DNA from: Candidatus Kapaibacterium sp. | GTDB taxonomy: Bacteria; Bacteroidota; Ignavibacteria; Kapaibacteriales; UBA2268 | Assembly (NCBI GenBank): GCA_026390695.1 | Contig: JAPLFL010000120.1 | Location: forward strand, 50,209 to 114,208 | Length of the DNA stretch: 64,000 bases | Direction of reading: 5' to 3' | Shown here: piece after piece, positions 1 through 64,000 of the stretch | How positions within the stretch are numbered: the first letter of the stretch is position 1 | Layout: every line of letters starts with the position of its first letter | The notes under the pieces: model-generated | What the model saw: the letters and a program-made list of their open reading frames with translations, nothing else | Told to the model about the DNA's origin: nothing | The model's database searches: none | Position numbers and translations under genes: made by a program

Positions 1-126
1 CATACGCAGGAATGACAGTGATGATACCTCAGGAGATTCCTGCATACGCAGGAATGACAGTGATGATACCTCAGGAGATTCCTGCATACACAGGAATGAC
101 AGTGATGATACCTCAGGAGATTCCTG
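1..126. repeat. 42-bp direct tandem repeat, three copies at the window edge
   Basis: Three near-identical 42-bp units lie at 1-42, 43-84 and 85-126; the third differs by a single base (catacg versus cataca). Each unit contains the arms of a small palindrome (ATTCCTGC, a short spacer, GCAGGAAT) followed by a GACAG tail. The same kind of palindrome recurs near 53013 and 53061, so these look like REP-type intergenic repeats that became tandem. The array may extend left of the window. There are no unique spacers between units. Confidence 0.85.
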
Positions 127-304
127 CACTGACATCAATGACAAGATTGAAAATTTAGAGTTTTCTCTAAGCAGCCGCCAGCGGGAAGTTTTGAAAATTT
201 ATTTAAATCGTCATAATAACTCAAAACATAAAATGGAAATGCCGCCAGTGTGCATGGTGGAGCACGGGGAAATGAAAAATAATGATCTTGGGGAGAATAT
301 ATAA
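2..304 (+). CDS. 3' end of an open frame running through the 42-bp repeats (partial, unidentified)
   Basis: Frame 2 is open from the window edge through all three repeat units to a TAA at 302-304. Because 42 is a multiple of 3, each unit reads as the 14-residue block DSDDTSGDSCIRRN. After the repeats comes a non-repetitive tail of about 57 residues that includes SSRQREVLKIYLNR and ends in MKNNDLGENI. The tail has ordinary codon composition and ends 5 bp before the fucosyltransferase start, as neighbouring genes do in this cluster. I infer the C-terminus of a real glycan-cluster gene into which repeat units were inserted in frame, but I do not recognise the family. It could also be a decayed gene end. 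Confidence 0.35.
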   Translation: MRRNDSDDTSGDSCIRRNDSDDTSGDSCIHRNDSDDTSGDSCTDINDKIENLEFSLSSRQREVLKIYLNRHNNSKHKMEMPPVCMVEHGEMKNNDLGENI

Positions 305-308
305 TCTT

Positions 309-1196
309 ATGATAACGACTAAATTATTCGGCGGCATGGCTAATCAGATGTTCCAATATGCGTTGGGACGACATTTGGCGCTTATTCATAAAACTGAATT
401 AATGCTGGATATAAGTTGGTTTGATTATGCTCCGCAAAGTCCGATAAGAAAATATGATCTTCATCATTTTAATATAAATGCGGCTATTGCTCCGAAACAA
501 GAGATTAATAAAAATATAAAAGCGCCACAGAACAGGTTGAATTATCTTTTTTCAAGACTGTTGATTAGATTAAATTTATTTCAGGGGTTGAATATAAATG
601 AACAGCATTTCCATTTTAATCCCGCTGTTCTTAATGCTCCAAACAATGTTTTTATCAATGGAAACTGGCAATCAGAGAAGTATTTTAAAAATATTGAGAA
701 AATTATAAAAAATGATTTAACTTTGAAAACTGCTCCAAATCAATTGAATCAAGATATTTTATCGAAAATAAATAATTCAGATCAAACTGTATCTATTCAT
801 ATCCGGCGTGGAGATTATATTCATCATAAATCAAAAAATCAGTTCCATGGTGTTTGTTCCGTTGATTATTATAAAAAAGCTGTTGAAATTTTGAATTCAA
901 AATTGGAAAATCCATTTTTCTATATTTTCTCGGACGATATTTCTTGGTGCCGCGAGAATCTTGATTTTATTGATTCTAAATTTTTTGTTGATATTAACGA
1001 CGACAATACTAATTATGAAGACCTGCGACTGATGAGCAATTGCAAACATAATATAATTGCCAACAGCTCTTATTCATGGTGGGGAGCATGGTTGAATAAT
1101 AATCCGGAAAAAATAGTAATTTCTCCCCAAAAGTGGTTCTATTCTACAAAAACTAATACTAAGGATTTAATTCCTGAAAAATGGATTAAATTATAA
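309..1196 (+). CDS. alpha-1,2-fucosyltransferase (GT11)
   Basis: This enzyme transfers fucose from GDP-fucose onto the 2-hydroxyl of a galactose-type acceptor at the cytoplasmic side of glycan assembly. The N-terminus, LFGGMANQMFQYALG at residues 6-20, is the GT11 signature. HIRRGDY at 164-170 is the GDP-binding motif shared by alpha-1,2/1,6 fucosyltransferases, and SSYSWWGAW near the C-terminus is the third conserved block. At 295 residues it has the usual family length. The ATG at 309 is preferred over the ATG at 282 because it places the family motif next to the N-terminus and has GGGGAG upstream. It is the first complete gene of a + strand glycan cluster. Confidence 0.92.
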   Translation: MITTKLFGGMANQMFQYALGRHLALIHKTELMLDISWFDYAPQSPIRKYDLHHFNINAAIAPKQEINKNIKAPQNRLNYLFSRLLIRLNLFQGLNINEQHFHFNPAVLNAPNNVFINGNWQSEKYFKNIEKIIKNDLTLKTAPNQLNQDILSKINNSDQTVSIHIRRGDYIHHKSKNQFHGVCSVDYYKKAVEILNSKLENPFFYIFSDDISWCRENLDFIDSKFFVDINDDNTNYEDLRLMSNCKHNIIANSSYSWWGAWLNNNPEKIVISPQKWFYSTKTNTKDLIPEKWIKL

Positions 1197-1206
1197 ACGA
1201 CGAAAT

Positions 1207-1710
1207 ATGAATAATTCAAAAAATATGAAATCCAAACCATTAACGCCATACTTTATCAGATTGGTTGCGGCAAAAGTTTATTTAATTTTATATAAATTAT
1301 TTCATTATTTCCCATTTATCTTCACTTATCTGAAATTTAAAAAGCTCTCTGATAATTCAATTCAGTCATTATCTTGCATGTACGTTATCGAATATATTGG
1401 ATTGGGTCACTATGACGATCCTATGGATTATGACGGCGACATAAAAGCGATTTCGGAATTGAAGCAGGTGTGTGCTGCGGGAGGAAATATGCTTTTTGTG
1501 GAGCCGATTGGTGGACGGCCGAATATAAAATATAATTCACACAGAATTTATTCATACGATCAGGTGATGGAATTATTCAAGAATTTCAAGTTAATGAATT
1601 TTCTGCTTATTACAGATAGTGGAAATTTTATTAGCAACTGTACCCAAGAGATATTCGATCAACATAGCAATGGCTGTGGCTATTTTTGGTTCGAAAAGGA
1701 TAAGAAATGA
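1207..1710 (+). CDS. DUF268-family methyltransferase-like protein, internally deleted
   Basis: Residues from about 50 to the end (DNSIQSLSCM, GLGHYDDP, DYDGDIKA, HRIYSYDQ, final GCGYFWFEK) match the C-terminal half of DUF268 SAM-methyltransferase-like proteins found in polysaccharide clusters. The first 47 residues (basic, hydrophobic, PLTPYFIRLVAA to KFKKLS) match the usual N-terminus of the same proteins. The middle part, which normally carries the SAM-binding loop, is absent, with KFKKLS joined directly to DNSIQSL. At 167 residues it is roughly 80 short. I infer an in-frame internal deletion and probably no methyltransferase activity. It starts 10 bp after the fucosyltransferase and is followed directly by the minisatellite. 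Confidence 0.7.
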   Translation: MNNSKNMKSKPLTPYFIRLVAAKVYLILYKLFHYFPFIFTYLKFKKLSDNSIQSLSCMYVIEYIGLGHYDDPMDYDGDIKAISELKQVCAAGGNMLFVEPIGGRPNIKYNSHRIYSYDQVMELFKNFKLMNFLLITDSGNFISNCTQEIFDQHSNGCGYFWFEKDKK

Positions 1711-1749
1711 GAGAGAATATATTGAAAAAAGATCAAAGAAGAGCTTACC

Positions 1750-2043
1750 TTTTTCATTCTGGTACTGCACTTTTTTATTCTGGTACTGCACATTTTCATT
1801 TTGGTACTGCACTTTCTCATTTTGGTACTGCACTTTCTCATTCTGGTACTGCACTTTTTCATTCTGGTACTGCACTTTCTCATTCTGGTACTGCACTTTT
1901 TCATTCTGGTACTGCACTTTTTCATTCTGGTACTGCACTTTTTCATTCTGGTACTGCACTTTTTCATTCTGGTACTGCACTTTTTTATTCTGGTACTGCA
2001 CTTTTTCATTCTGGTACTGCACTTTTTCATTCTGGTATGGTAA
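1750..2043. repeat. 21-bp minisatellite, 13 full units plus one degenerate unit
   Basis: The unit is a T-rich half (TTTTTCATTCTGG) followed by TACTGCAC, repeated head to tail with 1-2 base variants (TTTTTTATT, ATTTTCATT, TTTCTCATT). The last unit degenerates to GGTATGG. Since 21 is a multiple of 3 and the unit has few stops, several frames on both strands stay open and give heptad-like products (FSFWYCT on +, YQNEKVQ on -). None has a plausible start, and the products are pure translations of the repeat. It lies between the truncated DUF268 gene and the Fn3-like gene. Confidence 0.95.
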
Positions 2044-2174
2044 ATTTTTTTTCAAATATACAAAATATATTTACAATACAATCGTCAATAATCATGTAAT
2101 TTAAATTTTCTGAAATTTTGCGTTCTTTTCTATATAAATTAATTAACTTTATTAACTCAATTAAAGGTTAAGTT

Positions 2175-2816
2175 ATGCCAAGAGATTACGTGCCCGCTAA
2201 GGACACAGATTTGCAATTGTGGATGGGACCATTCACATCGATTATGAGCGTCAATTTATCAACATTGGGCTTAGTTTCAGGAGATTTAACTTCTATTACT
2301 GCTCTCAAAACAGCTTTTGATGCATCAATGACAGATTATGAGCTTAAACGTGATGCCGCAGCAGCAGCAACACAAGCAAAAGATGCTGCAAGAATTGCAT
2401 TGGTAGCAAAAGCAAGAGAATTAGCTCAAAAGATTCAAGCTAATGTTTCAGTTAGCTCAGCCATGAAAGCAAGCATGGGTCTAACAGTATCTGGTTCTCA
2501 ACCGCCAACACCTACAGTACCATTCCCACCAATGGATTTAGTTTATGAAATTTTACAGCCGGGAGCATATTCGCTAAAATGGAAGGCAAATGGCAATAAA
2601 TCAGGAATTCTTTATTCATTGGAAGCAAAATATGGGACATCAGCTAATTTTGTTTCAGTCGTAACGATAACTAAAACAAAATTTATACACGATAATCAAC
2701 CACCGAATCAGAAGGTAACCTATCGTGTGAGAGCACAACATGGAACATTATTTTCATTGCCGTCGAATATGGTAGTAATTAATGATGGTGGCTCATCGCC
2801 AGTGAGTCCGGTATAA
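2175..2816 (+). CDS. Fn3-like domain protein of unknown function
   Basis: The 213-residue protein has no signal peptide. The first 110 residues are mostly helical and Ala-rich (KRDAAAAATQAKDAARIALVA region). After a PTPTVPFPP linker comes a beta-rich region from about residue 120 that looks like one fibronectin type III domain (KWKANGNKSGILYSLEAKYG, then VTYRVRAQH). Proteins with this layout, a helical stalk plus one Fn3-like domain, recur in Bacteroidota and related genomes without assigned function. AAAGG lies upstream of the ATG. A possible promoter of Bacteroidota type (TTTTG, 23 bp, TAACTTTA) lies at about 2116-2150. It sits inside the glycan cluster but is not recognisably a sugar enzyme. 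Confidence 0.7.
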   Translation: MPRDYVPAKDTDLQLWMGPFTSIMSVNLSTLGLVSGDLTSITALKTAFDASMTDYELKRDAAAAATQAKDAARIALVAKARELAQKIQANVSVSSAMKASMGLTVSGSQPPTPTVPFPPMDLVYEILQPGAYSLKWKANGNKSGILYSLEAKYGTSANFVSVVTITKTKFIHDNQPPNQKVTYRVRAQHGTLFSLPSNMVVINDGGSSPVSPV

Positions 2817-2882
2817 TTATTTTTTTTGGAATTTCAACCTTCTGAGGTAAAGTTTGGAGGGTTGGAATTTTTAATAGAAAGA

Positions 2883-4238
2883 ATGAACTTAATAAAAGAA
2901 ATAAAAAGAGTAATTGGTATTCCTTTAAATTATTATAAGAACAATAATAATTTTAAAAGTCTGACAACTAATATTATCTGGCTATTATTCGATAGTTTTT
3001 TCAGACTTGGAACTACAGCTATTCTTTTTATTTTTTTAGCGAGATATTTAGGTCCAAAAGATTTTGGCATATTTAATTATTCTTTAGCTTATATTTCATT
3101 ATTCGGAATTATTGCCAGTCTTGGATTAGATAGTATTGTGGTGAGAGAGTTAGTAAACCAACCTGAAAAAAAGAGTATAATACTGGGCTCAAGTTTTCTA
3201 ATAAAATTGATTTTTGGAATTATTGCGATGTTTCTATCAATCAGTTTTATTTTTATTCTTAATTCAGGTGATCAAGATTATAATACAAGAGTATTAATAG
3301 TGATTTTAAGCATTGGTTTGATATTCAGACCTTTTGAAGTAATAGATTACTTTTTTTTATCTGAAGTTTCAAGTAAGTATTCTATAATTGGAAAAAATAT
3401 TTCCACAATTATATCGAATGGATTAAAATTGTATATAGTTTTTACATCCAAAAGTTTAATTGCATTAGGATTGATAACAACTATTGAATTTGCTCTCATT
3501 GGCATTTCTTTAATTATTGCATTCAAATTTCAATCAGAAAGAATTACAAAATGGAAATATGACGGTATCATTGCTAAAAAATTAATTAAAGATAGTTGGC
3601 CACTTGTTTTAGCTTCATTTGGCGGCATTCTATACAGCAGAACTGATCAAGTAATAATTGGGAAAATGATGAACGATTATTCTGTAGGTATTTATTCTGC
3701 CGCAGTAAGAATTTCCGAGATATGGTATTTTGTACCGACAATCATCATTCAAGCCATGCTTCCGGCAATTGTTCAGACAAAAAAGTATGATGAAAGAACT
3801 TATACAAACAGAATGAGTTTGATTTATGAGTTGATGATTATTTTATCAATAGTTGCTTGTTTAATCATTACACTTTCAAGTGACTCAATTATTCTTTTCT
3901 TGTTTGGGAAGGAATTTATACAGGCTTCACCAATATTGACAATAAATGTATGGTGTGGAATTTTTGTAGCATTAGGAGTCTCAAGCAGTGCTTATCTTGT
4001 TGCAGAAAACTTTCCGATAATTTCTTTTTTAAGAACTATTGTTGCAGGTATAGTCAATGTTATTCTTAATATTATTTTTATTCCGTTTTGGGGTGTAAAA
4101 GGTTCAGCAATAGCTTCTCTTATTGCCTTTTCATTAACTATAATAATTCTTATTTTCCCGAAACAAACAAGAGAACATGGGATATTAATAATAAATTCTT
4201 TTCAGTTTCGTCAAATAATTTTTTATATAAGGCATTAA
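2883..4238 (+). CDS. polysaccharide flippase (Wzx/MATE-like, MVF superfamily)
   Basis: The sequence is strongly hydrophobic, with about 12 predicted membrane segments and the early GPKDFGIFNYSLAYISLFGIIASLGLD pattern (here split by family convention around GPKDFG and ASLGLD) typical of O-antigen flippases. A mid-protein YSRTDQVIIGKMM block and a later ITINVWCGIF-type block also fit. It is inferred to flip undecaprenyl-linked repeat units across the inner membrane. The frame extends upstream to a TTG at 2826, but the ATG at 2883 gives the normal N-terminus MNLIKEIKRVIG and 451 residues, the usual length. It is the only transport gene in the cluster; no Wzy polymerase is recognisable. Confidence 0.85.
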   Translation: MNLIKEIKRVIGIPLNYYKNNNNFKSLTTNIIWLLFDSFFRLGTTAILFIFLARYLGPKDFGIFNYSLAYISLFGIIASLGLDSIVVRELVNQPEKKSIILGSSFLIKLIFGIIAMFLSISFIFILNSGDQDYNTRVLIVILSIGLIFRPFEVIDYFFLSEVSSKYSIIGKNISTIISNGLKLYIVFTSKSLIALGLITTIEFALIGISLIIAFKFQSERITKWKYDGIIAKKLIKDSWPLVLASFGGILYSRTDQVIIGKMMNDYSVGIYSAAVRISEIWYFVPTIIIQAMLPAIVQTKKYDERTYTNRMSLIYELMIILSIVACLIITLSSDSIILFLFGKEFIQASPILTINVWCGIFVALGVSSSAYLVAENFPIISFLRTIVAGIVNVILNIIFIPFWGVKGSAIASLIAFSLTIIILIFPKQTREHGILIINSFQFRQIIFYIRH

Positions 4239-4358
4239 CATGATAGTAAAATTAAAAGCAGTGAATGTATAATATAAATTTGATTGTTTAACGCACTTTA
4301 TAATTGATATTAATAGATTTACTGATTCAAGAATAAAAATTTAAATTTTAAAGGTCAA

Positions 4359-5084
4359 ATGATGATTATACAACTGAAGTTACTTTTAAGTAATTTTAAA
4401 TTAATTTTAAAATTCCCCTTTATTCAGACAAGAGAACTTGAATGGGCCCATATTTTTCATGATAGCATTAGGGGCAGAGATTGGCTGGAAAAATTACCAT
4501 TGAATATTGGCCGTTGGGCAGGGAATTATTCTTTATTTTATATTCTAACCAGAATATTAATTGACTATAAACCAAAAAATATTATTGAATTTGGGTTAGG
4601 TGAATCAACAAAATTAATCTCTACTTTCATTAAAAATGAATTATTTGCTTCAAATCATGTTATCCTTGAACAAAGTTCAGAATGGATAGAAAAATTTCAA
4701 TCTATTTTTTCAATAATTGAAAATTCAAAGATCATTCACTTACCAGTTATCGAGTGTAAAGTTAACAAATATCTAACTTTTAGTTACAAAGACGTCGAGA
4801 AAACAATAAATGAAAAATTTGATTTATATATTGTTGATGGACCTACTGGTTCCGATCGTTTTTCACGTAATGATATATGCAAATTAGCCGATAAATTAAC
4901 AATAAATGATGAATTTATTATTTTAATTGATGATTACGATAGAAAAGGAGAAAAAGATACTGCCAAGGAATTAATAGATATTTTAAATAAAAAAGGCATC
5001 CCTTTAAATATACGAAAATATATAGGTAATAAAGAGCAATTGATTATTGCAACAGAAAAATATAAATTCTCAGTTTCATTTTAA
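4359..5084 (+). CDS. SAM-dependent methyltransferase-like protein
   Basis: This 241-residue soluble protein has a class I methyltransferase-like core. A glycine loop, IIEFGLGEST, lies at residues 75-84. It is followed by an acidic strand end (VILEQSS) and a later strand, FDLYIVDGPTGSDRFS, that resembles the catalytic-face motif of Methyltransf_24-type proteins. The LIDDYDR segment near 195 fits the next strand. It probably modifies a sugar or a lipid-linked intermediate, but the substrate cannot be read from sequence. AAAGGTC precedes the ATG. About 120 bp of AT-rich DNA separate it from the flippase. Confidence 0.6.
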   Translation: MMIIQLKLLLSNFKLILKFPFIQTRELEWAHIFHDSIRGRDWLEKLPLNIGRWAGNYSLFYILTRILIDYKPKNIIEFGLGESTKLISTFIKNELFASNHVILEQSSEWIEKFQSIFSIIENSKIIHLPVIECKVNKYLTFSYKDVEKTINEKFDLYIVDGPTGSDRFSRNDICKLADKLTINDEFIILIDDYDRKGEKDTAKELIDILNKKGIPLNIRKYIGNKEQLIIATEKYKFSVSF

Positions 5085-5095
5085 TTATATAAATT

Positions 5096-6010
5096 ATGAC
5101 ATTAGCACCAATAGTTCTTTTCGTTTACAACCGTCCAAAGCATACACAGCGGGTTTTGGATTCTTTAGCAGCCAACGCAGAAGCTAAAGATTCCGAGCTC
5201 TTTATTTATTGCGATGGCCCAAAAGAAGGTGCAAATGCCGATACTTTAAAAAGAATTGATGACGTGAGAACTTTGGTAAAACTTGAAAATAGATTTAAGA
5301 AAGTACAAATAATTGAACAAACAAAAAATAAGGGATTAGCAAATTCAATTATTGATGGAGTAACTGAAGTTGTAAACAATTATGGGACAGTAATTGTTTT
5401 GGAGGATGATTTAGAAACTTCAAAATATTTTCTGCAATATATGAATGATGGCTTGATAAAATATCAAAATAAAGATAAAGTGATTTCAATTCATGCTTAT
5501 TGTTATCCATTAAAAAGGATGCCAAAAGAAAATTATTTTATTAAAGGAGCCGATTGTTGGGGCTGGGCTACATGGAAAAGAGGTTGGGATTTATTTAATA
5601 GTGATTCTAAAGAATTGTTGGATACATTAATTAAACAGAAAGCTATAAATGAGTTCAATTTCGATAATAAACATAATTATTTGCAGATGCTTAAAGATCA
5701 AATAAATGGAAAGAATGATTCTTGGGCAATTCGTTGGTATGCCTCAGCTTTTTTAAATAATAAACTTACTCTTCATCCAAAAATATCCTTAGTTAGAAAC
5801 ATTGGTTTCGGTTCTGAAAGTACACATAATAAAGTTCTAAATTCTTTTTTTGATATAAATATATCAAGTAATCCAGTATATATAGACGACAAAGAAATTA
5901 TTGAATCTAAACCAATGAGAAAAGAAATTGAAAAATTCTATAGGTTTATGAATTTAAAAATCTTGATCAATACCATCCGTAATTATTTAAAAACTAAAAT
6001 TATCAGATGA
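5096..6010 (+). CDS. family 2-like glycosyltransferase (GNT-I/HlpA-like)
   Basis: The N-terminus, APIVLFVYNRPKHTQRVLDSL, is the pattern of the sugar-transferase group often labelled HlpA or GNT-I-like. The nucleotide-sugar metal-binding motif is EDD at residues 103-105 (VLEDDLE). CWGWATWKRGWDLF, around residue 155, is a second hallmark of this group. There is no membrane anchor. It starts 11 bp after the previous gene and overlaps the next by 4 bp (ATGA), so these are co-translated. Donor and acceptor are unknown. Confidence 0.85.
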   Translation: MTLAPIVLFVYNRPKHTQRVLDSLAANAEAKDSELFIYCDGPKEGANADTLKRIDDVRTLVKLENRFKKVQIIEQTKNKGLANSIIDGVTEVVNNYGTVIVLEDDLETSKYFLQYMNDGLIKYQNKDKVISIHAYCYPLKRMPKENYFIKGADCWGWATWKRGWDLFNSDSKELLDTLIKQKAINEFNFDNKHNYLQMLKDQINGKNDSWAIRWYASAFLNNKLTLHPKISLVRNIGFGSESTHNKVLNSFFDINISSNPVYIDDKEIIESKPMRKEIEKFYRFMNLKILINTIRNYLKTKIIR

Positions 6011-6813
6011 TAAAATTCATTAAATTAATTCTACCCCCTATATTTTTGGATTCCATTCACCGAATAATCAATCTCATTTGGGGATGGCATGGTAATTATC
6101 CAAGTTGGGAAATGGCACTTAAGAAAAGTACAAGTTATTCAAATAAAGAAATATTTGATAAAGTGAAATCTGCGGCTTTGAAAGTTAAAAATGGAGACGC
6201 CTTTTTTGAAAGAGATTCCGTACTCTTCTATCAAGAAGAATTGAATTATGAATTATTGACAACTTTAATGTTAATTTCTTCTAATTCCGAAAATGGAAGT
6301 TTAAATATCATTGATTTCGGTGGTTCTCTCGGAAGTACATATTTTCAAAATAAAAAGCTGTTAAGCCTTTTGCCTTCATTAAAATGGAATATTGTAGAGC
6401 AAGAAGAATTCGTTAAATTCGGGATAAAATATCTTCAAGATGAACATTTATCTTTTTATTATTCAATAAAAGAGTGCTTAGAAACAAATAAAGTTAATGT
6501 TATACTTTTCTCAAGTGTATTGCAATATCTTGAAAAACCATATGAATTTCTTAAAGAAGTATTGGGAAGTAAAATTGAATTTATTATCTTCGATAGAACG
6601 ATGATTAATCACAATTTGAAAGATAGACTAACTGTTCAAAAAGTACCTCCTTGGATTTATAAAGCAAGTTATCCTTGCTGGATTTTTGATAAAACAAAAC
6701 TAATCAATTTATTTAATTCTTCTTATGACTTACTTTATGAATATGATAATAAAATTGCTTATATTGGTTCTAGAGTAGAGCTTATTAGTTTGGTATTTAA
6801 ATGTAAATCTTAA
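6007..6813 (+). CDS. TIGR04325-type putative methyltransferase
   Basis: The 268-residue protein matches the TIGR04325 group of methyltransferases found in LPS and exopolysaccharide loci. It has an N-terminal WGWHGNYPSWEMA block (residues 25-37). The SAM loop, IIDFGGSLGS, lies at 101-110. NIVEQEEFVKFG follows, and then SSVLQYLEKPYEFL in the post-II region. A late IFDRTMINHNLKDRLTVQKVPP-type segment (written in part) fits the family end. The start overlaps the stop of the upstream glycosyltransferase by 4 bp. Probable role: methylation of a cluster sugar. Confidence 0.8.
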   Translation: MIKFIKLILPPIFLDSIHRIINLIWGWHGNYPSWEMALKKSTSYSNKEIFDKVKSAALKVKNGDAFFERDSVLFYQEELNYELLTTLMLISSNSENGSLNIIDFGGSLGSTYFQNKKLLSLLPSLKWNIVEQEEFVKFGIKYLQDEHLSFYYSIKECLETNKVNVILFSSVLQYLEKPYEFLKEVLGSKIEFIIFDRTMINHNLKDRLTVQKVPPWIYKASYPCWIFDKTKLINLFNSSYDLLYEYDNKIAYIGSRVELISLVFKCKS

Positions 6814-6843
6814 ACAATTTATAATTAATCTATTATTAAAATC

Positions 6844-7566
6844 ATGAAAAAAAAACTTATTAACTTTATTAAGCAAGAAATGTTCGCCCCTTCATTTTTT
6901 GGAATTTTTATTAATCCCTTTTATTTTATAAGACGAGGTTTATATAATGCAATAATTGAAAATAAAGATTTTATGAAAGGTTGTTTACTTGATTTTGGCT
7001 GCGGAAGCAAACCTTACAAGAATATTTTTAATGTTGAGAAATATATTGGTGTTGATATTGAAGTTAGTGGACATGACCATAAAAATGAAAATATTGATTT
7101 TTATTATGACGGTAAAACCCTTCCTTTTGAAAATGAGACTTATGATTCTGCATTTTCTTCGGAAGTTTTAGAGCATATTTTTACTCCTGATGCCATTATT
7201 AGTGAAATAAGCAGAGTTCTCAAATCCGGTGCTTATTTTTTAATGACTGTACCCTTTGTATGGGACGAACATGAAGTTCCATACGATTATGGTCGCTACT
7301 CATCTTTTGGAATAAAATTTTTACTTGAACAACATAATTTTGAAGTAGTTAAGATCTCGAAAACTTCGCATTATATTGAAGTTCTTTTTCAAATGTTAAA
7401 TGCTTACATTTTTCAAATTCTTTTCCCTGCAAATAAAATTCTTAAAATGCTTTTAGTCCCTTTCTTCATCGCTCCTATTACAATTACTGGAATGATAATT
7501 TCATTAATCTTACCGAAGAATAAGAGCTTTTACCATAATAATATCGTTGTTGCAAGGAAAAAGTAG
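6844..7566 (+). CDS. class I SAM-dependent methyltransferase (Methyltransf_11 type)
   Basis: The SAM-binding loop is LLDFGCGSKPY at residues 48-58, followed by YIGVDIE (motif II acidic residue) and SSEVLEHIF (motif IV/post-I region), all classic for Methyltransf_11. The last 60 residues are hydrophobic (two possible membrane helices, FFIAPITITGMIISLIL), suggesting association with the inner membrane and perhaps a lipid-linked substrate. It begins 30 bp after the TIGR04325 gene. The cluster therefore encodes three intact methyltransferase-like proteins plus a deleted one. Confidence 0.85.
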   Translation: MKKKLINFIKQEMFAPSFFGIFINPFYFIRRGLYNAIIENKDFMKGCLLDFGCGSKPYKNIFNVEKYIGVDIEVSGHDHKNENIDFYYDGKTLPFENETYDSAFSSEVLEHIFTPDAIISEISRVLKSGAYFLMTVPFVWDEHEVPYDYGRYSSFGIKFLLEQHNFEVVKISKTSHYIEVLFQMLNAYIFQILFPANKILKMLLVPFFIAPITITGMIISLILPKNKSFYHNNIVVARKK

Positions 7567-7600
7567 TACAATTAAATAATTTCTTAATTTTGTAGTTCTA

Positions 7601-8671
7601 ATGGAAAATAAACTCAGCTTCTGCACTCTTTTCGACTCAAACTATCTTTCCCGTGGGCTTGCTCTTTATAATTCTTTAATGGAACATTGCGAGAACTTCC
7701 ATCTTTACATATTTCCATTTGATGAAAAATGTTTGGAAGTGCTTACAGAGCTAAATTTACCAAATACAACTCTGATTCCGCTTTCCGAATTTGAAGATGG
7801 AGAATTGCTTAAAGTTAAACAAGGTAGAAACAGAGCAGAATACGCATGGACTTGCACTTCATCAAGTATTCTTTTTACAATAGAAAAGTTCAACCTTCAA
7901 TCATGTACTTATTTGGATGCAGATTTATTTTTTTTCGATTCCCCACAAATATTAATAGATGAATTAGGAAGCGATTCGGTTCTAATTACCGAACATAGAT
8001 ATACTCCAATCTACGACCAGACAAAAAAAAGCGGAATTTATTGCGTACAATTCATTACAATCAGAAATGATGAACACGGTTTAAAAACACTTCGCTGGTG
8101 GCGCAATGCTTGCCTGGAATGGTGCTATGCAAGAGTAGAGGACGGAAAATTCGGCGATCAGAAATATCTGGATAACTGGACTAAGCAATTTGAAAAAATA
8201 CATGTTCTAAATCATTTAGGAGGAGGAGTCGCCCCCTGGAATGTTCAGCAATATAATTTTAAAAAAGATAATAATCTTATTTTTGGAATTGAAAAAAAGT
8301 CAGGAAAAAGTTTCCCTCTTATTTTCTTCCATTTTCATCATCTCAGATTTTATGGAAATGACTGGATCCAATTAACAGGTCCTTTTTTAATTGTAAAACA
8401 AGTTGTAAAATTAATTTATAGACCATATATTATTCATTTGGAGCAAATCAAAAAGCAATTGGAATTACAATTCCCAAATTACGATCCACATGGAAGATTT
8501 ACAAATTATAAACATAGCCATGTAAATTCAAAAAATTTAGATCAGGTAATTAAAATTTATATAATGAAAATCGCATTTGCAATGAACAAATTTTTCAATA
8601 AAAGTCGAATATTTTCGTTTATAAATCCTCTGAATTTGTATAATGTGAATTTTTTTAATGAAAGTAAATAA
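7601..8671 (+). CDS. glycosyltransferase, GT8-like fold
   Basis: The protein opens with FCTLFDSNYLSRGLALYNSL, the usual start of GT8-like enzymes that act on retained sugar chains. The DxD metal site is LDADLFFFD, with the acidic residues at 106 and 108. HVLNHLGGGVAPWN near residue 205 and FFHFHHLRFYG near 245 are conserved in the bacterial group of this fold. It has 356 residues and no signal peptide. Its stop codon shares one base with the ATG of the following ketoisomerase gene. Sugar donor unknown. Confidence 0.8.
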   Translation: MENKLSFCTLFDSNYLSRGLALYNSLMEHCENFHLYIFPFDEKCLEVLTELNLPNTTLIPLSEFEDGELLKVKQGRNRAEYAWTCTSSSILFTIEKFNLQSCTYLDADLFFFDSPQILIDELGSDSVLITEHRYTPIYDQTKKSGIYCVQFITIRNDEHGLKTLRWWRNACLEWCYARVEDGKFGDQKYLDNWTKQFEKIHVLNHLGGGVAPWNVQQYNFKKDNNLIFGIEKKSGKSFPLIFFHFHHLRFYGNDWIQLTGPFLIVKQVVKLIYRPYIIHLEQIKKQLELQFPNYDPHGRFTNYKHSHVNSKNLDQVIKIYIMKIAFAMNKFFNKSRIFSFINPLNLYNVNFFNESK

Positions 8672-9042
8672 TGGCAAAATTAATAGACCTTAAAACCTAC
8701 ACTGATTCGAGAGGAAGCCTAACTGTTCTTGAAAAAGTTTTACCTTTTGAAATTAAAAGGATTTATTACATATACGACATCCCTTCCACCGATAAAGTCA
8801 GAGCAGGGCATCGACATATTCGTAATATACAAGCCTTGATTTGTCTCAAAGGGTACTGTGAAATACATAATAATAGCGGAAAAGTTACTGAAATTATCAA
8901 CCTTGATTCACCCGATAAATGTTTGATCCTTAATCCCGAAGATTGGCATACAATGCAAAATTTCTCAAGCGATGCTATTTTATTAGTTGCCGCTTCCGAA
9001 TATTATGATAAATCCGACTATATTGATGAGGAATATAAATGA
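8671..9042 (+). CDS. fdtA: FdtA/QdtA-type dTDP-4-dehydro-6-deoxyglucose 3,4-ketoisomerase
   Basis: This small cupin of the WxcM-like group has 123 residues, the usual length for FdtA or QdtA. It should convert dTDP-4-keto-6-deoxyglucose to the 3-keto isomer. The active-site histidines are in RAGHRH (H47 and H49). The N-terminal [10 protein letters not shown] and the [12 protein letters not shown] strand fit the family. FdtA and QdtA differ in the C-4 configuration of the product, which I cannot decide from sequence. The gene overlaps both neighbours by a few bases and pairs with the aminotransferase downstream. Confidence 0.85.
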
Positions 9043-10124
9043 TCGAATACGAAAATCTTAACAAATCGAATCAGTTATTTTTTGAAGAATACAAGTCGGT
9101 TTTTGAAAAATTCCTTGATTCCGGTTATTTTATCTTAGGGAATTTCGTCAAACAATTCGAGTTGGAATTTGCAAATTTTATAAATTCAAATTATTGCATC
9201 GGAGTTGCTTCCGGACTTGATGCTTTGATTCTTGCACTTAAAGCGCTTGATTTACCGCCTGATTCAGAAGTGATTGTACCTTCTAATACTTATATTGCAA
9301 CAATTTTATCCATAATTCAGTCGGGTTTACAACCAGTTTTAGTTGAACCAGACTTAAAAACTTACAATATTGATCCAAGTCGAATCGAAGAAAAAATAAA
9401 TTTTAGAACGAAAGCACTGTTGATTGTTCATTTATATGGGAAATCATGTGATATGGACGATATTCTAAATATTTGCAATAAATATAATTTAAAGCTAATT
9501 GAAGATTGTGCTCAGTCACATGGTGCTTTATATAAAGAAAAGACAACCGGCTCCTTCGGCGATTTAGCTGCATTCAGTTTTTATCCTACAAAAAATCTTG
9601 GCGCTCTCGGTGATGCAGGTGCAATTGTTACTTCAAGCTCTGAATATGATGTTTTACTAAGGACATTAAGGAATTATGGATCTAAAATTAAATATTATAA
9701 TGAATTAGTCGGTTATAATTCTCGTTTGGATGAGATTCAGGCTGCGTTTCTTTCAATTAAATTGAAAAAGATTGATTTTATCAATAATCATAAAAGAACA
9801 TTAGCGACGTTATATCTTGATGGATTGAAGGAAGATTTTATAAAACCTGTAATAAATGATGATTATTATGATGTTTATCATATTTTTAATGTCAGGCATG
9901 AGAAAAGAGATTTGTTAAAAGGTTATTTATATAATAATGGCATTAAAACTGAGATTCATTATCCGCTTCCACCTCATAAACAAAAAGCAATGAAAGATAT
10001 TATCCGTCCTGATGATTATTCTATCTCCGAACTAATTCATTCAACAACTCTTAGTTTGCCGATTTCCTTCTTTCATACCGAAACTGAGATTTATCAGATA
10101 ATTGAAATCATGAATAAATTCTGA
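9039..10124 (+). CDS. fdtB: DegT/DnrJ/EryC1 sugar aminotransferase (FdtB/QdtB-like)
   Basis: This PLP-dependent enzyme would aminate the 3-keto sugar made by the adjacent ketoisomerase, giving a dTDP-3-amino-3,6-dideoxyhexose. The PLP lysine is K185 in [27 protein letters not shown] (155-163) binds the cofactor and [11 protein letters not shown] (57-67) is the N-terminal phosphate-binding region. Its 361 residues are the normal length. The start overlaps the fdtA stop by 4 bp. No FdtC acetyltransferase and no RmlA/RmlB are in the window, so the pathway must be completed elsewhere or the amine left free or modified differently. Confidence 0.85.
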
Positions 10125-10195
10125 GAAAACAATGGATTTTATTATCTAAGCCCATTTCTCAAATAAGTTCAAACTCGACAGTTTATAAACTTATT

Positions 10196-10226
10196 CTTGC
10201 TCTCAAACTCCGGCTTTGGGAGCAAG
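10196..10226. terminator. hairpin between convergent genes
   Basis: The arms CTTGCTC and GAGCAAG pair over 7 bp; after a T-G wobble, CAAA pairs with TTTG, leaving a 7-nt loop. The hairpin sits between the end of the + strand glycan cluster and the end of the - strand lipoprotein gene, where a shared terminator would be expected. No clear T-run follows on either strand, so it may be weak or only a transcript-stabilising structure. Confidence 0.4.
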
Positions 10227-10341
10227 AAGTAAAACTCTTTCACATTTAAGGAACAATAAATACCATAAAATTTGAATTCCTGTTTTTATTGCCCTGATAA
10301 ATAATATCCTTTGAACCATTATCGGAATTATAAATTGCACA

Positions 10342-11013
10342 TTAACTGCCCTGACTTACAAATGCATAAGCGCTATCTCCGGTTTTAAAGCCGGCATCAG
10401 TTAATATTTGCTTTGATATGAAAATTGCATTTGTCCGGTCACTTTTGCTATCTGTATAGACTTGCATATTAAATTCAGGAATTTCCCACTGATAAAAATC
10501 CTTGGTTTTGTTAATACTTACAAAGTATGCGGCATTATTTAATTTATTGTATTTAAATCCGACAAATGTTTGACCGTAAAGTGAACTATTTATTTCCTTA
10601 TCAATATAAGTAAAAACATTTACTAAATTTATCGGATCGTCAATCAATTTTTGCATCGTCAACATAGTGCACTTGCTTACAGTTTTATGCTGCAATGGAA
10701 TATTTGATGTGGTCATAAACACATTTTCGCCAAGGAAATATAATCCGAAAATAGCGGTAGAATCGTACCCTGTTTTTGAAAAATAAATATCATAGGTGCC
10801 AATAGGGAGATTCTGTATGTTGAATTTTCCGTTAGCGTCAGTGAGATAAGTTTGGCTTATTCCCTTGACTTCCACTTTCACACCGGACAGGTTATTGCCG
10901 GCATCATCGCTAATCTGTCCCATCAGATCGCCGGTTTTACCGTTTAGTAGTGAATTATCTTTGCAAGATGAAATTAGCATGATTGCTATAAAAATCATAA
11001 ATAAGTTTTTCAT
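10342..11013 (-). CDS. lipoprotein with one carboxypeptidase-regulatory-like domain
   Basis: The signal peptide MKNLFMIFIAIMLISSC ends in a lipobox (LISSC), so lipidation at C17 is expected. Residues about 30-95 (GDLMGQISDDAGNNLSGVKV, DANGKFNIQNLPIGTY, FSKTGYDS) are a typical CarboxypepD_reg-like beta-sandwich. The C-terminal 110 residues are unassigned. A good Shine-Dalgarno sequence, TAGGAG, lies 5 nt before the ATG. It probably sits in the outer membrane or on the surface. The domain is related to those repeated in the lipoprotein at 18110. Confidence 0.8.
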   Translation of the reverse strand: MKNLFMIFIAIMLISSCKDNSLLNGKTGDLMGQISDDAGNNLSGVKVEVKGISQTYLTDANGKFNIQNLPIGTYDIYFSKTGYDSTAIFGLYFLGENVFMTTSNIPLQHKTVSKCTMLTMQKLIDDPINLVNVFTYIDKEINSSLYGQTFVGFKYNKLNNAAYFVSINKTKDFYQWEIPEFNMQVYTDSKSDRTNAIFISKQILTDAGFKTGDSAYAFVSQGS

Positions 11014-11063
11014 GTGGACTCCTATATTTATTAAATAAACGAAACATTAATCAAGTTATAATT

Positions 11064-11089
11064 AGCCGTGAAAGTTAGCTCTCACGGCT
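11064..11089. terminator. 8-bp perfect hairpin with A/T-rich flanks
   Basis: AGCCGTGA and TCACGGCT form a perfect 8-bp stem around a 10-nt loop, flanked by AT-rich sequence on both sides. It lies downstream of the phospholipase-like gene on the - strand and upstream of the lipoprotein gene, so it most likely ends the phospholipase transcript. Confidence 0.6.
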
Positions 11090-11099
11090 TATATTTAAT

Positions 11100-11190
11100 T
11101 TATTTCACTACCATCATTTTCTTCGATTTATCCTTGGTTAACTTAACCGCTGCCGAGTGGTTACTTGGGAGCGGGAAGATTCTTATAATT
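11100..11190 (-). pseudogene. possible remnant of a T9SS C-terminal sorting domain
   Basis: Downstream of the phospholipase-like gene and in a different frame, the - strand reads RIFPLPSNHSAAVK, then LTKDKSKKMMVVK and a stop at 11100. An ending such as KMMVVK is common for type A T9SS C-terminal domains, although only the last strand would be left. The neighbouring gene already has its own complete C-terminal domain, so this would be a leftover of another cargo gene. The match is short and could be chance. Confidence 0.3.
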
Positions 11191-11196
11191 ACTCTA

Positions 11197-13350
11197 TTAT
11201 CTTGAAATAATGGCTTTCGCTGTTGTTCTGCCGCTTGGAGAAATCAGTCGGTAGAAATATGATCCCTCTGTAAGACAAGAAGCATCGTGCTTGGCTTTAA
11301 ATGTGCCAGGCGGATGTTTGGGATTATTAACAATATCTTTAATAAAATTTCCGGAATTGTCATATACAGATATTCTGACTCTCCCTTCTTTCTCAACTTT
11401 ATATTCAAGTTCAACCAGACTTTGGGATGGGTTGGGATAAGATTTAACCCAATCCGTATTTCCCCTTGAAGGTAAAATTATTGCTTTGTAATCTGACCTA
11501 TAAATTACGGCTGTAGTATCACGAACTTTTAATTGAAAATAAAAACTACTATCACTGATTAAAACCATTGAAGGAATAGTATCAGGATATTCAAAAATTC
11601 TAACCGTATCCATATAAGTCCACAATGTAGAATCAGGACTGAAAACTTGATCAGGATAAGGCATTGACTGGCCTTCCCGAAGATGAAAATTAATTTCATG
11701 AAAGGGACGTGCAATTACTGTATCTGCAATTGTATCATGGTAAATATAATTCGGATCATGGATATTTATATCAATCATATCATAAACAGTTGATTCTTCC
11801 ATTAACTGATTCGATTTTTCCTTATTGATCGGTTTTTGTATTATTGGTGATGAGTTGAGACATTGATATGATCTATAAACATCGCAGCCACTGGTATTGG
11901 GAACAATGTGTACATCACAGCCATTTTCCAAAAGAGATCCATCTTTTAACAAAATCTCTTTCGAAGCAATTAGTTCTGCTTTTGCTGTATTTTTAATCGT
12001 ATAATTTCCTTGGGAGAGTGCATCTGATAAGTGAGGATTAACATTTTTGCCAACAATAACCTTTTCAACTGCAGAAAACTTTGGGCGATTATTTATCGGA
12101 GAACTGTTTAAAACACTTGGAATACCATAGAAGATATCGTTCTGCAAATATATCTCATTCGGACATGGCACCAAACCTGCCCTGATACAAAACCAATAAA
12201 GAAGAGTCGCTTGAGTTCTAATATAGTAGTTCATTAGTATATCAGCTTGTTGATTTATATGAGTATCTGAGTACTCATTTTCGGGTGCTCCGAGTTCATT
12301 ATATTTGGCAGTGAGGAATGGGGTTGCTCCTTTTGGTAGATTAATGTTTCCTCCATTCCTTAGAGGAAAATTTGTTTGATCAAACCAATTAGAAAAATGA
12401 TCTGTGAGCTGATTCAATTGATAGAACATATAAAAAAAAGCCTGGTCATCAGGCATTGAGAATACTTCATTTAATAAACCGCCAGTTCGACGAGATGTGA
12501 TAGCTGTTCTCAAAATAGCTGGGAAATCAGAATACCTTATATAATCGCAATCGTCATATTGATCTCCATTATTCCCTGACCAAATTTCATATTTATCTCC
12601 CTGATAAATATTACATACATGTGGACGAATATGGACATGTATTGGTATTGAATTATCACATAAAAGATGAGCTATCCGACCAAGTATAATAAATGCATCA
12701 GCTAATCTTTTATCCAATGGAAGTTCAAGCCAACGAGATACATCTTTTTGTCCTCCCCATGTTAATATTAATCTTTTGAACCATAAATCATCATTTACTA
12801 ATCCAAATAAACTATTGTAGTGATATTCTCGGTTAGAAGAAGCATACCAATTTGATTTTTCCTGAACTGTACCCAAATCATAATAAACAGTATTATGCTT
12901 TGTTGAACAGTGGGCATCATCATCTCTGCCGAACATATAACGATATGCTTTATCGAATGCGTTCTCATATACATAAGGCCATGAGGGGAAATCGATATTT
13001 TTATCAAAATCCCTGTTGTCTCCTTGCCAGAAATGTGTAATTGCTTCCGACCAACCTGACCATATGCTATATTGCCATTTCGGGTCATACTGATCTTCCA
13101 GCCAAGCACCATAAGCAAAGTTGCCATCAGTCGAATATAAAAATGGGAATCTCTCTTGGTTATATCTAGGATAATTGTATAAATCTTGTATTCCCAAATA
13201 ATCTTCAATCTGAGGCAGACTTCCTATATCATTTAAAAGGAATTTGCATGATTCCATAGCCAGATGAAAATGTACCCAATTCTTGTGTGCATGACTATTT
13301 GTTACAAATAAACAAATCATTATCGTTAAAATTAAAACTATTTTTTTCAT
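11197..13350 (-). CDS. secreted zinc-dependent phospholipase C-like protein with T9SS C-terminal domain
   Basis: The signal peptide (MKKIVLILTIMICLFVTNSHA) is followed by HKNWVHFHL. A central helical segment, LGRIAHLLCDNSIPIHVH at roughly residues 226-244, resembles the zinc-ligand helix (H...D...H) of the phospholipase C/S1-P1 nuclease fold. About 320 residues of unassigned sequence follow. The last 85 residues (SYPNPSQSLVELEY to GSYFYRLISPSGRTTAKAIISR) are a T9SS type A sorting domain, so export across the outer membrane is expected. The enzyme activity is inferred from one motif region only. AAGGA lies upstream of the ATG, and the gene follows a 196-residue membrane-protein gene by 11 bp. 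Confidence 0.65.
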   Translation of the reverse strand: MKKIVLILTIMICLFVTNSHAHKNWVHFHLAMESCKFLLNDIGSLPQIEDYLGIQDLYNYPRYNQERFPFLYSTDGNFAYGAWLEDQYDPKWQYSIWSGWSEAITHFWQGDNRDFDKNIDFPSWPYVYENAFDKAYRYMFGRDDDAHCSTKHNTVYYDLGTVQEKSNWYASSNREYHYNSLFGLVNDDLWFKRLILTWGGQKDVSRWLELPLDKRLADAFIILGRIAHLLCDNSIPIHVHIRPHVCNIYQGDKYEIWSGNNGDQYDDCDYIRYSDFPAILRTAITSRRTGGLLNEVFSMPDDQAFFYMFYQLNQLTDHFSNWFDQTNFPLRNGGNINLPKGATPFLTAKYNELGAPENEYSDTHINQQADILMNYYIRTQATLLYWFCIRAGLVPCPNEIYLQNDIFYGIPSVLNSSPINNRPKFSAVEKVIVGKNVNPHLSDALSQGNYTIKNTAKAELIASKEILLKDGSLLENGCDVHIVPNTSGCDVYRSYQCLNSSPIIQKPINKEKSNQLMEESTVYDMIDINIHDPNYIYHDTIADTVIARPFHEINFHLREGQSMPYPDQVFSPDSTLWTYMDTVRIFEYPDTIPSMVLISDSSFYFQLKVRDTTAVIYRSDYKAIILPSRGNTDWVKSYPNPSQSLVELEYKVEKEGRVRISVYDNSGNFIKDIVNNPKHPPGTFKAKHDASCLTEGSYFYRLISPSGRTTAKAIISR

Positions 13351-13361
13351 TCTTTTTTCCT

Positions 13362-13952
13362 TTATAATTTATATTGAAATCCCATTTCAGGAAATGGAAA
13401 TATTCCGAAATCACCCGGAGTGACATCTAATCCCAACTTTAAATTGATTTTTTTGTTAATATATAGATTTATACCAGTTTGTATTGATGGAAACGGAACA
13501 TCATAGTAATGACTATATACTTGATAAAAAGGTATATAATAACAATTTATTGAAAAATACCAGAAATTGAACATATAGAAGTTTGTACTTAAATACAGCA
13601 TTTGATCTCCTAATCTAAAAATGGGGACGAATACTCCGTTTGCGACTACACCAGCGCTTAAGCTAAAAAAATCAAATATTCTCTGCTCATAACCTAATTT
13701 CAAACCAGCACACATCATACTTAGATGAACAATTGGTCCTGTAACCGGATATGTCACACGATATTCGTACGGAAGTGCCTTGAGACTATCTGCTTTCTTG
13801 GCTGATGTTCTGATTGTATCGCGGAATAGTACAGTTCCGTTTGCAGAAAATAACTCCTGTTCAACATCATCGGCTGTATAAGAATATACATCGCTTACTA
13901 ATAAAGCCATTAAACAGCCAATTACTTTTAAAATCTTCATAGATTCTTTCAT
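13362..13952 (-). CDS. small exported beta-barrel-like protein
   Basis: The 196-residue protein has an N-terminal signal-like segment (MKILKVIGCLMALLVSDVYS after four residues). Alternating hydrophobic and aromatic strands (FFSLSAGVVANGVFVPIF, YLSTNFYMFNFWYFSINCYY) suggest an outer membrane barrel of about eight strands. The start is supported by a 4-bp ATGA overlap with the upstream gene; an internal ATG at 13940 would give a shorter signal peptide. I recognise no family. It is translationally coupled to the tail-like gene upstream and followed closely by the phospholipase-like gene, so the three probably form an operon. Confidence 0.7.
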   Translation of the reverse strand: MKESMKILKVIGCLMALLVSDVYSYTADDVEQELFSANGTVLFRDTIRTSAKKADSLKALPYEYRVTYPVTGPIVHLSMMCAGLKLGYEQRIFDFFSLSAGVVANGVFVPIFRLGDQMLYLSTNFYMFNFWYFSINCYYIPFYQVYSHYYDVPFPSIQTGINLYINKKINLKLGLDVTPGDFGIFPFPEMGFQYKL

Positions 13953-15223
13953 TTTTGTTCTAAATTATCAATTCTCTTTTTAAGAGCATCATTCTCTGAT
14001 TTCAAATCAATCAAATATAAAGTGAGTTCTTGGTTTTTTTGAAGTAATTTTGCTTGTATCTCTCCTAAAGGGATCCCATTCTTTTGTACTTGTTGAGCTG
14101 ATGGCATATCTGGTAATTTTTTTTCAATTTTAATTTTTTTTGCAAGTTCTGTAATTGGCATTAATGAATAGTTTGCATCAAATACAAAATCAGCCCAATT
14201 ATCTGCAGAAGTACTAACAACAATTTCTTTTGCAAGAATTGTTCCATCGACTGAAAGTTTATATGAGTTAAAATATGCAGATGTATTTGCAACATTAGCC
14301 GATCCAATACGTACTTTGCCATCAATTACTAATTTGTGATTAGGATTGGCATCTCCTATTCCCACATTACCATTTCGTAGGAAAGTTATTATTGGCTTCA
14401 TAATTGTCTCATTTGAATTATCATCCTCATATCCAGGTGCATAAGTTGATGTTGAACTTTTTATTTGAAGAGAAACATCTTCAATACTCCTTTTTGCTTC
14501 TATCCAAAAAGGTACAGCACAGAAGTTATTACTGTTCAAAGCAGAACAAGTTGCATCAGTAACAGTCTGATATATCCTTATAGTAGAATGACTTGAACCT
14601 GCAATTCCTAATTTTTGGCCAGTACGAGCAAATGCTATTCTTGTTGAGTTATACCAAGGATTTAATTGAACATCGAAATTGGACAATGGATTATTATAAT
14701 CAGTTTCGAGTGAATTAAAACCGATTCCGACATAGCCCATCGGAGTGATTCTCATACATTCTCTATCAATATTTGGAGTTGCTGTCCACCATCCCCCATT
14801 AAGAACAGGAGTACCGGTTGCAAATCTCAACATACCACATTGACTTCTTGTCGAAAGGATCAAATCACGAACATTAGTGCTAGCGCTAAGTATCATATCT
14901 ATTGCATCATTATAAGGGACATTGCAAAAAGTAGATGATGATATTGGTCGATACAAATTTGTATATTGCGAATAGCTGTCATTGCGAGTTAAGGCCAAGT
15001 GTCCGATATTACCAATTTCATTCCATTGCAAACGTATCGAAGGATCACATGTCGAATTAGTACCCAAAATGTGTAATTCTTTTTGTGGAGGAAAGATATT
15101 AAGTCCCAATTGATTAAAATTTACTTGCGGTGGATTAGTGCAAGTTTGTGATAGAAGTTCCGTCTTGCTGCCCGCAACGCAGAGCAGCGCCAGTAGTGCC
15201 GAGTAAAATAATACTTGTTTCAT
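13949..15223 (-). CDS. exported protein with phage-tail-like coiled-coil C-terminus
   Basis: The signal peptide is MKQVLFYSALLALLCVAGSKTELLS. The middle of the protein contains NVGIGDANPNHKLVIDGKVRIG, the pattern of short tail-fibre-like beta repeats. The last 100 residues (LSVDGTILAKEIVV, FDANYSLMPITELAKKI, LPDMPSAQQVQKNGIPLGE, then a heptad coiled coil) match a C-terminal module common in Bacteroidota surface and tail-fibre-like proteins. That module probably trimerises the fibre. No T9SS domain is present, so the localisation route is unclear. It heads the three-gene - strand group that ends with the phospholipase-like gene. Confidence 0.7.
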   Translation of the reverse strand: MKQVLFYSALLALLCVAGSKTELLSQTCTNPPQVNFNQLGLNIFPPQKELHILGTNSTCDPSIRLQWNEIGNIGHLALTRNDSYSQYTNLYRPISSSTFCNVPYNDAIDMILSASTNVRDLILSTRSQCGMLRFATGTPVLNGGWWTATPNIDRECMRITPMGYVGIGFNSLETDYNNPLSNFDVQLNPWYNSTRIAFARTGQKLGIAGSSHSTIRIYQTVTDATCSALNSNNFCAVPFWIEAKRSIEDVSLQIKSSTSTYAPGYEDDNSNETIMKPIITFLRNGNVGIGDANPNHKLVIDGKVRIGSANVANTSAYFNSYKLSVDGTILAKEIVVSTSADNWADFVFDANYSLMPITELAKKIKIEKKLPDMPSAQQVQKNGIPLGEIQAKLLQKNQELTLYLIDLKSENDALKKRIDNLEQK

Positions 15224-15663
15224 TAGGAATAATTCCTTAAATTAATGTAACATATTGTGTGTTATTCTGTTCCTTTTTATAAATCTAACTTTCAGGTCGA
15301 GAAGAGTATAGGGAGCAGTTTTTTTTATTTTAATTTTTACAGTTCATAAATTTCATGGTCAATGATTAATGATTTTAAGTTATTGATGAATATTTTTGGC
15401 ATAATAATTGTATTAAAACTAAGGAACAATTTCGAAACTCTTGGCTTGGGTTTTGGATTTTGGGTTTTGCCAAAAATCATGCCAAACCTCAAAACTATAC
15501 AATTTTCCCAAAAGCTAAAATAAACTACACAAATATAAACAATATTTTGATAATGTCCAAATAAATTATTTTTTTATTTAATTTTTTTTTTACTTCTGGT
15601 TCCCAAGGGGAGATGTTGTGTGAAGGAGTTTGAATAAAATTAACTACTAACTTCAAACTCATC
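15224..15663. other. 440-bp intergenic region with no recognised gene
   Basis: The region is AT-rich and lies between the TPR lipoprotein gene and the tail-like gene, both on the - strand. It contains a T8 run near 15320 and a low-complexity GGGTTTTGG stretch near 15447-15470, partly mirrored by GCCAAA at 15469 and 15482. I see no open frame with a plausible start and no clear promoter motif. Confidence 0.5.
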
Positions 15664-17907
15664 CTATTTTTTGGGTTCTTTTTTCTTGTCGGCATCCGGT
15701 GGAACAAGAGGTGCTGGTTTGGTCGTATCTTTATCGTCAGAACCTCCGCCCCAGATGTTGTTTTTAAAGAAACTTTTGATTGAGTTGAGATTCACTCCGT
15801 TTATTTTTGCACTATCAACAAGCGTACCCGGATCATCCAATGCTTTTTCGAAGTTTTTAATACCGTCAGTCTTGAGCATATCGGATGGATTATCAAATTT
15901 ATTTTGAAGATTCTTCATCATCTCATCCGGCAAATTCTTCAGATTTTTCGGATCGACCTGTATTTTCTTAGGGTCGGCTATGAACGGACTGAGGGATTGT
16001 TTCCTGCCTGTATCCACAGTAAAAGGATTATTGGAAATTTTCAATCCCGAATCAATTTTTGTCTTTTTCTGAATTGAATCAGGCATAGTCTTGCCTGATC
16101 TAACAGCGGTCAAATAATCGACAGACAGACGAACATCGGCAGCATATTCGGATTTAGGGTATTTTTCTAATAATAATTTATAATAAACCAAAGCAGAATC
16201 GAATGACAATAAGTTTTTCTCATATATCCAACCGACAGAATAAAGTGCTTTAGGAGCAAGCCGGTGATTCGGATAAATTTTCCAGCAATTATTGAATTGT
16301 TTTAATGCAAAATCAAATTCTTTGTGCTTACGCAATTTATCGCCTGAACTGTAAAAATCTTCAGCACTGTCGATTACAAAATCTTTTTCGAGTTTGAGTT
16401 GAACTACAGCATCTTTTGAATATTCTGTCAGAGGATATTTTTCAATAATTGACTCATAAACCGAATTGGAGAGGTATAAATCACTTTTTCTAACGGTTCT
16501 GGCATAAGCATAAAGATAACGCGGAGCTTTTTCGTCTGACTTAGAAAAATTCTCAGATGCTTTTTTGTAGTAATAAAGAGTAGAATCTTCATTGCCGAAA
16601 AGTTCATGGGTTCTTCCTAATTCAAAAAGAGCCGCAGATAGAATCGTGAGATTAGAATCGTTCAAAGAAGTATTGGCTTTGATTTTAGCAAGAAGGGGAG
16701 TAACCGTAACAATCCCTCTGTCCCACTGATTGAGCAGATTAAACATTCTTTCGCCGGTTTTTTGAACAGTGGTTTTAGTTGCTCTTGATCTGGCGAAATA
16801 TGTTCTTGCTTCAACCCACTGATTATTTTCAAAAAGTTCCATTCCACGTTCAAATAGTACACCTGAAACAAGTGGATTACCTGTGAATGCAGAGTCAGAG
16901 GCTTTTTCCATTTTTTTCATTTCATCAAATTTTTTCTTAAGTCTGAGTTGATTTAATCTTTCTGCGGCAACATAACCGTGCCACTCGGCATTTTTAGTAT
17001 CTTCTTCGAGTGCTACTAAGATTTTGTCTGCTTCAATAAATTTCCCCAAACGGTTGAGGCATGATGCTCCATATAAACTTGCTTCAAAATCGGTTACATA
17101 ATCAGGACTATATGCTTTCACTTTTCTAAATTCAATTTCGGCTTGTTTAAAGCGACCTACACGGAATAAAATTGCAGCCAGATCAACCTGCCATCGGGCT
17201 TTTTGTTCTTCGTCATCGCTTTGTACTATTGCTTGTTTGTAAGGTTTATATGCAGCTTCAACATCACTTTGGTACAAAGCAAGTTCTGCTTGCAGTCTGA
17301 AAGCGGTTGAGAGAATATCGTAACGTTTCTTTTGCCATGCAATATCGATGGTTCGGGATAATAAAATTTTACCCTGATAAAATTTCTGTTGAATCAGATA
17401 GACTTCAGCCATCAGTAAATGAGCATCAGGAGAAAGTTCACCGGCAGGGAATTTATCAACGAGTTCGCTGCATTTAATTTGTGCGCTTCCCCATTCATTT
17501 TTATAAAAATATGCTTTAGCCATCAAAAATAAAGTACCTTCAATGTAAGTGCTCTTATAGTGCCGAGCCTGAATTTTTGACCCTTTTATAATAACCGAAT
17601 CCAATTTGACTTCCACTGGTTGTCGCTTTTGCTGGCTAATAATAAAATCCTTCATAAAGGGCGGAGTACCGGTTACTAATGCGGGAATTATATTTTTAGG
17701 CTCTGGAACAAAGGCCCGAGGAAATTGTTTCTTTACAACATTTTCCTGATAATCAAATTCATCTTCCGACTCTTTGATTAAACGATTTGCATTCCAATAT
17801 GTATTATAATAGGTTGTAAAATCATCGGTATTTTTACATGAATCCAGCAATAATGACATCCACACAGCTATTACAGCAAAGAAGCAAATTTTTTTCATAT
17901 TTTTCAT
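15664..17907 (-). CDS. TPR lipoprotein, SprE/PorW-like (possible T9SS accessory protein)
   Basis: A lipoprotein signal ends in LLLDSC (C24). Right after it comes TTYYNTYWNANRLIKESEDEF, an opening seen in SprE/PorW-type proteins of gliding and T9SS organisms (residues given as the family pattern only). From about residue 115 to 620 there are many TPR-like helix pairs (AYFYKNEWGSAQIK, KALYSVGWIYEK, ALVYYKLLLEKYPKSEYAADV). The last 120 residues are low-complexity and charged, ending DKKKEPKK. In Bacteroidota, SprE/PorW is an outer membrane lipoprotein needed for T9SS, and three likely T9SS cargo genes are in this window. The assignment is moderate; a generic TPR lipoprotein is the alternative. 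A second start (ATG at 17898) is equally good. Confidence 0.65.
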   Translation of the reverse strand: MKNMKKICFFAVIAVWMSLLLDSCKNTDDFTTYYNTYWNANRLIKESEDEFDYQENVVKKQFPRAFVPEPKNIIPALVTGTPPFMKDFIISQQKRQPVEVKLDSVIIKGSKIQARHYKSTYIEGTLFLMAKAYFYKNEWGSAQIKCSELVDKFPAGELSPDAHLLMAEVYLIQQKFYQGKILLSRTIDIAWQKKRYDILSTAFRLQAELALYQSDVEAAYKPYKQAIVQSDDEEQKARWQVDLAAILFRVGRFKQAEIEFRKVKAYSPDYVTDFEASLYGASCLNRLGKFIEADKILVALEEDTKNAEWHGYVAAERLNQLRLKKKFDEMKKMEKASDSAFTGNPLVSGVLFERGMELFENNQWVEARTYFARSRATKTTVQKTGERMFNLLNQWDRGIVTVTPLLAKIKANTSLNDSNLTILSAALFELGRTHELFGNEDSTLYYYKKASENFSKSDEKAPRYLYAYARTVRKSDLYLSNSVYESIIEKYPLTEYSKDAVVQLKLEKDFVIDSAEDFYSSGDKLRKHKEFDFALKQFNNCWKIYPNHRLAPKALYSVGWIYEKNLLSFDSALVYYKLLLEKYPKSEYAADVRLSVDYLTAVRSGKTMPDSIQKKTKIDSGLKISNNPFTVDTGRKQSLSPFIADPKKIQVDPKNLKNLPDEMMKNLQNKFDNPSDMLKTDGIKNFEKALDDPGTLVDSAKINGVNLNSIKSFFKNNIWGGGSDDKDTTKPAPLVPPDADKKKEPKK

Positions 17908-18109
17908 ATTTTTTTAACAATTTCTGTAACAAACTATATTTTTATACATTATTACTATTGATATCGTATTTTTTATTATTTTAGTTTGTTCTTTTTAGAT
18001 CGATAATTATTTTGGAATATTTGCTTAATACAAGTGTAGATACGGTTAAATTCAGAATATATTTTAAGAAACATATAAATTTATTTTTTTAATTTTTGGG
18101 GAACATTTT

Positions 18110-20638
18110 ATGAAAAATTTTTTGAAGCGATTAACGTTCACAATGCCATTGATTGCATTAGGATTAATTGTATTCTTTGCATGTCAGGACAGAGTAGCTG
18201 CTCCTTCGTACAATAGTACAATTTCCGGAGTAATTGAAGATCCACAAAGCTATGGTGTTCCAAACGCAATTATTATTGCATCGGACATGACAAGTAAAAT
18301 TCTAAGCACTGATACTACTGATGAAGATGGTAATTATTCTTTATCAAATCTTCCTGAGAATTTTGAAGCTGTTAATATTTTAATTACTTCACCTGATTTT
18401 AAGCCATTAGCTTCAAAACTCTCGACAATTTCAAAAGGTAAAGATTCTAAAAAATTACCGATACAATTAATGGGACAGGACACCTGCAGCGGTAAGTTAA
18501 AAGTTACCGTTTTAGATAAAACAACAAATGAACCTGTTTCAGGAGTGGAAGTTCGCATTAACCGTGAGAAAACTGTAATTCGTAAAGCAAATACGAATAA
18601 TCAGGGCGTCGTTATTTTTGAGAATATGTGCGCAGGCGGACTTTGGGCACGTATTGCCAAAACCGGATATAGAGTAATCGAACAGAATTTTACTCAATCC
18701 GGCACTGATACTACAAAATTGAATTTCCAATTTGAAATTATTCCTGTTGATACTTGCTGCAAAGGTGTTGTTACTGTTACTATAAAAGATTCAGCAACAG
18801 GACTACCAATTAACGGAGCAACTATCAGATTATTTAAAAACGGAATAAGAGTTGGTGATGACCGCAAAACCAATGATAATGGTGTATATATATTTACCGG
18901 AATGTGCCCTGGTGATTATCAGATTTCTTATTTCAAAGATTCTTATACAGGTGCTGAATATAACTTTACTTTACATTGCAATGATACCGTAAGTTATACT
19001 CGCTACCTCAATCATTTGTGCTGCAACGGTAAAGTAAGAATTAATGTAAAAGATGATCAGGGCAATAATCTTGATGTTGCCGCTGTTTCTATTCTGAAGA
19101 ACAATGTTGTAATTGTTACTCAATATACTGCAATGGGTTTTGTTGTGTTCAGAGAATTATGCGAAGGTTCATATACATTTAAAATTTCCAAACAAGGTTA
19201 TTTACCTAATCCTTACACAATTATTTTCCCAGTATCTTGCAATGATTCATTAACTAAAGATGTACAGCTCAATTCAATTCCAGATAGCTGCTGCAAAGGT
19301 ACTTATACACTTACATTATTAGACAGTTCAAATAATAATATTCCTGTGCCTGCAGCCAAAGTTCGCTTCTGGTCTGGTGATAAATACACTGAATATATTA
19401 CCGATGGTAACGGAAAAGTAGTTATTACCAATATATGTTCAGGTCCATACACCGTTTCTTACTTCAAAGAAGGTTGGACTGGCGGAGAATATAAAATTGA
19501 GTTTAAATGCAGCGAAACCAAGATGGAATCAAAATACATGAAGGAAAATTGCTGCGATGGGACAATTAAAATCAATGTTAAAAATGATAAAACACAAGAC
19601 CCACTAAATGGTGCCACCGTTAGGATTTATTTAAATGGTAAATTATTAACTACATTAATTGTAGAAGGTGGCTTTGTTAAATTTACCGGATTATGTGCAG
19701 GAACATATAGCTTAAGTATTACAAAAGATGGATTCAAGGGTATTGAATTCCCACAGGTTATTAAATGCCATGATGCAATTGAACTTAGCAAAGCATTGCT
19801 TCCTGATACAGCCTGCTGCAACGGAGTAGTTTCTGTACTTCCTGTCGATTCAACCACTCGTCAGGCTTTAACCGGAGCTAAAGTACAGATTCGTAAAAAC
19901 GGAACAGTTCTCACTACATTGACTGTTGAAAATGGCAATCCAGTTATTTTCCGCGGATTGTGCGAAGGCACTTATAATTTCGTTCTTTCATTTAATGATA
20001 AATATTATACAACCGATAATTTAAATGTAACTATTAAATGTAATGACGAATTCTCTTTAACAAAAGGACTGTTACCAGTTCCCGCAAAAGATACATGCTG
20101 TCGCAATGTCATTAAAATTGGAGTGACTGATACATCAAATGGTAATGCAATTCAAAATGCCCTTATTAGATTATTCAAAGGTGGAACTCAGGTTAATTCA
20201 AAATATACTGGTGATAATGGTTATGTTACCTTTGGTGAACTTTGTGCCGGTACATATTCAATATCTGCAAATAAAGACGGATATAACGGTAAAGAACTTG
20301 GTCAATTGGTCGTAACCTGTACCGATACCTTAGTCAGAAATCTTGCTCTCAAAGCAAAAGTTACCGATACTTGCAAAACTGCTGTCATCAGAGTTCAGGC
20401 AAAAGATACAAGTGATAACTCATTTATTGTTGGAGCCACTGTTCAGATTCGCAAGAATGGTGTTGTAATAGCAAGCGGGACAACCAACAGTGAAGGCTGG
20501 TTCGCTGCCGATGGTCTTGCCGGATTATCAACTTATAGTGTTCGTATAACAAAAGACGGATATGTAGCAGTTGAAAAATCATTCACATTCACGAATGATT
20601 GCGGAACTAAGTCCGAAACTGCCTGGATGCATAAATAA
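18110..20638 (+). CDS. lipoprotein of tandem Cys-rich carboxypeptidase-regulatory-like repeats
   Basis: The lipoprotein signal ends in VFFAC (C25). The rest is an N-terminal carboxypeptidase-regulatory-like domain (ISGVIEDPQSYGVPNAIIIA) and eight repeats of about 90 residues. Six repeats open with a CC pair (CCKG, CCNG, CCKG, CCDG, CCNG, CCRN) and two with a single Cys. Most also carry one Cys in the middle (MCAGG, MCPGD, LCEGS, ICSGP, LCAGT) and one near the end (HCND, SCND, KCSE, KCHD). About four cysteines per module suggests disulfide-stabilised beta-sandwiches forming a long surface rod. Function unknown; an adhesin or envelope spacer is a guess. It is a single gene followed by a strong terminator. 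Confidence 0.8.
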   Translation: MKNFLKRLTFTMPLIALGLIVFFACQDRVAAPSYNSTISGVIEDPQSYGVPNAIIIASDMTSKILSTDTTDEDGNYSLSNLPENFEAVNILITSPDFKPLASKLSTISKGKDSKKLPIQLMGQDTCSGKLKVTVLDKTTNEPVSGVEVRINREKTVIRKANTNNQGVVIFENMCAGGLWARIAKTGYRVIEQNFTQSGTDTTKLNFQFEIIPVDTCCKGVVTVTIKDSATGLPINGATIRLFKNGIRVGDDRKTNDNGVYIFTGMCPGDYQISYFKDSYTGAEYNFTLHCNDTVSYTRYLNHLCCNGKVRINVKDDQGNNLDVAAVSILKNNVVIVTQYTAMGFVVFRELCEGSYTFKISKQGYLPNPYTIIFPVSCNDSLTKDVQLNSIPDSCCKGTYTLTLLDSSNNNIPVPAAKVRFWSGDKYTEYITDGNGKVVITNICSGPYTVSYFKEGWTGGEYKIEFKCSETKMESKYMKENCCDGTIKINVKNDKTQDPLNGATVRIYLNGKLLTTLIVEGGFVKFTGLCAGTYSLSITKDGFKGIEFPQVIKCHDAIELSKALLPDTACCNGVVSVLPVDSTTRQALTGAKVQIRKNGTVLTTLTVENGNPVIFRGLCEGTYNFVLSFNDKYYTTDNLNVTIKCNDEFSLTKGLLPVPAKDTCCRNVIKIGVTDTSNGNAIQNALIRLFKGGTQVNSKYTGDNGYVTFGELCAGTYSISANKDGYNGKELGQLVVTCTDTLVRNLALKAKVTDTCKTAVIRVQAKDTSDNSFIVGATVQIRKNGVVIASGTTNSEGWFAADGLAGLSTYSVRITKDGYVAVEKSFTFTNDCGTKSETAWMHK

Positions 20639-20658
20639 GGATAAATGATTAATGATAT

Positions 20659-20693
20659 AAAAAGCCCGGATCTGATAAGGTTCGGGCTTTTTT
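20659..20693 (+). terminator. intrinsic terminator
   Basis: AAAAAGCCCG pairs with CGGGCTTTTT (10 bp, extended by G-T and A-T pairs) and is followed by further T residues. It lies 20 bp after the stop of the Cys-rich lipoprotein gene, where an intrinsic terminator is expected. The A-rich 5' arm would make it usable on the other strand too. Confidence 0.9.
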
Positions 20694-20699
20694 AATTAG

Positions 20700-21085
20700 A
20701 AATTATTTTGTCCGAACCGGGATTTATTGTCTGAACTGGGATTTATGGGATTAATGGATTTTAGGATTTTGGAATTTATGAAACGCGGATTAAGCGGGAT
20801 AAGCGATTGCACGAATTATGCAATTTCTAAATCAAGGATTAAACGGGATAATGGATTGGGAATTCTGATTTGAATTTCACTCATTCATATAAACATTTAA
20901 TCACCCAAAAATTTCGGTTCAAACTAAAACCCTATAAATCATAGTTAAGACATTGGGAAATAATTTCTTTATCTCGTAGCGATTGAATCTTGATAGTAAA
21001 TGATTCCCAAAGGCTTGTTTTATCAAGTAGCGATTATATTAAAATAGGAGATTCACATATCTATATAATATAACCGCTACACGAT
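20700..21085. repeat. decayed intergenic repeats between the terminator and the arylsulfotransferase-like gene
   Basis: From 20711 to about 20850 there are imperfect copies of a GAACCGGGATTTAT-type phrase and of GGATTAAGCGGGAT, as in old degenerate repeats. Further right, three related motifs appear: ATCTCGTAGCGATTGA at 20971, ATCAAGTAGCGATTAT at 21022, and an inverted form, ATAACCGCTACACGAT, at 21070. The outer two could pair over about 12 bp. No gene is seen here. Function unknown; the region looks like accumulated REP-like debris. Confidence 0.5.
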
Positions 21086-21160
21086 AAAAAAATATTTGAT
21101 CATGCGAATCTTAAAACATGAAATCTTCCCATCATTAGCTAATAGATGGGATAAAATTTA

Positions 21161-24100
21161 TTATTTAATCAATGTCATTTTTCCAGATAACTTCTTTCCT
21201 TCAAGATCAAGTTCATACAGATTGATCCCAGATGTTAGAAATTCTGTGTTAAATTCGAATCTGTGTATTCCCAATGTTAAATATAATTCAAATATTGTTG
21301 CCTGTTTTTTGCCATTAACATCGAAAATACTAAGTTTAGCTTCTGATGCTGCGGCTATGGTAACTTCGAATAAAGATGAAGTTGCAGTATAATTAGGAAT
21401 GCATGTAATTTTTGAATTAATATCATCATTTTTCTTAACATCACTTGTTGCATCTGTCCGAATGATAAATTTCCTTGCAGATGTCCATTCACTGCCATTC
21501 TTTCCGTTTAGTGAGCTAACTCGCCAGAAATAAAGACCATCACCGATTAGATCAACTTTAAAGGAATTGTCAATAATATTTTTATTTTCAATGATTATAT
21601 TATTGAAGTCCTCATCCCTTGCTACTTGAAGCCAATAAGTTTCTGCTTGATCCGATGATTTCCATAAAATTTCTATTTTATTAATAGTGATTGTGTCATC
21701 ATCAGTAGGAAGCAATGATTCAGGCTTTTCCAATGAAGTTGTTAGTTTAAAAGCTTTTAGCCAATAAGTGGGATAACTGTTGGAGAATTGAGGTTTAATA
21801 CTCCAATAATAAGATTGATTGTGATTCAATCCTGAACAATTAAAGTTAGTATCAGTGCCATCCTGATAGAAGGTTTGAGAATTCATAGAAAGCAGAATAT
21901 CGTCTGCAATTTGAATATTATATCCAATCGCATGGGGAACTGGATGCCATGTAAAAGTGGCATTTACAGGCACTTTGTATTCATCATCACTTGGATAAAC
22001 TAATTGAGGATTGGTTGAAAAACTCCGAACCGCAGACCAATTGCCTATTGTCTCTCCGTCATAAGTATGAACTCTCCAATAAAATGTTGAATTGTAATAT
22101 AAATTATTATAATTATAACTCGACATTGAAATGATTTTATCAATAATCATAAATTTGAAGGCTGAATCTCTAGCGACTTGTATTCTATATGTAAGCCCGT
22201 TAGGTACAGTATCCCACTTAATTACGCCGCTACTGGCAACATTCTGGGATTTGTCATCAGGTAATATTAAATTTGGTATTCCTGCAATAATTTTATATTG
22301 CCAGATTTCCGACCAGAGAGTAGTTGTATCTTTTGATTTCCCACGTACTCTCCAATAATATCTTGTAGAATGATCAAAATCTTTATAATTATATTCACTT
22401 ATATTTAAATTTGTTGCTTCGGTTTGTAATTTTTTACATGTAGAATCTTTGTAAATTTTAATCTCATAATTTGTGATTCCGGGAATAGAATCCCAGATCA
22501 ATGTGCCGGATGGCTCTAAACCGGAATATTTATTTTCAGGATGACGTAGATTAATTTTGAATGAATTAGTTGTAAAGCGACTTGCACTTGTCCACAAACC
22601 GCTCAAACCATTTTTGAAAGCTCTGACTCTCCAATAATATATTGTTTTCATATTTAGGAAATTTTTCTGATGATGGCTTGTATCGACTGTAACAAATTCG
22701 TAAATAACTTGTAAAAAATCTTCAGTTAAAGATACTTGAAATTGATAGTTTTCAACATCGTTAATCTTAGACCATTTATACCTTGGAGTAAGCGTTATGG
22801 CAGATGAATTGTTTACTGGAAATATAGGTTCGGGTGATCCGATGCCCGTATTGAAAATATTAATTTCAGACCAATTACTAACGCAATTGTCATTTAATTT
22901 GCATACCCGCCAAAAGTATTTTGTACTACCGGATAAAGATTTAACCAATAAACTATTAGAAGTGATTCCGATTGTGTCTTTTACAACATTATCAAAATTT
23001 TCAGATGATGATATTTGTACTCTGAATTTAACATCAGTTGTACTTTTTTCCCAAATTAAACTTAGAGAGTTGGGGGATATTGAATCAGAATTATTTTCGG
23101 GATAAAGAAGCGTAGGAGCATTAAGAGAGATGCTTGCAATAATAAATTCGCCAAAATTCTCACTATTGACTTCTAAAACATTTAATTGAGAATTGTAATT
23201 TGTTTGAAGCAATTCAAAAGAGCCAAATCCCTCATTGGAACGTTTGAAAATGCGTAATTGTTCAGGTTTAAATATAGATTTTATATTAGTCAAATCAAAT
23301 TGTATTTGGGAAGAAATAACTTCCAGAGATTTTTTACTAATAACCCATCTGTATGGCAACACCTGGCATCCGGGAGTATTTTTATAGCTAATATTATATG
23401 GTTGATAAGCATGTTTTTCAACTGATATAAAGCCTGATCCAGTCAATTGATCTATGTCAATCTTAATACCGGTAGTATTTTTATTATTATTAAAATTATA
23501 TAAGCCTTTGGACGAAATATCCATGAAGACTGCATCCATAATAAAACAGTTGCGTAATGATTGATAAAAAACTGATTTTTCCGGTGCACTCATCTCGAAT
23601 GAGATTTTAGCATTAGAATCAATCTCAGTAGTAGCAACTCTATTAGTGGTATTTAACCCCCAACCGATTATAGTATTGCCATTAATCAATCGTGTAGCCG
23701 ATCCCATAAATGATGAGAAAATATCAGGACTGTGCCTGAATTCCCAAACTTTTGTCGCGGTTTTATTTTCTTCATCTATTTTGTATTCAACAGCTCGTGA
23801 GAATTTTGTAGGCTTTAAAACACCATTATCATATAAAAGAATATGTCCGTTTGCTAAACGATGTGGATTGTGCTGGTGCGAGAATCCAGTGAAACCATTA
23901 TAGGTGTCATTAGTGAAAGTGAACTGATTTGCTCTTGATTTTGTTCCGCCCATTTTCCATATAATTTCCCCAGTTGATCTGTTTATTTTGATTATCTCGT
24001 CAAGATTTCTAAAATTTAGAAAAATATTCCCATCAATATCATATATTGCGGTATTAAGATGATAAGCATCAATTTCTTTTGATAATAAAGAAATGTCTTC

Positions 24101-24655
24101 GGTTGCTTCGGTCAGATCAATATGTTCACCGGTTTTCCACTGAAACAGGACAGATTTATTTGTACGATCAAGTTCATAAATCCAAATATCTTGAATAATC
24201 GCTGATGTATCGCCGCCAGTCACAATATGCGACATATCTTTCATATAAGGATTATCCGAAGCAACAAGATAATTACCTTGAGGTGAAATATGAATTGTAT
24301 GAAAATTAAGAGTCATTGCGTCATTCGATACAATGCTATCCAAAATGTTTAAATTTTTATCTAAAATAATCCACTTTTTTTGATCTATACTAAAGAAAGC
24401 AAAGCTACTATCTTCGAGTAATCGTAGAGCAATAAATTGATTCCCATAGGATGAAAAATCCTTTGTAAAAGCTGCTTTACCGCTATTATCATATATTGAT
24501 AGAACAGGACCGTTTGTTGGACCTATAAAAATATAACCAGGTGCAGGATTATCAATTGAATTAACTTCAAAATCAATTAAATTGCTTGAAATTGCACTGG
24601 ATGCTCCGATTATAAGGTCAATATATAAGAAAACAAAAGTGTAAAAAAGTTTCAT
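21161..24655 (-). CDS. arylsulfotransferase-like (ASST) secreted protein with Fn3-like repeats and T9SS domain
   Basis: The signal peptide starts at the ATG at 24655 (MKLFYTFVFLYIDLIIGASS); the frame continues upstream to 24712 without a better start. Residues about 20-370 match the arylsulfotransferase beta-propeller family, including FHTIHISPQGNYLVASD and GFSHQHNPHRLANGHILLYDNG; the latter histidines fall where ASST has its active site. From about residue 510 to 1060 there are roughly six Fn3-like modules with the recurring YYWRV signature. The last 90 residues are a T9SS-type domain ending SGINLYELDLEGKKLSGKMTLIK. At 1164 residues it is one of the largest genes here. ASST proteins move sulfate between phenolic compounds; the real substrate is unknown. 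Confidence 0.75.
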   Translation of the reverse strand: MKLFYTFVFLYIDLIIGASSAISSNLIDFEVNSIDNPAPGYIFIGPTNGPVLSIYDNSGKAAFTKDFSSYGNQFIALRLLEDSSFAFFSIDQKKWIILDKNLNILDSIVSNDAMTLNFHTIHISPQGNYLVASDNPYMKDMSHIVTGGDTSAIIQDIWIYELDRTNKSVLFQWKTGEHIDLTEATEDISLLSKEIDAYHLNTAIYDIDGNIFLNFRNLDEIIKINRSTGEIIWKMGGTKSRANQFTFTNDTYNGFTGFSHQHNPHRLANGHILLYDNGVLKPTKFSRAVEYKIDEENKTATKVWEFRHSPDIFSSFMGSATRLINGNTIIGWGLNTTNRVATTEIDSNAKISFEMSAPEKSVFYQSLRNCFIMDAVFMDISSKGLYNFNNNKNTTGIKIDIDQLTGSGFISVEKHAYQPYNISYKNTPGCQVLPYRWVISKKSLEVISSQIQFDLTNIKSIFKPEQLRIFKRSNEGFGSFELLQTNYNSQLNVLEVNSENFGEFIIASISLNAPTLLYPENNSDSISPNSLSLIWEKSTTDVKFRVQISSSENFDNVVKDTIGITSNSLLVKSLSGSTKYFWRVCKLNDNCVSNWSEINIFNTGIGSPEPIFPVNNSSAITLTPRYKWSKINDVENYQFQVSLTEDFLQVIYEFVTVDTSHHQKNFLNMKTIYYWRVRAFKNGLSGLWTSASRFTTNSFKINLRHPENKYSGLEPSGTLIWDSIPGITNYEIKIYKDSTCKKLQTEATNLNISEYNYKDFDHSTRYYWRVRGKSKDTTTLWSEIWQYKIIAGIPNLILPDDKSQNVASSGVIKWDTVPNGLTYRIQVARDSAFKFMIIDKIISMSSYNYNNLYYNSTFYWRVHTYDGETIGNWSAVRSFSTNPQLVYPSDDEYKVPVNATFTWHPVPHAIGYNIQIADDILLSMNSQTFYQDGTDTNFNCSGLNHNQSYYWSIKPQFSNSYPTYWLKAFKLTTSLEKPESLLPTDDDTITINKIEILWKSSDQAETYWLQVARDEDFNNIIIENKNIIDNSFKVDLIGDGLYFWRVSSLNGKNGSEWTSARKFIIRTDATSDVKKNDDINSKITCIPNYTATSSLFEVTIAAASEAKLSIFDVNGKKQATIFELYLTLGIHRFEFNTEFLTSGINLYELDLEGKKLSGKMTLIK

Positions 24656-24939
24656 AGAATTTTGATAAGTTAAACATAATCTTAAAATAATAAAAAAAAC
24701 AATATCCACCAAACTATTTTATTAATAAAGGTTAAAAATAATATTAATACTAAAATATATTTTTATTCTACTGGTGCCAATTCGTTTAGAAGGTAAATTA
24801 GTTTTTCATTGAGCTCAAATGAAATATTAATACTAAAGAGATGATCATTTTTATCATTTACTAATTTGTAGCAGGAATGACATTCAGAATATTTTATTCC
24901 TTATCCATGCAAAATTGGCCCATTCATAACTTTTAATTC

Positions 24940-25452
24940 CTAATTCCTAATTAAATTATAGGCTCTTTGGAAATAGAATACCAGTGAAATAATCATTGCT
25001 GTAAGTGAAAGCCAGATTCCTATCTGAGCTATAAGTGGAAATGAGAACAGAACGGCTAAAATTGTTAAAGCTATAATTGTGACAGAAAGTTTTCCAATCC
25101 AATTAGATGGAAGTACATAGTGCAATTTCTTTTTTGCATACATACCACCTATTAAAATTATCAGATCACGTGCAATAATAGCGAGAGCAAACCATAAGGG
25201 CATTTTATTTTGAATAATCAGTACAATCACCATGGTTCCGACAAAAATTTTATCAGCTAAAGGGTCAAGTATTTTTCCCCATTCAGAAACTTGATTAAAT
25301 TTACGGGCAATAAAGCCATCTCCAACGTCGCTAATACACGCAAAAATAGCCATTAATAGGATAGCCATAGAATTTTCGGTAAACATAAAAAAAGCCATAG
25401 GAATAGCGGCTATCATGCGTGAAATGCTAATAATATTTGATATTGTCCACAT
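24940..25452 (-). CDS. CDP-alcohol phosphatidyltransferase (PgsA-like)
   Basis: The full CDP-alcohol phosphotransferase motif is present: D42, D45-G46, A49-R50, G59, D63 and D67. This family makes phosphatidylglycerol phosphate or related phospholipids in the inner membrane. Several membrane helices surround the motif. The ATG at 25452 gives MWTISNIISISR, the normal family start; a TTG at 25473 is possible but less likely. It overlaps the end of the upstream sodium:solute symporter gene by 26 bp, so the two are translationally coupled. Length (170 residues) is typical of PgsA. Confidence 0.85.
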   Translation of the reverse strand: MWTISNIISISRMIAAIPMAFFMFTENSMAILLMAIFACISDVGDGFIARKFNQVSEWGKILDPLADKIFVGTMVIVLIIQNKMPLWFALAIIARDLIILIGGMYAKKKLHYVLPSNWIGKLSVTIIALTILAVLFSFPLIAQIGIWLSLTAMIISLVFYFQRAYNLIRN

Positions 25453-26869
25453 TTGATTTTTTTTTGATAACAAATATTGATGATAAAATAATTGATACTA
25501 TAATTCCTGGTATCATTGGCTCAATTGAAATAACAAAACTGTTTAAAATTATCACTTTTTTGTCAATTAAAAAAATAAACAATTGCCATAGCGCTGAAGT
25601 TGATGACGACGTCAGCATGATAATTGATGCTTGTTTCTTTTTTATATAATCTTTTTTGAAATAACTGAGAATTAATGGAGCAAGAAGTCCCGGAACGGCT
25701 ATGGATGAAGTTTTATAAATTAAACCCACAGCAGATGGAAGTGAGATTGCTAATAAAACAGAGAAAAAAATACTCACAATCAAGCCAAATCGGATTAAAG
25801 TTTGAGTATTGATATTGTTGAGAAGTGCAAATCGCTTCTGCAGCGGTTTTAGAATATCATGGCCAATAGTTGTTCCGCTAATAAATGTATAACTTGTCAG
25901 AGATGACATAACTGTTGATAGCATTGCAACAAGGAAAAGTCCTTTCCACACTACCGGCATAACAGCTTCACCCAGAGCAGGAAAACTCATCATCGGGTCG
26001 TCAAGTTTGATATAAGCACGAGCATAAAGTCCGGTTGAAAGAGTGAAAAAATCGAAAATCATCCAAAATATAATTGAGACCAAAATCCCATTTTTTGCTA
26101 TGGAAGGTGTTTGGGCAGAACTACAGCGTTGATGAAAACTCGGATCGACAAAAGTTTGAAGTGCTATAATAAACCAGACAATAATAATTTGAATTGAATA
26201 ATTTCCGCTTAGTTTCTTATGTGCCTCAGGGAGCGCCGTAAGCATAGTATCGAAGCTCCCAAAGTGAATTAAAGTAAAAATCAGAAGTGCACCAAAGCCA
26301 ATATACATTAAAATAAATTGAGCAGTGTTAGTAAGAACATCCGATCGGAAACCTCCGCGGTATATATATAGCAAAGCCAGTACTGCTGCAACGATAATGC
26401 AAATATTTAGATCCCAGTGTGTAAATAATTTAATAATAAATCCGAGCATTAATATATATGCAGCTGGTATGGTTATAACCAGAACAATGACAGAAGCCAC
26501 AAATGACGGGATTCTGCCATATTTTAAATTAATTTGTTCAGGAATAGTAAATACATTGTAAGAGCGGACTTTTTTGGCGAAAAATAATGCAAATATTAAT
26601 CCGGCGATATAATAAGGAAATCCGAAGCAGAGCCATCCAACTAATCCTCTACCATAAATAAATTCACCGACTCCAAAAATATTACCATACCAGCTTGCAA
26701 CCAATGTTCCGACAAAAAGCGGGAGAGTAAGTTGTCTGCCGGCTAAGATATAGTCTTCAACAGCGTTGTTTGGTTTAGGTTTGTTTTTATGAGATAAAAA
26801 ATTACCGATATATAGAATGGCTGTGATATAGGCTGCAACAATCAAATAATCGGCAAATTGAAAATTCAT
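25427..26869 (-). CDS. sodium:solute symporter family protein (SSF)
   Basis: At 480 residues with about 13 membrane helices, it is a full-length SSF transporter. Family features are DYILAGRQLTLPLFVGTLVASWYG in the second helix region (pattern only) and GEFIYGRGLVGW. It should couple sodium entry to solute uptake; the solute cannot be told from sequence. It starts 1 bp after the stop of the epimerase gene and overlaps pgsA at the other end, so the epimerase, symporter and pgsA genes form one - strand operon. Confidence 0.85.
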   Translation of the reverse strand: MNFQFADYLIVAAYITAILYIGNFLSHKNKPKPNNAVEDYILAGRQLTLPLFVGTLVASWYGNIFGVGEFIYGRGLVGWLCFGFPYYIAGLIFALFFAKKVRSYNVFTIPEQINLKYGRIPSFVASVIVLVITIPAAYILMLGFIIKLFTHWDLNICIIVAAVLALLYIYRGGFRSDVLTNTAQFILMYIGFGALLIFTLIHFGSFDTMLTALPEAHKKLSGNYSIQIIIVWFIIALQTFVDPSFHQRCSSAQTPSIAKNGILVSIIFWMIFDFFTLSTGLYARAYIKLDDPMMSFPALGEAVMPVVWKGLFLVAMLSTVMSSLTSYTFISGTTIGHDILKPLQKRFALLNNINTQTLIRFGLIVSIFFSVLLAISLPSAVGLIYKTSSIAVPGLLAPLILSYFKKDYIKKKQASIIMLTSSSTSALWQLFIFLIDKKVIILNSFVISIEPMIPGIIVSIILSSIFVIKKKSNVDNIKYY

Positions 26870-26870
26870 T

Positions 26871-27794
26871 TTAGACTAATTTATTTTTGAAGTAATCTAC
26901 AGTTTTACTGAGTCCGGTCAAAAAATCAGTTTTTGGCTGCCAGCCTAATTGTTCGTTAATTTTTTTATACGAAATTACACTTCGTCTCTGTTCTCCGGTT
27001 TTTGCTTCGGCATGAAGTTCAGGGCTTCTGCCGCCAGTTAGTTCGTTTAGTGTTTGAAATATAAAATTCACATCATGTTCAACAGAAGTCCCAATATTGT
27101 AAATTCCTGAAACGTTCTCACCCAGAGCTAATAAATTAGCATTTGCAACATCTTCGACATAAACATAATCTCTTGAATTTTTGCCATCACCGTTTATAAA
27201 CGACTGCTTCTCATTCAACATTCTATCAATAAAAATGGCGACTACTCCGGCTTCACCATGCGGATTTTGTCTTGGGCCATATACATTTGCATATCTGAAA
27301 GCAACGAAATCAATACCATGAATGTATTTATAATAATATAGATATTTTTCGTTTATCAATTTACTTATTCCGTACGGTGAGCATGGATTCAGAGGGTGTT
27401 GTTCATCAGCAGGAAAATAATCCTGATCACCATAAATAGTTCCACCTGAGGAAGCAAAAATTATTTTTTTTACGCCGCTTTTTAAAGCTGCCTCATAGAG
27501 ATTAAGTGCGCCCAGAACATTGGTGGAAGCATCAAAACGAGGATCATTTACCGATACTCTCACATCAACTTGAGCTGCTTGGTGACACAAAATATCGAAT
27601 TTTTCCTGCATCATAAGTTCAGAAACTTGATCACTATTAATATCTAACTCAAAAAATCTGGCTTCAGGATGAATGTTCTCTATCTTACCAGTTGACAAAT
27701 TATCTATAATACAAACATCATGTCCGGCTTTAATGTACTTTTCGCAAATATGCGATCCGATAAACCCTGCTCCACCACTTACTAAAATTTTCAT
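26871..27794 (-). CDS. NAD-dependent sugar epimerase (UDP-glucose 4-epimerase-like)
   Basis: An extended SDR with the NAD-binding GGAGFIG at residues 7-13, IIDNLSTG at 29-36, and the catalytic Y141...K145 (YGISK). FRYANVYGPRQNPHGEAGVV is the substrate-domain signature of GalE-like enzymes. At 307 residues it is the short bacterial form. It likely interconverts UDP-glucose/galactose or their N-acetyl forms and could feed the glycan genes in this window. First gene of the operon with the symporter and pgsA; divergent from the glycosyltransferase at 27997. Confidence 0.85.
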   Translation of the reverse strand: MKILVSGGAGFIGSHICEKYIKAGHDVCIIDNLSTGKIENIHPEARFFELDINSDQVSELMMQEKFDILCHQAAQVDVRVSVNDPRFDASTNVLGALNLYEAALKSGVKKIIFASSGGTIYGDQDYFPADEQHPLNPCSPYGISKLINEKYLYYYKYIHGIDFVAFRYANVYGPRQNPHGEAGVVAIFIDRMLNEKQSFINGDGKNSRDYVYVEDVANANLLALGENVSGIYNIGTSVEHDVNFIFQTLNELTGGRSPELHAEAKTGEQRRSVISYKKINEQLGWQPKTDFLTGLSKTVDYFKNKLV

Positions 27795-27996
27795 TCTTTA
27801 TTCATTTCCAATAATTAAGAATATAATCCCATAAATTAAAATAGCTCCGGCTAATGAAAAGATTAAACAATTTTATCGTGTTTTTCATATATCAAATATA
27901 ATAAAGTGGAATAATCTAAAGCTATTTGGAATTTCATTTACAAAAATATCTGTATTTTCGCTAATAAAAAAATTGAATGAACTAAATAAGTTAAAA

Positions 27997-28938
27997 ATGA
28001 AAATCAGCGTAATAATCATTACACGTAACAGATGCGAGGATGTTAGGAACACTTTAATAGGATTTAATAGACAGACTTATCAGGATAAAGAAATAATTGT
28101 TATTGATAATGCTTCAAATGATGGAACACGTGCCATGTTTGCCGAAGAGTTCCCAGAAATAAAATATTTATGGCTACCTGATAATTTCGATATCAGATCA
28201 ATTAATATTGGAATTGAAATGTCCGATGGGGATATTATATGGCGCACTGATAGCGATTCTTACCCAGAAAGTGAATTTGCATTTGAAAAAGTTGTTGAAA
28301 TATTTCGTTCCAGACCTGAAGTTCATGTTATATGTTCAGAAGATATTGAAGTATTAAATAATAGCACAGTTTGGGACTGGTATCCATTTCCTGTTGATAA
28401 GAAAAATATACCGGCTGATGGATATCCTGCAAATACTTTTGCCGGAACAGGAGCAGCAATCAGAAGAGAAGTTTATGATAAAGTTGGAGGATTCTGGGGC
28501 TTTGGATTTGAGGAGATTGAATTCTGTACCAGAGCGATTTTGGCAGGCTTTAATGTTCGCTATTTCCCTCAGATCAGAACCTTACATTTTTCTTCTCCTC
28601 GTGACCGAGATAATTCAAACAGATGGGTAATGATTTCTACGCAGTATATCAGATATATTTGGAAATATTTTCCCTTAAAAACTGCTTTAGGTCGAACAGT
28701 TGTCTTTTATATAAATCAAATTTTATTAAGTTTCTTTTCAAAAGTTAAAATGTCAGCAAGAATTGAAGGTGCACTGACAATGTTATCTGTAATTTTTCAT
28801 ACAGTAAGAAATGAACGAAGAGCCGTTCCTAAAGAGAAGATAAAAGATATAACATTAGGTGTAAGTTTATATAAAAATATTTTTATGAGTATGACTTATG
28901 CTATGAACAGGAAAATTAAAAAATGGCTAAAAGACTAA
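27997..28938 (+). CDS. family 2 glycosyltransferase
   Basis: Starts MKISVIIITRNRCEDVRNTL, the classic GT2 N-terminus. The first acidic site is IDNASNDGTR and the metal-binding motif is TDSDSYPE (DxD). GVGxEE-type catalytic context appears as WGFGFEEIEFCTRA. The ATG at 27997 is chosen over an in-frame TTG at 27973 because the family starts right at KISVIIIT. 313 residues, no transmembrane segment. Its end overlaps the next glycosyltransferase by 16 bp. Confidence 0.88.
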   Translation: MKISVIIITRNRCEDVRNTLIGFNRQTYQDKEIIVIDNASNDGTRAMFAEEFPEIKYLWLPDNFDIRSINIGIEMSDGDIIWRTDSDSYPESEFAFEKVVEIFRSRPEVHVICSEDIEVLNNSTVWDWYPFPVDKKNIPADGYPANTFAGTGAAIRREVYDKVGGFWGFGFEEIEFCTRAILAGFNVRYFPQIRTLHFSSPRDRDNSNRWVMISTQYIRYIWKYFPLKTALGRTVVFYINQILLSFFSKVKMSARIEGALTMLSVIFHTVRNERRAVPKEKIKDITLGVSLYKNIFMSMTYAMNRKIKKWLKD

Positions 28939-30146
28939 GAATTCTTCAACTTTCGCCACAATTCCCATATCCGAGCGATGATGGTGGGAAAATTGGAATT
29001 GCTAATATATTTCAGGAATTTTCCGGACAAGGAAATGAAGTCCATTTCTTTTGTGCAACTAATAGGCAAATATCGCAGGAAGCCAGAATAGAAGCCGAGA
29101 AATACGGCAACATTAAAATTGTACAAACACAAACAAGCAATACTATCCCCAAAATTTTAGCATCATTATTTTCAGATAAACCATTGTTTTTATCTAAACT
29201 ATATACTGAGAAATTGAAGTTAGAATTGACTGAATTTTTGAATAATAACGAGATAGATGTAATACATGCAGACCATGCCTCTATGGCTCCACTTGGACAA
29301 TTAGCAAGAAAAATTACCGGAAAACCTTTGGGACTAAGGATGCATAATATTGAACATCTGATTTGGGAAAGATATTCTTCAAGATTTTCTTCTTATCATC
29401 CTGCCAGAGCCTACCTTCGGAGACAAGCCAAATTACTGAAGGTGCAGGAATCTAATATATTTCAGAGTTGTGATATTAATTTTCCAATTACTGAACAAGA
29501 TAAGAATTTCGCTCTAACAATGGCTCCGAAAGCCAATTATAGAATTGCAAGTGCAGGTGTAAATCCAAATTTGTGGTTGCCTGATGATTCTATACAAAGG
29601 TCACAGTTTTTACTTACTCATGCTTCTCCTATGGACTGGACACAGAATGTAGAAGGTATCAGGTGGTTTCTAAATAATATTCTGCCTGTGATCAAAGCCG
29701 AATTTACTGATTGTGAACTTAATCTGATTGGCAGGCAAGTTAAAGAGGTATTTGGTAACAACGAAACTGCTGGACTAAAACCAATTGGCTATGTTGATAA
29801 AGTTCAGCCTTGGTACAATAAAGCCAATCTTTATATAGCACCATTATTTGTCGGTTCCGGGATAAGGATTAAAATTCTTGAGGCAATGGCAATGGAACTG
29901 CCAGTTGTTGCTACTTCCATTGCGGCAGAAGGAATAACCGGAACTGAGAGAGAAGGATTATTTATTTGTGAAAATCAATATAAAATGATTGATAAAATTA
30001 AAGAATTAATGTTGGATTATGATAGGTGCAGAGCTCTGGGCAAGGCTGCGAGAAAATTTGTAATCGAAAATTATTCATGGACAAACTCCGTTTCAATTAT
30101 GATTGAAGAATACTGGAAACTGCACGAACAGCGGAGTAAGCGATGA
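28923..30146 (+). CDS. GT4-family glycosyltransferase
   Basis: A two-domain GT-B enzyme of 407 residues. The N-terminal domain starts LRILQLSPQFPYPSDDGGKIGIANI (pattern), as in glycosyltransferases that act on envelope glycans. The C-terminal nucleotide-sugar site shows IGYVDKVQPWYNKANLYIAPL and the conserved FVGSGIRIKILEAMAMELPVV (E-x7-E region, given as family pattern). It is co-transcribed with the GT2 gene. It ends 5 bp before the convergent radC gene. Substrate unknown. Confidence 0.88.
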   Translation: MAKRLRILQLSPQFPYPSDDGGKIGIANIFQEFSGQGNEVHFFCATNRQISQEARIEAEKYGNIKIVQTQTSNTIPKILASLFSDKPLFLSKLYTEKLKLELTEFLNNNEIDVIHADHASMAPLGQLARKITGKPLGLRMHNIEHLIWERYSSRFSSYHPARAYLRRQAKLLKVQESNIFQSCDINFPITEQDKNFALTMAPKANYRIASAGVNPNLWLPDDSIQRSQFLLTHASPMDWTQNVEGIRWFLNNILPVIKAEFTDCELNLIGRQVKEVFGNNETAGLKPIGYVDKVQPWYNKANLYIAPLFVGSGIRIKILEAMAMELPVVATSIAAEGITGTEREGLFICENQYKMIDKIKELMLDYDRCRALGKAARKFVIENYSWTNSVSIMIEEYWKLHEQRSKR

Positions 30147-30151
30147 AAATT

Positions 30152-30829
30152 TCAAATCAATCTGTTGACCACAAAAGAATAATAATCATTTTCACCGATT
30201 ATTATATGATCCATCAGGTTTATTTCAAAGACATTTAAATTTTTCTTTATTTCATTTGTAAGATTAATATCTTCCTGTGATGGCTGACAATTGCCACCCG
30301 GATGATTATGAGCCAAAATAACGCCGGTAGAGCGGTATTTTAAGGCAGATTCAACAACTTTACGCGGATATGCTATTGCATTCTGATTAGTGCCTTCTGC
30401 TATTATTTCCTTGTGAACTATATCATTTTGTGAATTTAAATAAATTACAAATAAAACCTCATTATGATAGCCACCAATAGCACTTTGAAGATATTTAACA
30501 AGTCCGGAAATGTTTGTAATTTTTTCAGTCTTACTTATAACCCGATCTTCAAAATAATAGTGTAAAGCATTTCTCATAGCTTTTAAAGAAATTGCTGAGT
30601 TGGTGCCCATGCCCGGTACTTCTGCTATTTCATCGATTGTAGCATCTAAAACTTTGTGAAAACTGTGAAATCTTTTTAATAAATTTTTTGCAATATCCTT
30701 TGTATCAATTCTCGGGAAAATAAAAAAAAGCAAAAATTCAAGGACTTCATAATCATGAAACCCGTGAAATCCGCTTTTGGCAAACTTAAGTCGCATTCTC
30801 TGACGATGATTATGACTTTCTTTATCCAA
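30152..30829 (-). CDS. radC: RadC-family JAB/MPN-domain protein
   Basis: The helix-hairpin-helix part (VPGMGTNSAISLKAM, about 71-85) is followed by the JAMM metal site H174-x-H176 (HNHPGG) and D187. This is the UPF0758/RadC layout. Its cellular role is unsettled; a link to DNA repair was long assumed. The start is a TTG at 30829 with TTAGGA upstream. The next Met, residue 12, would cut into the conserved HRQRMRLKF block, so the TTG is preferred. It lies 7 bp after the DnaQ/UvrC-like fusion gene. Confidence 0.88.
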   Translation of the reverse strand: MDKESHNHRQRMRLKFAKSGFHGFHDYEVLEFLLFFIFPRIDTKDIAKNLLKRFHSFHKVLDATIDEIAEVPGMGTNSAISLKAMRNALHYYFEDRVISKTEKITNISGLVKYLQSAIGGYHNEVLFVIYLNSQNDIVHKEIIAEGTNQNAIAYPRKVVESALKYRSTGVILAHNHPGGNCQPSQEDINLTNEIKKNLNVFEINLMDHIIIGENDYYSFVVNRLI

Positions 30830-30836
30830 ATAATTC

Positions 30837-32522
30837 CTAATCGAATACTAAGTTATGTATATTTGTCTGAACTTCATTAACGAATTCATGTTCGGTTTTA
30901 TTTCCGAGATAAATAAAATGGGCATTAGATTGCTGCTTGTAGAGCCAAGAAGTGACAATTTTAATTTCATCGGAATCATTATCCATATTTTCCGGAACAA
31001 AGTAATAATTATCAAAATAATATTTATGAATTAGGTTGAAAACGCTGTCCAATGGCGCTTTTTTCCCTAATGTACATTGATAAAGTAAACGACCGGCACG
31101 GAAAATAATTAGTAAAAATGTCTTTTCCCGCTCTGACACAGGCATTAGGAAAACAAGATTATTGTCGTTTATAGTTGTAGAAATATTTTCATTTCGCTTA
31201 AAGAGTTTTTTTAAATATAAAATTTTATTACGAAGTTCTGCTGCTTCTTCAAACTTGAACTGTTCGGATAATTCATACATCTGATCTTCCATAAATTCTA
31301 TTATTCCATTTAAAAAACCGCTTAAAAAATCCCTTACTCTTTGCAATTCTTCTTCATAGTTATTAGTATAAAACTCAAGGCTGCAAGGCGCCGGACAGCT
31401 ATCAATATGATAGTAAAAGCAAGGTTTACTTGTTTGCTTTAGATTTATTTTTTCACATTTTCTTAGTTTGAATTTTTTTTCTATTATTTTGATAATTTCT
31501 TCAGCAAAATACTGGCTCCGAAAAGGGCCATAGTACTCAGCAGAATAGTCATCAATCGTCGAGCTTACTTCTAATCTTGGGAAATTTTCAGATTTATCAA
31601 TTTTAATATACGATAAGCTCATATATCTTTTAGCAACAATGTTAAATGGTGGCTGTAGTCGCTTAATTTCACGAGATTCATTTATCAGTGCCGAAAGCTC
31701 CGATTCTGTGACTTCCCACCTGATTTTACCAATTCTTTTTACTAAATCAGCGACTTTTTTTGAGGAATGAGCCTCCGACCCGAAATAACTGCTTACTCGC
31801 TCTCGCAGCGATTTTGCTTTGCCAACATAGAGGATTCTGCCTGTGTTATTCAAGAAATAATATACACCGGGTTCATCGGGTAACTGAGAAATTACATCTT
31901 TAAATTTCTCTTTCAATTTAGAATCAGTCTTGAATTTTCCAGCCGATTTTGAATGAAAAACTTTAAGCTGTTCAATTGTTTTAATATTATGTTCTGATTC
32001 TGCAAGTTCTAACAGCTCTATCAAAACAAGAGCAGTGGCTTTTGCATCGCCTAATGCTCTATGCCTGTTTCTGACTTTGATTTTGAAATAATGAGCTAAG
32101 TTCCCTACATTCTTTTTTATGGAAGGGTCTAAGAGTCTTCGAGCTAATTTGAGAGTACAGAATTTATTAATATCAGGCACTGGAAGCCTTGATCGAATGA
32201 ATGATTGTTCAATGAAAGACCAGTCGAATTTATAATTATGTGCAACAAATACTGCATTAGTAATATTAAAAAGTCTTGCTACATCTGGTAAAATAAAATC
32301 TGCCTCAGGAGCAGTGAAAGCCATTTCGTTGGTTATTCCGGTCATCTTTTGGATGAATTGAGGTATAAACTGGTGCGGGTTAATCAATGAACTAAATTCT
32401 GAAACGATTTCTCCTCCAACCACTGTCACACACGCTATATCGGTTAATCTATTTTTTCCGGCATCGGCTCCGGTTGTTTCCACATCACAAACAATAAAAG
32501 GCACATCCCAGATAGAAGACAT
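30837..32522 (-). CDS. DnaQ-like exonuclease fused to UvrC N-terminal GIY-YIG nuclease
   Basis: Residues about 8-180 form a DEDDh 3'-5' exonuclease (CDVETTGAD with D13 and E15; HRALGDAKAT near 170 holds the last His and Asp). After a linker, GVYYFLNNTGRILYVGKAKSLRERVSSYF at about 218-246 is a GIY-YIG nuclease as in UvrC, and the segment near 400 has the UvrB-binding pattern (FKFEEAAELRNKI). The RNase H-like C-terminal nuclease of UvrC is absent. Such fusions are known as Cho-like repair nucleases. The ATG at 32522 is chosen because the exonuclease motif begins there; the longer frame runs to 32573. Confidence 0.85.
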   Translation of the reverse strand: MSSIWDVPFIVCDVETTGADAGKNRLTDIACVTVVGGEIVSEFSSLINPHQFIPQFIQKMTGITNEMAFTAPEADFILPDVARLFNITNAVFVAHNYKFDWSFIEQSFIRSRLPVPDINKFCTLKLARRLLDPSIKKNVGNLAHYFKIKVRNRHRALGDAKATALVLIELLELAESEHNIKTIEQLKVFHSKSAGKFKTDSKLKEKFKDVISQLPDEPGVYYFLNNTGRILYVGKAKSLRERVSSYFGSEAHSSKKVADLVKRIGKIRWEVTESELSALINESREIKRLQPPFNIVAKRYMSLSYIKIDKSENFPRLEVSSTIDDYSAEYYGPFRSQYFAEEIIKIIEKKFKLRKCEKINLKQTSKPCFYYHIDSCPAPCSLEFYTNNYEEELQRVRDFLSGFLNGIIEFMEDQMYELSEQFKFEEAAELRNKILYLKKLFKRNENISTTINDNNLVFLMPVSEREKTFLLIIFRAGRLLYQCTLGKKAPLDSVFNLIHKYYFDNYYFVPENMDNDSDEIKIVTSWLYKQQSNAHFIYLGNKTEHEFVNEVQTNIHNLVFD

Positions 32523-32707
32523 AATTTTAATAAATAAAAAATATAAAAATAAATTTTTTGCACCGTCTGTCAAAACAAATCACGTTTTCTGAATGTTTAT
32601 TATTGGAACAAGAGAAAAATTGAATCGAATTATTAATAATCATTATTCTTATTGTTAAATATTGATTAATAAATTATCATTGATAAAAAAATTTCGTAAA
32701 TTGCAAA

Positions 32708-34282
32708 GTGAGATTTATCAATTTACCAATAAGGATTCGCTTAGCGATTTTACATACGGCTGTAGCTGCAGCTTCAATATGTATTTTTTCGCTTTATACT
32801 TTTTTTTCTATAAAAAAAGAGCTTGTGGCTAATCTGGATGTCTCATTAAATAATGTTTGCAACTCTATAAATTATATCCTCGAAAAAAAGCAACTGGAAC
32901 TCGAATTGCGCCTTATCGGCATGCAAAGAATGGAGAGAGAGCAGTCAAGTAAATTTGAAAACATCCATGAATCCGAAGAGAAAAAATTCGTAGGTCCAAT
33001 TAAAACACCCTCCTTAATCAGAGCAAAAGAAGAGCAATCAGTCTGGTCGGCAATTTATGATCATGCTCTTTCTAACCCAAGAAATTATATAATTCAAATA
33101 GCCGATACCAACGGCAAGATTATCTGGAGATCTAAAACCCTTGAGCCAGACTCATTACCTGTCATTCCTGATGATAGTTTACTGATGAGAAGTAAAAATC
33201 TGCCAAATAATATTTTCAATCAAAGCTACTTATCCGGAAAAGCAGGTGATTCCTTGTATTTCGTGCAGAACAGAAATGGGCAGGACGTTAGAATATTTGC
33301 CAAAAGAACCAATTCTGCAGTGATTACCGTAGGATACACACTTGAATATATTGAAAAATCTGTAAATGGTATTATCAAAATTTTATTATTATCATTCCCG
33401 TTAATTCTGTTAATATCAGTGCTGGGCGGAGTTTTCTTATCCAAATTTGCACTTAAACCAATCGATGAAATAATTACTACCTCCGATGGTATTACTGCCG
33501 ATAAATTATTCCATAGATACACTGGGACAGGTAATCAGGATGAAATCGGACGATTAAAATTAACTTTGAATAAAATGATTGAAAGATTAGATCATTCTTT
33601 TTCTAAAACCAGAAATTTTAATTCCGATGTTTCTCACGAATTGAAAACTCCATTGACAATACTGCAAGGTGAACTTGAACTGGCTCTCAATAATCCTCCA
33701 AAGGACATCGATGGATTTCAGGATGTGATTGCAAGCGCTTTAGAGGAAATTCAGAGGTTATCATTGGTTGTGGAAAGTTTACTCGAAATATCACGCGCTG
33801 AGAGCGGACATTTGAAATTAAATATTGAATCGGTGAATCTGTCATCTCTGATGGAAGATATGGCGGAAGACGCAGAGGTACTGTCTGAGTTGAAAGATAT
33901 TACAGTCGTTAAAAATTTAGAGCAAGGGGTTATCTGCGAGGCTGATAAGGTGCGCCTGCACCAAGCTATAATAAATATTGTTGAAAATGCAATTAAATAT
34001 TCTTCTAATGGTAGCTATATATCTCTTGGATTGAGTCAGGAAAAAGGCTATGCAGTAATTAAAATAAGTGATACCGGCATGGGAATTCCTAATGAACAGA
34101 TGCCTTTTATTTTCGATAGATTCTATAGGGTGGATAAAGCAAGACAAAGCAATATTCAGGGCAGTGGACTTGGTTTAGCTATTGTCAAATCTGTTATAAC
34201 TGCACACAATGCCGAAATATTTGTCGAAAGTAAAATTGATAAGGGAACTACTTTTCTTATATATTTACCTTTGAAACATTAA
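32708..34282 (+). CDS. sensor histidine kinase (orphan)
   Basis: Two membrane helices (about 9-31 and 224-246) enclose a periplasmic sensor region of roughly 190 residues. HAMP follows, then HisKA with the phosphoacceptor H310 (SHELKTPLTIL). The ATPase domain shows NIVENAIKYSSNG (N box), DTGMGIP (G1), FDRFYRVDKAR (F box) and GSGLGLAIVKSV (G2). The start is GTG at 32708; no ATG is available before the first helix. No response regulator gene is adjacent; the oxidoreductase gene follows 3 bp later, so the partner is elsewhere. The signal is unknown. Confidence 0.88.
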   Translation: MRFINLPIRIRLAILHTAVAAASICIFSLYTFFSIKKELVANLDVSLNNVCNSINYILEKKQLELELRLIGMQRMEREQSSKFENIHESEEKKFVGPIKTPSLIRAKEEQSVWSAIYDHALSNPRNYIIQIADTNGKIIWRSKTLEPDSLPVIPDDSLLMRSKNLPNNIFNQSYLSGKAGDSLYFVQNRNGQDVRIFAKRTNSAVITVGYTLEYIEKSVNGIIKILLLSFPLILLISVLGGVFLSKFALKPIDEIITTSDGITADKLFHRYTGTGNQDEIGRLKLTLNKMIERLDHSFSKTRNFNSDVSHELKTPLTILQGELELALNNPPKDIDGFQDVIASALEEIQRLSLVVESLLEISRAESGHLKLNIESVNLSSLMEDMAEDAEVLSELKDITVVKNLEQGVICEADKVRLHQAIINIVENAIKYSSNGSYISLGLSQEKGYAVIKISDTGMGIPNEQMPFIFDRFYRVDKARQSNIQGSGLGLAIVKSVITAHNAEIFVESKIDKGTTFLIYLPLKH

Positions 34283-34285
34283 TAT

Positions 34286-35845
34286 ATGATAAAATCTATT
34301 CAATTAGAACTAAAGCCATCTCAGGCTTACGACGATATTTTAATCCGTAAAATTGCTTCAAGATATTCGAATTGTAAAGAATCTGAAATTTCAAGGATTC
34401 AATACCAAAAACGCTCTCTGGATGCACGAAATAAGAAGCCAAGATATATTCTTAATCTTAATGTATTTATTGGTGAAGACCCTGACTTGGAGCCAGACAT
34501 CATGTTAAGGTATAAAGATGTTTCCGAAGCTCGGGAAGTAATAATTATCGGAGCCGGTCCTGCCGGTTATTTTGCAGCACTTGAAGCTCTTGAAATAGGG
34601 CTGAAACCAATTATTTTCGAGCGCGGGAAAGATGTTCGCTCCAGAAGAAGAGATTTAAGAGCAATTCAACAATTAGGGATAGTTGATAATAATTCAAATT
34701 ATTGTTTTGGCGAAGGTGGAGCAGGGACATATTCTGATGGTAAATTATACACTCGTTCCGATAAAAGGGGCAATGTTCAAAAAACCTTGAAAATTTTTGT
34801 TGAGCATGGTGCTGTAAATGATATTTTGATTGATTCGCACCCACACATCGGATCGGATAAATTACCAAAAATTATTCAGGCAATACGTGAAACTATTCTC
34901 AAATTCGGTGGTGAAATAAACTTCAATTCAAAAGTCACAGACTTGTTATTAGAAGATAATAAAGTTATTGGCGTAGAAGTGAATAACGAATCTCTTTTTT
35001 TTGCAAAAGCGGTAATACTTGCCACAGGACACTCTTCGAGAGATATTTATTATTTATTTAATAAAAAAAATATCTTTATTGAAGACAAGCCTTATGCCGT
35101 TGGGTTCAGGATTGAGCATCCTCAGGAACTAATAAATGAAATCCAATACGGTGATGACTATTCCGATGTCTTGCCACCTGCCGCTTACAATCTGACTGCA
35201 CAGGTCAAGAGTAGGGGAGTATTTTCATTTTGTATGTGTCCTGGAGGAATAATTATTCCATCAGTAACAAATTCTAAGGAATTAGTTGTTAATGGGATGT
35301 CGATGTCAGCCCGGAATGCGCAATTTGCAAATTCAGGAATTGTTTCCACAGTGGATAAATTTGATTTTTCACGTTTTAAAAGTTCAGGTGCGCTCTCAGG
35401 GCTGAAATTTCAGGAAAATCTTGAACGAAAATTTTATACTGGATTGACGGATCATGCATTAATCGCTCCTGCTCAGAATTTACTCGGATTTCTATTCAAT
35501 GACAGACTTAAATTAAATAAAACATCTTATATCCCTGGATTAATCGACTCAGATATCGGAATACTCTTTCCTAATGATATAGCAAGTGCTCTGAAATTAG
35601 GGCTACAGTCTTTTGACAAAAGATTGAAAGGATTTGTAACTGCCGAAGCTAATGTAATTGGTCTGGAATCCAGAACAAGCTCTCCTGTGCGTATTACAAG
35701 AGATAAGGCAACCTTGATGCACGTTCAAATAAATGGTCTTTTCCCTGCAGGAGAAGGTGCGGGCTATTCGGGAGGAATAATATCCTCGGCTTTGGATGGT
35801 CAAAATTCAATGCGTGCTGCTGCTGAGTTTCTGAAGGTTGAATAG
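34286..35845 (+). CDS. FAD-dependent oxidoreductase (COG2509 type)
   Basis: An N-terminal region of about 85 residues (MIKSIQLELKPSQAYDD) precedes the FAD-binding Rossmann motif GAGPAGYFAA (89-98). FGEGGAGTYSDGKLYTR near 145 and the C-terminal FPAGEGAGYSGGIISSALDG are signatures of this uncharacterised dehydrogenase family. 519 residues, normal length. The reaction is unknown; the family is related to electron-transfer flavoproteins. It follows the histidine kinase by 3 bp and may be in its operon. Confidence 0.85.
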   Translation: MIKSIQLELKPSQAYDDILIRKIASRYSNCKESEISRIQYQKRSLDARNKKPRYILNLNVFIGEDPDLEPDIMLRYKDVSEAREVIIIGAGPAGYFAALEALEIGLKPIIFERGKDVRSRRRDLRAIQQLGIVDNNSNYCFGEGGAGTYSDGKLYTRSDKRGNVQKTLKIFVEHGAVNDILIDSHPHIGSDKLPKIIQAIRETILKFGGEINFNSKVTDLLLEDNKVIGVEVNNESLFFAKAVILATGHSSRDIYYLFNKKNIFIEDKPYAVGFRIEHPQELINEIQYGDDYSDVLPPAAYNLTAQVKSRGVFSFCMCPGGIIIPSVTNSKELVVNGMSMSARNAQFANSGIVSTVDKFDFSRFKSSGALSGLKFQENLERKFYTGLTDHALIAPAQNLLGFLFNDRLKLNKTSYIPGLIDSDIGILFPNDIASALKLGLQSFDKRLKGFVTAEANVIGLESRTSSPVRITRDKATLMHVQINGLFPAGEGAGYSGGIISSALDGQNSMRAAAEFLKVE

Positions 35846-35867
35846 TTAATAAAAAATTACTCTCAAT

Positions 35868-36263
35868 TCAGAAGGCATTTTCAATATGCTGGATAATCGG
35901 ATTGCCATCTTTGAATGTAATGGCTATTACATCGAACCGGCAGTCTCTGTTTGTAATTTTATTTACATAAAGATAACCTCTGGCTGCGGTTCTGATAGCC
36001 CTTTGTTTTGCTTGATTTACAGAATACAATGGATCTCCGAAAGTATCACCTTTTGATGATTTCACTTCAACAAAAACCAGTGTTGACCTGTCTTCTGCAA
36101 TAATATCAACTTCAGAGGAGCTTCCGAATTTGAAATTCTTTTTTATTATAGTATAATTTTTTGAAATGAGATGATTTTCCGCAATCTGCTCCGAAACCGC
36201 TCCTTTGGCTCGTGTATTATCGGCTATGCGCTTTTCCAGCTTTTTTAAATGATCATCATTCAT
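35868..36263 (-). CDS. YraN family (UPF0102) endonuclease-like protein
   Basis: 131 residues of the YraN family, a small restriction-endonuclease-like fold. The PD-(D/E)xK core is E51, D53, E66 and K68 (EVDIIAED, VFVEVKSS). The later SVNQAKQRAIRTAARGYL segment is typical. Its role is not firmly known; a link to DNA processing or Holliday-junction work has been suggested in some bacteria. It is divergently arranged with polA, with 59 bp between the starts. Confidence 0.85.
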   Translation of the reverse strand: MNDDHLKKLEKRIADNTRAKGAVSEQIAENHLISKNYTIIKKNFKFGSSSEVDIIAEDRSTLVFVEVKSSKGDTFGDPLYSVNQAKQRAIRTAARGYLYVNKITNRDCRFDVIAITFKDGNPIIQHIENAF

Positions 36264-36322
36264 GTTGCTTAATTATTGATATTAGAAAAAAAGTTAATTT
36301 AATACTTTTTCGTGAAGTTCTA

Positions 36323-39235
36323 ATGAAAAAATTACTTTTAATAGATGGAATGTCTCTCGTTTTCCGAGCATATTATGCAATGGAACGTTCAAATCTTCAA
36401 ACAAATGACGGAGAGCCTACCGGTGCAGTTTTTGGATTTTTAAATATATTATTGTCTGTGATTGAAAAAGAAAATCCGGATTTGATTTCGGTTGCTTTCG
36501 ATTCTCGTGAGCCCACTTTTCGGCATAATCTTTTCCCCCAGTATAAGGCAAACCGTTCTGCTTTTCCAGAACCGCTTGTACCGCAGTTAGCAAGAATAAA
36601 AAACGTTCTTGATTTGTTGAATATCCACCAAATACAAATGCCCGGATTTGAGGCGGATGATATTATCGGCACTATGTCGAAACTGGCTACCAAACTTAAT
36701 ATATTTACTACTTGCCTTACTTCAGATAAAGATTATTACCAATTAGTTGATGATAATGTTCGATTGATAAAACCCGGAAAAGGCAGTTCTGAATTCGATA
36801 TTGTAAACGAAAAAGAGGTTTATGAAAAATTTGGAGTCAAACCTGATCAGGTTATTGATGTTCTTGCTTTGATCGGGGATCAGAGCGATAATATTCCAGG
36901 AGTAAAGGGTATAGGTGATAAAACTGCTATCCCTCTCGTTCAGAAGTACGGATCGGTTGAACAAATTTATTATCATATAAATGAAATTGAAAGCAAATCA
37001 GTAAGAACAAAATTAGAAACAGATAGAGAGACAGCCATTTTATCAAAATTTCTCGTAACTATTAAATGTGACATGGAAATCGAATTTTCCGAAGAAATGT
37101 TTGTGAAAAAAGAACCTGATTATCAGAATTTGGACAAATTTTTAACGGAACTTAAATTTATCCAACTTAGAAAAAAATTCAATGATAAATTCATTGGGCA
37201 GAAAATAAAATCAGATTTCATTTCGCAAGATTCTAACAAAGACCCAGATCAAAAACCAGAACAAGCAAGTATTTTTGAATCACAAGCTCCTGAAGCCGCT
37301 TCTATACAAACGATTGCCAACCTTGATAAAAAATATATTTTTGTTAATGATCTGTTAAAACTAAAAGAATTGACAGATTCGATGAAAGATATACATATTT
37401 TATCTGTTGATCTTGAAACTTCTTCTTTATCTCGTACAACCTGTGATATAGTCGGCATAGCGCTGAGTTACCGAGAGAATGAGGCTTATTATATTCCTGT
37501 ATCCGAAGAAGTTAATAACCCTGATTACGTTGTAAATCCATCGGTTGAAAATAATCTTTTCTCATTATTCGATAATTCGACGGAAATTATTGTAATTAAT
37601 GAAGTAAATAGTATTTCATCAGAAAATGATTATTTAGCTCTTAACAAAGTATTGGCAGAACTAAAGCCCGCTTTGGAATCAATCAATATAAGCAAATGCG
37701 GTCAAAATATTAAATTTGACGCATTTATTCTTGCACGTTTTGGTTTAAAAGTACATCCGATTAGTTTCGATTCAATGATAGCTTCTTATTTGCTAAATCC
37801 GGATATGCAACATAATCTTGATGCACTATCAGAGCGCTATCTTAATTATAAGCCAATTCCAATAAGCTCGCTTATAGGTGAAAAAAAGGCTACCCAGTTG
37901 TCTATGAAAGATATTCCACCATCAAAAATTTCAGATTATGCCTGCGAAGATGCTGATTTAGCTCTTAAATTATATAACAAGTTAAAACCGAAATTAGAGC
38001 AAGAAAATCTAAGCGAGCTTGCATATAAAATCGAATTTCCATTAATCGAAGTTCTTATAAGGATGGAATCCGAAGGAGTTACAATTGATGTTAATGCACT
38101 TCAGGAAATCTCACAGCGCATTGGAACAGTAATAAAAGAATTACGAGAAAAAATCTTTGAAGAAGCCGGTACTGAATTTAATCTTGACTCTCCTAAGCAA
38201 CTTGGTTTTATTCTTTTCGAAAAATTAGGGATTCCATCTCAAAAATCTAATAAAACCGGCTACAGCACCGATATTCAAGTGCTGACAAGTTTAGCAGAAT
38301 CTTATAAAATTGCTGAATATATTCTTGAATACAGGCAGTTGGCAAAATTGAGATCGACATATATTGAATCTCTACCTAAACAGATAAATCCTAAAAGCGG
38401 TAGAATTCATACATCTTTTAATCAAACTATTGCCGGAACCGGTCGATTATCATCGACTGATCCTAATTTGCAGAATATTCCCATTCGTTCCTCTGTTGGC
38501 AAAGAAGTAAGAAAAGCATTTATTGCAAGAAACGAAAAATATAAAATTTTATCTGCTGATTATTCTCAGATCGAACTTAGAATTATGGCTTATTATTGTC
38601 AGGATAAGCATCTGATTGAAGCTTTTGTTAATAAACAGGATATTCATACTGCAACAGCAGCGGTTTTATTCGACAAATCACTCGAAAATGTTGATCAGGA
38701 TATGAGAAGAACTGCAAAGACAGTTAATTTTGGAATAATGTACGGTTTGGGAGCCTTTGGATTATCGCAGAGGCTCGGGATTTCAAGAAAAGAAGCATCT
38801 GAAATAATTAATAATTATTTCAATAAATATCCCGGAATTAAACGATATATTGAAGATACAATTTCAAAAACACGAAACTCAGGCTTTGCTGAAACTTTGT
38901 GTAAAAGAAGAAAATATTTCCCCGAAATAGCAAGCAATAATCACAATATGAGAGCGTCTGCCGAACGTGCTGCTATTAATATGCCCATACAGGGAACAGC
39001 CGCAGACATGATGAAAATTGCTATGATTAATATTGACAGGAGATTGAGAGAGGAAGGTCTTATTTCGAAAATGATAATACAAGTTCATGACGAACTTGTT
39101 TTCGATGTTTTAGATGAAGAAATAGATCAATTAAGCAAAATCATCCGCTTTGAGATGGAAAATGCTCTTAATCTTGAAAATGTTCCGATAGAAGTTGAAA
39201 TCGGAATTGCAAGTAATTGGTTTGACGCACATTAA
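36323..39235 (+). CDS. polA: DNA polymerase I
   Basis: 970 residues with all three domains. The 5'-3' nuclease begins KKLLLIDGMSLVFRAYY. The 3'-5' proofreading site is intact: D363 and E365 (VDLETSS), then CGQNIKFDAF, then YACEDADLAL. The polymerase palm has DYSQIELR (D746) and VHDEL (D923), with RRTAKTVNFGIMYG as the O-helix. The start at 36323 is chosen because a longer frame to 36212 adds non-homologous residues. It is a single housekeeping gene and appears functional. Confidence 0.95.
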   Translation: MKKLLLIDGMSLVFRAYYAMERSNLQTNDGEPTGAVFGFLNILLSVIEKENPDLISVAFDSREPTFRHNLFPQYKANRSAFPEPLVPQLARIKNVLDLLNIHQIQMPGFEADDIIGTMSKLATKLNIFTTCLTSDKDYYQLVDDNVRLIKPGKGSSEFDIVNEKEVYEKFGVKPDQVIDVLALIGDQSDNIPGVKGIGDKTAIPLVQKYGSVEQIYYHINEIESKSVRTKLETDRETAILSKFLVTIKCDMEIEFSEEMFVKKEPDYQNLDKFLTELKFIQLRKKFNDKFIGQKIKSDFISQDSNKDPDQKPEQASIFESQAPEAASIQTIANLDKKYIFVNDLLKLKELTDSMKDIHILSVDLETSSLSRTTCDIVGIALSYRENEAYYIPVSEEVNNPDYVVNPSVENNLFSLFDNSTEIIVINEVNSISSENDYLALNKVLAELKPALESINISKCGQNIKFDAFILARFGLKVHPISFDSMIASYLLNPDMQHNLDALSERYLNYKPIPISSLIGEKKATQLSMKDIPPSKISDYACEDADLALKLYNKLKPKLEQENLSELAYKIEFPLIEVLIRMESEGVTIDVNALQEISQRIGTVIKELREKIFEEAGTEFNLDSPKQLGFILFEKLGIPSQKSNKTGYSTDIQVLTSLAESYKIAEYILEYRQLAKLRSTYIESLPKQINPKSGRIHTSFNQTIAGTGRLSSTDPNLQNIPIRSSVGKEVRKAFIARNEKYKILSADYSQIELRIMAYYCQDKHLIEAFVNKQDIHTATAAVLFDKSLENVDQDMRRTAKTVNFGIMYGLGAFGLSQRLGISRKEASEIINNYFNKYPGIKRYIEDTISKTRNSGFAETLCKRRKYFPEIASNNHNMRASAERAAINMPIQGTAADMMKIAMINIDRRLREEGLISKMIIQVHDELVFDVLDEEIDQLSKIIRFEMENALNLENVPIEVEIGIASNWFDAH

Positions 39236-39390
39236 AAGCACATCTCTTTTAGAACTTGTTAGCTAAACCAACAGCATTTAATTATTTGCTGAGTTGTAGT
39301 CTTTATTTTAATATATTTTGGTTTAAATATACTACATAAATCATATTAAAATTTAGAATGAAAATAATAAACATTTTACTACCCCCGATA

Positions 39391-40326
39391 TTAACCTTTT
39401 ATAAGTTGTAGATATGCATTTGAATTCTGATTTGCCTGAGCAAGTGAAGTCAAAGATGCCTGCAACAAAAATTGTGATTTAATAAGTGATAATTGTTCCT
39501 TAGCTACGTCAGTATCTTCAAGTCTTGAAATTGCAGAATCATAGTTGGTTATTTGTGATTTAACAAGCTCATCCTGAGATGTTAGCCGGTTAGCTACTCC
39601 ACCGATCATAGATGCCACTTTATTGACATTATCAATTGCATTAGCTAAACTTGTTAATGTAGTTCCTATTCTGTCTTTACTGAAAATTCCCAGATCATTT
39701 ATACTTATATCATTCAATGACATTAAATTCAACCCGAGGACACCTGAAAAGTTAGTGTTATTTTTGGTATTAACGTCAAAAATTCCACTTGAAATATTAA
39801 AATCAGGATTATTCGTAGTCATATTAATGTTTAATGTGATCATATTGTGTACCGCATTGGTAGCGATTATATAATCAGCTGAATAAGTTCCGTCAAGTAA
39901 TTGCATACCTCCAAAAACCGTCGAATCAATAACCGTTTGAATTTGCTGGGCCATTCTGAATGCAGCTTTGGCTAAGGCAACTTTTTCGTCCGTTCCCTGA
40001 GACCCAGATGATGCAGAGGCAGCCGAATCTTTGATCATATTCGATAGATCATTGATGTTTGATAATGCGTCCTGAAGAATGTTGGTTACATTTTGAGCAT
40101 CACCTATTGCGAGCTGAGCGGAACGTAAGGCTCCGTTTCTTGCTTGTAAACTACGTGATGTAATATAGCCTGCAACATCATCGGAAGCATTGTTTATCCT
40201 TTTTCCGGTTGAAAGCCTCAACTGCCTTAAAGATATATCTCTTTCAGAAACACCAAGAGCATTATAAGCATTTTCAGCCGGTATATTTGTCCTGATTCGT
40301 GCACTATTTCCATTTATAACGGGCAT
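39391..40326 (-). CDS. flagellin (second of a tandem pair)
   Basis: 311 residues with a conserved D0/D1 core at both ends: N-terminal RLSTGKRINNASDDVAGYI and C-terminal RLTSQDELVKSQITNYDSAISRLEDTDVAKE. The central domain is very short, so the filament surface would be smooth. AAAGGGA precedes the ATG. It is about 55-60 percent identical by eye to the neighbour at 40407 and clearly a tandem duplicate. No other flagellar gene is in the window. Confidence 0.92.
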   Translation of the reverse strand: MPVINGNSARIRTNIPAENAYNALGVSERDISLRQLRLSTGKRINNASDDVAGYITSRSLQARNGALRSAQLAIGDAQNVTNILQDALSNINDLSNMIKDSAASASSGSQGTDEKVALAKAAFRMAQQIQTVIDSTVFGGMQLLDGTYSADYIIATNAVHNMITLNINMTTNNPDFNISSGIFDVNTKNNTNFSGVLGLNLMSLNDISINDLGIFSKDRIGTTLTSLANAIDNVNKVASMIGGVANRLTSQDELVKSQITNYDSAISRLEDTDVAKEQLSLIKSQFLLQASLTSLAQANQNSNAYLQLIKG

Positions 40327-40406
40327 GGCTTTCCCTTTAACGATAATTGTATAAAATTAGTTCCAATTTGAATAAATCAACCTTTTGGGCAATTTGAAAT
40401 TTTGTA

Positions 40407-41342
40407 TTAGCCTGAAATTAATTTCAAAAATGCCTGTGGATTCTGATTTGATTGTGCCAAAGAAACTAATGATGCTTGCTGTAAGAACTGTGATTTGACT
40501 AAATCGAGCTGTTCTTTTGCAACGTCCGAATCCTCTATTCTGGAAATTGCCGAGTTATAATTAGTTACCTGACCTTTTAACAAATCTTCCTGTGAAGTCA
40601 GACGATTGGTGATTCCACCTATATAAGCTGCAACTTTATTAACATTGTCAATGGCGTTTGCAAGGCTCTTGAGCGTTGTCCCAATCTGTGAGAATGCAAA
40701 TATTCCCAAATTGTACTGATTAACTTCATTGAAAGAATTTAAATCAAGACCGGTAACACCACCAAACATTGTTGCTTTTGTCGATCTTACGTCAAAGAAA
40801 TTGCTTTCTAAGTTAAAATCAGGATTATTTGAATTCATATCGATAGCGATAGTGATCAAATCATGCTTTGCATCAGTTGCAATGATAAAATCCGCAGAGA
40901 ATGTACCGTCAATTAATTGACGACCACCGAATACCGTCGAATCAACAACTGTTTGAATCTGCTGCACCATTCTGAATGCTGCTTTTGCAAGAGCAACCTT
41001 TTCATCGGTACCCATTGCACCCGAAGCTGCAGTAGCTGTTGAATCTTTAATATTGTTAAGTAATCCATAAATATTGTCAAGAGAATCCATTAGAATGTTT
41101 GAAACATTCGATGCATCTCCGACAGCCTTCAAAGCTGCGCTTAAAGCGCCGTTTCTTGCAGCCAACGAGCGAGAAGTTATGTAACCCGCAACATCGTCTC
41201 CAGCATTATTAATTCTCTTGCCCGTGGATAATCTCAATTGTTTCAATGAGATTGTCCGATTTGCCGTATCTAATGCGTTGTAAGCATTCTCAGCCGGCGT
41301 ATTCGTTCTTATTCGAGCATTTCCACCTACAGAAAAAGGCAT
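40407..41342 (-). CDS. flagellin (first of a tandem pair)
   Basis: 311 residues, the paralogue of the flagellin at 39391 and 80 bp upstream of it. It has the same RLSTGKRINNAGDDVAGYI and AISRIEDSDVAKEQL blocks. The first 20 residues (MPFSVGGNARIRTNTPAENAYNAL) differ slightly from its partner, and the central region differs most. It has a very strong ribosome binding site. Both genes may be transcribed together. Export goes through the flagellar type III system. Confidence 0.92.
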   Translation of the reverse strand: MPFSVGGNARIRTNTPAENAYNALDTANRTISLKQLRLSTGKRINNAGDDVAGYITSRSLAARNGALSAALKAVGDASNVSNILMDSLDNIYGLLNNIKDSTATAASGAMGTDEKVALAKAAFRMVQQIQTVVDSTVFGGRQLIDGTFSADFIIATDAKHDLITIAIDMNSNNPDFNLESNFFDVRSTKATMFGGVTGLDLNSFNEVNQYNLGIFAFSQIGTTLKSLANAIDNVNKVAAYIGGITNRLTSQEDLLKGQVTNYNSAISRIEDSDVAKEQLDLVKSQFLQQASLVSLAQSNQNPQAFLKLISG

Positions 41343-41346
41343 TATT

Positions 41347-41353
41347 CACCTCC
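41347..41353 (-). promoter_or_regulatory. strong Shine-Dalgarno sequence of the upstream flagellin
   Basis: Read on the - strand, GGAGGTG lies 4 nt before the ATG at 41342. It is the best ribosome binding site in the window and fits an abundant filament protein. Many genes here have only weak or AT-rich leaders. Confidence 0.8.
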
Positions 41354-42026
41354 ATGTGAACGTAAAACAAATTATATTTAATATTTTTCCCAAAAAAGTG
41401 AGATGAAAAGCAACCCAAATCAATTTCAACAACATTCGATATTCCCGGATTGCTTCTTATCTCAAAATCTATATTCAAAGAACTTTTCAAATCAATATTT
41501 TCAAGTAACGTGCCAAACTTATCTTTGACCAAATTTGCAGAAACTTATTCTCTTTAGCCCTCTGTTTCTGCGAATCTTTTTCCACTTAGGTAAACCCAAT
41601 GAAATTATAATGCCAATTGCTGAAATAAATTAGAATTATTAGGAAATAATGTCGCAAAATTATAATCAAGCCGCAGCCTGTGCAGTTTATAGCTTTTTCT
41701 TGAATTTTCTTGAATAATTTCCAATTGATTGAAATTCAGTAAATATTTACATTTAATTGGATCTAATTCAACAATTGGCTAAAATTAGCCTTCATTTTTT
41801 TCTTAATGCCTGTTTTGGTTTGTCCAAGAATTTGGAATCTTTGTTAAAGAAAATTTTAAATTGATTATAAGTTATTTGGAACATTTACTGCAATTTTTTC
41901 TTATTGTTCAATATTGTCAAATCCCCTGTTTATTAATATCCAACTGTTTCTCTTGATTAAGAGATTCTTTTTTTATAATTTTGACTACATTAATAATTTA
42001 GTAATCAATATCAAATATAAATAATC
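41354..42026. other. 670-bp intergenic region between flagellin and DUF971 genes
   Basis: The region is AT-rich. It must hold the promoters for the flagellin pair (-) and the DUF971 gene (+). I looked for a sigma-28 pattern (TAAA, about 15 bp, GCCGATAA) on the flagellin strand and did not find one. No credible gene or repeat is seen. Confidence 0.5.
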
Positions 42027-42356
42027 ATGATAAAACCAATTGAAATAAAACGTGCAGATAATAATCAATTATATACACGCTGGTCTGATGGCTATGAATC
42101 GAGCATTGAACTTAATGTATTCCGATCGGAATGCCCATGTGCCGTTTGCAAGGAAGATGATCTGAATAACAAAAAAGCCGTTCCCAGTCTGATAAGTATG
42201 TATGTTAAGGGTAAGAATGAACTAAAAGGTATAAATATTCAGGGTAACTATGCAATCGCTGCAACTTGGGGTGATGGCCATGATACAGGGATTTATACTT
42301 TTTCTTTGCTTCGCGAAATTTGCGAAAAAAACAATAAATGCAATCCTGCTGCATGA
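42027..42356 (+). CDS. DUF971 family protein
   Basis: 109 residues with the DUF971 (GBBH-like N-terminal) layout: an early WSDGYESSIELNVFRSECPCAVC, and a later GNYAIAATWGDGHDTGIYTFSLLREIC (patterns). The CPCAVC cysteines are typical metal ligands. Members are linked to iron-sulfur handling or to an Mrp-type partner, which is not adjacent here. Its exact function is unknown. The C-terminal tail adds two Cys-containing residues blocks after the core. Confidence 0.85.
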   Translation: MIKPIEIKRADNNQLYTRWSDGYESSIELNVFRSECPCAVCKEDDLNNKKAVPSLISMYVKGKNELKGINIQGNYAIAATWGDGHDTGIYTFSLLREICEKNNKCNPAA

Positions 42357-42467
42357 ACCGATTAGACAGACTAATAGCCATATTGACGGCATTTGATAAT
42401 TGGATTCAAAATAAATTTAATTTTTATTCGTAGATCATTTTTTTAATTTTAATATTGAGGAGTCTTT

Positions 42468-43244
42468 ATGTCTGAAATACATGCTCATAAACCTGCTTCA
42501 TTCTGTTGGGTCGATTATATGGCCAATGATCCTGATGGAGCAATTAAATTCTATTCCGATCTGTTCGGTTGGGAAGCCAGACACGATAATTCTACCGGTG
42601 GCCCCGTTTATTCTATTTTTCATTTAAAAGGCAAAGCAGTTGCCGCTTCTATGGAAATGCCTGCCGATATGAAAGCCCTAAAAGTGCCTTCATGCTGGAT
42701 TGTCTATGTTTGTTCGTCAAAAGTTGAAGATGATTTGAATAAAGCTCGTCAAAATGGAGCGCTGATTTTACACGAAGCCGATGATATACCTACACAAGGG
42801 CGTTGGGGCTTATTCCAGGATCCCGAAGGAGCCGTAATCGGTCTTTGGGAGCCACAAAAACATATCGGATCAAATTTCAAGGATGAGCACGGTTCTTTCT
42901 GCTGGTTCGAGCATGGTAGCCATAGTGCTGATAATTCTATGCTATTTTATAGTAAGGTCTTTGGTTGGTCTTCCAAAAAAGAACAAATGGCAGGTATGGA
43001 CTATACAACCATACTCAATGGTGTTGATGGAATAGGTGGAGTATATACCTTTAATGAAAATATGCAGGATGTGCCTCCTAATTGGCTGGTTTATTTCGCA
43101 ATCAATGATATCGACGCTGCTTGCGAAAAAATCATATCCTTCGGTGGCTCGGTAATTATGCCAAAAATGCACATAGAAGGTGTGGGAGCCTTTGGGATAT
43201 TTACTGACAATCAAGGTGGAGTGTTTGGCTTGCTTCAAGGGTAA
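42468..43244 (+). CDS. VOC-family protein with two glyoxalase-like domains
   Basis: The 258-residue protein is two tandem vicinal-oxygen-chelate domains: residues about 7-125 (ASFCWVDYMANDPDGAIKFYSDLFGW) and 138-258 (GSFCWFEHGSHSADNSMLFYSKVFGW), each given as pattern. The closing IGLWEPQ and FGLLQG strands are the family's metal-ligand positions. Members act on small dicarbonyls or antibiotics; the substrate is not predictable. GAGGAG lies upstream of the ATG. Confidence 0.88.
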   Translation: MSEIHAHKPASFCWVDYMANDPDGAIKFYSDLFGWEARHDNSTGGPVYSIFHLKGKAVAASMEMPADMKALKVPSCWIVYVCSSKVEDDLNKARQNGALILHEADDIPTQGRWGLFQDPEGAVIGLWEPQKHIGSNFKDEHGSFCWFEHGSHSADNSMLFYSKVFGWSSKKEQMAGMDYTTILNGVDGIGGVYTFNENMQDVPPNWLVYFAINDIDAACEKIISFGGSVIMPKMHIEGVGAFGIFTDNQGGVFGLLQG

Positions 43245-43249
43245 AGATT

Positions 43250-43375
43250 AATTATAAGTTATGAGTTATGAATTATGAATTATAAGTTATGAGTTATGAA
43301 TTATAAGTTATGAATTATGAGTTATGAGTTAAGAGTTAAGAGTTATGAATTATGAATTATGAGTTACGAGTTGGG
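43250..43375. repeat. short degenerate repeats (GTTATGAATTA type)
   Basis: A run of 7-10 bp units of the form GTTATGA or ATTATGA with small variants follows directly after the VOC gene stop. It has the character of a microsatellite in a non-coding spacer and seems to have no coding content. Confidence 0.8.
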
Positions 43376-43483
43376 GTTTCCCTCCAGTCAGATATAAGTA
43401 GAAATTAACTTCGTTAACAATAAAGTCAATGACATATTTAAAAAATCACCACTAACTTATAGAAAATCTCCCCTACTCCGGTT

Positions 43484-43633
43484 ATAGAAGGTAGAAATGT
43501 AGAAGGTAGAAATGTAGAAGGTAGAAATGAAGAAGGTAGAAATGAAGAAGGTAGAAATGTAGAAGGTAGAAATGTAGAAGGTAGAAATGAAGAAGGTAGA
43601 AATGTAGAAGGTAGAAATGTAGAAGGTAGAAAT
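43484..43633. repeat. 15-bp minisatellite, ten units
   Basis: Ten head-to-tail units of GTAGAAGGTAGAAAT (or GAAGAAGGTAGAAAT) alternate in an irregular order, and a partial unit follows. On the - strand the frames stay open and give ISTFY-like pentads, but without a proper start or flanking coding sequence. It resembles the 21-bp array at 1750 in being an in-frame-multiple repeat in non-coding DNA. Confidence 0.92.
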
Positions 43634-43747
43634 GAAGAATAAAAATCCCCTTACCAGCAAAAGTTAACAATTATACACATCTTTTAAATATTCACAGAGT
43701 AATGGATCAAAAACCTTAGTAGAATAATTTCAATATGTTAGATACAA

Positions 43748-43888
43748 AGCTCTCATCTAACTTGTTTTTGGTAGAACAGACATCCCTGTCTGTTTGTTGT
43801 TTTATATGCTCAGACAAGGATGTCTAAGCTACTGATTTACTTATGTTAGCTGTAATTTACATGTAAATTTTTACAAGGAGACTTATTA
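43748..43888 (+). repeat. 141-bp element A, left copy
   Basis: This 141-bp stretch is matched by 50079-50219 in inverted orientation with about seven differences (near 95 percent identity). It contains the palindrome ACAGACATCCCTGTCTGT and a second arm, CAGACAAGGATGTCTAA. No coding potential is evident. It looks like a small dispersed non-coding element. Confidence 0.9.
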
Positions 43889-44036
43889 GCTTGTTATTAT
43901 TGAAAAACCAAATAATTGATCAATTTTTAATAAGCTAATAAGGTTTTTACATATTTCTTGTTCATTTCAACAAAGGTTTTACTGAGTTTTATCAATTAAT
44001 TTTATGATATGATATCTATTAAATATTTACAAATAA

Positions 44037-44114
44037 ACAGACGAGGACGTCTGTTCTACTGCAAAGTAGGTTATACGTCCTCGTCTGTAACCGCCATTGT
44101 AGGGTTGACATGAC
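44037..44114 (+). repeat. element B, left copy, with a perfect 14-bp hairpin
   Basis: ACAGACGAGGACGT at 44037 pairs perfectly with ACGTCCTCGTCTGT at 44075-44088 around a 24-nt loop. The following AACCGCC and GTTGACATGAC are shared, inverted, with the copy at 50234-50312. It is probably the same family as element A. Confidence 0.85.
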
Positions 44115-44168
44115 TTTATGGGAGATTTTCTTAAAGTGTAATTGGTGATTCTGATTAGAGGATTAAAA

Positions 44169-44507
44169 TGCACAATTTGCATATAACTTATGCAAATTTC
44201 AGGGTCATTTGCATAGATTTGCATAAACCATTATGCAAGCAAACGCCGCTCCTGTTGCACATTATAACCCTATTTGCATCAAATTGCATAAAAAACCGCC
44301 CATCTTCAATTCACCTTAACTCCTAACTCAATAAACACAGAATGACAATTTGTTCAAATATATTGCACAATTTGCATATAACTTATGCAAATTTCAGGGT
44401 CATTTGCATAGATTTGCATAAGCCATTATGCAAGCAAACGCCGCTCCTGTTGCACATTATAACCCTATTTGCATCAAATTGCATATAAAACCGCCCATCT
44501 TCAATTC
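44169..44507. repeat. duplicated 144-bp repeat rich in ATTTGCAT motifs
   Basis: Copies lie at 44169-44312 and 44364-44507 with only two or three base differences, separated by 51 bp. Each copy holds about seven TTGCAT or ATGCAA cores, several as ATTTGCATA and the inverted TATGCAA. The recurring octamer looks like a binding-site array or the arms of small hairpins. It lies at the 3' side of the small-terminase-like gene. A simple CACCATT heptamer run follows at 44530-44550. Confidence 0.9.
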
Positions 44508-44550
44508 CCCAGAAACTCCAAATTCTTAATTCACCATTCACCATTCACCA

Positions 44551-45147
44551 TTATTCCTCCTCCTCATCATCATATTCCTCTGCATAAATCGATCCGATTA
44601 GATTACGAGCCATCATAGCAAGTTCAGGATCAGCGTCAATACGTTCGCGAATTTGAGTGGCAGCATCTGAGCTACCTACATCTTTCAATAGGTTAATTTC
44701 TTCTCTTGATATTTCAGAAATATGATGATTTTTATTAAGAATAGTTGTAAACTGTTCAATATTTTTAAGTTTACGCTGGAAATCCAAGTCTTCGAGGCAT
44801 TGCGGATTGTTTTCAATTTCATCTAAGAGCAATTTATTGAGTTTCATAATTTGCATCTTAATAGAAATATTTTGCTCAGAGCGGTAAGATATAAGTGTGG
44901 AATAAATATCTCTGATATTTTTAGCCTTTTTATTTGCTTCAATTTTATCATATTGTTTGACCCGTTCATTCCAGTTCCACTTAGCAGAATAGTTAAACAT
45001 TGTACGTTGACTTAGATTACTTAAAAAAGATGCCTGAGCAAAAGTTCTGTCCTTCCCAAGATTTCTGAAAATTTCATAAGCTTTATACGCTTGATCCGGC
45101 TCATCTTTAGATTTTTGATCATGTCTGATTTTTGCAACATTATTCAT
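44551..45147 (-). CDS. phage small-terminase-like DNA-binding protein (orphan)
   Basis: Residues about 15-75 resemble the helix-turn-helix start of phage terminase small-subunit-like proteins: EPDQAYKAYEIFRNLGKDRTFAQASF, then NLSQRTMFNYSAKWNWNERVKQYD (patterns). The rest is helical and charged, ending in an acidic tail (EEYDDEEEE). The ATG at 45147 is used; the frame extends to a TTG at 45189. No large terminase, portal or capsid gene is near, so this is an orphan or a remnant, and a role in DNA packaging cannot be claimed here. Confidence 0.55.
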   Translation of the reverse strand: MNNVAKIRHDQKSKDEPDQAYKAYEIFRNLGKDRTFAQASFLSNLSQRTMFNYSAKWNWNERVKQYDKIEANKKAKNIRDIYSTLISYRSEQNISIKMQIMKLNKLLLDEIENNPQCLEDLDFQRKLKNIEQFTTILNKNHHISEISREEINLLKDVGSSDAATQIRERIDADPELAMMARNLIGSIYAEEYDDEEEE

Positions 45148-45394
45148 AGAACACCAAAAATAGATGCAAATTAGTTCTGGCAAAAGCAAACAACAAGTAA
45201 ACCGTTCAAAAAAGATGTAAAAAATAAAAGTGAAATAGTTCCGAAAATAGTTTAGTAAGAAGTTTTAACTCAGATTTTTCATTAAGATTTGATGCAATTG
45301 AAATATTTATTAGTTTTTATATAATACCGGCATGACCTTAGTTGAAGGAATAAATCTACAACTTGGAGTTTATATCATTTCCTTAATGAATTAG

Positions 45395-45423
45395 GAATGA
45401 CAGCCTTCAAGTAGGAAACGATA
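45395..45423. repeat. 29-bp short repeat, inverted relative to a copy at 52901
   Basis: GAATGACAGCCTTCAAGTAG at 45395 continues to 45423. Its reverse complement matches 52901-52929 with about three differences. Both copies are in intergenic DNA beside accessory genes and both have a GAATGACAG tail, like the 42-bp repeats at the window start. Confidence 0.55.
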
Positions 45424-45428
45424 TTATA

Positions 45429-45830
45429 TTAATCCTTCAATTGGCTTACTAATGTATTTACTATCGGATCTATGTACTCATTCTTTAAATTTAATGCTAA
45501 AATTAATATCAGATCAATTTTTTCTCTTTCCAGCCATAACTTCCTGAGATAAGCCATTAAGCATGGTAATAGCAATCCGCTTACACTTATTGCGATTTTT
45601 ATTATTTCGATTTCCTTGATATAGAAAATGAATATAAATAAGTCGATTGCATAAATGACAACTAATAGTACAGTACAGAGTTTTATCCATGAACTCTTTG
45701 ATTTTTTTACTGCAAGAAGCTCTTGCTTCATTTTTGAATAGTCTTTCTTTTTTTGTAATTCGGCTTTTCTTTCACCCAAATCATGACTGATCTCGCTGTA
45801 ATTTCCTAATATACTTTTTAATGTTTTCAT
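45429..45830 (-). CDS. small two-TM protein with a coiled-coil N-terminus
   Basis: 133 residues. An N-terminal charged helical part (residues 1-47, ERKAELQKKKDYSKMKQ) is followed by two membrane helices at about 49-71 and 76-95. A C-terminal cytoplasmic helix (REKIDLILILALNLKNEY) follows. No family is recognised. AAGGAAATCAA precedes the ATG. It is 9 bp downstream of the caspase-like gene, so the two and the 936-residue gene likely form one operon. A membrane anchor or a pore-like effector is possible but unproven. Confidence 0.65.
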   Translation of the reverse strand: MKTLKSILGNYSEISHDLGERKAELQKKKDYSKMKQELLAVKKSKSSWIKLCTVLLVVIYAIDLFIFIFYIKEIEIIKIAISVSGLLLPCLMAYLRKLWLEREKIDLILILALNLKNEYIDPIVNTLVSQLKD

Positions 45831-45839
45831 TTGATTTCC

Positions 45840-46469
45840 TTAAATGTGTTTTAATAATTTTCTATTTTTTAATAAATCAATATAGATTTTCGTTTGAGCA
45901 TCAATATAAAATGAATTACTGAAAGCTAATTTTTTCAAAGTATGTTTATAAATAATTAATCTTATCTCCAAATCGGTAGTTTCATAATTGGCAATAATCG
46001 CACAATTCCTGATTTTTTGTTTCAATTCATCATAAAGCTGGTCGGAATAGCAAATTGTTAAATCGATTATACCAGAATAATCGGGCGGAATATGCTCAAC
46101 AAATTCCGATGCAGTGAATAATCCATCGTATAATTCCACTTTTTCTTTTGCTTTCACCCAATGAGCAACGGGTGTAAAACAATCAAATTGTTTAATAGAG
46201 TTCAGATCTCTCAAACAAAAATTCCTTTTTATCGTAGCTCCGAGAGCTTTAACCTGCTTTTCAAAAGAATCAAAAAAATTAATGAATTTTACATAATCAT
46301 TATCCCAGAGTGCATCTGCATCCCAGTAGGGGTGCTTTCTTTGTATTGATTTAACAAAATCTTTTTCTGACTCATCCTTTAAGTCATTAATAAAACCCTC
46401 CTTGGAAAATGGAAGATTTATACAAAGAAAGCAGTCCTTTGGTTTGGTTATTATATCAACAATAGCCAT
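45840..46469 (-). CDS. protein with a caspase-like His/Cys pair, unknown function
   Basis: The 209-residue protein (from the ATG at 46469) has FTPVAHWVKAKEKVELYDG followed about 37 residues later by GIIDLTICYSDQL. A His at a strand end and a Cys at the next strand end, with this spacing and a hydrophobic strand before each, is the layout of caspase/CHAT-like cysteine peptidases. Similar proteins with ...HxF...G.iDL..C occur in Bacteroidota without known role. This is an inference from pattern only. A longer frame starts at 46496 (GTG). The start overlaps the end of the 936-residue gene by 14 bp. Confidence 0.55.
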   Translation of the reverse strand: MAIVDIITKPKDCFLCINLPFSKEGFINDLKDESEKDFVKSIQRKHPYWDADALWDNDYVKFINFFDSFEKQVKALGATIKRNFCLRDLNSIKQFDCFTPVAHWVKAKEKVELYDGLFTASEFVEHIPPDYSGIIDLTICYSDQLYDELKQKIRNCAIIANYETTDLEIRLIIYKHTLKKLAFSNSFYIDAQTKIYIDLLKNRKLLKHI

Positions 46470-49266
46470 TAGTTGATTCCGGATTGTAAACATCACCTCT
46501 TAGGTCGTTATCTATTGTAGCTTCAATATCTTCGGATTTAACATTAGCTTTCTTTAATTCTTCAATGATTGAATTACCATCAAAAATTTCCTTGTTTTTT
46601 ATTCTATTGAAAAGATTCTGAATACTTTCCTCCAAATGTTGAGTGAAATTCTTAATGGTAAAACTTGCTTTTGAAGGATTAGCAGTTGGGAGCGAAGGTA
46701 AAGTGATTTTTATTTTACCATCTGCGAGATTCTCTCTAATTGCCTTTTCAAAATCAAAAGTTCTACTGTCAATAAACTTATTATCACCTCTTTTTAAAAT
46801 AGCATCTTTGGTAAACTTTAATTCTGCAGAACTAATATTTGCACTCACTTCAGTTTCAGAAAAGTTTTGAAAAGTAACAGCTACTTTTCCTTGGCTTCCT
46901 TTTAGAGAACCGATTAATTCTTTATTAAGATCCGAGGCTTTTAATATAACTTTTCCGTTTAAAGAATACCCGTAATCTTTTTTGACAACTTCAATATGTT
47001 TAACTTTATCAAGTCCCCTGATACCCGAAACATGATCAGCTGGTATCACCTTAATCCGCTGTCTTAATGGCATTAGTGGGCCGGAGAAACTTTTTGGCAA
47101 TTTACTTATCTTTCGGGCAGAAGCAATCTCATTAATCAGCCTTGGAGTTACTCTACCAAGGTCTGCCTTATTGACTTTAATAAATCGGCGACCCGATAAC
47201 TCAACAGGAGTAAATTTGCCCTTTTGAACGGAATTATCAACAATTATGGGAGTTAATCGTGAATCAATGTTATGACCACCGATAACAAATGCTGAGTCAT
47301 TCGATGACCATGATTGCACAATTGAAGGTGTTTTGATCCAATTAGCTTTATTTGAGCTATTAAAATTAATATAATCTTCCTTCAATCCTTCAATACTTTT
47401 TCCAAAAAAACTACTATAATCGGATTTGAATAATTTGAATTTATCGGTATTTCGATTAAAATCTCTGATCCAGAAATAAATATGCATTTCCTCTAAATTA
47501 GAAAGATTAACGGATTTTTGAGGATTGCTAAGTTTTTGAAAAAATGCTCTTTGTTCTACTAAAGTAAGTTGTTCGAATAATATTTTGACAATTAATTGAG
47601 CTGAATCTATTTTCAGTTTGTAATCATTAGCTAACTCTTCAAGAATGATAGAATTAATAGAATCATTCTCAGGTTTTGGTTTGGACGGGTAACGCATTTT
47701 TAAACTGTCAATTGATATATTGAGTATTTCTGCGGTTTCCTTCAAGGATTTTTCATTTTCGGCTTTAAAGTAAGCTTTAAACGTTTCGAATGATTCTTTT
47801 GACAGGCGCTTTGTTAATTCAATTTTATCTTTTTTACTCAAATCTCGGATTTTGACAAAAAAATCTTTGATATGTTTTGTGAAAAAATCGAAATTTTCTA
47901 TAGAATTATGAGTTTTATACTCTTTTGCCTTAATTTTATATTTTGTAAAAATCTGATATAAGGCAGAATATTGCACTACTCGGATTAAATCCGGATTATT
48001 CAAACCTGAGAAGAAATTATATGCTTTTTCCTGACTTAATTTAACTAAATCATCTTTAACATCTTCTTTTGAACCATCAGGAAAATAACTGACCGGAAGC
48101 GATCCTGATTGATTGATTGCAACAAAATCATAGTTGTCGGATTTTAAAGAATAAACTGCTCCTTTGGTATTCCAATTAAAAACCAGGCCTGAAACCTTTA
48201 AATAATTATCGACACCATTGCTAAATGCCCAATGGTCGGGCATCAGATAATTGAATTTTTCATAATTAATGATCCCGTTCATTGACCATGATTTTAAAAG
48301 CTGATCTGTTATATTGAGTAAACTGCCAAATTCGGTATTTTGAAGCTCTTGACTAAGATATATCGGCGCCCAGTCTTTGCCACCGGCTTGCTTTCCGGCA
48401 ACCAAATGATTCCTCTCATAACTTTGGGCTAATTCCTCCTTATTTGCATCTGCTAATAATAATAAAGTCTCAACTTCCAATGGTGCTAATTCATAAACAT
48501 CATTCTTGCGTTCACGACCTACAATAGCCAAGAGTTTGCCATCGGAGACCGAACCTAAAATCATATCTGCATCAAGAGCAAATCTTCGGATATTTTCTTT
48601 TTGGATTTGAGAACTTATATCCGAACTTACCTTTAATAACCATAAGACTAAGCCTGTATCTTTATTATAAAAAATCCCTGTTCTGTTTTCTTTGAATAAT
48701 GCTTTTAGAGGAGAAGAATGAGCCTTATTTTTTAATTCATAAAAAGTTTCATGCTCGTTTAACAACCAATTTTGTAGTTCTGCAGGTGTTATTTGGTAAT
48801 TTACTTCCGTTTGTAAATAGGGGAAGATGTTCCTTGTTACCGGTAATTTAATATAATATGCCTTGTAATCGGAATGGAAGAGAAATTTTGATAAATTTCC
48901 TATTAGTTCGTCCAGATCATTGGAATTAATCCCATTGATTGCTACTACAGCGTCTTTGAGCCAACCGTCATAGCCGATTTTATGCTCTTTAACTTTGATA
49001 GAGCTATTGTAGTTTTTAAAAAAATCTTTGAGATCAATGAGGCTAAATTGATTTGGTGGCTCTGAGATAACAATCACATAGCTATCGTCGGATTGAATAT
49101 GCTCAACGGCTAATGTTTGATAATGGAATTTGAATTTTTCTCTGAACTGTTGCCATGTATTATCAGATCTTTTAAAAGCCTGTGAAAGTTCAATAGGAGC
49201 GATGCAATAAGTAATAATTGAAGAATAAAGGAATAAAACCAACAAGAAAACAGTAAACCTTTTCAT
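46456..49266 (-). CDS. large secreted protein of unknown function, first gene of the caspase-like operon
   Basis: 936 residues with a clear signal peptide (MKRFTVFLLVLFLYSSIITYCIA). It has no membrane anchor and no T9SS domain. I recognise no domain. Notable segments are GGKDWAPIYLSQELQNTEFG near 290-310, a helical region at about 440-560, a long mid-region with SKRLSKESFETFKAYFKAENEKSL, and a charged C-terminal part ending NNDLRGDVYNPESTNGYC-like (pattern). GGAGATTTG precedes the ATG. It overlaps the caspase-like gene by 14 bp, which ties the two together functionally. It is probably periplasmic or extracellular. Confidence 0.6.
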   Translation of the reverse strand: MKRFTVFLLVLFLYSSIITYCIAPIELSQAFKRSDNTWQQFREKFKFHYQTLAVEHIQSDDSYVIVISEPPNQFSLIDLKDFFKNYNSSIKVKEHKIGYDGWLKDAVVAINGINSNDLDELIGNLSKFLFHSDYKAYYIKLPVTRNIFPYLQTEVNYQITPAELQNWLLNEHETFYELKNKAHSSPLKALFKENRTGIFYNKDTGLVLWLLKVSSDISSQIQKENIRRFALDADMILGSVSDGKLLAIVGRERKNDVYELAPLEVETLLLLADANKEELAQSYERNHLVAGKQAGGKDWAPIYLSQELQNTEFGSLLNITDQLLKSWSMNGIINYEKFNYLMPDHWAFSNGVDNYLKVSGLVFNWNTKGAVYSLKSDNYDFVAINQSGSLPVSYFPDGSKEDVKDDLVKLSQEKAYNFFSGLNNPDLIRVVQYSALYQIFTKYKIKAKEYKTHNSIENFDFFTKHIKDFFVKIRDLSKKDKIELTKRLSKESFETFKAYFKAENEKSLKETAEILNISIDSLKMRYPSKPKPENDSINSIILEELANDYKLKIDSAQLIVKILFEQLTLVEQRAFFQKLSNPQKSVNLSNLEEMHIYFWIRDFNRNTDKFKLFKSDYSSFFGKSIEGLKEDYINFNSSNKANWIKTPSIVQSWSSNDSAFVIGGHNIDSRLTPIIVDNSVQKGKFTPVELSGRRFIKVNKADLGRVTPRLINEIASARKISKLPKSFSGPLMPLRQRIKVIPADHVSGIRGLDKVKHIEVVKKDYGYSLNGKVILKASDLNKELIGSLKGSQGKVAVTFQNFSETEVSANISSAELKFTKDAILKRGDNKFIDSRTFDFEKAIRENLADGKIKITLPSLPTANPSKASFTIKNFTQHLEESIQNLFNRIKNKEIFDGNSIIEELKKANVKSEDIEATIDNDLRGDVYNPESTNGYC

Positions 49267-49697
49267 GACAAATCTCCATAAAGATATAAAAAATTAGATT
49301 TATAAACTCAAGACAATTTCCATTTATTTAGTCAAACAGATTTTTCCAATTTCCAGCAGGCAAATTACAAAATATATTCAGAATAAACAAGAAAAAATAT
49401 ATCATGACAAAGAAAAATATAATATATAATAAATTAATTCATTAATTAGATAATATAGACTTTCATGGAGATTCGTTTTTGTTTTTTTTCCTTGTTACAA
49501 CGTTTCTGAGACTGTATTAATACGAATGAAATTCTTTTAACCTAAATTAGTCAATGTGTAATATAGAATCCTTTGGAAACCTCACCCCAAGTGTCTGTCT
49601 CATAATCCACATATTTAACAAAAATGTCATTCCTGCATTCGCATCGATGACAGAAATGAGGCTTTTGAGACAGCCTCAACAAAAACTCAGGTTCTTA

Positions 49698-49963
49698 TCC
49701 TCCTTTTTTCAAGGGTGGTTAGGGGGTTTAAATTATCTTGTCATTTTCACCCCTTTAAAAGCGTAGCGTTTATCATTGCCTCAGAATGACAAAGGAATTT
49801 TCGGAAAAATAAATGCAATTTTTTTGGTTTTAGGATTTATTATTTTCTAATTGCCCTATATTATCCAATTCAACATCTATTGACTTGTGGGTACAGTATA
49901 GGTAGAATAAGAATTAGAGCCAATGTCCAATTCCCCCTCTAATAAAAGGATGTTAGGGGGTGT
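49698..49963. repeat. two hairpin repeats of the CCCCCTC...GAGGGGG type
   Basis: TCCTCCTTTTTTCAAGGGTG at 49698, followed by GTTAGGGGG, and a second one, TTCCCCCTCTAATAAAAGG at 49931, followed by TTAGGGGGTGT. They share the C-run, A/T spacer and GTTAGGGGG layout of a widespread decayed intergenic hairpin. A GTCATTCCTGC-type fragment lies just upstream near 49626. The stretch 49267-50078 otherwise holds no credible gene. Confidence 0.5.
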
Positions 49964-50078
49964 GTAGAAGATCAACGATTTTTTTTCACTATATCCGCTT
50001 TATTCCCGCTTTTTTGGGGTATGAATGTTTCATGATAATTAAGCGGATAAATTGCCACAGGTTTTAGCTCGTGGATAT

Positions 50079-50219
50079 TAATAAGTCTCCATGTAAAAAT
50101 TTACATGCAAATAACAGCTAACATAAGTAAATCAGTAGCTTAGACATCCTTGTCTGAACATATAAAACAACAAACAGACAGGGATGTCTGTTTTATCAAA
50201 AACAAATTAGATGAGAGCT
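50079..50219 (-). repeat. 141-bp element A, right copy (inverted)
   Basis: Inverted copy of 43748-43888, same length (141 bp), about seven base differences. The two copies enclose the 6.2-kb accessory stretch with the small-terminase-like gene and the three-gene operon. There is no transposase and I did not find a target-site duplication. Confidence 0.9.
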
Positions 50220-50233
50220 AATCAGCTGAAAGT

Positions 50234-50312
50234 GTCATGTCAACTTTACTGCGGCGGTTACAGGCGAGGACGTCTGAACTACTACGGCGGTAGAATAGAC
50301 GTCCTCTTCTGT
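50234..50312 (-). repeat. element B, right copy (inverted)
   Basis: Inverted, more diverged copy of 44037-44114. It keeps GTCATGTCAAC, GGCGGTTACAG, GCGAGGACGTCTG and TAGACGTCCTC. The order is A then B here and A then B on the left, so the two loci are not a simple mirror image. Confidence 0.75.
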
Positions 50313-50340
50313 TCATTTATAACTGACATGACAATAGTTG

Positions 50341-50790
50341 TCAATTTTCTTTCTCTTCAGATTTACAATCGTGCTTGTGGCAGCAACTTTTGCAACGTAT
50401 TAATCTTATTATTATCAAAATAAAGATGATAATTAATAATACTAATAAAATCATTCCAAGAATTGCAAAAGTAGCCATGACACAATGTCCACATCCTGAA
50501 TGTTCTCTTTCGGTTTCGCATCTTTCTTCGTGTCCCATCTGCTGACTGCACATCATTTTATGTTTATCGCAACTGCCCTTATCCGAAGCACAGCATTTAT
50601 CATTGTCCACGCACTGCATTGTGCTGCATTCGCCTTTATGAGCCGTATTGCATTTTGAACTATCACTATGCATTGAACATTTACTGACTGAGCCGGTATT
50701 GGCTGCACCTTTGTTTGCGTCATCTTTTTGAGAATAAGCCAGTACACTGAACATGAACATTAGCATTAGTACTAAAGCTAATTTTTTCAT
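50341..50790 (-). CDS. Cys-rich exported membrane protein
   Basis: 149 residues. The signal peptide (MKKLALVLMLMFMFSVLAYS) is followed by about 80 residues with some ten cysteines, in motifs such as CSMHSDSSKC, CSTMQC, DKCCASDKGSCDKHKMMC and CGHC. A single membrane helix follows at about 105-130 (VMATFAILGMILLVLLIIIF). The short tail again has Cys and His (RCKSCCHKHDCKSEE). The layout suggests metal binding on one or both sides of the membrane, but no family is known to me. GGAGG lies upstream of the ATG. It is a single gene next to element B. Confidence 0.65.
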   Translation of the reverse strand: MKKLALVLMLMFMFSVLAYSQKDDANKGAANTGSVSKCSMHSDSSKCNTAHKGECSTMQCVDNDKCCASDKGSCDKHKMMCSQQMGHEERCETEREHSGCGHCVMATFAILGMILLVLLIIIFILIIIRLIRCKSCCHKHDCKSEEKEN

Positions 50791-50885
50791 AAGACCTCCA
50801 TTTTAAATATATAAAGTATAAATTAATCCAAAATAAATTAAAAACAAAGATATAGAATAAATTTTCATTAACCAAATATATTTGC

Positions 50886-51063
50886 TTATATTTTAATAAA
50901 TTTCAAATATTTTGTTCCAACATGCATTAAATATAAACCCGGAGCTAATGAAACTACAGGAATACGGTGAGCGTTGAATTTGCTTCTGTTTATTCGCTCC
51001 TGCCATAAAAGGAGTGGAAACAAGAATCAAAATAAGAGTCAGTTGGGAAAGAGAATTTTTCAT
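50886..51063 (-). pseudogene. T9SS cargo pseudogene: signal peptide joined to C-terminal sorting domain
   Basis: From the ATG at 51063 the - strand reads MKNSLSQLTLILILVSTPFM and AGANKQ, a good signal peptide. In the next frame it reads INRSKFNAHRIPVVSL, then APGLYLMHVGTKYLKFIKI and stop at 50886, which is the end of a T9SS C-terminal domain. The two halves are in different frames and the passenger between them is missing, so an internal deletion with a frameshift has removed the mature protein. Confidence 0.7.
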
Positions 51064-51154
51064 TTCAGTATCTTTCAGTAAAAAATAAACTATTTATTAT
51101 CTATTAAAATCAAAAGACACTTCAAGCGGGGGAAAAGTTACAGAGGTATGAAGT

Positions 51155-51343
51155 TTAAAATGGACTCGGTATTTCAAGTTGTTTACAGATTTCTTTACAT
51201 GTACTATTTTTTAATTCATTATGTCTCGGAACAGCGGTTTTAAAGCCATTTTCAAAATTTTTATAAATAGAATGTGCAGCGCCTTCTCTATGAAGATAGC
51301 AATTATTATCACCGAGAAATTTTATAAAATCTTTTCTTTTCAT
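51155..51343 (-). CDS. hicA: HicA-family mRNA interferase toxin
   Basis: 62 residues of the HicA (YcfA) double-stranded-RNA-binding-like fold. The catalytic His is H24 in EGAAHSIYKNF. The usual start pattern KRKDFIKFLGDNN and the final strand EICKQLEIP fit. As a toxin it would cleave mRNAs when free of HicB. It is placed after hicB with a 4-bp overlap, the reverse of the more common hicAB order. Confidence 0.85.
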   Translation of the reverse strand: MKRKDFIKFLGDNNCYLHREGAAHSIYKNFENGFKTAVPRHNELKNSTCKEICKQLEIPSPF

Positions 51344-51570
51344 GAAAGAATAAGGAGTTCATCAGTTGCAAAATTATCACTGCTATCGAAATTTATTGAG
51401 TCTTCTCTATCTGACTCAAGCATCAGCCCCAGCGCATCCAGAACATTTGCACGCGCTTCCTCTATTGTTTCACCTTCGGATATGACTCCACGCATTTCCT
51501 TTATATATGAGGTATAGCCGCCTTCCTCACATACTTTATAAACTATTGTCAGCTTAAGTTTATTGTCCAT
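51340..51570 (-). CDS. hicB: HicB-family antitoxin
   Basis: 76 residues from the ATG at 51570, with the HicB core LTIVYKVCEEGGYTSYIKEMRG, then ISEGETIEEARANVLDALGLMLES (patterns). It neutralises HicA and normally represses the operon through a C-terminal DNA-binding domain, which is not obvious here. The start is fixed by TAGGAG 4 nt upstream; the frame also runs to 51615. It overlaps hicA by 4 bp. Confidence 0.85.
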   Translation of the reverse strand: MDNKLKLTIVYKVCEEGGYTSYIKEMRGVISEGETIEEARANVLDALGLMLESDREDSINFDSSDNFATDELLILS

Positions 51571-51598
51571 AATTCTCCTAAAATTTATTTTTAAATTC

Positions 51599-51844
51599 TC
51601 ATCCAAATCTTCCATCTAATATTCCACTGACTGATAAATCTTCATCCAATTTATCCCAATGGAGACCGGTTCCGTCACAAATTAATTCAACATTGGCTAA
51701 TTGAGATTCTGTGGCATTGGATAATTTCCTATTATTTGAAGCAGAGAAACGAAATTCGTCATCTTTTTTTAATTTTAAGCAAATATATCTGTTTTCAATC
51801 CAGACCTTTTCAAACTGAGTTTCATATTTAATATCCAAAAACAT
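51599..51844 (-). CDS. DUF2442 family protein
   Basis: 81 residues from the ATG at 51844 (the frame continues to 51871). The DUF2442 pattern is clear: FEKVWIENRYICLKLKKDDEF, then NATESQLANVELICDGTGLHWDKLDEDLSV (patterns). Such proteins often come as a pair with a DUF4160 protein, with toxin-antitoxin-like behaviour proposed. Here the partner upstream is broken. AAGGAG lies upstream of the ATG. Confidence 0.8.
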   Translation of the reverse strand: MFLDIKYETQFEKVWIENRYICLKLKKDDEFRFSASNNRKLSNATESQLANVELICDGTGLHWDKLDEDLSVSGILDGRFG

Positions 51845-52063
51845 TGTACCATTTCTCCTTAATTTGTTCAAAATGCATTTCGATTATCCTTTCGGCTTTA
51901 ATCAAATCTGAAGATTTCAACACTTTGGCTAAATCAAGTTCCAAAGGCAATAACTAAAACTTCGCATATCCACCAGCTTTACGAACATGGATACGCATAG
52001 GTTCTACACCTTCATTTGCATAAAAGAAAAAACAAAACCCTCTTCTCTAAAATCTTCTGGCAT
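51828..52063 (-). pseudogene. DUF4160 pseudogene, partner of DUF2442
   Basis: From the ATG at 52063 the - strand reads MPEDFREEGFVFSF. In the shifted frame it then reads FFFYANEGVEPMRIHVRKAGGYAKF, a TAG where the family has Trp, and LLPLELDLAKVLKSSDLIKAE (patterns). These together match a DUF4160 protein with one frameshift (in the T-run) and one in-frame stop. The 3' end overlaps the DUF2442 start. Confidence 0.75.
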
Positions 52064-52168
52064 ACTTAGTTCCTCGAATATATTAGACGAATTTTATTTG
52101 GAAATATTTGTTCAAAACCTAATTATTTCTATTTATAACTCGGACTCATTTGATTAGAAGCCACTCCT

Positions 52169-52540
52169 TCATTTCTGAAAATACTGAACATTCGGAAGTC
52201 CATCGAAATGTCTATCCAAAGTAAAAAGAATTGCATTACTTTTAAGAGTCGTTGCATAAATTATTGAATCAGCAAGAGGAAGTTTATATTTATTACCAAT
52301 GAATGCCGCATTCAGAGCCAAATCATCGTCTAACGGCACAATATTTGCAAGTTTCATAAAAGAAATACATTCCAAGGCTTCATTTTCAGATCTATCTCTT
52401 AAAATCTTTTTAACAACTTCTAAAAGAACAATGGATGGAACAATTAGTAAATCTCTTTTTTCAATAATAGGATATATTTGATAAGAAATTTCAGATTGTA
52501 TAAAAAATTCAATCCAAAATGAGGAATCAACTATGTTCAT
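52169..52540 (-). CDS. vapC: PIN-domain toxin (VapC-like)
   Basis: 123 residues with all PIN acidic residues: D5, E41, D91 and D109 (MNIVDSSFW, LLEVVKK, LADSIIYA, LDRHF). PIN toxins cleave tRNA or other RNAs. Its start overlaps the stop of the AbrB-type antitoxin gene by 4 bp. A complete vapBC pair with intact residues, so probably functional. Confidence 0.88.
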   Translation of the reverse strand: MNIVDSSFWIEFFIQSEISYQIYPIIEKRDLLIVPSIVLLEVVKKILRDRSENEALECISFMKLANIVPLDDDLALNAAFIGNKYKLPLADSIIYATTLKSNAILFTLDRHFDGLPNVQYFQK

Positions 52541-52746
52541 ACTCTATCCTCATCTTCACGGACAAAATCAGGGTTCATTCCTTTTAAAAAGCCGAACATT
52601 TCATTAATCGGACGAACAGGTACAATTTCAATTCTCCCCATATACTCAATCAGCTGTACTTCTTCACCCACTTTAATATTTAAAGATTTCCTGATTTTGG
52701 ATGGAATTACAATCTGATATTTTGATGAAACTTTTGATAATGACAT
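52537..52746 (-). CDS. vapB: AbrB/SpoVT-type antitoxin (VapB-like)
   Basis: 69 residues with a swapped-hairpin DNA-binding domain at the N-terminus (VSSKYQIVIPSKIRKSLNIKVGEEVQLIEY as pattern) and a C-terminal toxin-binding tail (MFGFLKGMNPDFVREDEDRV). It neutralises VapC and represses the operon. Confidence 0.88.
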   Translation of the reverse strand: MSLSKVSSKYQIVIPSKIRKSLNIKVGEEVQLIEYMGRIEIVPVRPINEMFGFLKGMNPDFVREDEDRV

Positions 52747-52943
52747 TTTAAACTCATTTTGTTGAACATATTTTTACACGACATATAAAACGTTTTACAA
52801 ATGTTTTAATTTTAATAATTATTGTCCTGTTTCAAACGTGGATAAGCCGCAAAAAAACAAGAATTTGGAAAATTCTATCACTACCTGATAATTGGAATTA
52901 TATTGTTTCCTACTTGAAATCTGTCATTCTTCCGAAAATAATC

Positions 52944-52979
52944 AATTCATCCGATGACTTGGAAGTCATTGGATGAATT
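52944..52979. repeat. palindromic repeat, ATTCATCCGATG type
   Basis: Near-perfect palindrome with arms ATTCATCCGATGACTT and AAGTCATTGGATGAAT, one wobble. A second member is at 56442-56474. It is intergenic and could act as a terminator or REP-like element. Confidence 0.8.
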
Positions 52980-53012
52980 ATATTTTCATACAAATTTGTG
53001 ATTTCTTAATCA

Positions 53013-53085
53013 TGACAGTTCCTGCGTATGCAGGAATCCCATAAAGTGGCACTGGAAGGGGATTCCCGCATTCGCGGGAATGACA
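53013..53085. repeat. two GTCATTCCTGC/GTCATTCCCGC-type palindromes
   Basis: TTCCTGCGTATGCAGGAA at 53019 and TTCCCGCATTCGCGGGAA at 53063 are small palindromes next to GACAG/GATT tails. They share their core with the 42-bp array at 1-126. Such short hairpins are common dispersed genomic repeats. Confidence 0.8.
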
Positions 53086-53115
53086 GATATGTGAAAACGT
53101 GGTATTATCTTGGAT

Positions 53116-53188
53116 TTGTCATTCTGAACGCAGTGAAGAAACTCTCCAGCAGGCGAAGATAGATTCTTCACTGCGTTCAGAATGACAA
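53116..53188. repeat. inverted repeat, TTGTCATTCTGAACGCAGTG type
   Basis: TTGTCATTCTGAACGCAGTG (53116) and CACTGCGTTCAGAATGACAA (53169) flank a central part, giving a stem of about 25 bp. It lies just before the urocanate hydratase gene. The type is widespread in bacterial intergenic DNA. Confidence 0.75.
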
Positions 53189-53278
53189 TATTTAAAACTA
53201 CTCTTTAAGCCTTTCAGTCCACAAATCCAATTTTTTTCCTTAATTTTGTAATCTTAATATATACATTATGAAAAAAAA

Positions 53279-54925
53279 ATGAGAACAGTAAAAGCAATTC
53301 GCGGTCTTGAATTATCTTGCAAAAATTGGCAGATCGAAGCCGCTTATAGAATGATCCATCACAACCTTGATCCCGAAAATGCCGAAAAACCAGGTGAACT
53401 TATCGTCTATGGCGGACGCGGTAAGGCAGCCCGAAACTGGAAATGCTTCGATGCAATAGTTGAGTCACTAAAAAATCTTGACCCGGACGAAACGCTTCTG
53501 GTGCAATCTGGTAAACCTGTCGGTATAGCAAGAACTCATACGATGGCTCCCAGAGTTGTGATCGCAAACTCAAATCTGGTTCCAAAATGGGCAACATGGG
53601 AAGTCTTCGATAAACTTGAACGTGACGGATTAATGATGTACGGGCAAATGACAGCCGGTTCTTGGATCTATATCGGAACTCAGGGAATTTTGCAGGGTAC
53701 TTATGAAACCTTCGCAGAATTAGCTCGTCAGCACTTTGGAGGCACTTTAAACGGAGTTTTCCTTGTTACAGCAGGATTAGGTGGTATGGGTGGGGCACAG
53801 CCTCTTGCTGCCCTTTTTGCGGGTGCTGCATCAATTTCAATTGAAATTGATGAAACGAGAATTGATAAGCGAATCCACGATGGCTACTGCCAACGCAAGT
53901 GCTACAGCCTCGATGAAGCTATGCAAATAATTAACGAAAATGTAAAAGCTAAAACTCCTGTTTCAATCGGATTATTAGGCAATGCAGCGGAAATACTACC
54001 TGAAATGCTCAAACGTGGCATTATTCCTGATGTTGTTACAGATCAAACTGCTGCCCATGATCCTTTAAACGGATATTATCCCAAGGGATACTCAAAAGCG
54101 GAAGCAGACGCTCTCAGAGCCGAAAATCCAGAAGAATATCTAAAACATACTTATCGCTCAATTGGCTTGCACGTAAGGACTATCCTTGAGTTTCAGCGCC
54201 GCGGTTCAATTGCTTTTGATTATGGGAATAATCTTAGAGGTGTAGCACAGGATTACGACGCTGTGGCAGATGCTTTTGACTACCCCGGCTTTGTTCCGGC
54301 TTATATCCGTCCATTATTTTGTGATGGCAAAGGGCCTTTCCGCTGGGTGGCACTTTCGGGAGATCCGAAAGACATAGATCGCACTGATGAAGCGGTGATT
54401 GAGCTATTTCCAGAAAATGAAAATCTAAAGAACTGGATTTGGAATGTTCGTAAGCATGTCCGCTATCAGGGCTTGCCTGCAAGGATTTGCTGGCTTGGTT
54501 ACGGGGAAAGAAAAAAAGCAGGTTTATTATTCAATAATTTAGTTAAAAGTGGCGAAATCTCCGCACCTATAGTCATTGGGCGAGATCATTTGGATTGCGG
54601 ATCTGTAGCCTCACCATATCGCGAAACCGAGAAAATGCTGGATGGCTCCGATGCAATTGCAGATTGGGTTTATTTTAATTTTGCTCTTAATGCAATCGGT
54701 GGAGCTACTTGGGTATCTTTGCACCATGGCGGTGGAGTGGGTATGGGTCTATCTTTACATGCAGGAATGGTCGTTGTTGCAGATGGAACAGATGATTCAG
54801 AGCAGAGATTGAGCCGTGTACTAACGTATGATCCTTTGATGGGAATACTAAGACACGCCGATGCTGGCTATGGGCGCGCCAAAACAAATGCCGAAAAATT
54901 TGGCATAAAAATTCCTAATATATAA
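53279..54925 (+). CDS. hutU: urocanate hydratase
   Basis: 548 residues, full urocanase length. It converts urocanate to imidazolonepropionate in histidine breakdown with a tightly bound [13 protein letters not shown] near 165 is the NAD-binding loop and C440 in DHLDCGS is the catalytic-site cysteine. The C-terminal [16 protein letters not shown] is strongly conserved. No hutH, hutI or hutG is nearby, so histidine degradation must be encoded elsewhere or be incomplete. Single gene. Confidence 0.95.
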
Positions 54926-55360
54926 AATAGTCAATATATACTGACAAATTGTCGCTATTATGACGAAAAGAGTTCTTTTAAATTTTATTTTATTATAGTT
55001 TTTTTATAATGTGTATCGTTTTTGTATCGGAAATTAGTAAAATTACTGAGTAGCTTTTATAAAAATTTTATTAATTTGCGATGTTTTCTGAAGGAAATAT
55101 TGACATAAATATACACAAGTGTGTAAAAAATTACATAGTTCATTGAATGTTGATAAAATATTTAGGTGAAATTAAAAAAAAATCTCTATTTTTGAGAAAC
55201 TTTTTTACAATATTTGTGTCTTTATATATATGCAGTGGTGCATATTTGAAAAAAGTTTTTTTGAAGTGAAGTTGTTTCGCAATAGAAATTGAAAATTTTG
55301 GAGAGTAATGAGCTTATATACCATTTTTTGGTGTTTTTTAAAATATTGGGTTAATATTAA
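54926..55360. other. 435-bp intergenic region before the sigma factor gene
   Basis: The region is AT-rich. It contains a short palindrome ACACAAGTGTGT near 55116 and ACCATTTTTTGGT near 55319, next to the sigma factor start, which might be part of a regulatory region. No gene is seen. Confidence 0.45.
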
Positions 55361-56020
55361 ATGAAAAGGCAAAGGCGATTATTGGCAACAACCAATCTGG
55401 CAATCAAAGAGAATGCTTTGATTAGTGTACATCCGTTAAGTCATATAACGAGGAGCGAAGACGTGGATTTGGCATTGCAAATTGAGAATCTGTTCAGGAC
55501 AGACAGGAAGAAATTCTTAGGCTTTATTCGTCAGCGCGTTCGCAGCCATGAAGAAGCTGAAGATATTTTGCAGGACGTTTTTACAAATGTGCTTGCTGCT
55601 TCCGTTAACGTTCAGAAGCCGATTGAAAATATAGCTTCATGGGTATTTACTGCTGTCAGAAACAGAATTATTGACTCTTACCGGAAAAAGCGTGCTGAGA
55701 CATTTTCCGATATGCAGTCACCGGGTCATAACGACGACAATGGCGATTCTTATGAGAATTTCCTTGGAGATTTTTCGACTATTCCTGAAAATGATCTGAT
55801 AAGGAAAACTATATGGGAATCAGTTCAAAATGGGCTTGCAGAGCTTCCAGCCGAGCAGCGCGACGTTTTTGTACGTAATGAGTTCGAGGGAATTTCTTTT
55901 CGTGAGATGAGCGAGGAAACAGGTGTTAATATTAATACTTTATTAGCCCGTAAACGTTATGCAGTGCTTCATCTGAGAAGAAAACTCAAAGATTTATATA
56001 AATCAGTAAATGAGAATTAA
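55361..56020 (+). CDS. ECF-type RNA polymerase sigma factor
   Basis: 219 residues with sigma region 2 (about 44-112: FLGFIRQRVRSHEEAEDILQDVFTNVL, pattern) and region 4 (about 150-210: LPAEQRDVFVRNEFEGISFREMSEETG, pattern). The acidic insert between them is longer than usual (NDDNGDSYENFLGDFSTIPEND). A 40-residue N-terminal extension precedes region 2. It is followed 2 bp later by a small membrane protein gene that may act as its regulator. Confidence 0.9.
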   Translation: MKRQRRLLATTNLAIKENALISVHPLSHITRSEDVDLALQIENLFRTDRKKFLGFIRQRVRSHEEAEDILQDVFTNVLAASVNVQKPIENIASWVFTAVRNRIIDSYRKKRAETFSDMQSPGHNDDNGDSYENFLGDFSTIPENDLIRKTIWESVQNGLAELPAEQRDVFVRNEFEGISFREMSEETGVNINTLLARKRYAVLHLRRKLKDLYKSVNEN

Positions 56021-56022
56021 AC

Positions 56023-56421
56023 ATGTCTCATAAATATTTTTACAATAGCAGGATTGCCCGTTCCATCATTTACTTGCTAACTGTGGGCGGGCTATTCGCT
56101 TCGATTTCGATAAGTTTTTACTTTTTGTGGAATTATGTTTTATCAAATATTTTCTATTCCAAGCATTTTAATATGTTAGAATCCCTGGGAATAGCATCTA
56201 TTCTATATATTTTGTATTTTGGCATCAAATTTGGGATAAAGAATGAGACTGCCGAAACATCAGCATCGAAAATGACAAAATTGCATGATTCTGACAATCA
56301 GACAGTTTTATTCAGTAAAAAGATTTTTAATAATCTGACTGAAAAAGAACGTCTGGAATTAATCCGCTCAGTTACTAAAACAATAGAACACACCCAGTTT
56401 TCCAATCAGAAGTTTAATTAA
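56023..56421 (+). CDS. small two-TM protein downstream of the sigma factor
   Basis: 132 residues, with membrane helices at about 13-38 and 48-70. A cytoplasmic tail has NNLTEKERLELIRSVTKTIEHT. It is only 2 bp after the sigma factor stop, so co-transcribed. A membrane-bound regulator of the sigma factor is a reasonable guess, but no anti-sigma motif is seen. The ATTCATCCGATG palindrome follows, probably ending the transcript. Confidence 0.65.
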   Translation: MSHKYFYNSRIARSIIYLLTVGGLFASISISFYFLWNYVLSNIFYSKHFNMLESLGIASILYILYFGIKFGIKNETAETSASKMTKLHDSDNQTVLFSKKIFNNLTEKERLELIRSVTKTIEHTQFSNQKFN

Positions 56422-56441
56422 ATTCCTCTAAATGTTTTATT

Positions 56442-56474
56442 ATTCATCCGATGTCTTTAAGACAACGGATGAAT
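56442..56474 (+). terminator. palindromic repeat acting as likely terminator
   Basis: Arms ATTCATCCGATGTCTT and AAGACAACGGATGAAT pair with one mismatch, followed by TTTATC. It is the same family as the palindrome at 52944. It sits 20 bp after the small membrane protein gene. Confidence 0.6.
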
Positions 56475-56639
56475 TTTATCATTTATATTACTTTTGTGAA
56501 CAGTTTAAAATAAGGCAATGAATTAAGCAACTAATGAAAATCGTATAATTAATTTAATTATTGCTTTTTATTACTTAATTTCTTATTTTTATATAATTAT
56601 TCTGTTCTAATATTTTGTATAAATATTATAGGGTGAATT

Positions 56640-59138
56640 ATGTTTGAAAATGTCCTTAATAGTGTTATTAATAAACAGATTAATACAAAAAAAGATATTT
56701 GTAAAGACCTATTTTTGATTATTTTTATTCTGGCATTTTTCTCACATTGTTTAAATGCTCAAAATCATTACCCAGTCGTTACCAATGAGCGCGGTAATTA
56801 TTTCCAATTCAACTACCCTCCGCCTGACAGCGCTTATTCGCATAATTCGCTGATTGTGCATTTCCGAAAGTCCGCTCTTAATCTCCAAAAGCTGACTTAT
56901 AACTATGATTTTTTACACGATTCTACCATTTCTTTGAATAGTAATAATTTTCAGAATTTAATTCTTTCCGATTCTATTATTCGTGCAGTGATGGCCCAGC
57001 GTTTCGAAATTGCCGAACTTGTAAATAATCCCGAGTTGGCTGTAGCAGCTAAATCTTTAGGTGGTCAAAAACTTCGTCGTATAACATGGGCTAATCCCAT
57101 TAAAGATACAGTTTCAATAAGCCGCACTGGTACAGTCGTCCCATGCGATGACTTTCTTTGGATGACAATGGAGTTTGCCGATAAATCAGATATACTTGCT
57201 GCTGCGGATTATCTGACATCTAAATTTCAAAATGATCTTTATTATGCAAAAATCAATTTGTTTTATTATCCCTGCAAAATTCCAAATGATCAGCTTTACA
57301 AGCCATACCAGACGAACCTGAAGAGTTTAATCGGTATGGAAAATGCCTGGAATTACACTACGGGTCTTTATGATATAAAAGTCGCTATTATTGATAATGG
57401 AATTGATTATTATAATTGTGATCTTGGCGCTGGTACTTATGGAGAAGGGAAGAAAGTATCTGCTGGCTATCACTTTTTAACAAATGATTCTATTTTCGAT
57501 TTCTGTTCTTGGCATGGAACGCCGATAGCAGGAATTATTGGTGCTTTTTCCAATGGAACTGGATGTTCAAAAGGGGATAGCACGGGAGTAGCAGGCATTG
57601 GTGGCGGCTGGCTACCTGATAAAGATTCTATTGGATTGCAGCTTATAGCACTGAAAGCCGATGTTGCACAAAAATGCGGTGGAATGACAGCTTATCCCGA
57701 AGATTATGTTATCGGGTCAATCCGCACGGCAAGCTCTAACAGCCCTGACTCTCCTTATGGACGAAATTTGGGCTCTTGTCATGTAATAAATATGAGTTTT
57801 GGTGCTCCCAATTATAGTGAAGCTGTACGAGCCGCCTGTTTTTATGCTTACCAAAATGATGTCTCACTTGTTTGTGCCAGTGGGAATTTTTATTCATATA
57901 ACAGTTCCAATCTTCCTTCTAATTATGATCCTTCGATTATAACTGCCGTAGGAGCAGGCGATCATAATAAAAACAAGATGGATTATTCTTGTTATAGTGA
58001 GAATATTGATTTTATTGCACCGGGCGGCGTGGAAACAACTCCGATTAATGACCAAATTGTATTTTCACCAAACTGGAATATTGATCACCGAAATATTTTT
58101 GATTATTTTATGGGTACATCTTCGGCTGCAGCCCATGTATCAGGTGTAATCGGACTTTTGCGGTCTTACGATTTAAAATATTATAAAACTCAGAATTATC
58201 CTGAAGACTATGAAGGTATGCTGAAAGCTTCTGCCTTGGATAGAAAGAAAGGTGATGACAGCACATATTCTGATAATTTTGATGAAATTACGGGCTGGGG
58301 GCACATCCAAGCAGATAAAGTCTTTGATATGATCGGCAGACAAGGATATAAGATAAAGCATCTTGAATTGGCAGTACCCAAATCTATTATTTCATACAAC
58401 TCTTGGAGCAGTGAATTTAATTTTAGTCTAAATAGCCAGTATTATACAAAGTTAAGTACGGATTATGCCTCAACAACTTTTACCGCATCGAGACGTGAAG
58501 TAACGGCTACAATAACTTTGGATACTTTATTGTTTAAAAATACTATGGATGAACGTCTTTACGTTTGGGGCATTGGCAGCCATGAATTGCATAATCTTCA
58601 TTTCTCAGGCGGATATAGTGCAGCCAATCCCAACTATCAGACCAGATATACGGAAATAGTTAATGCAGAAGGTGGTAAAACGAGTCCGCATTATGTTCCA
58701 GGAATAGCGCTGCCAACAAACACAATGGATGTAAAAGTAATGACTTATCAATACAGAATTTGGAATGAGAATGCCAAATTATATGAATATATTCCCGATG
58801 GCATAGAGCTTGGCTTTAATATTTCGGTTTTTGGAGTTCCAGCCGGAATATCTCAAATAAAAGATAAAACATCAGATAAAATTGAATTGATAAAAATCTA
58901 TCCTAATCCTTTTGATAATAGTATAAATGCAGAAATGAACATTGAGCCGTCGGGGGAGGTATTTTTTGAAATTTACAATCTAGATGGAAGCTATATATAT
59001 TCAAAGAAATTTGAGAATTATCATTCAGATAAATTTCTTGAAACAATTCAATTGACGGGACTGGATGCCGGAATATATATTTGTAAGATACAAACTGAGG
59101 CAAAGATTTATATTTTTAAATTGATAAAGAGGGGATAA
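56640..59138 (+). CDS. subtilisin-like (S8) serine peptidase with T9SS C-terminal domain
   Basis: The peptidase domain has catalytic D252 (AIIDNGID), H292 (WHGTPIAG) and S494 (GTSSAAAHVSG). The Ser motif lacks the usual Pro (GTSMAAP). A signal sequence follows a charged 24-residue leader (LFLIIFILAFFSHCLNAQ). The last 75 residues (IKIYPNPFDNSINAEM to GIYICKIQTEAKIYIFKLIKRG) are a T9SS sorting domain. It is therefore an exported, cell-surface or extracellular protease. 832 residues. Confidence 0.88.
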   Translation: MFENVLNSVINKQINTKKDICKDLFLIIFILAFFSHCLNAQNHYPVVTNERGNYFQFNYPPPDSAYSHNSLIVHFRKSALNLQKLTYNYDFLHDSTISLNSNNFQNLILSDSIIRAVMAQRFEIAELVNNPELAVAAKSLGGQKLRRITWANPIKDTVSISRTGTVVPCDDFLWMTMEFADKSDILAAADYLTSKFQNDLYYAKINLFYYPCKIPNDQLYKPYQTNLKSLIGMENAWNYTTGLYDIKVAIIDNGIDYYNCDLGAGTYGEGKKVSAGYHFLTNDSIFDFCSWHGTPIAGIIGAFSNGTGCSKGDSTGVAGIGGGWLPDKDSIGLQLIALKADVAQKCGGMTAYPEDYVIGSIRTASSNSPDSPYGRNLGSCHVINMSFGAPNYSEAVRAACFYAYQNDVSLVCASGNFYSYNSSNLPSNYDPSIITAVGAGDHNKNKMDYSCYSENIDFIAPGGVETTPINDQIVFSPNWNIDHRNIFDYFMGTSSAAAHVSGVIGLLRSYDLKYYKTQNYPEDYEGMLKASALDRKKGDDSTYSDNFDEITGWGHIQADKVFDMIGRQGYKIKHLELAVPKSIISYNSWSSEFNFSLNSQYYTKLSTDYASTTFTASRREVTATITLDTLLFKNTMDERLYVWGIGSHELHNLHFSGGYSAANPNYQTRYTEIVNAEGGKTSPHYVPGIALPTNTMDVKVMTYQYRIWNENAKLYEYIPDGIELGFNISVFGVPAGISQIKDKTSDKIELIKIYPNPFDNSINAEMNIEPSGEVFFEIYNLDGSYIYSKKFENYHSDKFLETIQLTGLDAGIYICKIQTEAKIYIFKLIKRG

Positions 59139-59196
59139 ATACTAAAACTAATTTTCCATTTAATCGTCAATTATTTTTTAATTAGGAAAATTGTAA

Positions 59197-59820
59197 ATGC
59201 AGGAATATACTCCATCAATAGAGCCAATCGGTTTCGAAAAAGTTTGGGCACTTATTCAAGAAACAACGATGGAATTTAGAGCCATAGCAGAGCAGTCTAA
59301 AGAGACAGACCGTAAGTTTCAAGAGACAGACCGTAAGTTTCAAGAGACAGACCGTAAACAACAAATTACTAATAAGCAAATCAGTGAACTTGGTAAACAA
59401 ATTGGTGGATTAAATAATAAATTCGGATCGTATAATGAAGCATTATTTTTCCCTTCATTGGAGAAAATTCTTGAAAAAGATTTCGGTTGTAAAAAAGTAT
59501 CTCAACGCTATAAATTTAAAGATAATGGAAATTCATTTGAGGTTGATTTATTCGGATATTCTGATCAAGCTTGCTATTTAGTCGAAATTAAAAGCCTTTT
59601 AAAAGAAGAAGCAATTACACAATTAGATAAAATTTTAGAAAAGTTTAGGAACTTTGATAATTTTTCTGATGAGCGAAAAGTATTTGGATTGATATGTGCA
59701 ACAGATTTTGACAATGAATTGATGTCAAAAGTGATAGATCATGGCTTCTACTTTATATCTGCCGGTGAAGACATGGCTCGTTTGGTCAATACAAGAGAAT
59801 TCATCCCCAAAAATTTTTAA
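59197..59820 (+). CDS. coiled-coil, PD-(D/E)xK nuclease-like protein (DUF3782 type)
   Basis: 207 residues. The first half is a coiled coil with three tandem 21-bp-encoded heptads (ETDRKFQ, ETDRKFQ, ETDRKQQ) at residues 36-56. The second half has a PD-(D/E)xK-like core: D117, E130 and K132 (FEVDLFGY, CYLVEIKS). Such proteins occur widely in Cyanobacteria and Bacteroidota; their role is unknown. It is a separate gene after the subtilase, which ends 58 bp before. Confidence 0.75.
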   Translation: MQEYTPSIEPIGFEKVWALIQETTMEFRAIAEQSKETDRKFQETDRKFQETDRKQQITNKQISELGKQIGGLNNKFGSYNEALFFPSLEKILEKDFGCKKVSQRYKFKDNGNSFEVDLFGYSDQACYLVEIKSLLKEEAITQLDKILEKFRNFDNFSDERKVFGLICATDFDNELMSKVIDHGFYFISAGEDMARLVNTREFIPKNF

Positions 59821-60004
59821 AAATAATATTTCTCATTTCATATCTACCAATGGCTGAGTGAAAACCCTCAAATTCTGTCATTTCTGAGTGTGAGCTTGCA
59901 TACATGCAAAAAAGTAATAGATTTAAAGTTTTTTCCTTTGATATTTACTTTTTTATTATTAAATTGAACATGCAGCATTTGTTTAATATTAAATTATAGT
60001 TAAA

Positions 60005-63000
60005 TTGTTAAAGAGAAGATTCATTCAGGTTCTAATCTCAGACAAAAACAATGGAATAAAAAAATCTTACCTTCGACTGGTATTTTTTTTCACAATCTTA
60101 ATCAGTTCATCAGGAATATCTCAGATTGTTGAAACAATTCCCGATTTTGGCAGCTATTCTGCATTAAAATCTAAAGAAATGTTCGATTTCGGCATTATCC
60201 GGCTTTCCGAACTTTACACCTACAATGTCCTTAAAAATTTTCCAACTTCATCATCGGCAGATAAAGAATCGACTGTCAAAGGCTATTTTGACCTGATTCA
60301 TGCTAATTATACCGTTGCCGATGCGGATTTAACAGAATTTATCACAAATCGTTCAAACTCGCCATTTGTACCCTTTGCAAGCCTGATTCGTTCATATATT
60401 GCACTTCAGCAGAAAGATTATGTTAAAGCAGAATATCTACTGGTAGAAACTCAAAAATATGCAGATTATTTTGAGAAAGAAAATCAAGATACAATTTACA
60501 GGACTATTGCCCATGAAGCGCTCTACTGGCGTGGTATATCGCTATCTCAAACTGGAAAATATCAGAATGCTTCCGAAGTTTTTCAGGAGTGCGTCAAAAG
60601 ATTTCCCGAAGGAAATTTTGCTGATGACGCTCTGTATGCGCTTGGCCAGAATTCTGAGATAAATCATAAATACGAAGATGCTATTAGCTTCTTTTCAAAT
60701 ATTTCTAAGAATTATTACAAAACTAATTCTGTTATTGCAGCCAGAATTAGAGAAGCAAACAACCGGATTATTCTCCGTGATGCTGCTAATGCGCAGGTGA
60801 TTCTTGAAAGTACCGAACAGATCTATGATCATTTAAAATCACAAGATTCTATTGGAAAAACATTTCAGATCCAGACTTATTCCAGCCAGGCTGGCGAAGA
60901 AATTTTATACTTAAAAGGTGAAGCATATAATCAAACTGGGAATTATTCAAAAGCTGTTGATCAGTTCAAATCATTTATTGAAACTTATTATGAATCGCCA
61001 CTCAAGAATTATGTGAGGCTCGGTGCGGGTTGGGCATTACTCAATATGAATAAACCGGAAAATGCCTTAAAATACTTTAACGATATTATTCTCGAAATAT
61101 CTAAAGAAAAAGATTTGCAAATTATCGCTGCTGCACAGCTTTACAAAGCAATTGCCTTAAAGAACAACGGTGAAATTGACGAAGCAAAAAAGGAATTATC
61201 CGAGCTATCTATAGATCCGAATTATCCTAATCATGGTCAGGTTTTGCTTGAATTAGGGCAAATTTATTACGAAAATGCCGATTATGAGCAGTCCCGCAGA
61301 ACTCTCGAACGTGCAGAACGCGAATCCTCCGATGCAAATATTTCAATCAGAACACATATACTTCTCGGCTCTGCTTATGTGGAGCTGAAACAATGGGAAA
61401 AGGCTGCTACTGAGCTTAAACTCGGTGAAAAAATTGCTCTGAACAGTTCTGATATTTTTATGCCCAAAAAAAGGAATTATCTCTCAGAAATCAGACTCAA
61501 ACTTGGTCTTGCATTATTTCGCAAGGAAAAACATTTTGAAGCGGCTCAACAACTTTTAAAGTTTATTAGTGATAGTAAAAGTGATTCTCGAATAGATGAA
61601 GCCATTTTTTGGCTTGCAGAAAGTTACTATTTTTCTGATTTATTCAAAAATTCAATCACTACGTATAAAAATCTGATTGATCAGTACCCTGAATCGAACA
61701 GACGGGAAGAGGCTCTCTATGGGCTGGGCTGGACGTATTTCCGTTTGAAAGATTTTGAAAATTCTTCGATTATGTTCGAGCAAATGCTCAAAGAATTTCC
61801 CAAAAGTGAATTTGCTCTTGAGGCGCTATCAAGGCAAGCAGACGGTTATTATGTTATTAAAAATTACAGGGCTGCGGCAGACTCTTATAAACGAGCAAAA
61901 AATCTTGCTCCTAATAGCGAAGAAGGCCAGTACTCTGCTTACCAGCTTTGTCATGCTTATTATAAGATGAATCAATTCGAACCTGCAATTAATTCCTTGT
62001 TGGATTTTGTTAAAAATTATCCGCATTCATCTTTTGCACCACATGCTCTTTATCTTACAGGCTGGATCAGGTTCTTACAGCATAAATACATAGAAGCAAT
62101 CGACGATTTCAGATATTTAATTGCCTCTTACGGCAAGTCTATATTGGTTGTCCGGGCCAAATACACAATAGCCGATTCATACTACAATATGGGTAATTAT
62201 GATAAGGCTTTAATATCTTATAAAGATGTGATTGAACAGTATCCAAGCGATGCTTTGGCTCCTGAAGCGATGAAGGGTGTGCAGTTCTGTCTTATGGCAT
62301 TAGGACGTGATGAGGAAGCTATAGCAGTAGCAGATACTTTCATAGCAAGCAATCCGACATCGCCGATAGTTGGTGAAATTCAAAGAACAAAAGGTAGATT
62401 ACTCTTTGTTGCAAATAAATTCAAGGATGCTATTTCCGAATTTGAAAATTATGTAAAAAAGAATCCCGATAGTGAGAAAAATGCAGAAGCTTTCTATTGG
62501 ATGGAAAAAAGCTATATTTCTATGAATGATTCTTATAATGCAGAACTTGCTTACCACACACTTGATCTTAAATTTCCCGAAAGTGAATACAATGCAAGCG
62601 GACTTCTTGATTTAGCTCTGATGTTTAAAGAAATAAACAATATTGATAAGGCTGCCACACTGTTTGAGGATTTGAAAAAAAGGTTTCCCAAAAATCAGTC
62701 TGCTGCACAAGCCGGATATGAATTGGCATTACTCAAATTTGCAACAAATGATACAAATACAGCAGTAGGACTATTTCGTGAAGTTGCTGATAATTTCCCC
62801 GGAACTGATTTTTCCGATCAATGTCGCTATAAAATTGCAATGTTTTATCGTTCAAAATCTATGGCTGATTCGGCAAGAACTGAGTTTAATTTTATTGCTC
62901 AACATACCGATAATCATGCTCTGGCTGCGGAAGCAGAATATAGAACCGGTGAATTATGGTTAAGGGAAGAAAATTTTATTCCTGCAATTAATGCTTTTTC

Positions 63001-63196
63001 GGTTGTTAAAGATAAATTTGCTGGATTTGAAGATTGGTACTCGCTCTCAATGCTGTGTTTGGGAGAATGTTATGAAAAAACAAAGAATATTGATGCAGCA
63101 CGTGAAATTTACAGAGCACTCGAAACTTTGCGACCAGAGGATGAATTCGGGAAAACAGCTAAACATCGTTTATCAAGATTGCCGAAAAATAAATGA
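60005..63196 (+). CDS. large TPR-repeat periplasmic protein
   Basis: 1063 residues. A TTG start at 60005 gives a signal peptide (LRLVFFFTILISSSGISQ); no ATG lies in frame before it. From about residue 95 there are some 20 TPR or Sel1-like helix pairs (ALYGLGWTYFRLKDFENSSIMFEQMLKEFPKSEFALEAL, pattern). YfgM/BamD/PorW-like TPR proteins of this kind scaffold envelope complexes. It is followed 6 bp later by an outer membrane protein-like gene, so the pair probably works together in the envelope. Confidence 0.75.
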   Translation: MLKRRFIQVLISDKNNGIKKSYLRLVFFFTILISSSGISQIVETIPDFGSYSALKSKEMFDFGIIRLSELYTYNVLKNFPTSSSADKESTVKGYFDLIHANYTVADADLTEFITNRSNSPFVPFASLIRSYIALQQKDYVKAEYLLVETQKYADYFEKENQDTIYRTIAHEALYWRGISLSQTGKYQNASEVFQECVKRFPEGNFADDALYALGQNSEINHKYEDAISFFSNISKNYYKTNSVIAARIREANNRIILRDAANAQVILESTEQIYDHLKSQDSIGKTFQIQTYSSQAGEEILYLKGEAYNQTGNYSKAVDQFKSFIETYYESPLKNYVRLGAGWALLNMNKPENALKYFNDIILEISKEKDLQIIAAAQLYKAIALKNNGEIDEAKKELSELSIDPNYPNHGQVLLELGQIYYENADYEQSRRTLERAERESSDANISIRTHILLGSAYVELKQWEKAATELKLGEKIALNSSDIFMPKKRNYLSEIRLKLGLALFRKEKHFEAAQQLLKFISDSKSDSRIDEAIFWLAESYYFSDLFKNSITTYKNLIDQYPESNRREEALYGLGWTYFRLKDFENSSIMFEQMLKEFPKSEFALEALSRQADGYYVIKNYRAAADSYKRAKNLAPNSEEGQYSAYQLCHAYYKMNQFEPAINSLLDFVKNYPHSSFAPHALYLTGWIRFLQHKYIEAIDDFRYLIASYGKSILVVRAKYTIADSYYNMGNYDKALISYKDVIEQYPSDALAPEAMKGVQFCLMALGRDEEAIAVADTFIASNPTSPIVGEIQRTKGRLLFVANKFKDAISEFENYVKKNPDSEKNAEAFYWMEKSYISMNDSYNAELAYHTLDLKFPESEYNASGLLDLALMFKEINNIDKAATLFEDLKKRFPKNQSAAQAGYELALLKFATNDTNTAVGLFREVADNFPGTDFSDQCRYKIAMFYRSKSMADSARTEFNFIAQHTDNHALAAEAEYRTGELWLREENFIPAINAFSVVKDKFAGFEDWYSLSMLCLGECYEKTKNIDAAREIYRALETLRPEDEFGKTAKHRLSRLPKNK

Positions 63197-63202
63197 TTTA
63201 AT

Positions 63203-64000
63203 ATGAAATATAATAGAAATACATACGGCATTAAAAGGTCTGACCTCACAGTAAGCTCTTCACGAGAAGGAATTAGTTATTCTGCAATCCCAAATCTTTT
63301 TAAAGGATTGGGGACGGGTTTGATGAATTTATCTATTATTCTCTTCTCCATAATTTTAATTTATTGTAATTCTACACTTGCTCAAACTCCGACCGAGCAA
63401 CAGTCTCCACCACAGCAGCCTCCTAAAGAGAAACCTGAAGAAAAAGCTTCAAAACCTATTGAATTGCCTGCTATTGTGATTGATGGTATTGAGCAGTTAG
63501 ATGTTCGTTCCGGTATTAAGCAGTATCCTAAAAATACCCGTGCTATGAATAAATCTGAATTAGATTCAATTAATACACTTGATAAATTGCAGCCATTCTT
63601 GTTACCTGAAGAAACTTTACCCGAAAAAAACAGTCTGCGTAAATTTAATAATGGTTACCTGATTGGTGAAATCGGTAGATATGTTAGTGCTGATATTGAT
63701 GCCGGATATGATTTTAATATATTGAATAATAAATGGTTTGCAAGGGCAGCACTTGATTATAGCAGTGGGCACGTTAACAATTCAGAGAATTTTAAATTCC
63801 TCGCTCACCTTGGCAATGAATTTATTGCTCCCGATTCTTTCTTGCTTTTTGGTAACAGTATGACCAAGTTTAATCTTGACATATTGAATAAAAATTATAA
63901 GCTATATGGCTCATATTCTGCTCCCAAACGAGCATTGACGAATATTGATCTTGGTGCTCATTCCGAAGGTTATTACGAAGGATTCCGATTTTTTACAGGA
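63203..64000 (+). CDS. outer membrane beta-barrel-like protein (partial, runs off the window)
   Basis: The frame is open from the ATG at 63203 to the end of the window. A second ATG at 63323 starts an ordinary signal peptide (MNLSIILFSIILIYCNSTLA), followed by a Pro/Gln/Lys-rich segment and alternating strands (YLIGEIGRYVSADIDAGYDF, WFARAALDYSSGHV) that resemble an outer membrane barrel. If translation starts at 63323, the signal peptide is at the true N-terminus; this start is at least as likely. The C-terminus is outside the window. Confidence 0.6.
   Translation, partial: MKYNRNTYGIKRSDLTVSSSREGISYSAIPNLFKGLGTGLMNLSIILFSIILIYCNSTLAQTPTEQQSPPQQPPKEKPEEKASKPIELPAIVIDGIEQLDVRSGIKQYPKNTRAMNKSELDSINTLDKLQPFLLPEETLPEKNSLRKFNNGYLIGEIGRYVSADIDAGYDFNILNNKWFARAALDYSSGHVNNSENFKFLAHLGNEFIAPDSFLLFGNSMTKFNLDILNKNYKLYGSYSAPKRALTNIDLGAHSEGYYEGFRFFTG

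Follow-up and report, generated by a model that had tools for sequence, protein, structure and literature searches.

CnaB/SpaA-type domains of Gram-positive stalk and pilin proteins (Cna, BcpA, SdrD B, TIE) carry an isopeptide bond that links the first and last strands, the positions of its triad being a Lys in strand A, a Glu in strand E and an Asn or Asp in the last strand. According to the available part of one report, the CnaB-type shaft domains of FimP (Actinomyces oris) and SpaA (Corynebacterium diphtheriae) additionally bear a disulfide, one in a domain, beside the isopeptide bonds of the chain (PMC3485203). A further account, likewise available in part, describes CLIPPER (DUF11) and other isopeptide domains as components of fibrillar-adhesin stalks, also in Gram-negative bacteria, with disulfides co-occurring (PMC12617251); CLIPPER has a CnaA-like fold and an isopeptide bond, a pattern other than the one presented here. 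The available portions of these two sources hold no tandemly repeated domain in which a CC pair provides a double staple without an isopeptide bond (PMC3485203; PMC12617251).

The gene described here lies in a 64-kb stretch of DNA from Candidatus Kapaibacterium sp. (the window), and its product consists of modules that share fold and tandem layout with the CnaB/SpaA-type domains but lack a conserved Lys-Glu-Asn triad, predicted disulfides taking the place of the isopeptide bonds. In both cases a single covalent link would fasten strand A to the beginning of the last strand. Whereas FimP and SpaA have a single, differently placed disulfide in a domain (PMC3485203, as far as available), here there are two predicted disulfides per module, no isopeptide triad and up to 10 cysteine-bearing modules in tandem. 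Unlike sortase-anchored pilins, the chain has a probable lipid anchor and no sortase motif. A literature search whose coverage excluded most subscription papers and preprints returned nothing on a CC-module lipoprotein of the Kapaibacteria-related clade.

Architecture and predicted fold

ORF 18110-20638, on the forward strand, encodes 842 residues, 29 of them cysteine. The features of the gene are collected in Table 1. Cysteine makes up 3.44% of the product, as against 1.04% in the other ORFs of the window (5,846 residues), and the six CC pairs compare with a mean of 0.94 and a maximum of 5 in 20,000 shuffled copies of the protein. A hydrophobic segment at the N-terminus runs into F-F-A-C25-Q-D, which makes C25 the probable lipid anchor on the basis of the translation; position -3 of a lipobox is usually L, V or I, and here it is F. 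Beyond C25 there are only repeats, and the chain ends inside M9, with neither an LPXTG-type motif nor a membrane segment at its C-terminus.

Table 1. Features of ORF 18110-20638 and its 3' flank (positions are those of the window; aa, residues of the product).
Feature	aa	Position	Strand	Cysteines and predicted pairs	Basis
Signal peptide and probable lipid-attachment Cys	1-24, C25	18110..18184	+		translation; helix 2-25 in AlphaFold2 model; equivalent Cys after hydrophobic stretch in relatives
M1, CarboxypepD_reg-type beta-sandwich	26-125	18185..18484	+	Cys-less	model strands 34-119; Cys-less modules of relatives
M2	126-215	18485..18754	+	half set C126 and C174; predicted pair second N-terminal Cys/D-E-turn Cys	
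M3	216-303	18755..19018	+	predicted C216-C290, C217-C266	
M4	304-393	19019..19288	+	predicted C304-C377, C305-C351	
M5	394-480	19289..19549	+	predicted C394-C467, C395-C443	
M6	481-568	19550..19813	+	predicted C481-C553, C482-C529	
M7	569-662	19814..20095	+	predicted C569-C644, C570-C618	
M8	663-754	20096..20371	+	predicted C663-C737, C664-C712	
M9, terminal	755-842 and stop	20372..20638	+	half set C755 and C831; predicted pair first N-terminal Cys/F-G-turn Cys	
GC-rich hairpin and T run, probable terminator		20659..20693	+		by-eye reading of sequence

The mature product is modelled as nine beta-sandwich modules, M1 to M9. An earlier note on this DNA had counted eight modules, six of them opening with CC and most carrying two further cysteines at fixed places; these proved to be M2 to M9, of which M2 and M9 hold half sets, with the cysteine-free M1 as a ninth. 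CC pairs stand at the starts of M3 to M8, and all six of these modules have the two further cysteines at equivalent places. In the models the CC precedes strand A directly, one of the remaining cysteines lies in the D-E turn and the other in the F-G turn; by the secondary structure of the AlphaFold2 models, every module cysteine either precedes strand A or sits in one of these two turns.

Assignment of the modules to the carboxypeptidase-regulatory family, as made in the earlier note, was borne out by Pfam, in which CarboxypepD_reg (PF13620) scored 228.9 bits against a cut-off of 32.3 over eight stretches of the product; the Pfam matches include no catalytic domain, NCBIfam gave nothing over its cut-off, and a sequence search of the PDB gave no match. 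AlphaFold2 yielded nine beta-sandwiches for the whole chain (7 sequences; mean pLDDT 77.6, pTM 0.32) and seven strands per module for M6 to M8 (14 sequences; mean pLDDT 90.9, pTM 0.45). Because pTM is low (0.32-0.45), the mutual orientation of the modules is left unpredicted; a rod shape of the chain is plausible. Among solved structures, Foldseek placed M6 to M8 closest to Gram-positive stalk proteins, namely a TIE protein (6fwv, E 1.4e-16), an ancillary pilin (4oq1), the pilin BcpA (E 1.5e-10 or better), SdrD B and the Cna B repeats (E 1.7e-8). In VIA-align the top row was SleC (9h68; Z 14.4, rmsd 2.2, 94 aligned); close behind it came the transthyretin-like domain of CPD (5aq0; Z 13.3, rmsd 1.4, 82 aligned) and then CnaB2 (8bdw; Z 12.9, rmsd 1.8, 90 aligned). 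The M6 to M8 model thus has both the transthyretin-like seven-stranded sandwich of PF13620 and, by 8bdw and the Foldseek matches, the CnaB fold. It shares sequence family and fold with PF13620 and differs in the CC-C-C set of its tandem modules; to our knowledge, cysteine is not a feature of that family as a whole. The isopeptide triad is absent from 256 aligned CC modules, in which Glu reaches at most 9% at any strand E position (columns 53-59), Asn and Asp together at most 15% in the last strand (columns 76-83), and Lys 50% in its best strand A column.

Relatives and genomic context

Searched with the whole protein, 35 of 60 related genomes gave homologues (E<=1e-5) and the window's own genome gave a second copy; an 84-position module profile matched 57 of 100 relatives (E<=1e-8). 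The cysteine pattern of the modules is kept in these relatives. Of 296 genomes sampled across the phylum, the same profile matched 4 (E<=1e-14), one being that of the window itself, two others belonging to the same family and the fourth to the same class. Named matches are metagenome-assembled genomes labelled Ignavibacteria, Ignavibacteriae, Bacteroidetes, Candidatus Kapaibacterium or just bacterium; three Muribaculaceae loci gave one module match each, without CC. Judged from the sequences, the CC module, for which a search in other genomes had been proposed, appears largely confined to one Kapaibacteria/Ignavibacteria-related order in the genomes sampled. Reading frames that are not cut short hold between 4 and 11 modules, and in one of them (L009) three modules are nearly identical, as would be expected if length changes by duplication.

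Gene neighbourhood was considered as a clue to function and set aside, as it is not conserved over most of the 27 loci compared, the lipoprotein gene alone being shared by the majority. In five of the 27 the CC lipoprotein gene is immediately preceded by a gene for a penicillin-binding transpeptidase, namely in L044 (transpeptidase gene at 5041-6927), L049 (7898-9742, reverse strand), L048, L052 and L056, and in L044, L049 and L056 relatives of the Wzz and Wzy_C genes stand ahead of the transpeptidase gene; Pfam was run on the L044 copies of these genes and, for the transpeptidase, also on that of L049. In the window, 202 bases separate ORF 18110-20638 from a divergent gene for a TPR lipoprotein (15664-17907, reverse strand), whose product matches PorW/SprE of the type IX secretion system (T9SS) only in part and below threshold (91 bits against a cut-off of 250). 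This divergent neighbour and the terminator-like hairpin downstream, which an automatic scan allowing loops of 3-8 did not list, suggest that ORF 18110-20638 is probably its own transcript.

Cysteine pairing inferred from paired loss

Cysteine sites were classed by position relative to strand A in 350 complete modules from 53 reading frames, after exclusion of 14 modules that were incomplete and of one frame in which CC occurred less than twice. The first and second N-terminal, D-E and F-G cysteines are all present in 245 modules, and a further 39 have the full set but with the CC displaced by one residue towards strand A. Sixteen modules keep only the second N-terminal and the D-E-turn cysteine and five only the first N-terminal and the F-G-turn cysteine, while mixed half sets (second with F-G only, or first with D-E only) occur in none of the 350. 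Cysteine is missing altogether from 42 modules, 41 of them first modules. Three exceptions remain: M2 of L055, without an F-G cysteine but with an extra one just upstream; M2 of the other copy from the window's genome (L006), with a cysteine at another place; and M4 of L091, which is aberrant. So clean a split of the 21 half sets would arise by chance once in 20,349 if they were independent, which they are not, as a single module of one genus accounts for four of them and second modules for most; a weakly supported tree of M1 and M2 (49 rows) has at least six changes between CC and a single cysteine at M2.

The F-G cysteine stands 24 residues past the D-E cysteine in 184 of the 245 normally placed modules and in none of the 39 shifted ones, which indicates that the CC site and the F-G site move together. 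Since every second residue of an extended chain faces the same side, a cysteine shifted by two places could possibly bond the F-G partner instead. Two disulfides within each full module, one from the first cysteine to the F-G turn and the other from the second to the D-E turn, are accordingly a well-supported prediction from the aligned sequences, and pairing within modules, as proposed in the earlier note, gains good though indirect support from paired cysteine loss over the 350 modules. A vicinal disulfide within the CC is at odds with the half sets, which keep one N-terminal cysteine. Applied to ORF 18110-20638, the scheme predicts 14 disulfides, with all 28 module cysteines paired and none spare. 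Counting against the scheme, the mature chain has an even number of cysteines in only 27 of 40 complete frames, a weak test that depends on an automatic lipobox call known to be misplaced in at least two; inspection by eye of the 13 odd-count frames traced L051 and L063 to a misplaced lipobox and several others to an extra cysteine in M1 or in a loop.

Oxidation and cellular location

Neither DsbB nor VKOR was matched in any of the 60 relatives, while the DSBA family was found in 15. The window's own genome has no match to DsbB, VKOR, the DSBA family or Thioredoxin_4, and has 15 matches to Thioredoxin_2, of thioredoxin fold. A thioredoxin-like protein encoded 3' of the lipoprotein gene in one genus was considered as an oxidase and dismissed, as it has no CxxC. 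A Bacteroides control genome is likewise without DsbB, VKOR and DSBA matches, so that the absence of DsbB and VKOR is not specific to the clade. The available part of a recent study reports that Bacteroidota do form envelope disulfides (PMC12635249); together with the Bacteroides control, this means that the lack of DsbB and VKOR does not show a reducing envelope.

The Bacteroidota surface lipoprotein signal (LES) is described, in the part of the source available, as short and acidic, of K-(D/E)2 or Q-A-(D/E)2 type, at +2 to +6 after the lipidated cysteine (PMC5080379). Here C25 is followed by Q-D-R. An acidic residue occurs at +2 to +4 in 14 of 17 family members and in 10 of 18 other lipoprotein-like ORFs nearby, proportions that do not separate the two groups. 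Taken as a whole, the interpretation offered in the earlier note is partly supported: the domain family is right, in-module disulfides have good indirect support, and the cysteine pattern is limited to one clade in the genomes sampled; the oxidising surface environment and the dedicated structural role that it read into the protein are plausible.

A proposed disulfide-stapled stalk

Taken together, the present data allow a model in which the architecture, the module fold (as a high-confidence prediction), the paired loss of cysteines and the clade distribution are the established parts. By a modest preference, we regard the protein as a probable outer-membrane lipoprotein that forms an extended stalk of transthyretin-like or CnaB-like modules, the full ones stapled by two disulfides. 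Two staples would hold the beginning of strand A in every full module, with the F-G turn as partner of the first cysteine and the D-E turn as partner of the second; both staples would sit at the pole by which the chain enters. The disulfide of the first cysteine would span about 72 of the 88 residues (C481-C553 in M6) and link the lead-in to strand A with the beginning of the last strand, such that a pull between the ends of the module may bypass most of the fold, as it does with the isopeptide bond of Gram-positive pilins. Duplication would alter the number of modules, and the length of the stalk may vary with it. We infer disulfide formation, the location at the outer-membrane surface and a mechanical stalk role, whether as spacer or as adhesin. 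Against this reading weigh the lack of DsbB and VKOR matches in the 60 relatives, the low pTM, a surface-signal comparison that does not set the family apart, and half sets that are not independent of one another.

The cysteines could instead be joined between neighbours, the F-G cysteine of one module bonding the first cysteine of the next to give a covalently stiff rod, as the position of the CC at the module junction and the short linker might suggest. However, M2, which has no F-G cysteine, would then leave a free cysteine in M3, and the F-G cysteine of M9 would have no partner, whereas the intramodule scheme pairs all 28. Moreover, the first and the F-G cysteine missing from a half set belong to the same module in 16 of 16 half sets of that kind, and strand parity, as read from the strand order of the models, would place the F-G turn and the module's C-terminal end at opposite poles, which leaves staples between modules scarcely credible. 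It is also conceivable that the four cysteines in each module coordinate a metal ion, Zn or Fe, at the pole of entry and form no disulfides, given that the models would bring all four to one pole of the fold and that no DsbB or VKOR oxidase was found in the 60 relatives. Yet a four-cysteine site would be expected to vanish as a unit or to accept replacement by His or Asp, and 21 modules keep exactly two cysteines that are always the same partners; a metal site is accordingly judged highly improbable.

A third alternative concerns location and leaves the staples in place. The protein might be a periplasmic spacer or envelope linker, tied for example to the T9SS or to cell-wall growth, and not a surface stalk. 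The position of the gene directly 3' of a penicillin-binding transpeptidase gene in five of 27 loci, the divergent TPR lipoprotein with its PorW/SprE match in the window, and the failure of acidic residues at +2 to +4 to set the family apart from other lipoproteins all speak for it, as does the finding, in the part of the source available, that known Bacteroidota join outer-membrane proteins to a periplasmic track by disulfides (PMC12635249). However, most loci show no conserved neighbourhood, and the repeat-only make-up and variation in length resemble those of surface stalks; on balance, a linker role is considered rather doubtful.

If disulfides form in the surface stalk that we prefer, they would constitute another way, beside isopeptide and ester bonds, to lock a stalk domain against pull, and this in a Gram-negative lineage. 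They would also supply a disulfide-rich family of substrates in bacteria that lack the known oxidases, and thereby a way into the question of how disulfides are made in them. A bolder form of the model, which we consider unlikely, is that of an order-specific Gram-negative surface stalk in which the double staple replaces isopeptide locks, and for which cells without DsbB or VKOR must depend on a thiol oxidase not yet recognised, or on ambient oxidants, to make at least 14 correct disulfides per chain. The pattern of paired loss implies a specific connectivity that can be tested cheaply.

Other features of the window

Elsewhere in the window, a single CarboxypepD_reg domain occurs in a short lipoprotein-like protein (10342-11013, reverse strand), and a protein with a T9SS tail is encoded nearby at 11197-13350. 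In the product of the reverse-strand gene at 21161-24712, an Arylsulfotransferase-type domain precedes fn3/Ig-like repeats and a T9SS sorting tail that scores below threshold. An exported-looking protein of 149 residues (50341-50790, reverse strand) is rich in Cys and His, has a membrane segment near its end and may bind metal. An Rfam search of the window gave no match. Two short tandem-repeat arrays, of 7 and 15 bases, lie at 43252-43372 and 43485-43639, and a tandem repeat with a 21-base unit in 13.8 copies spans 1749-2037, where ORFs overlap on both strands.
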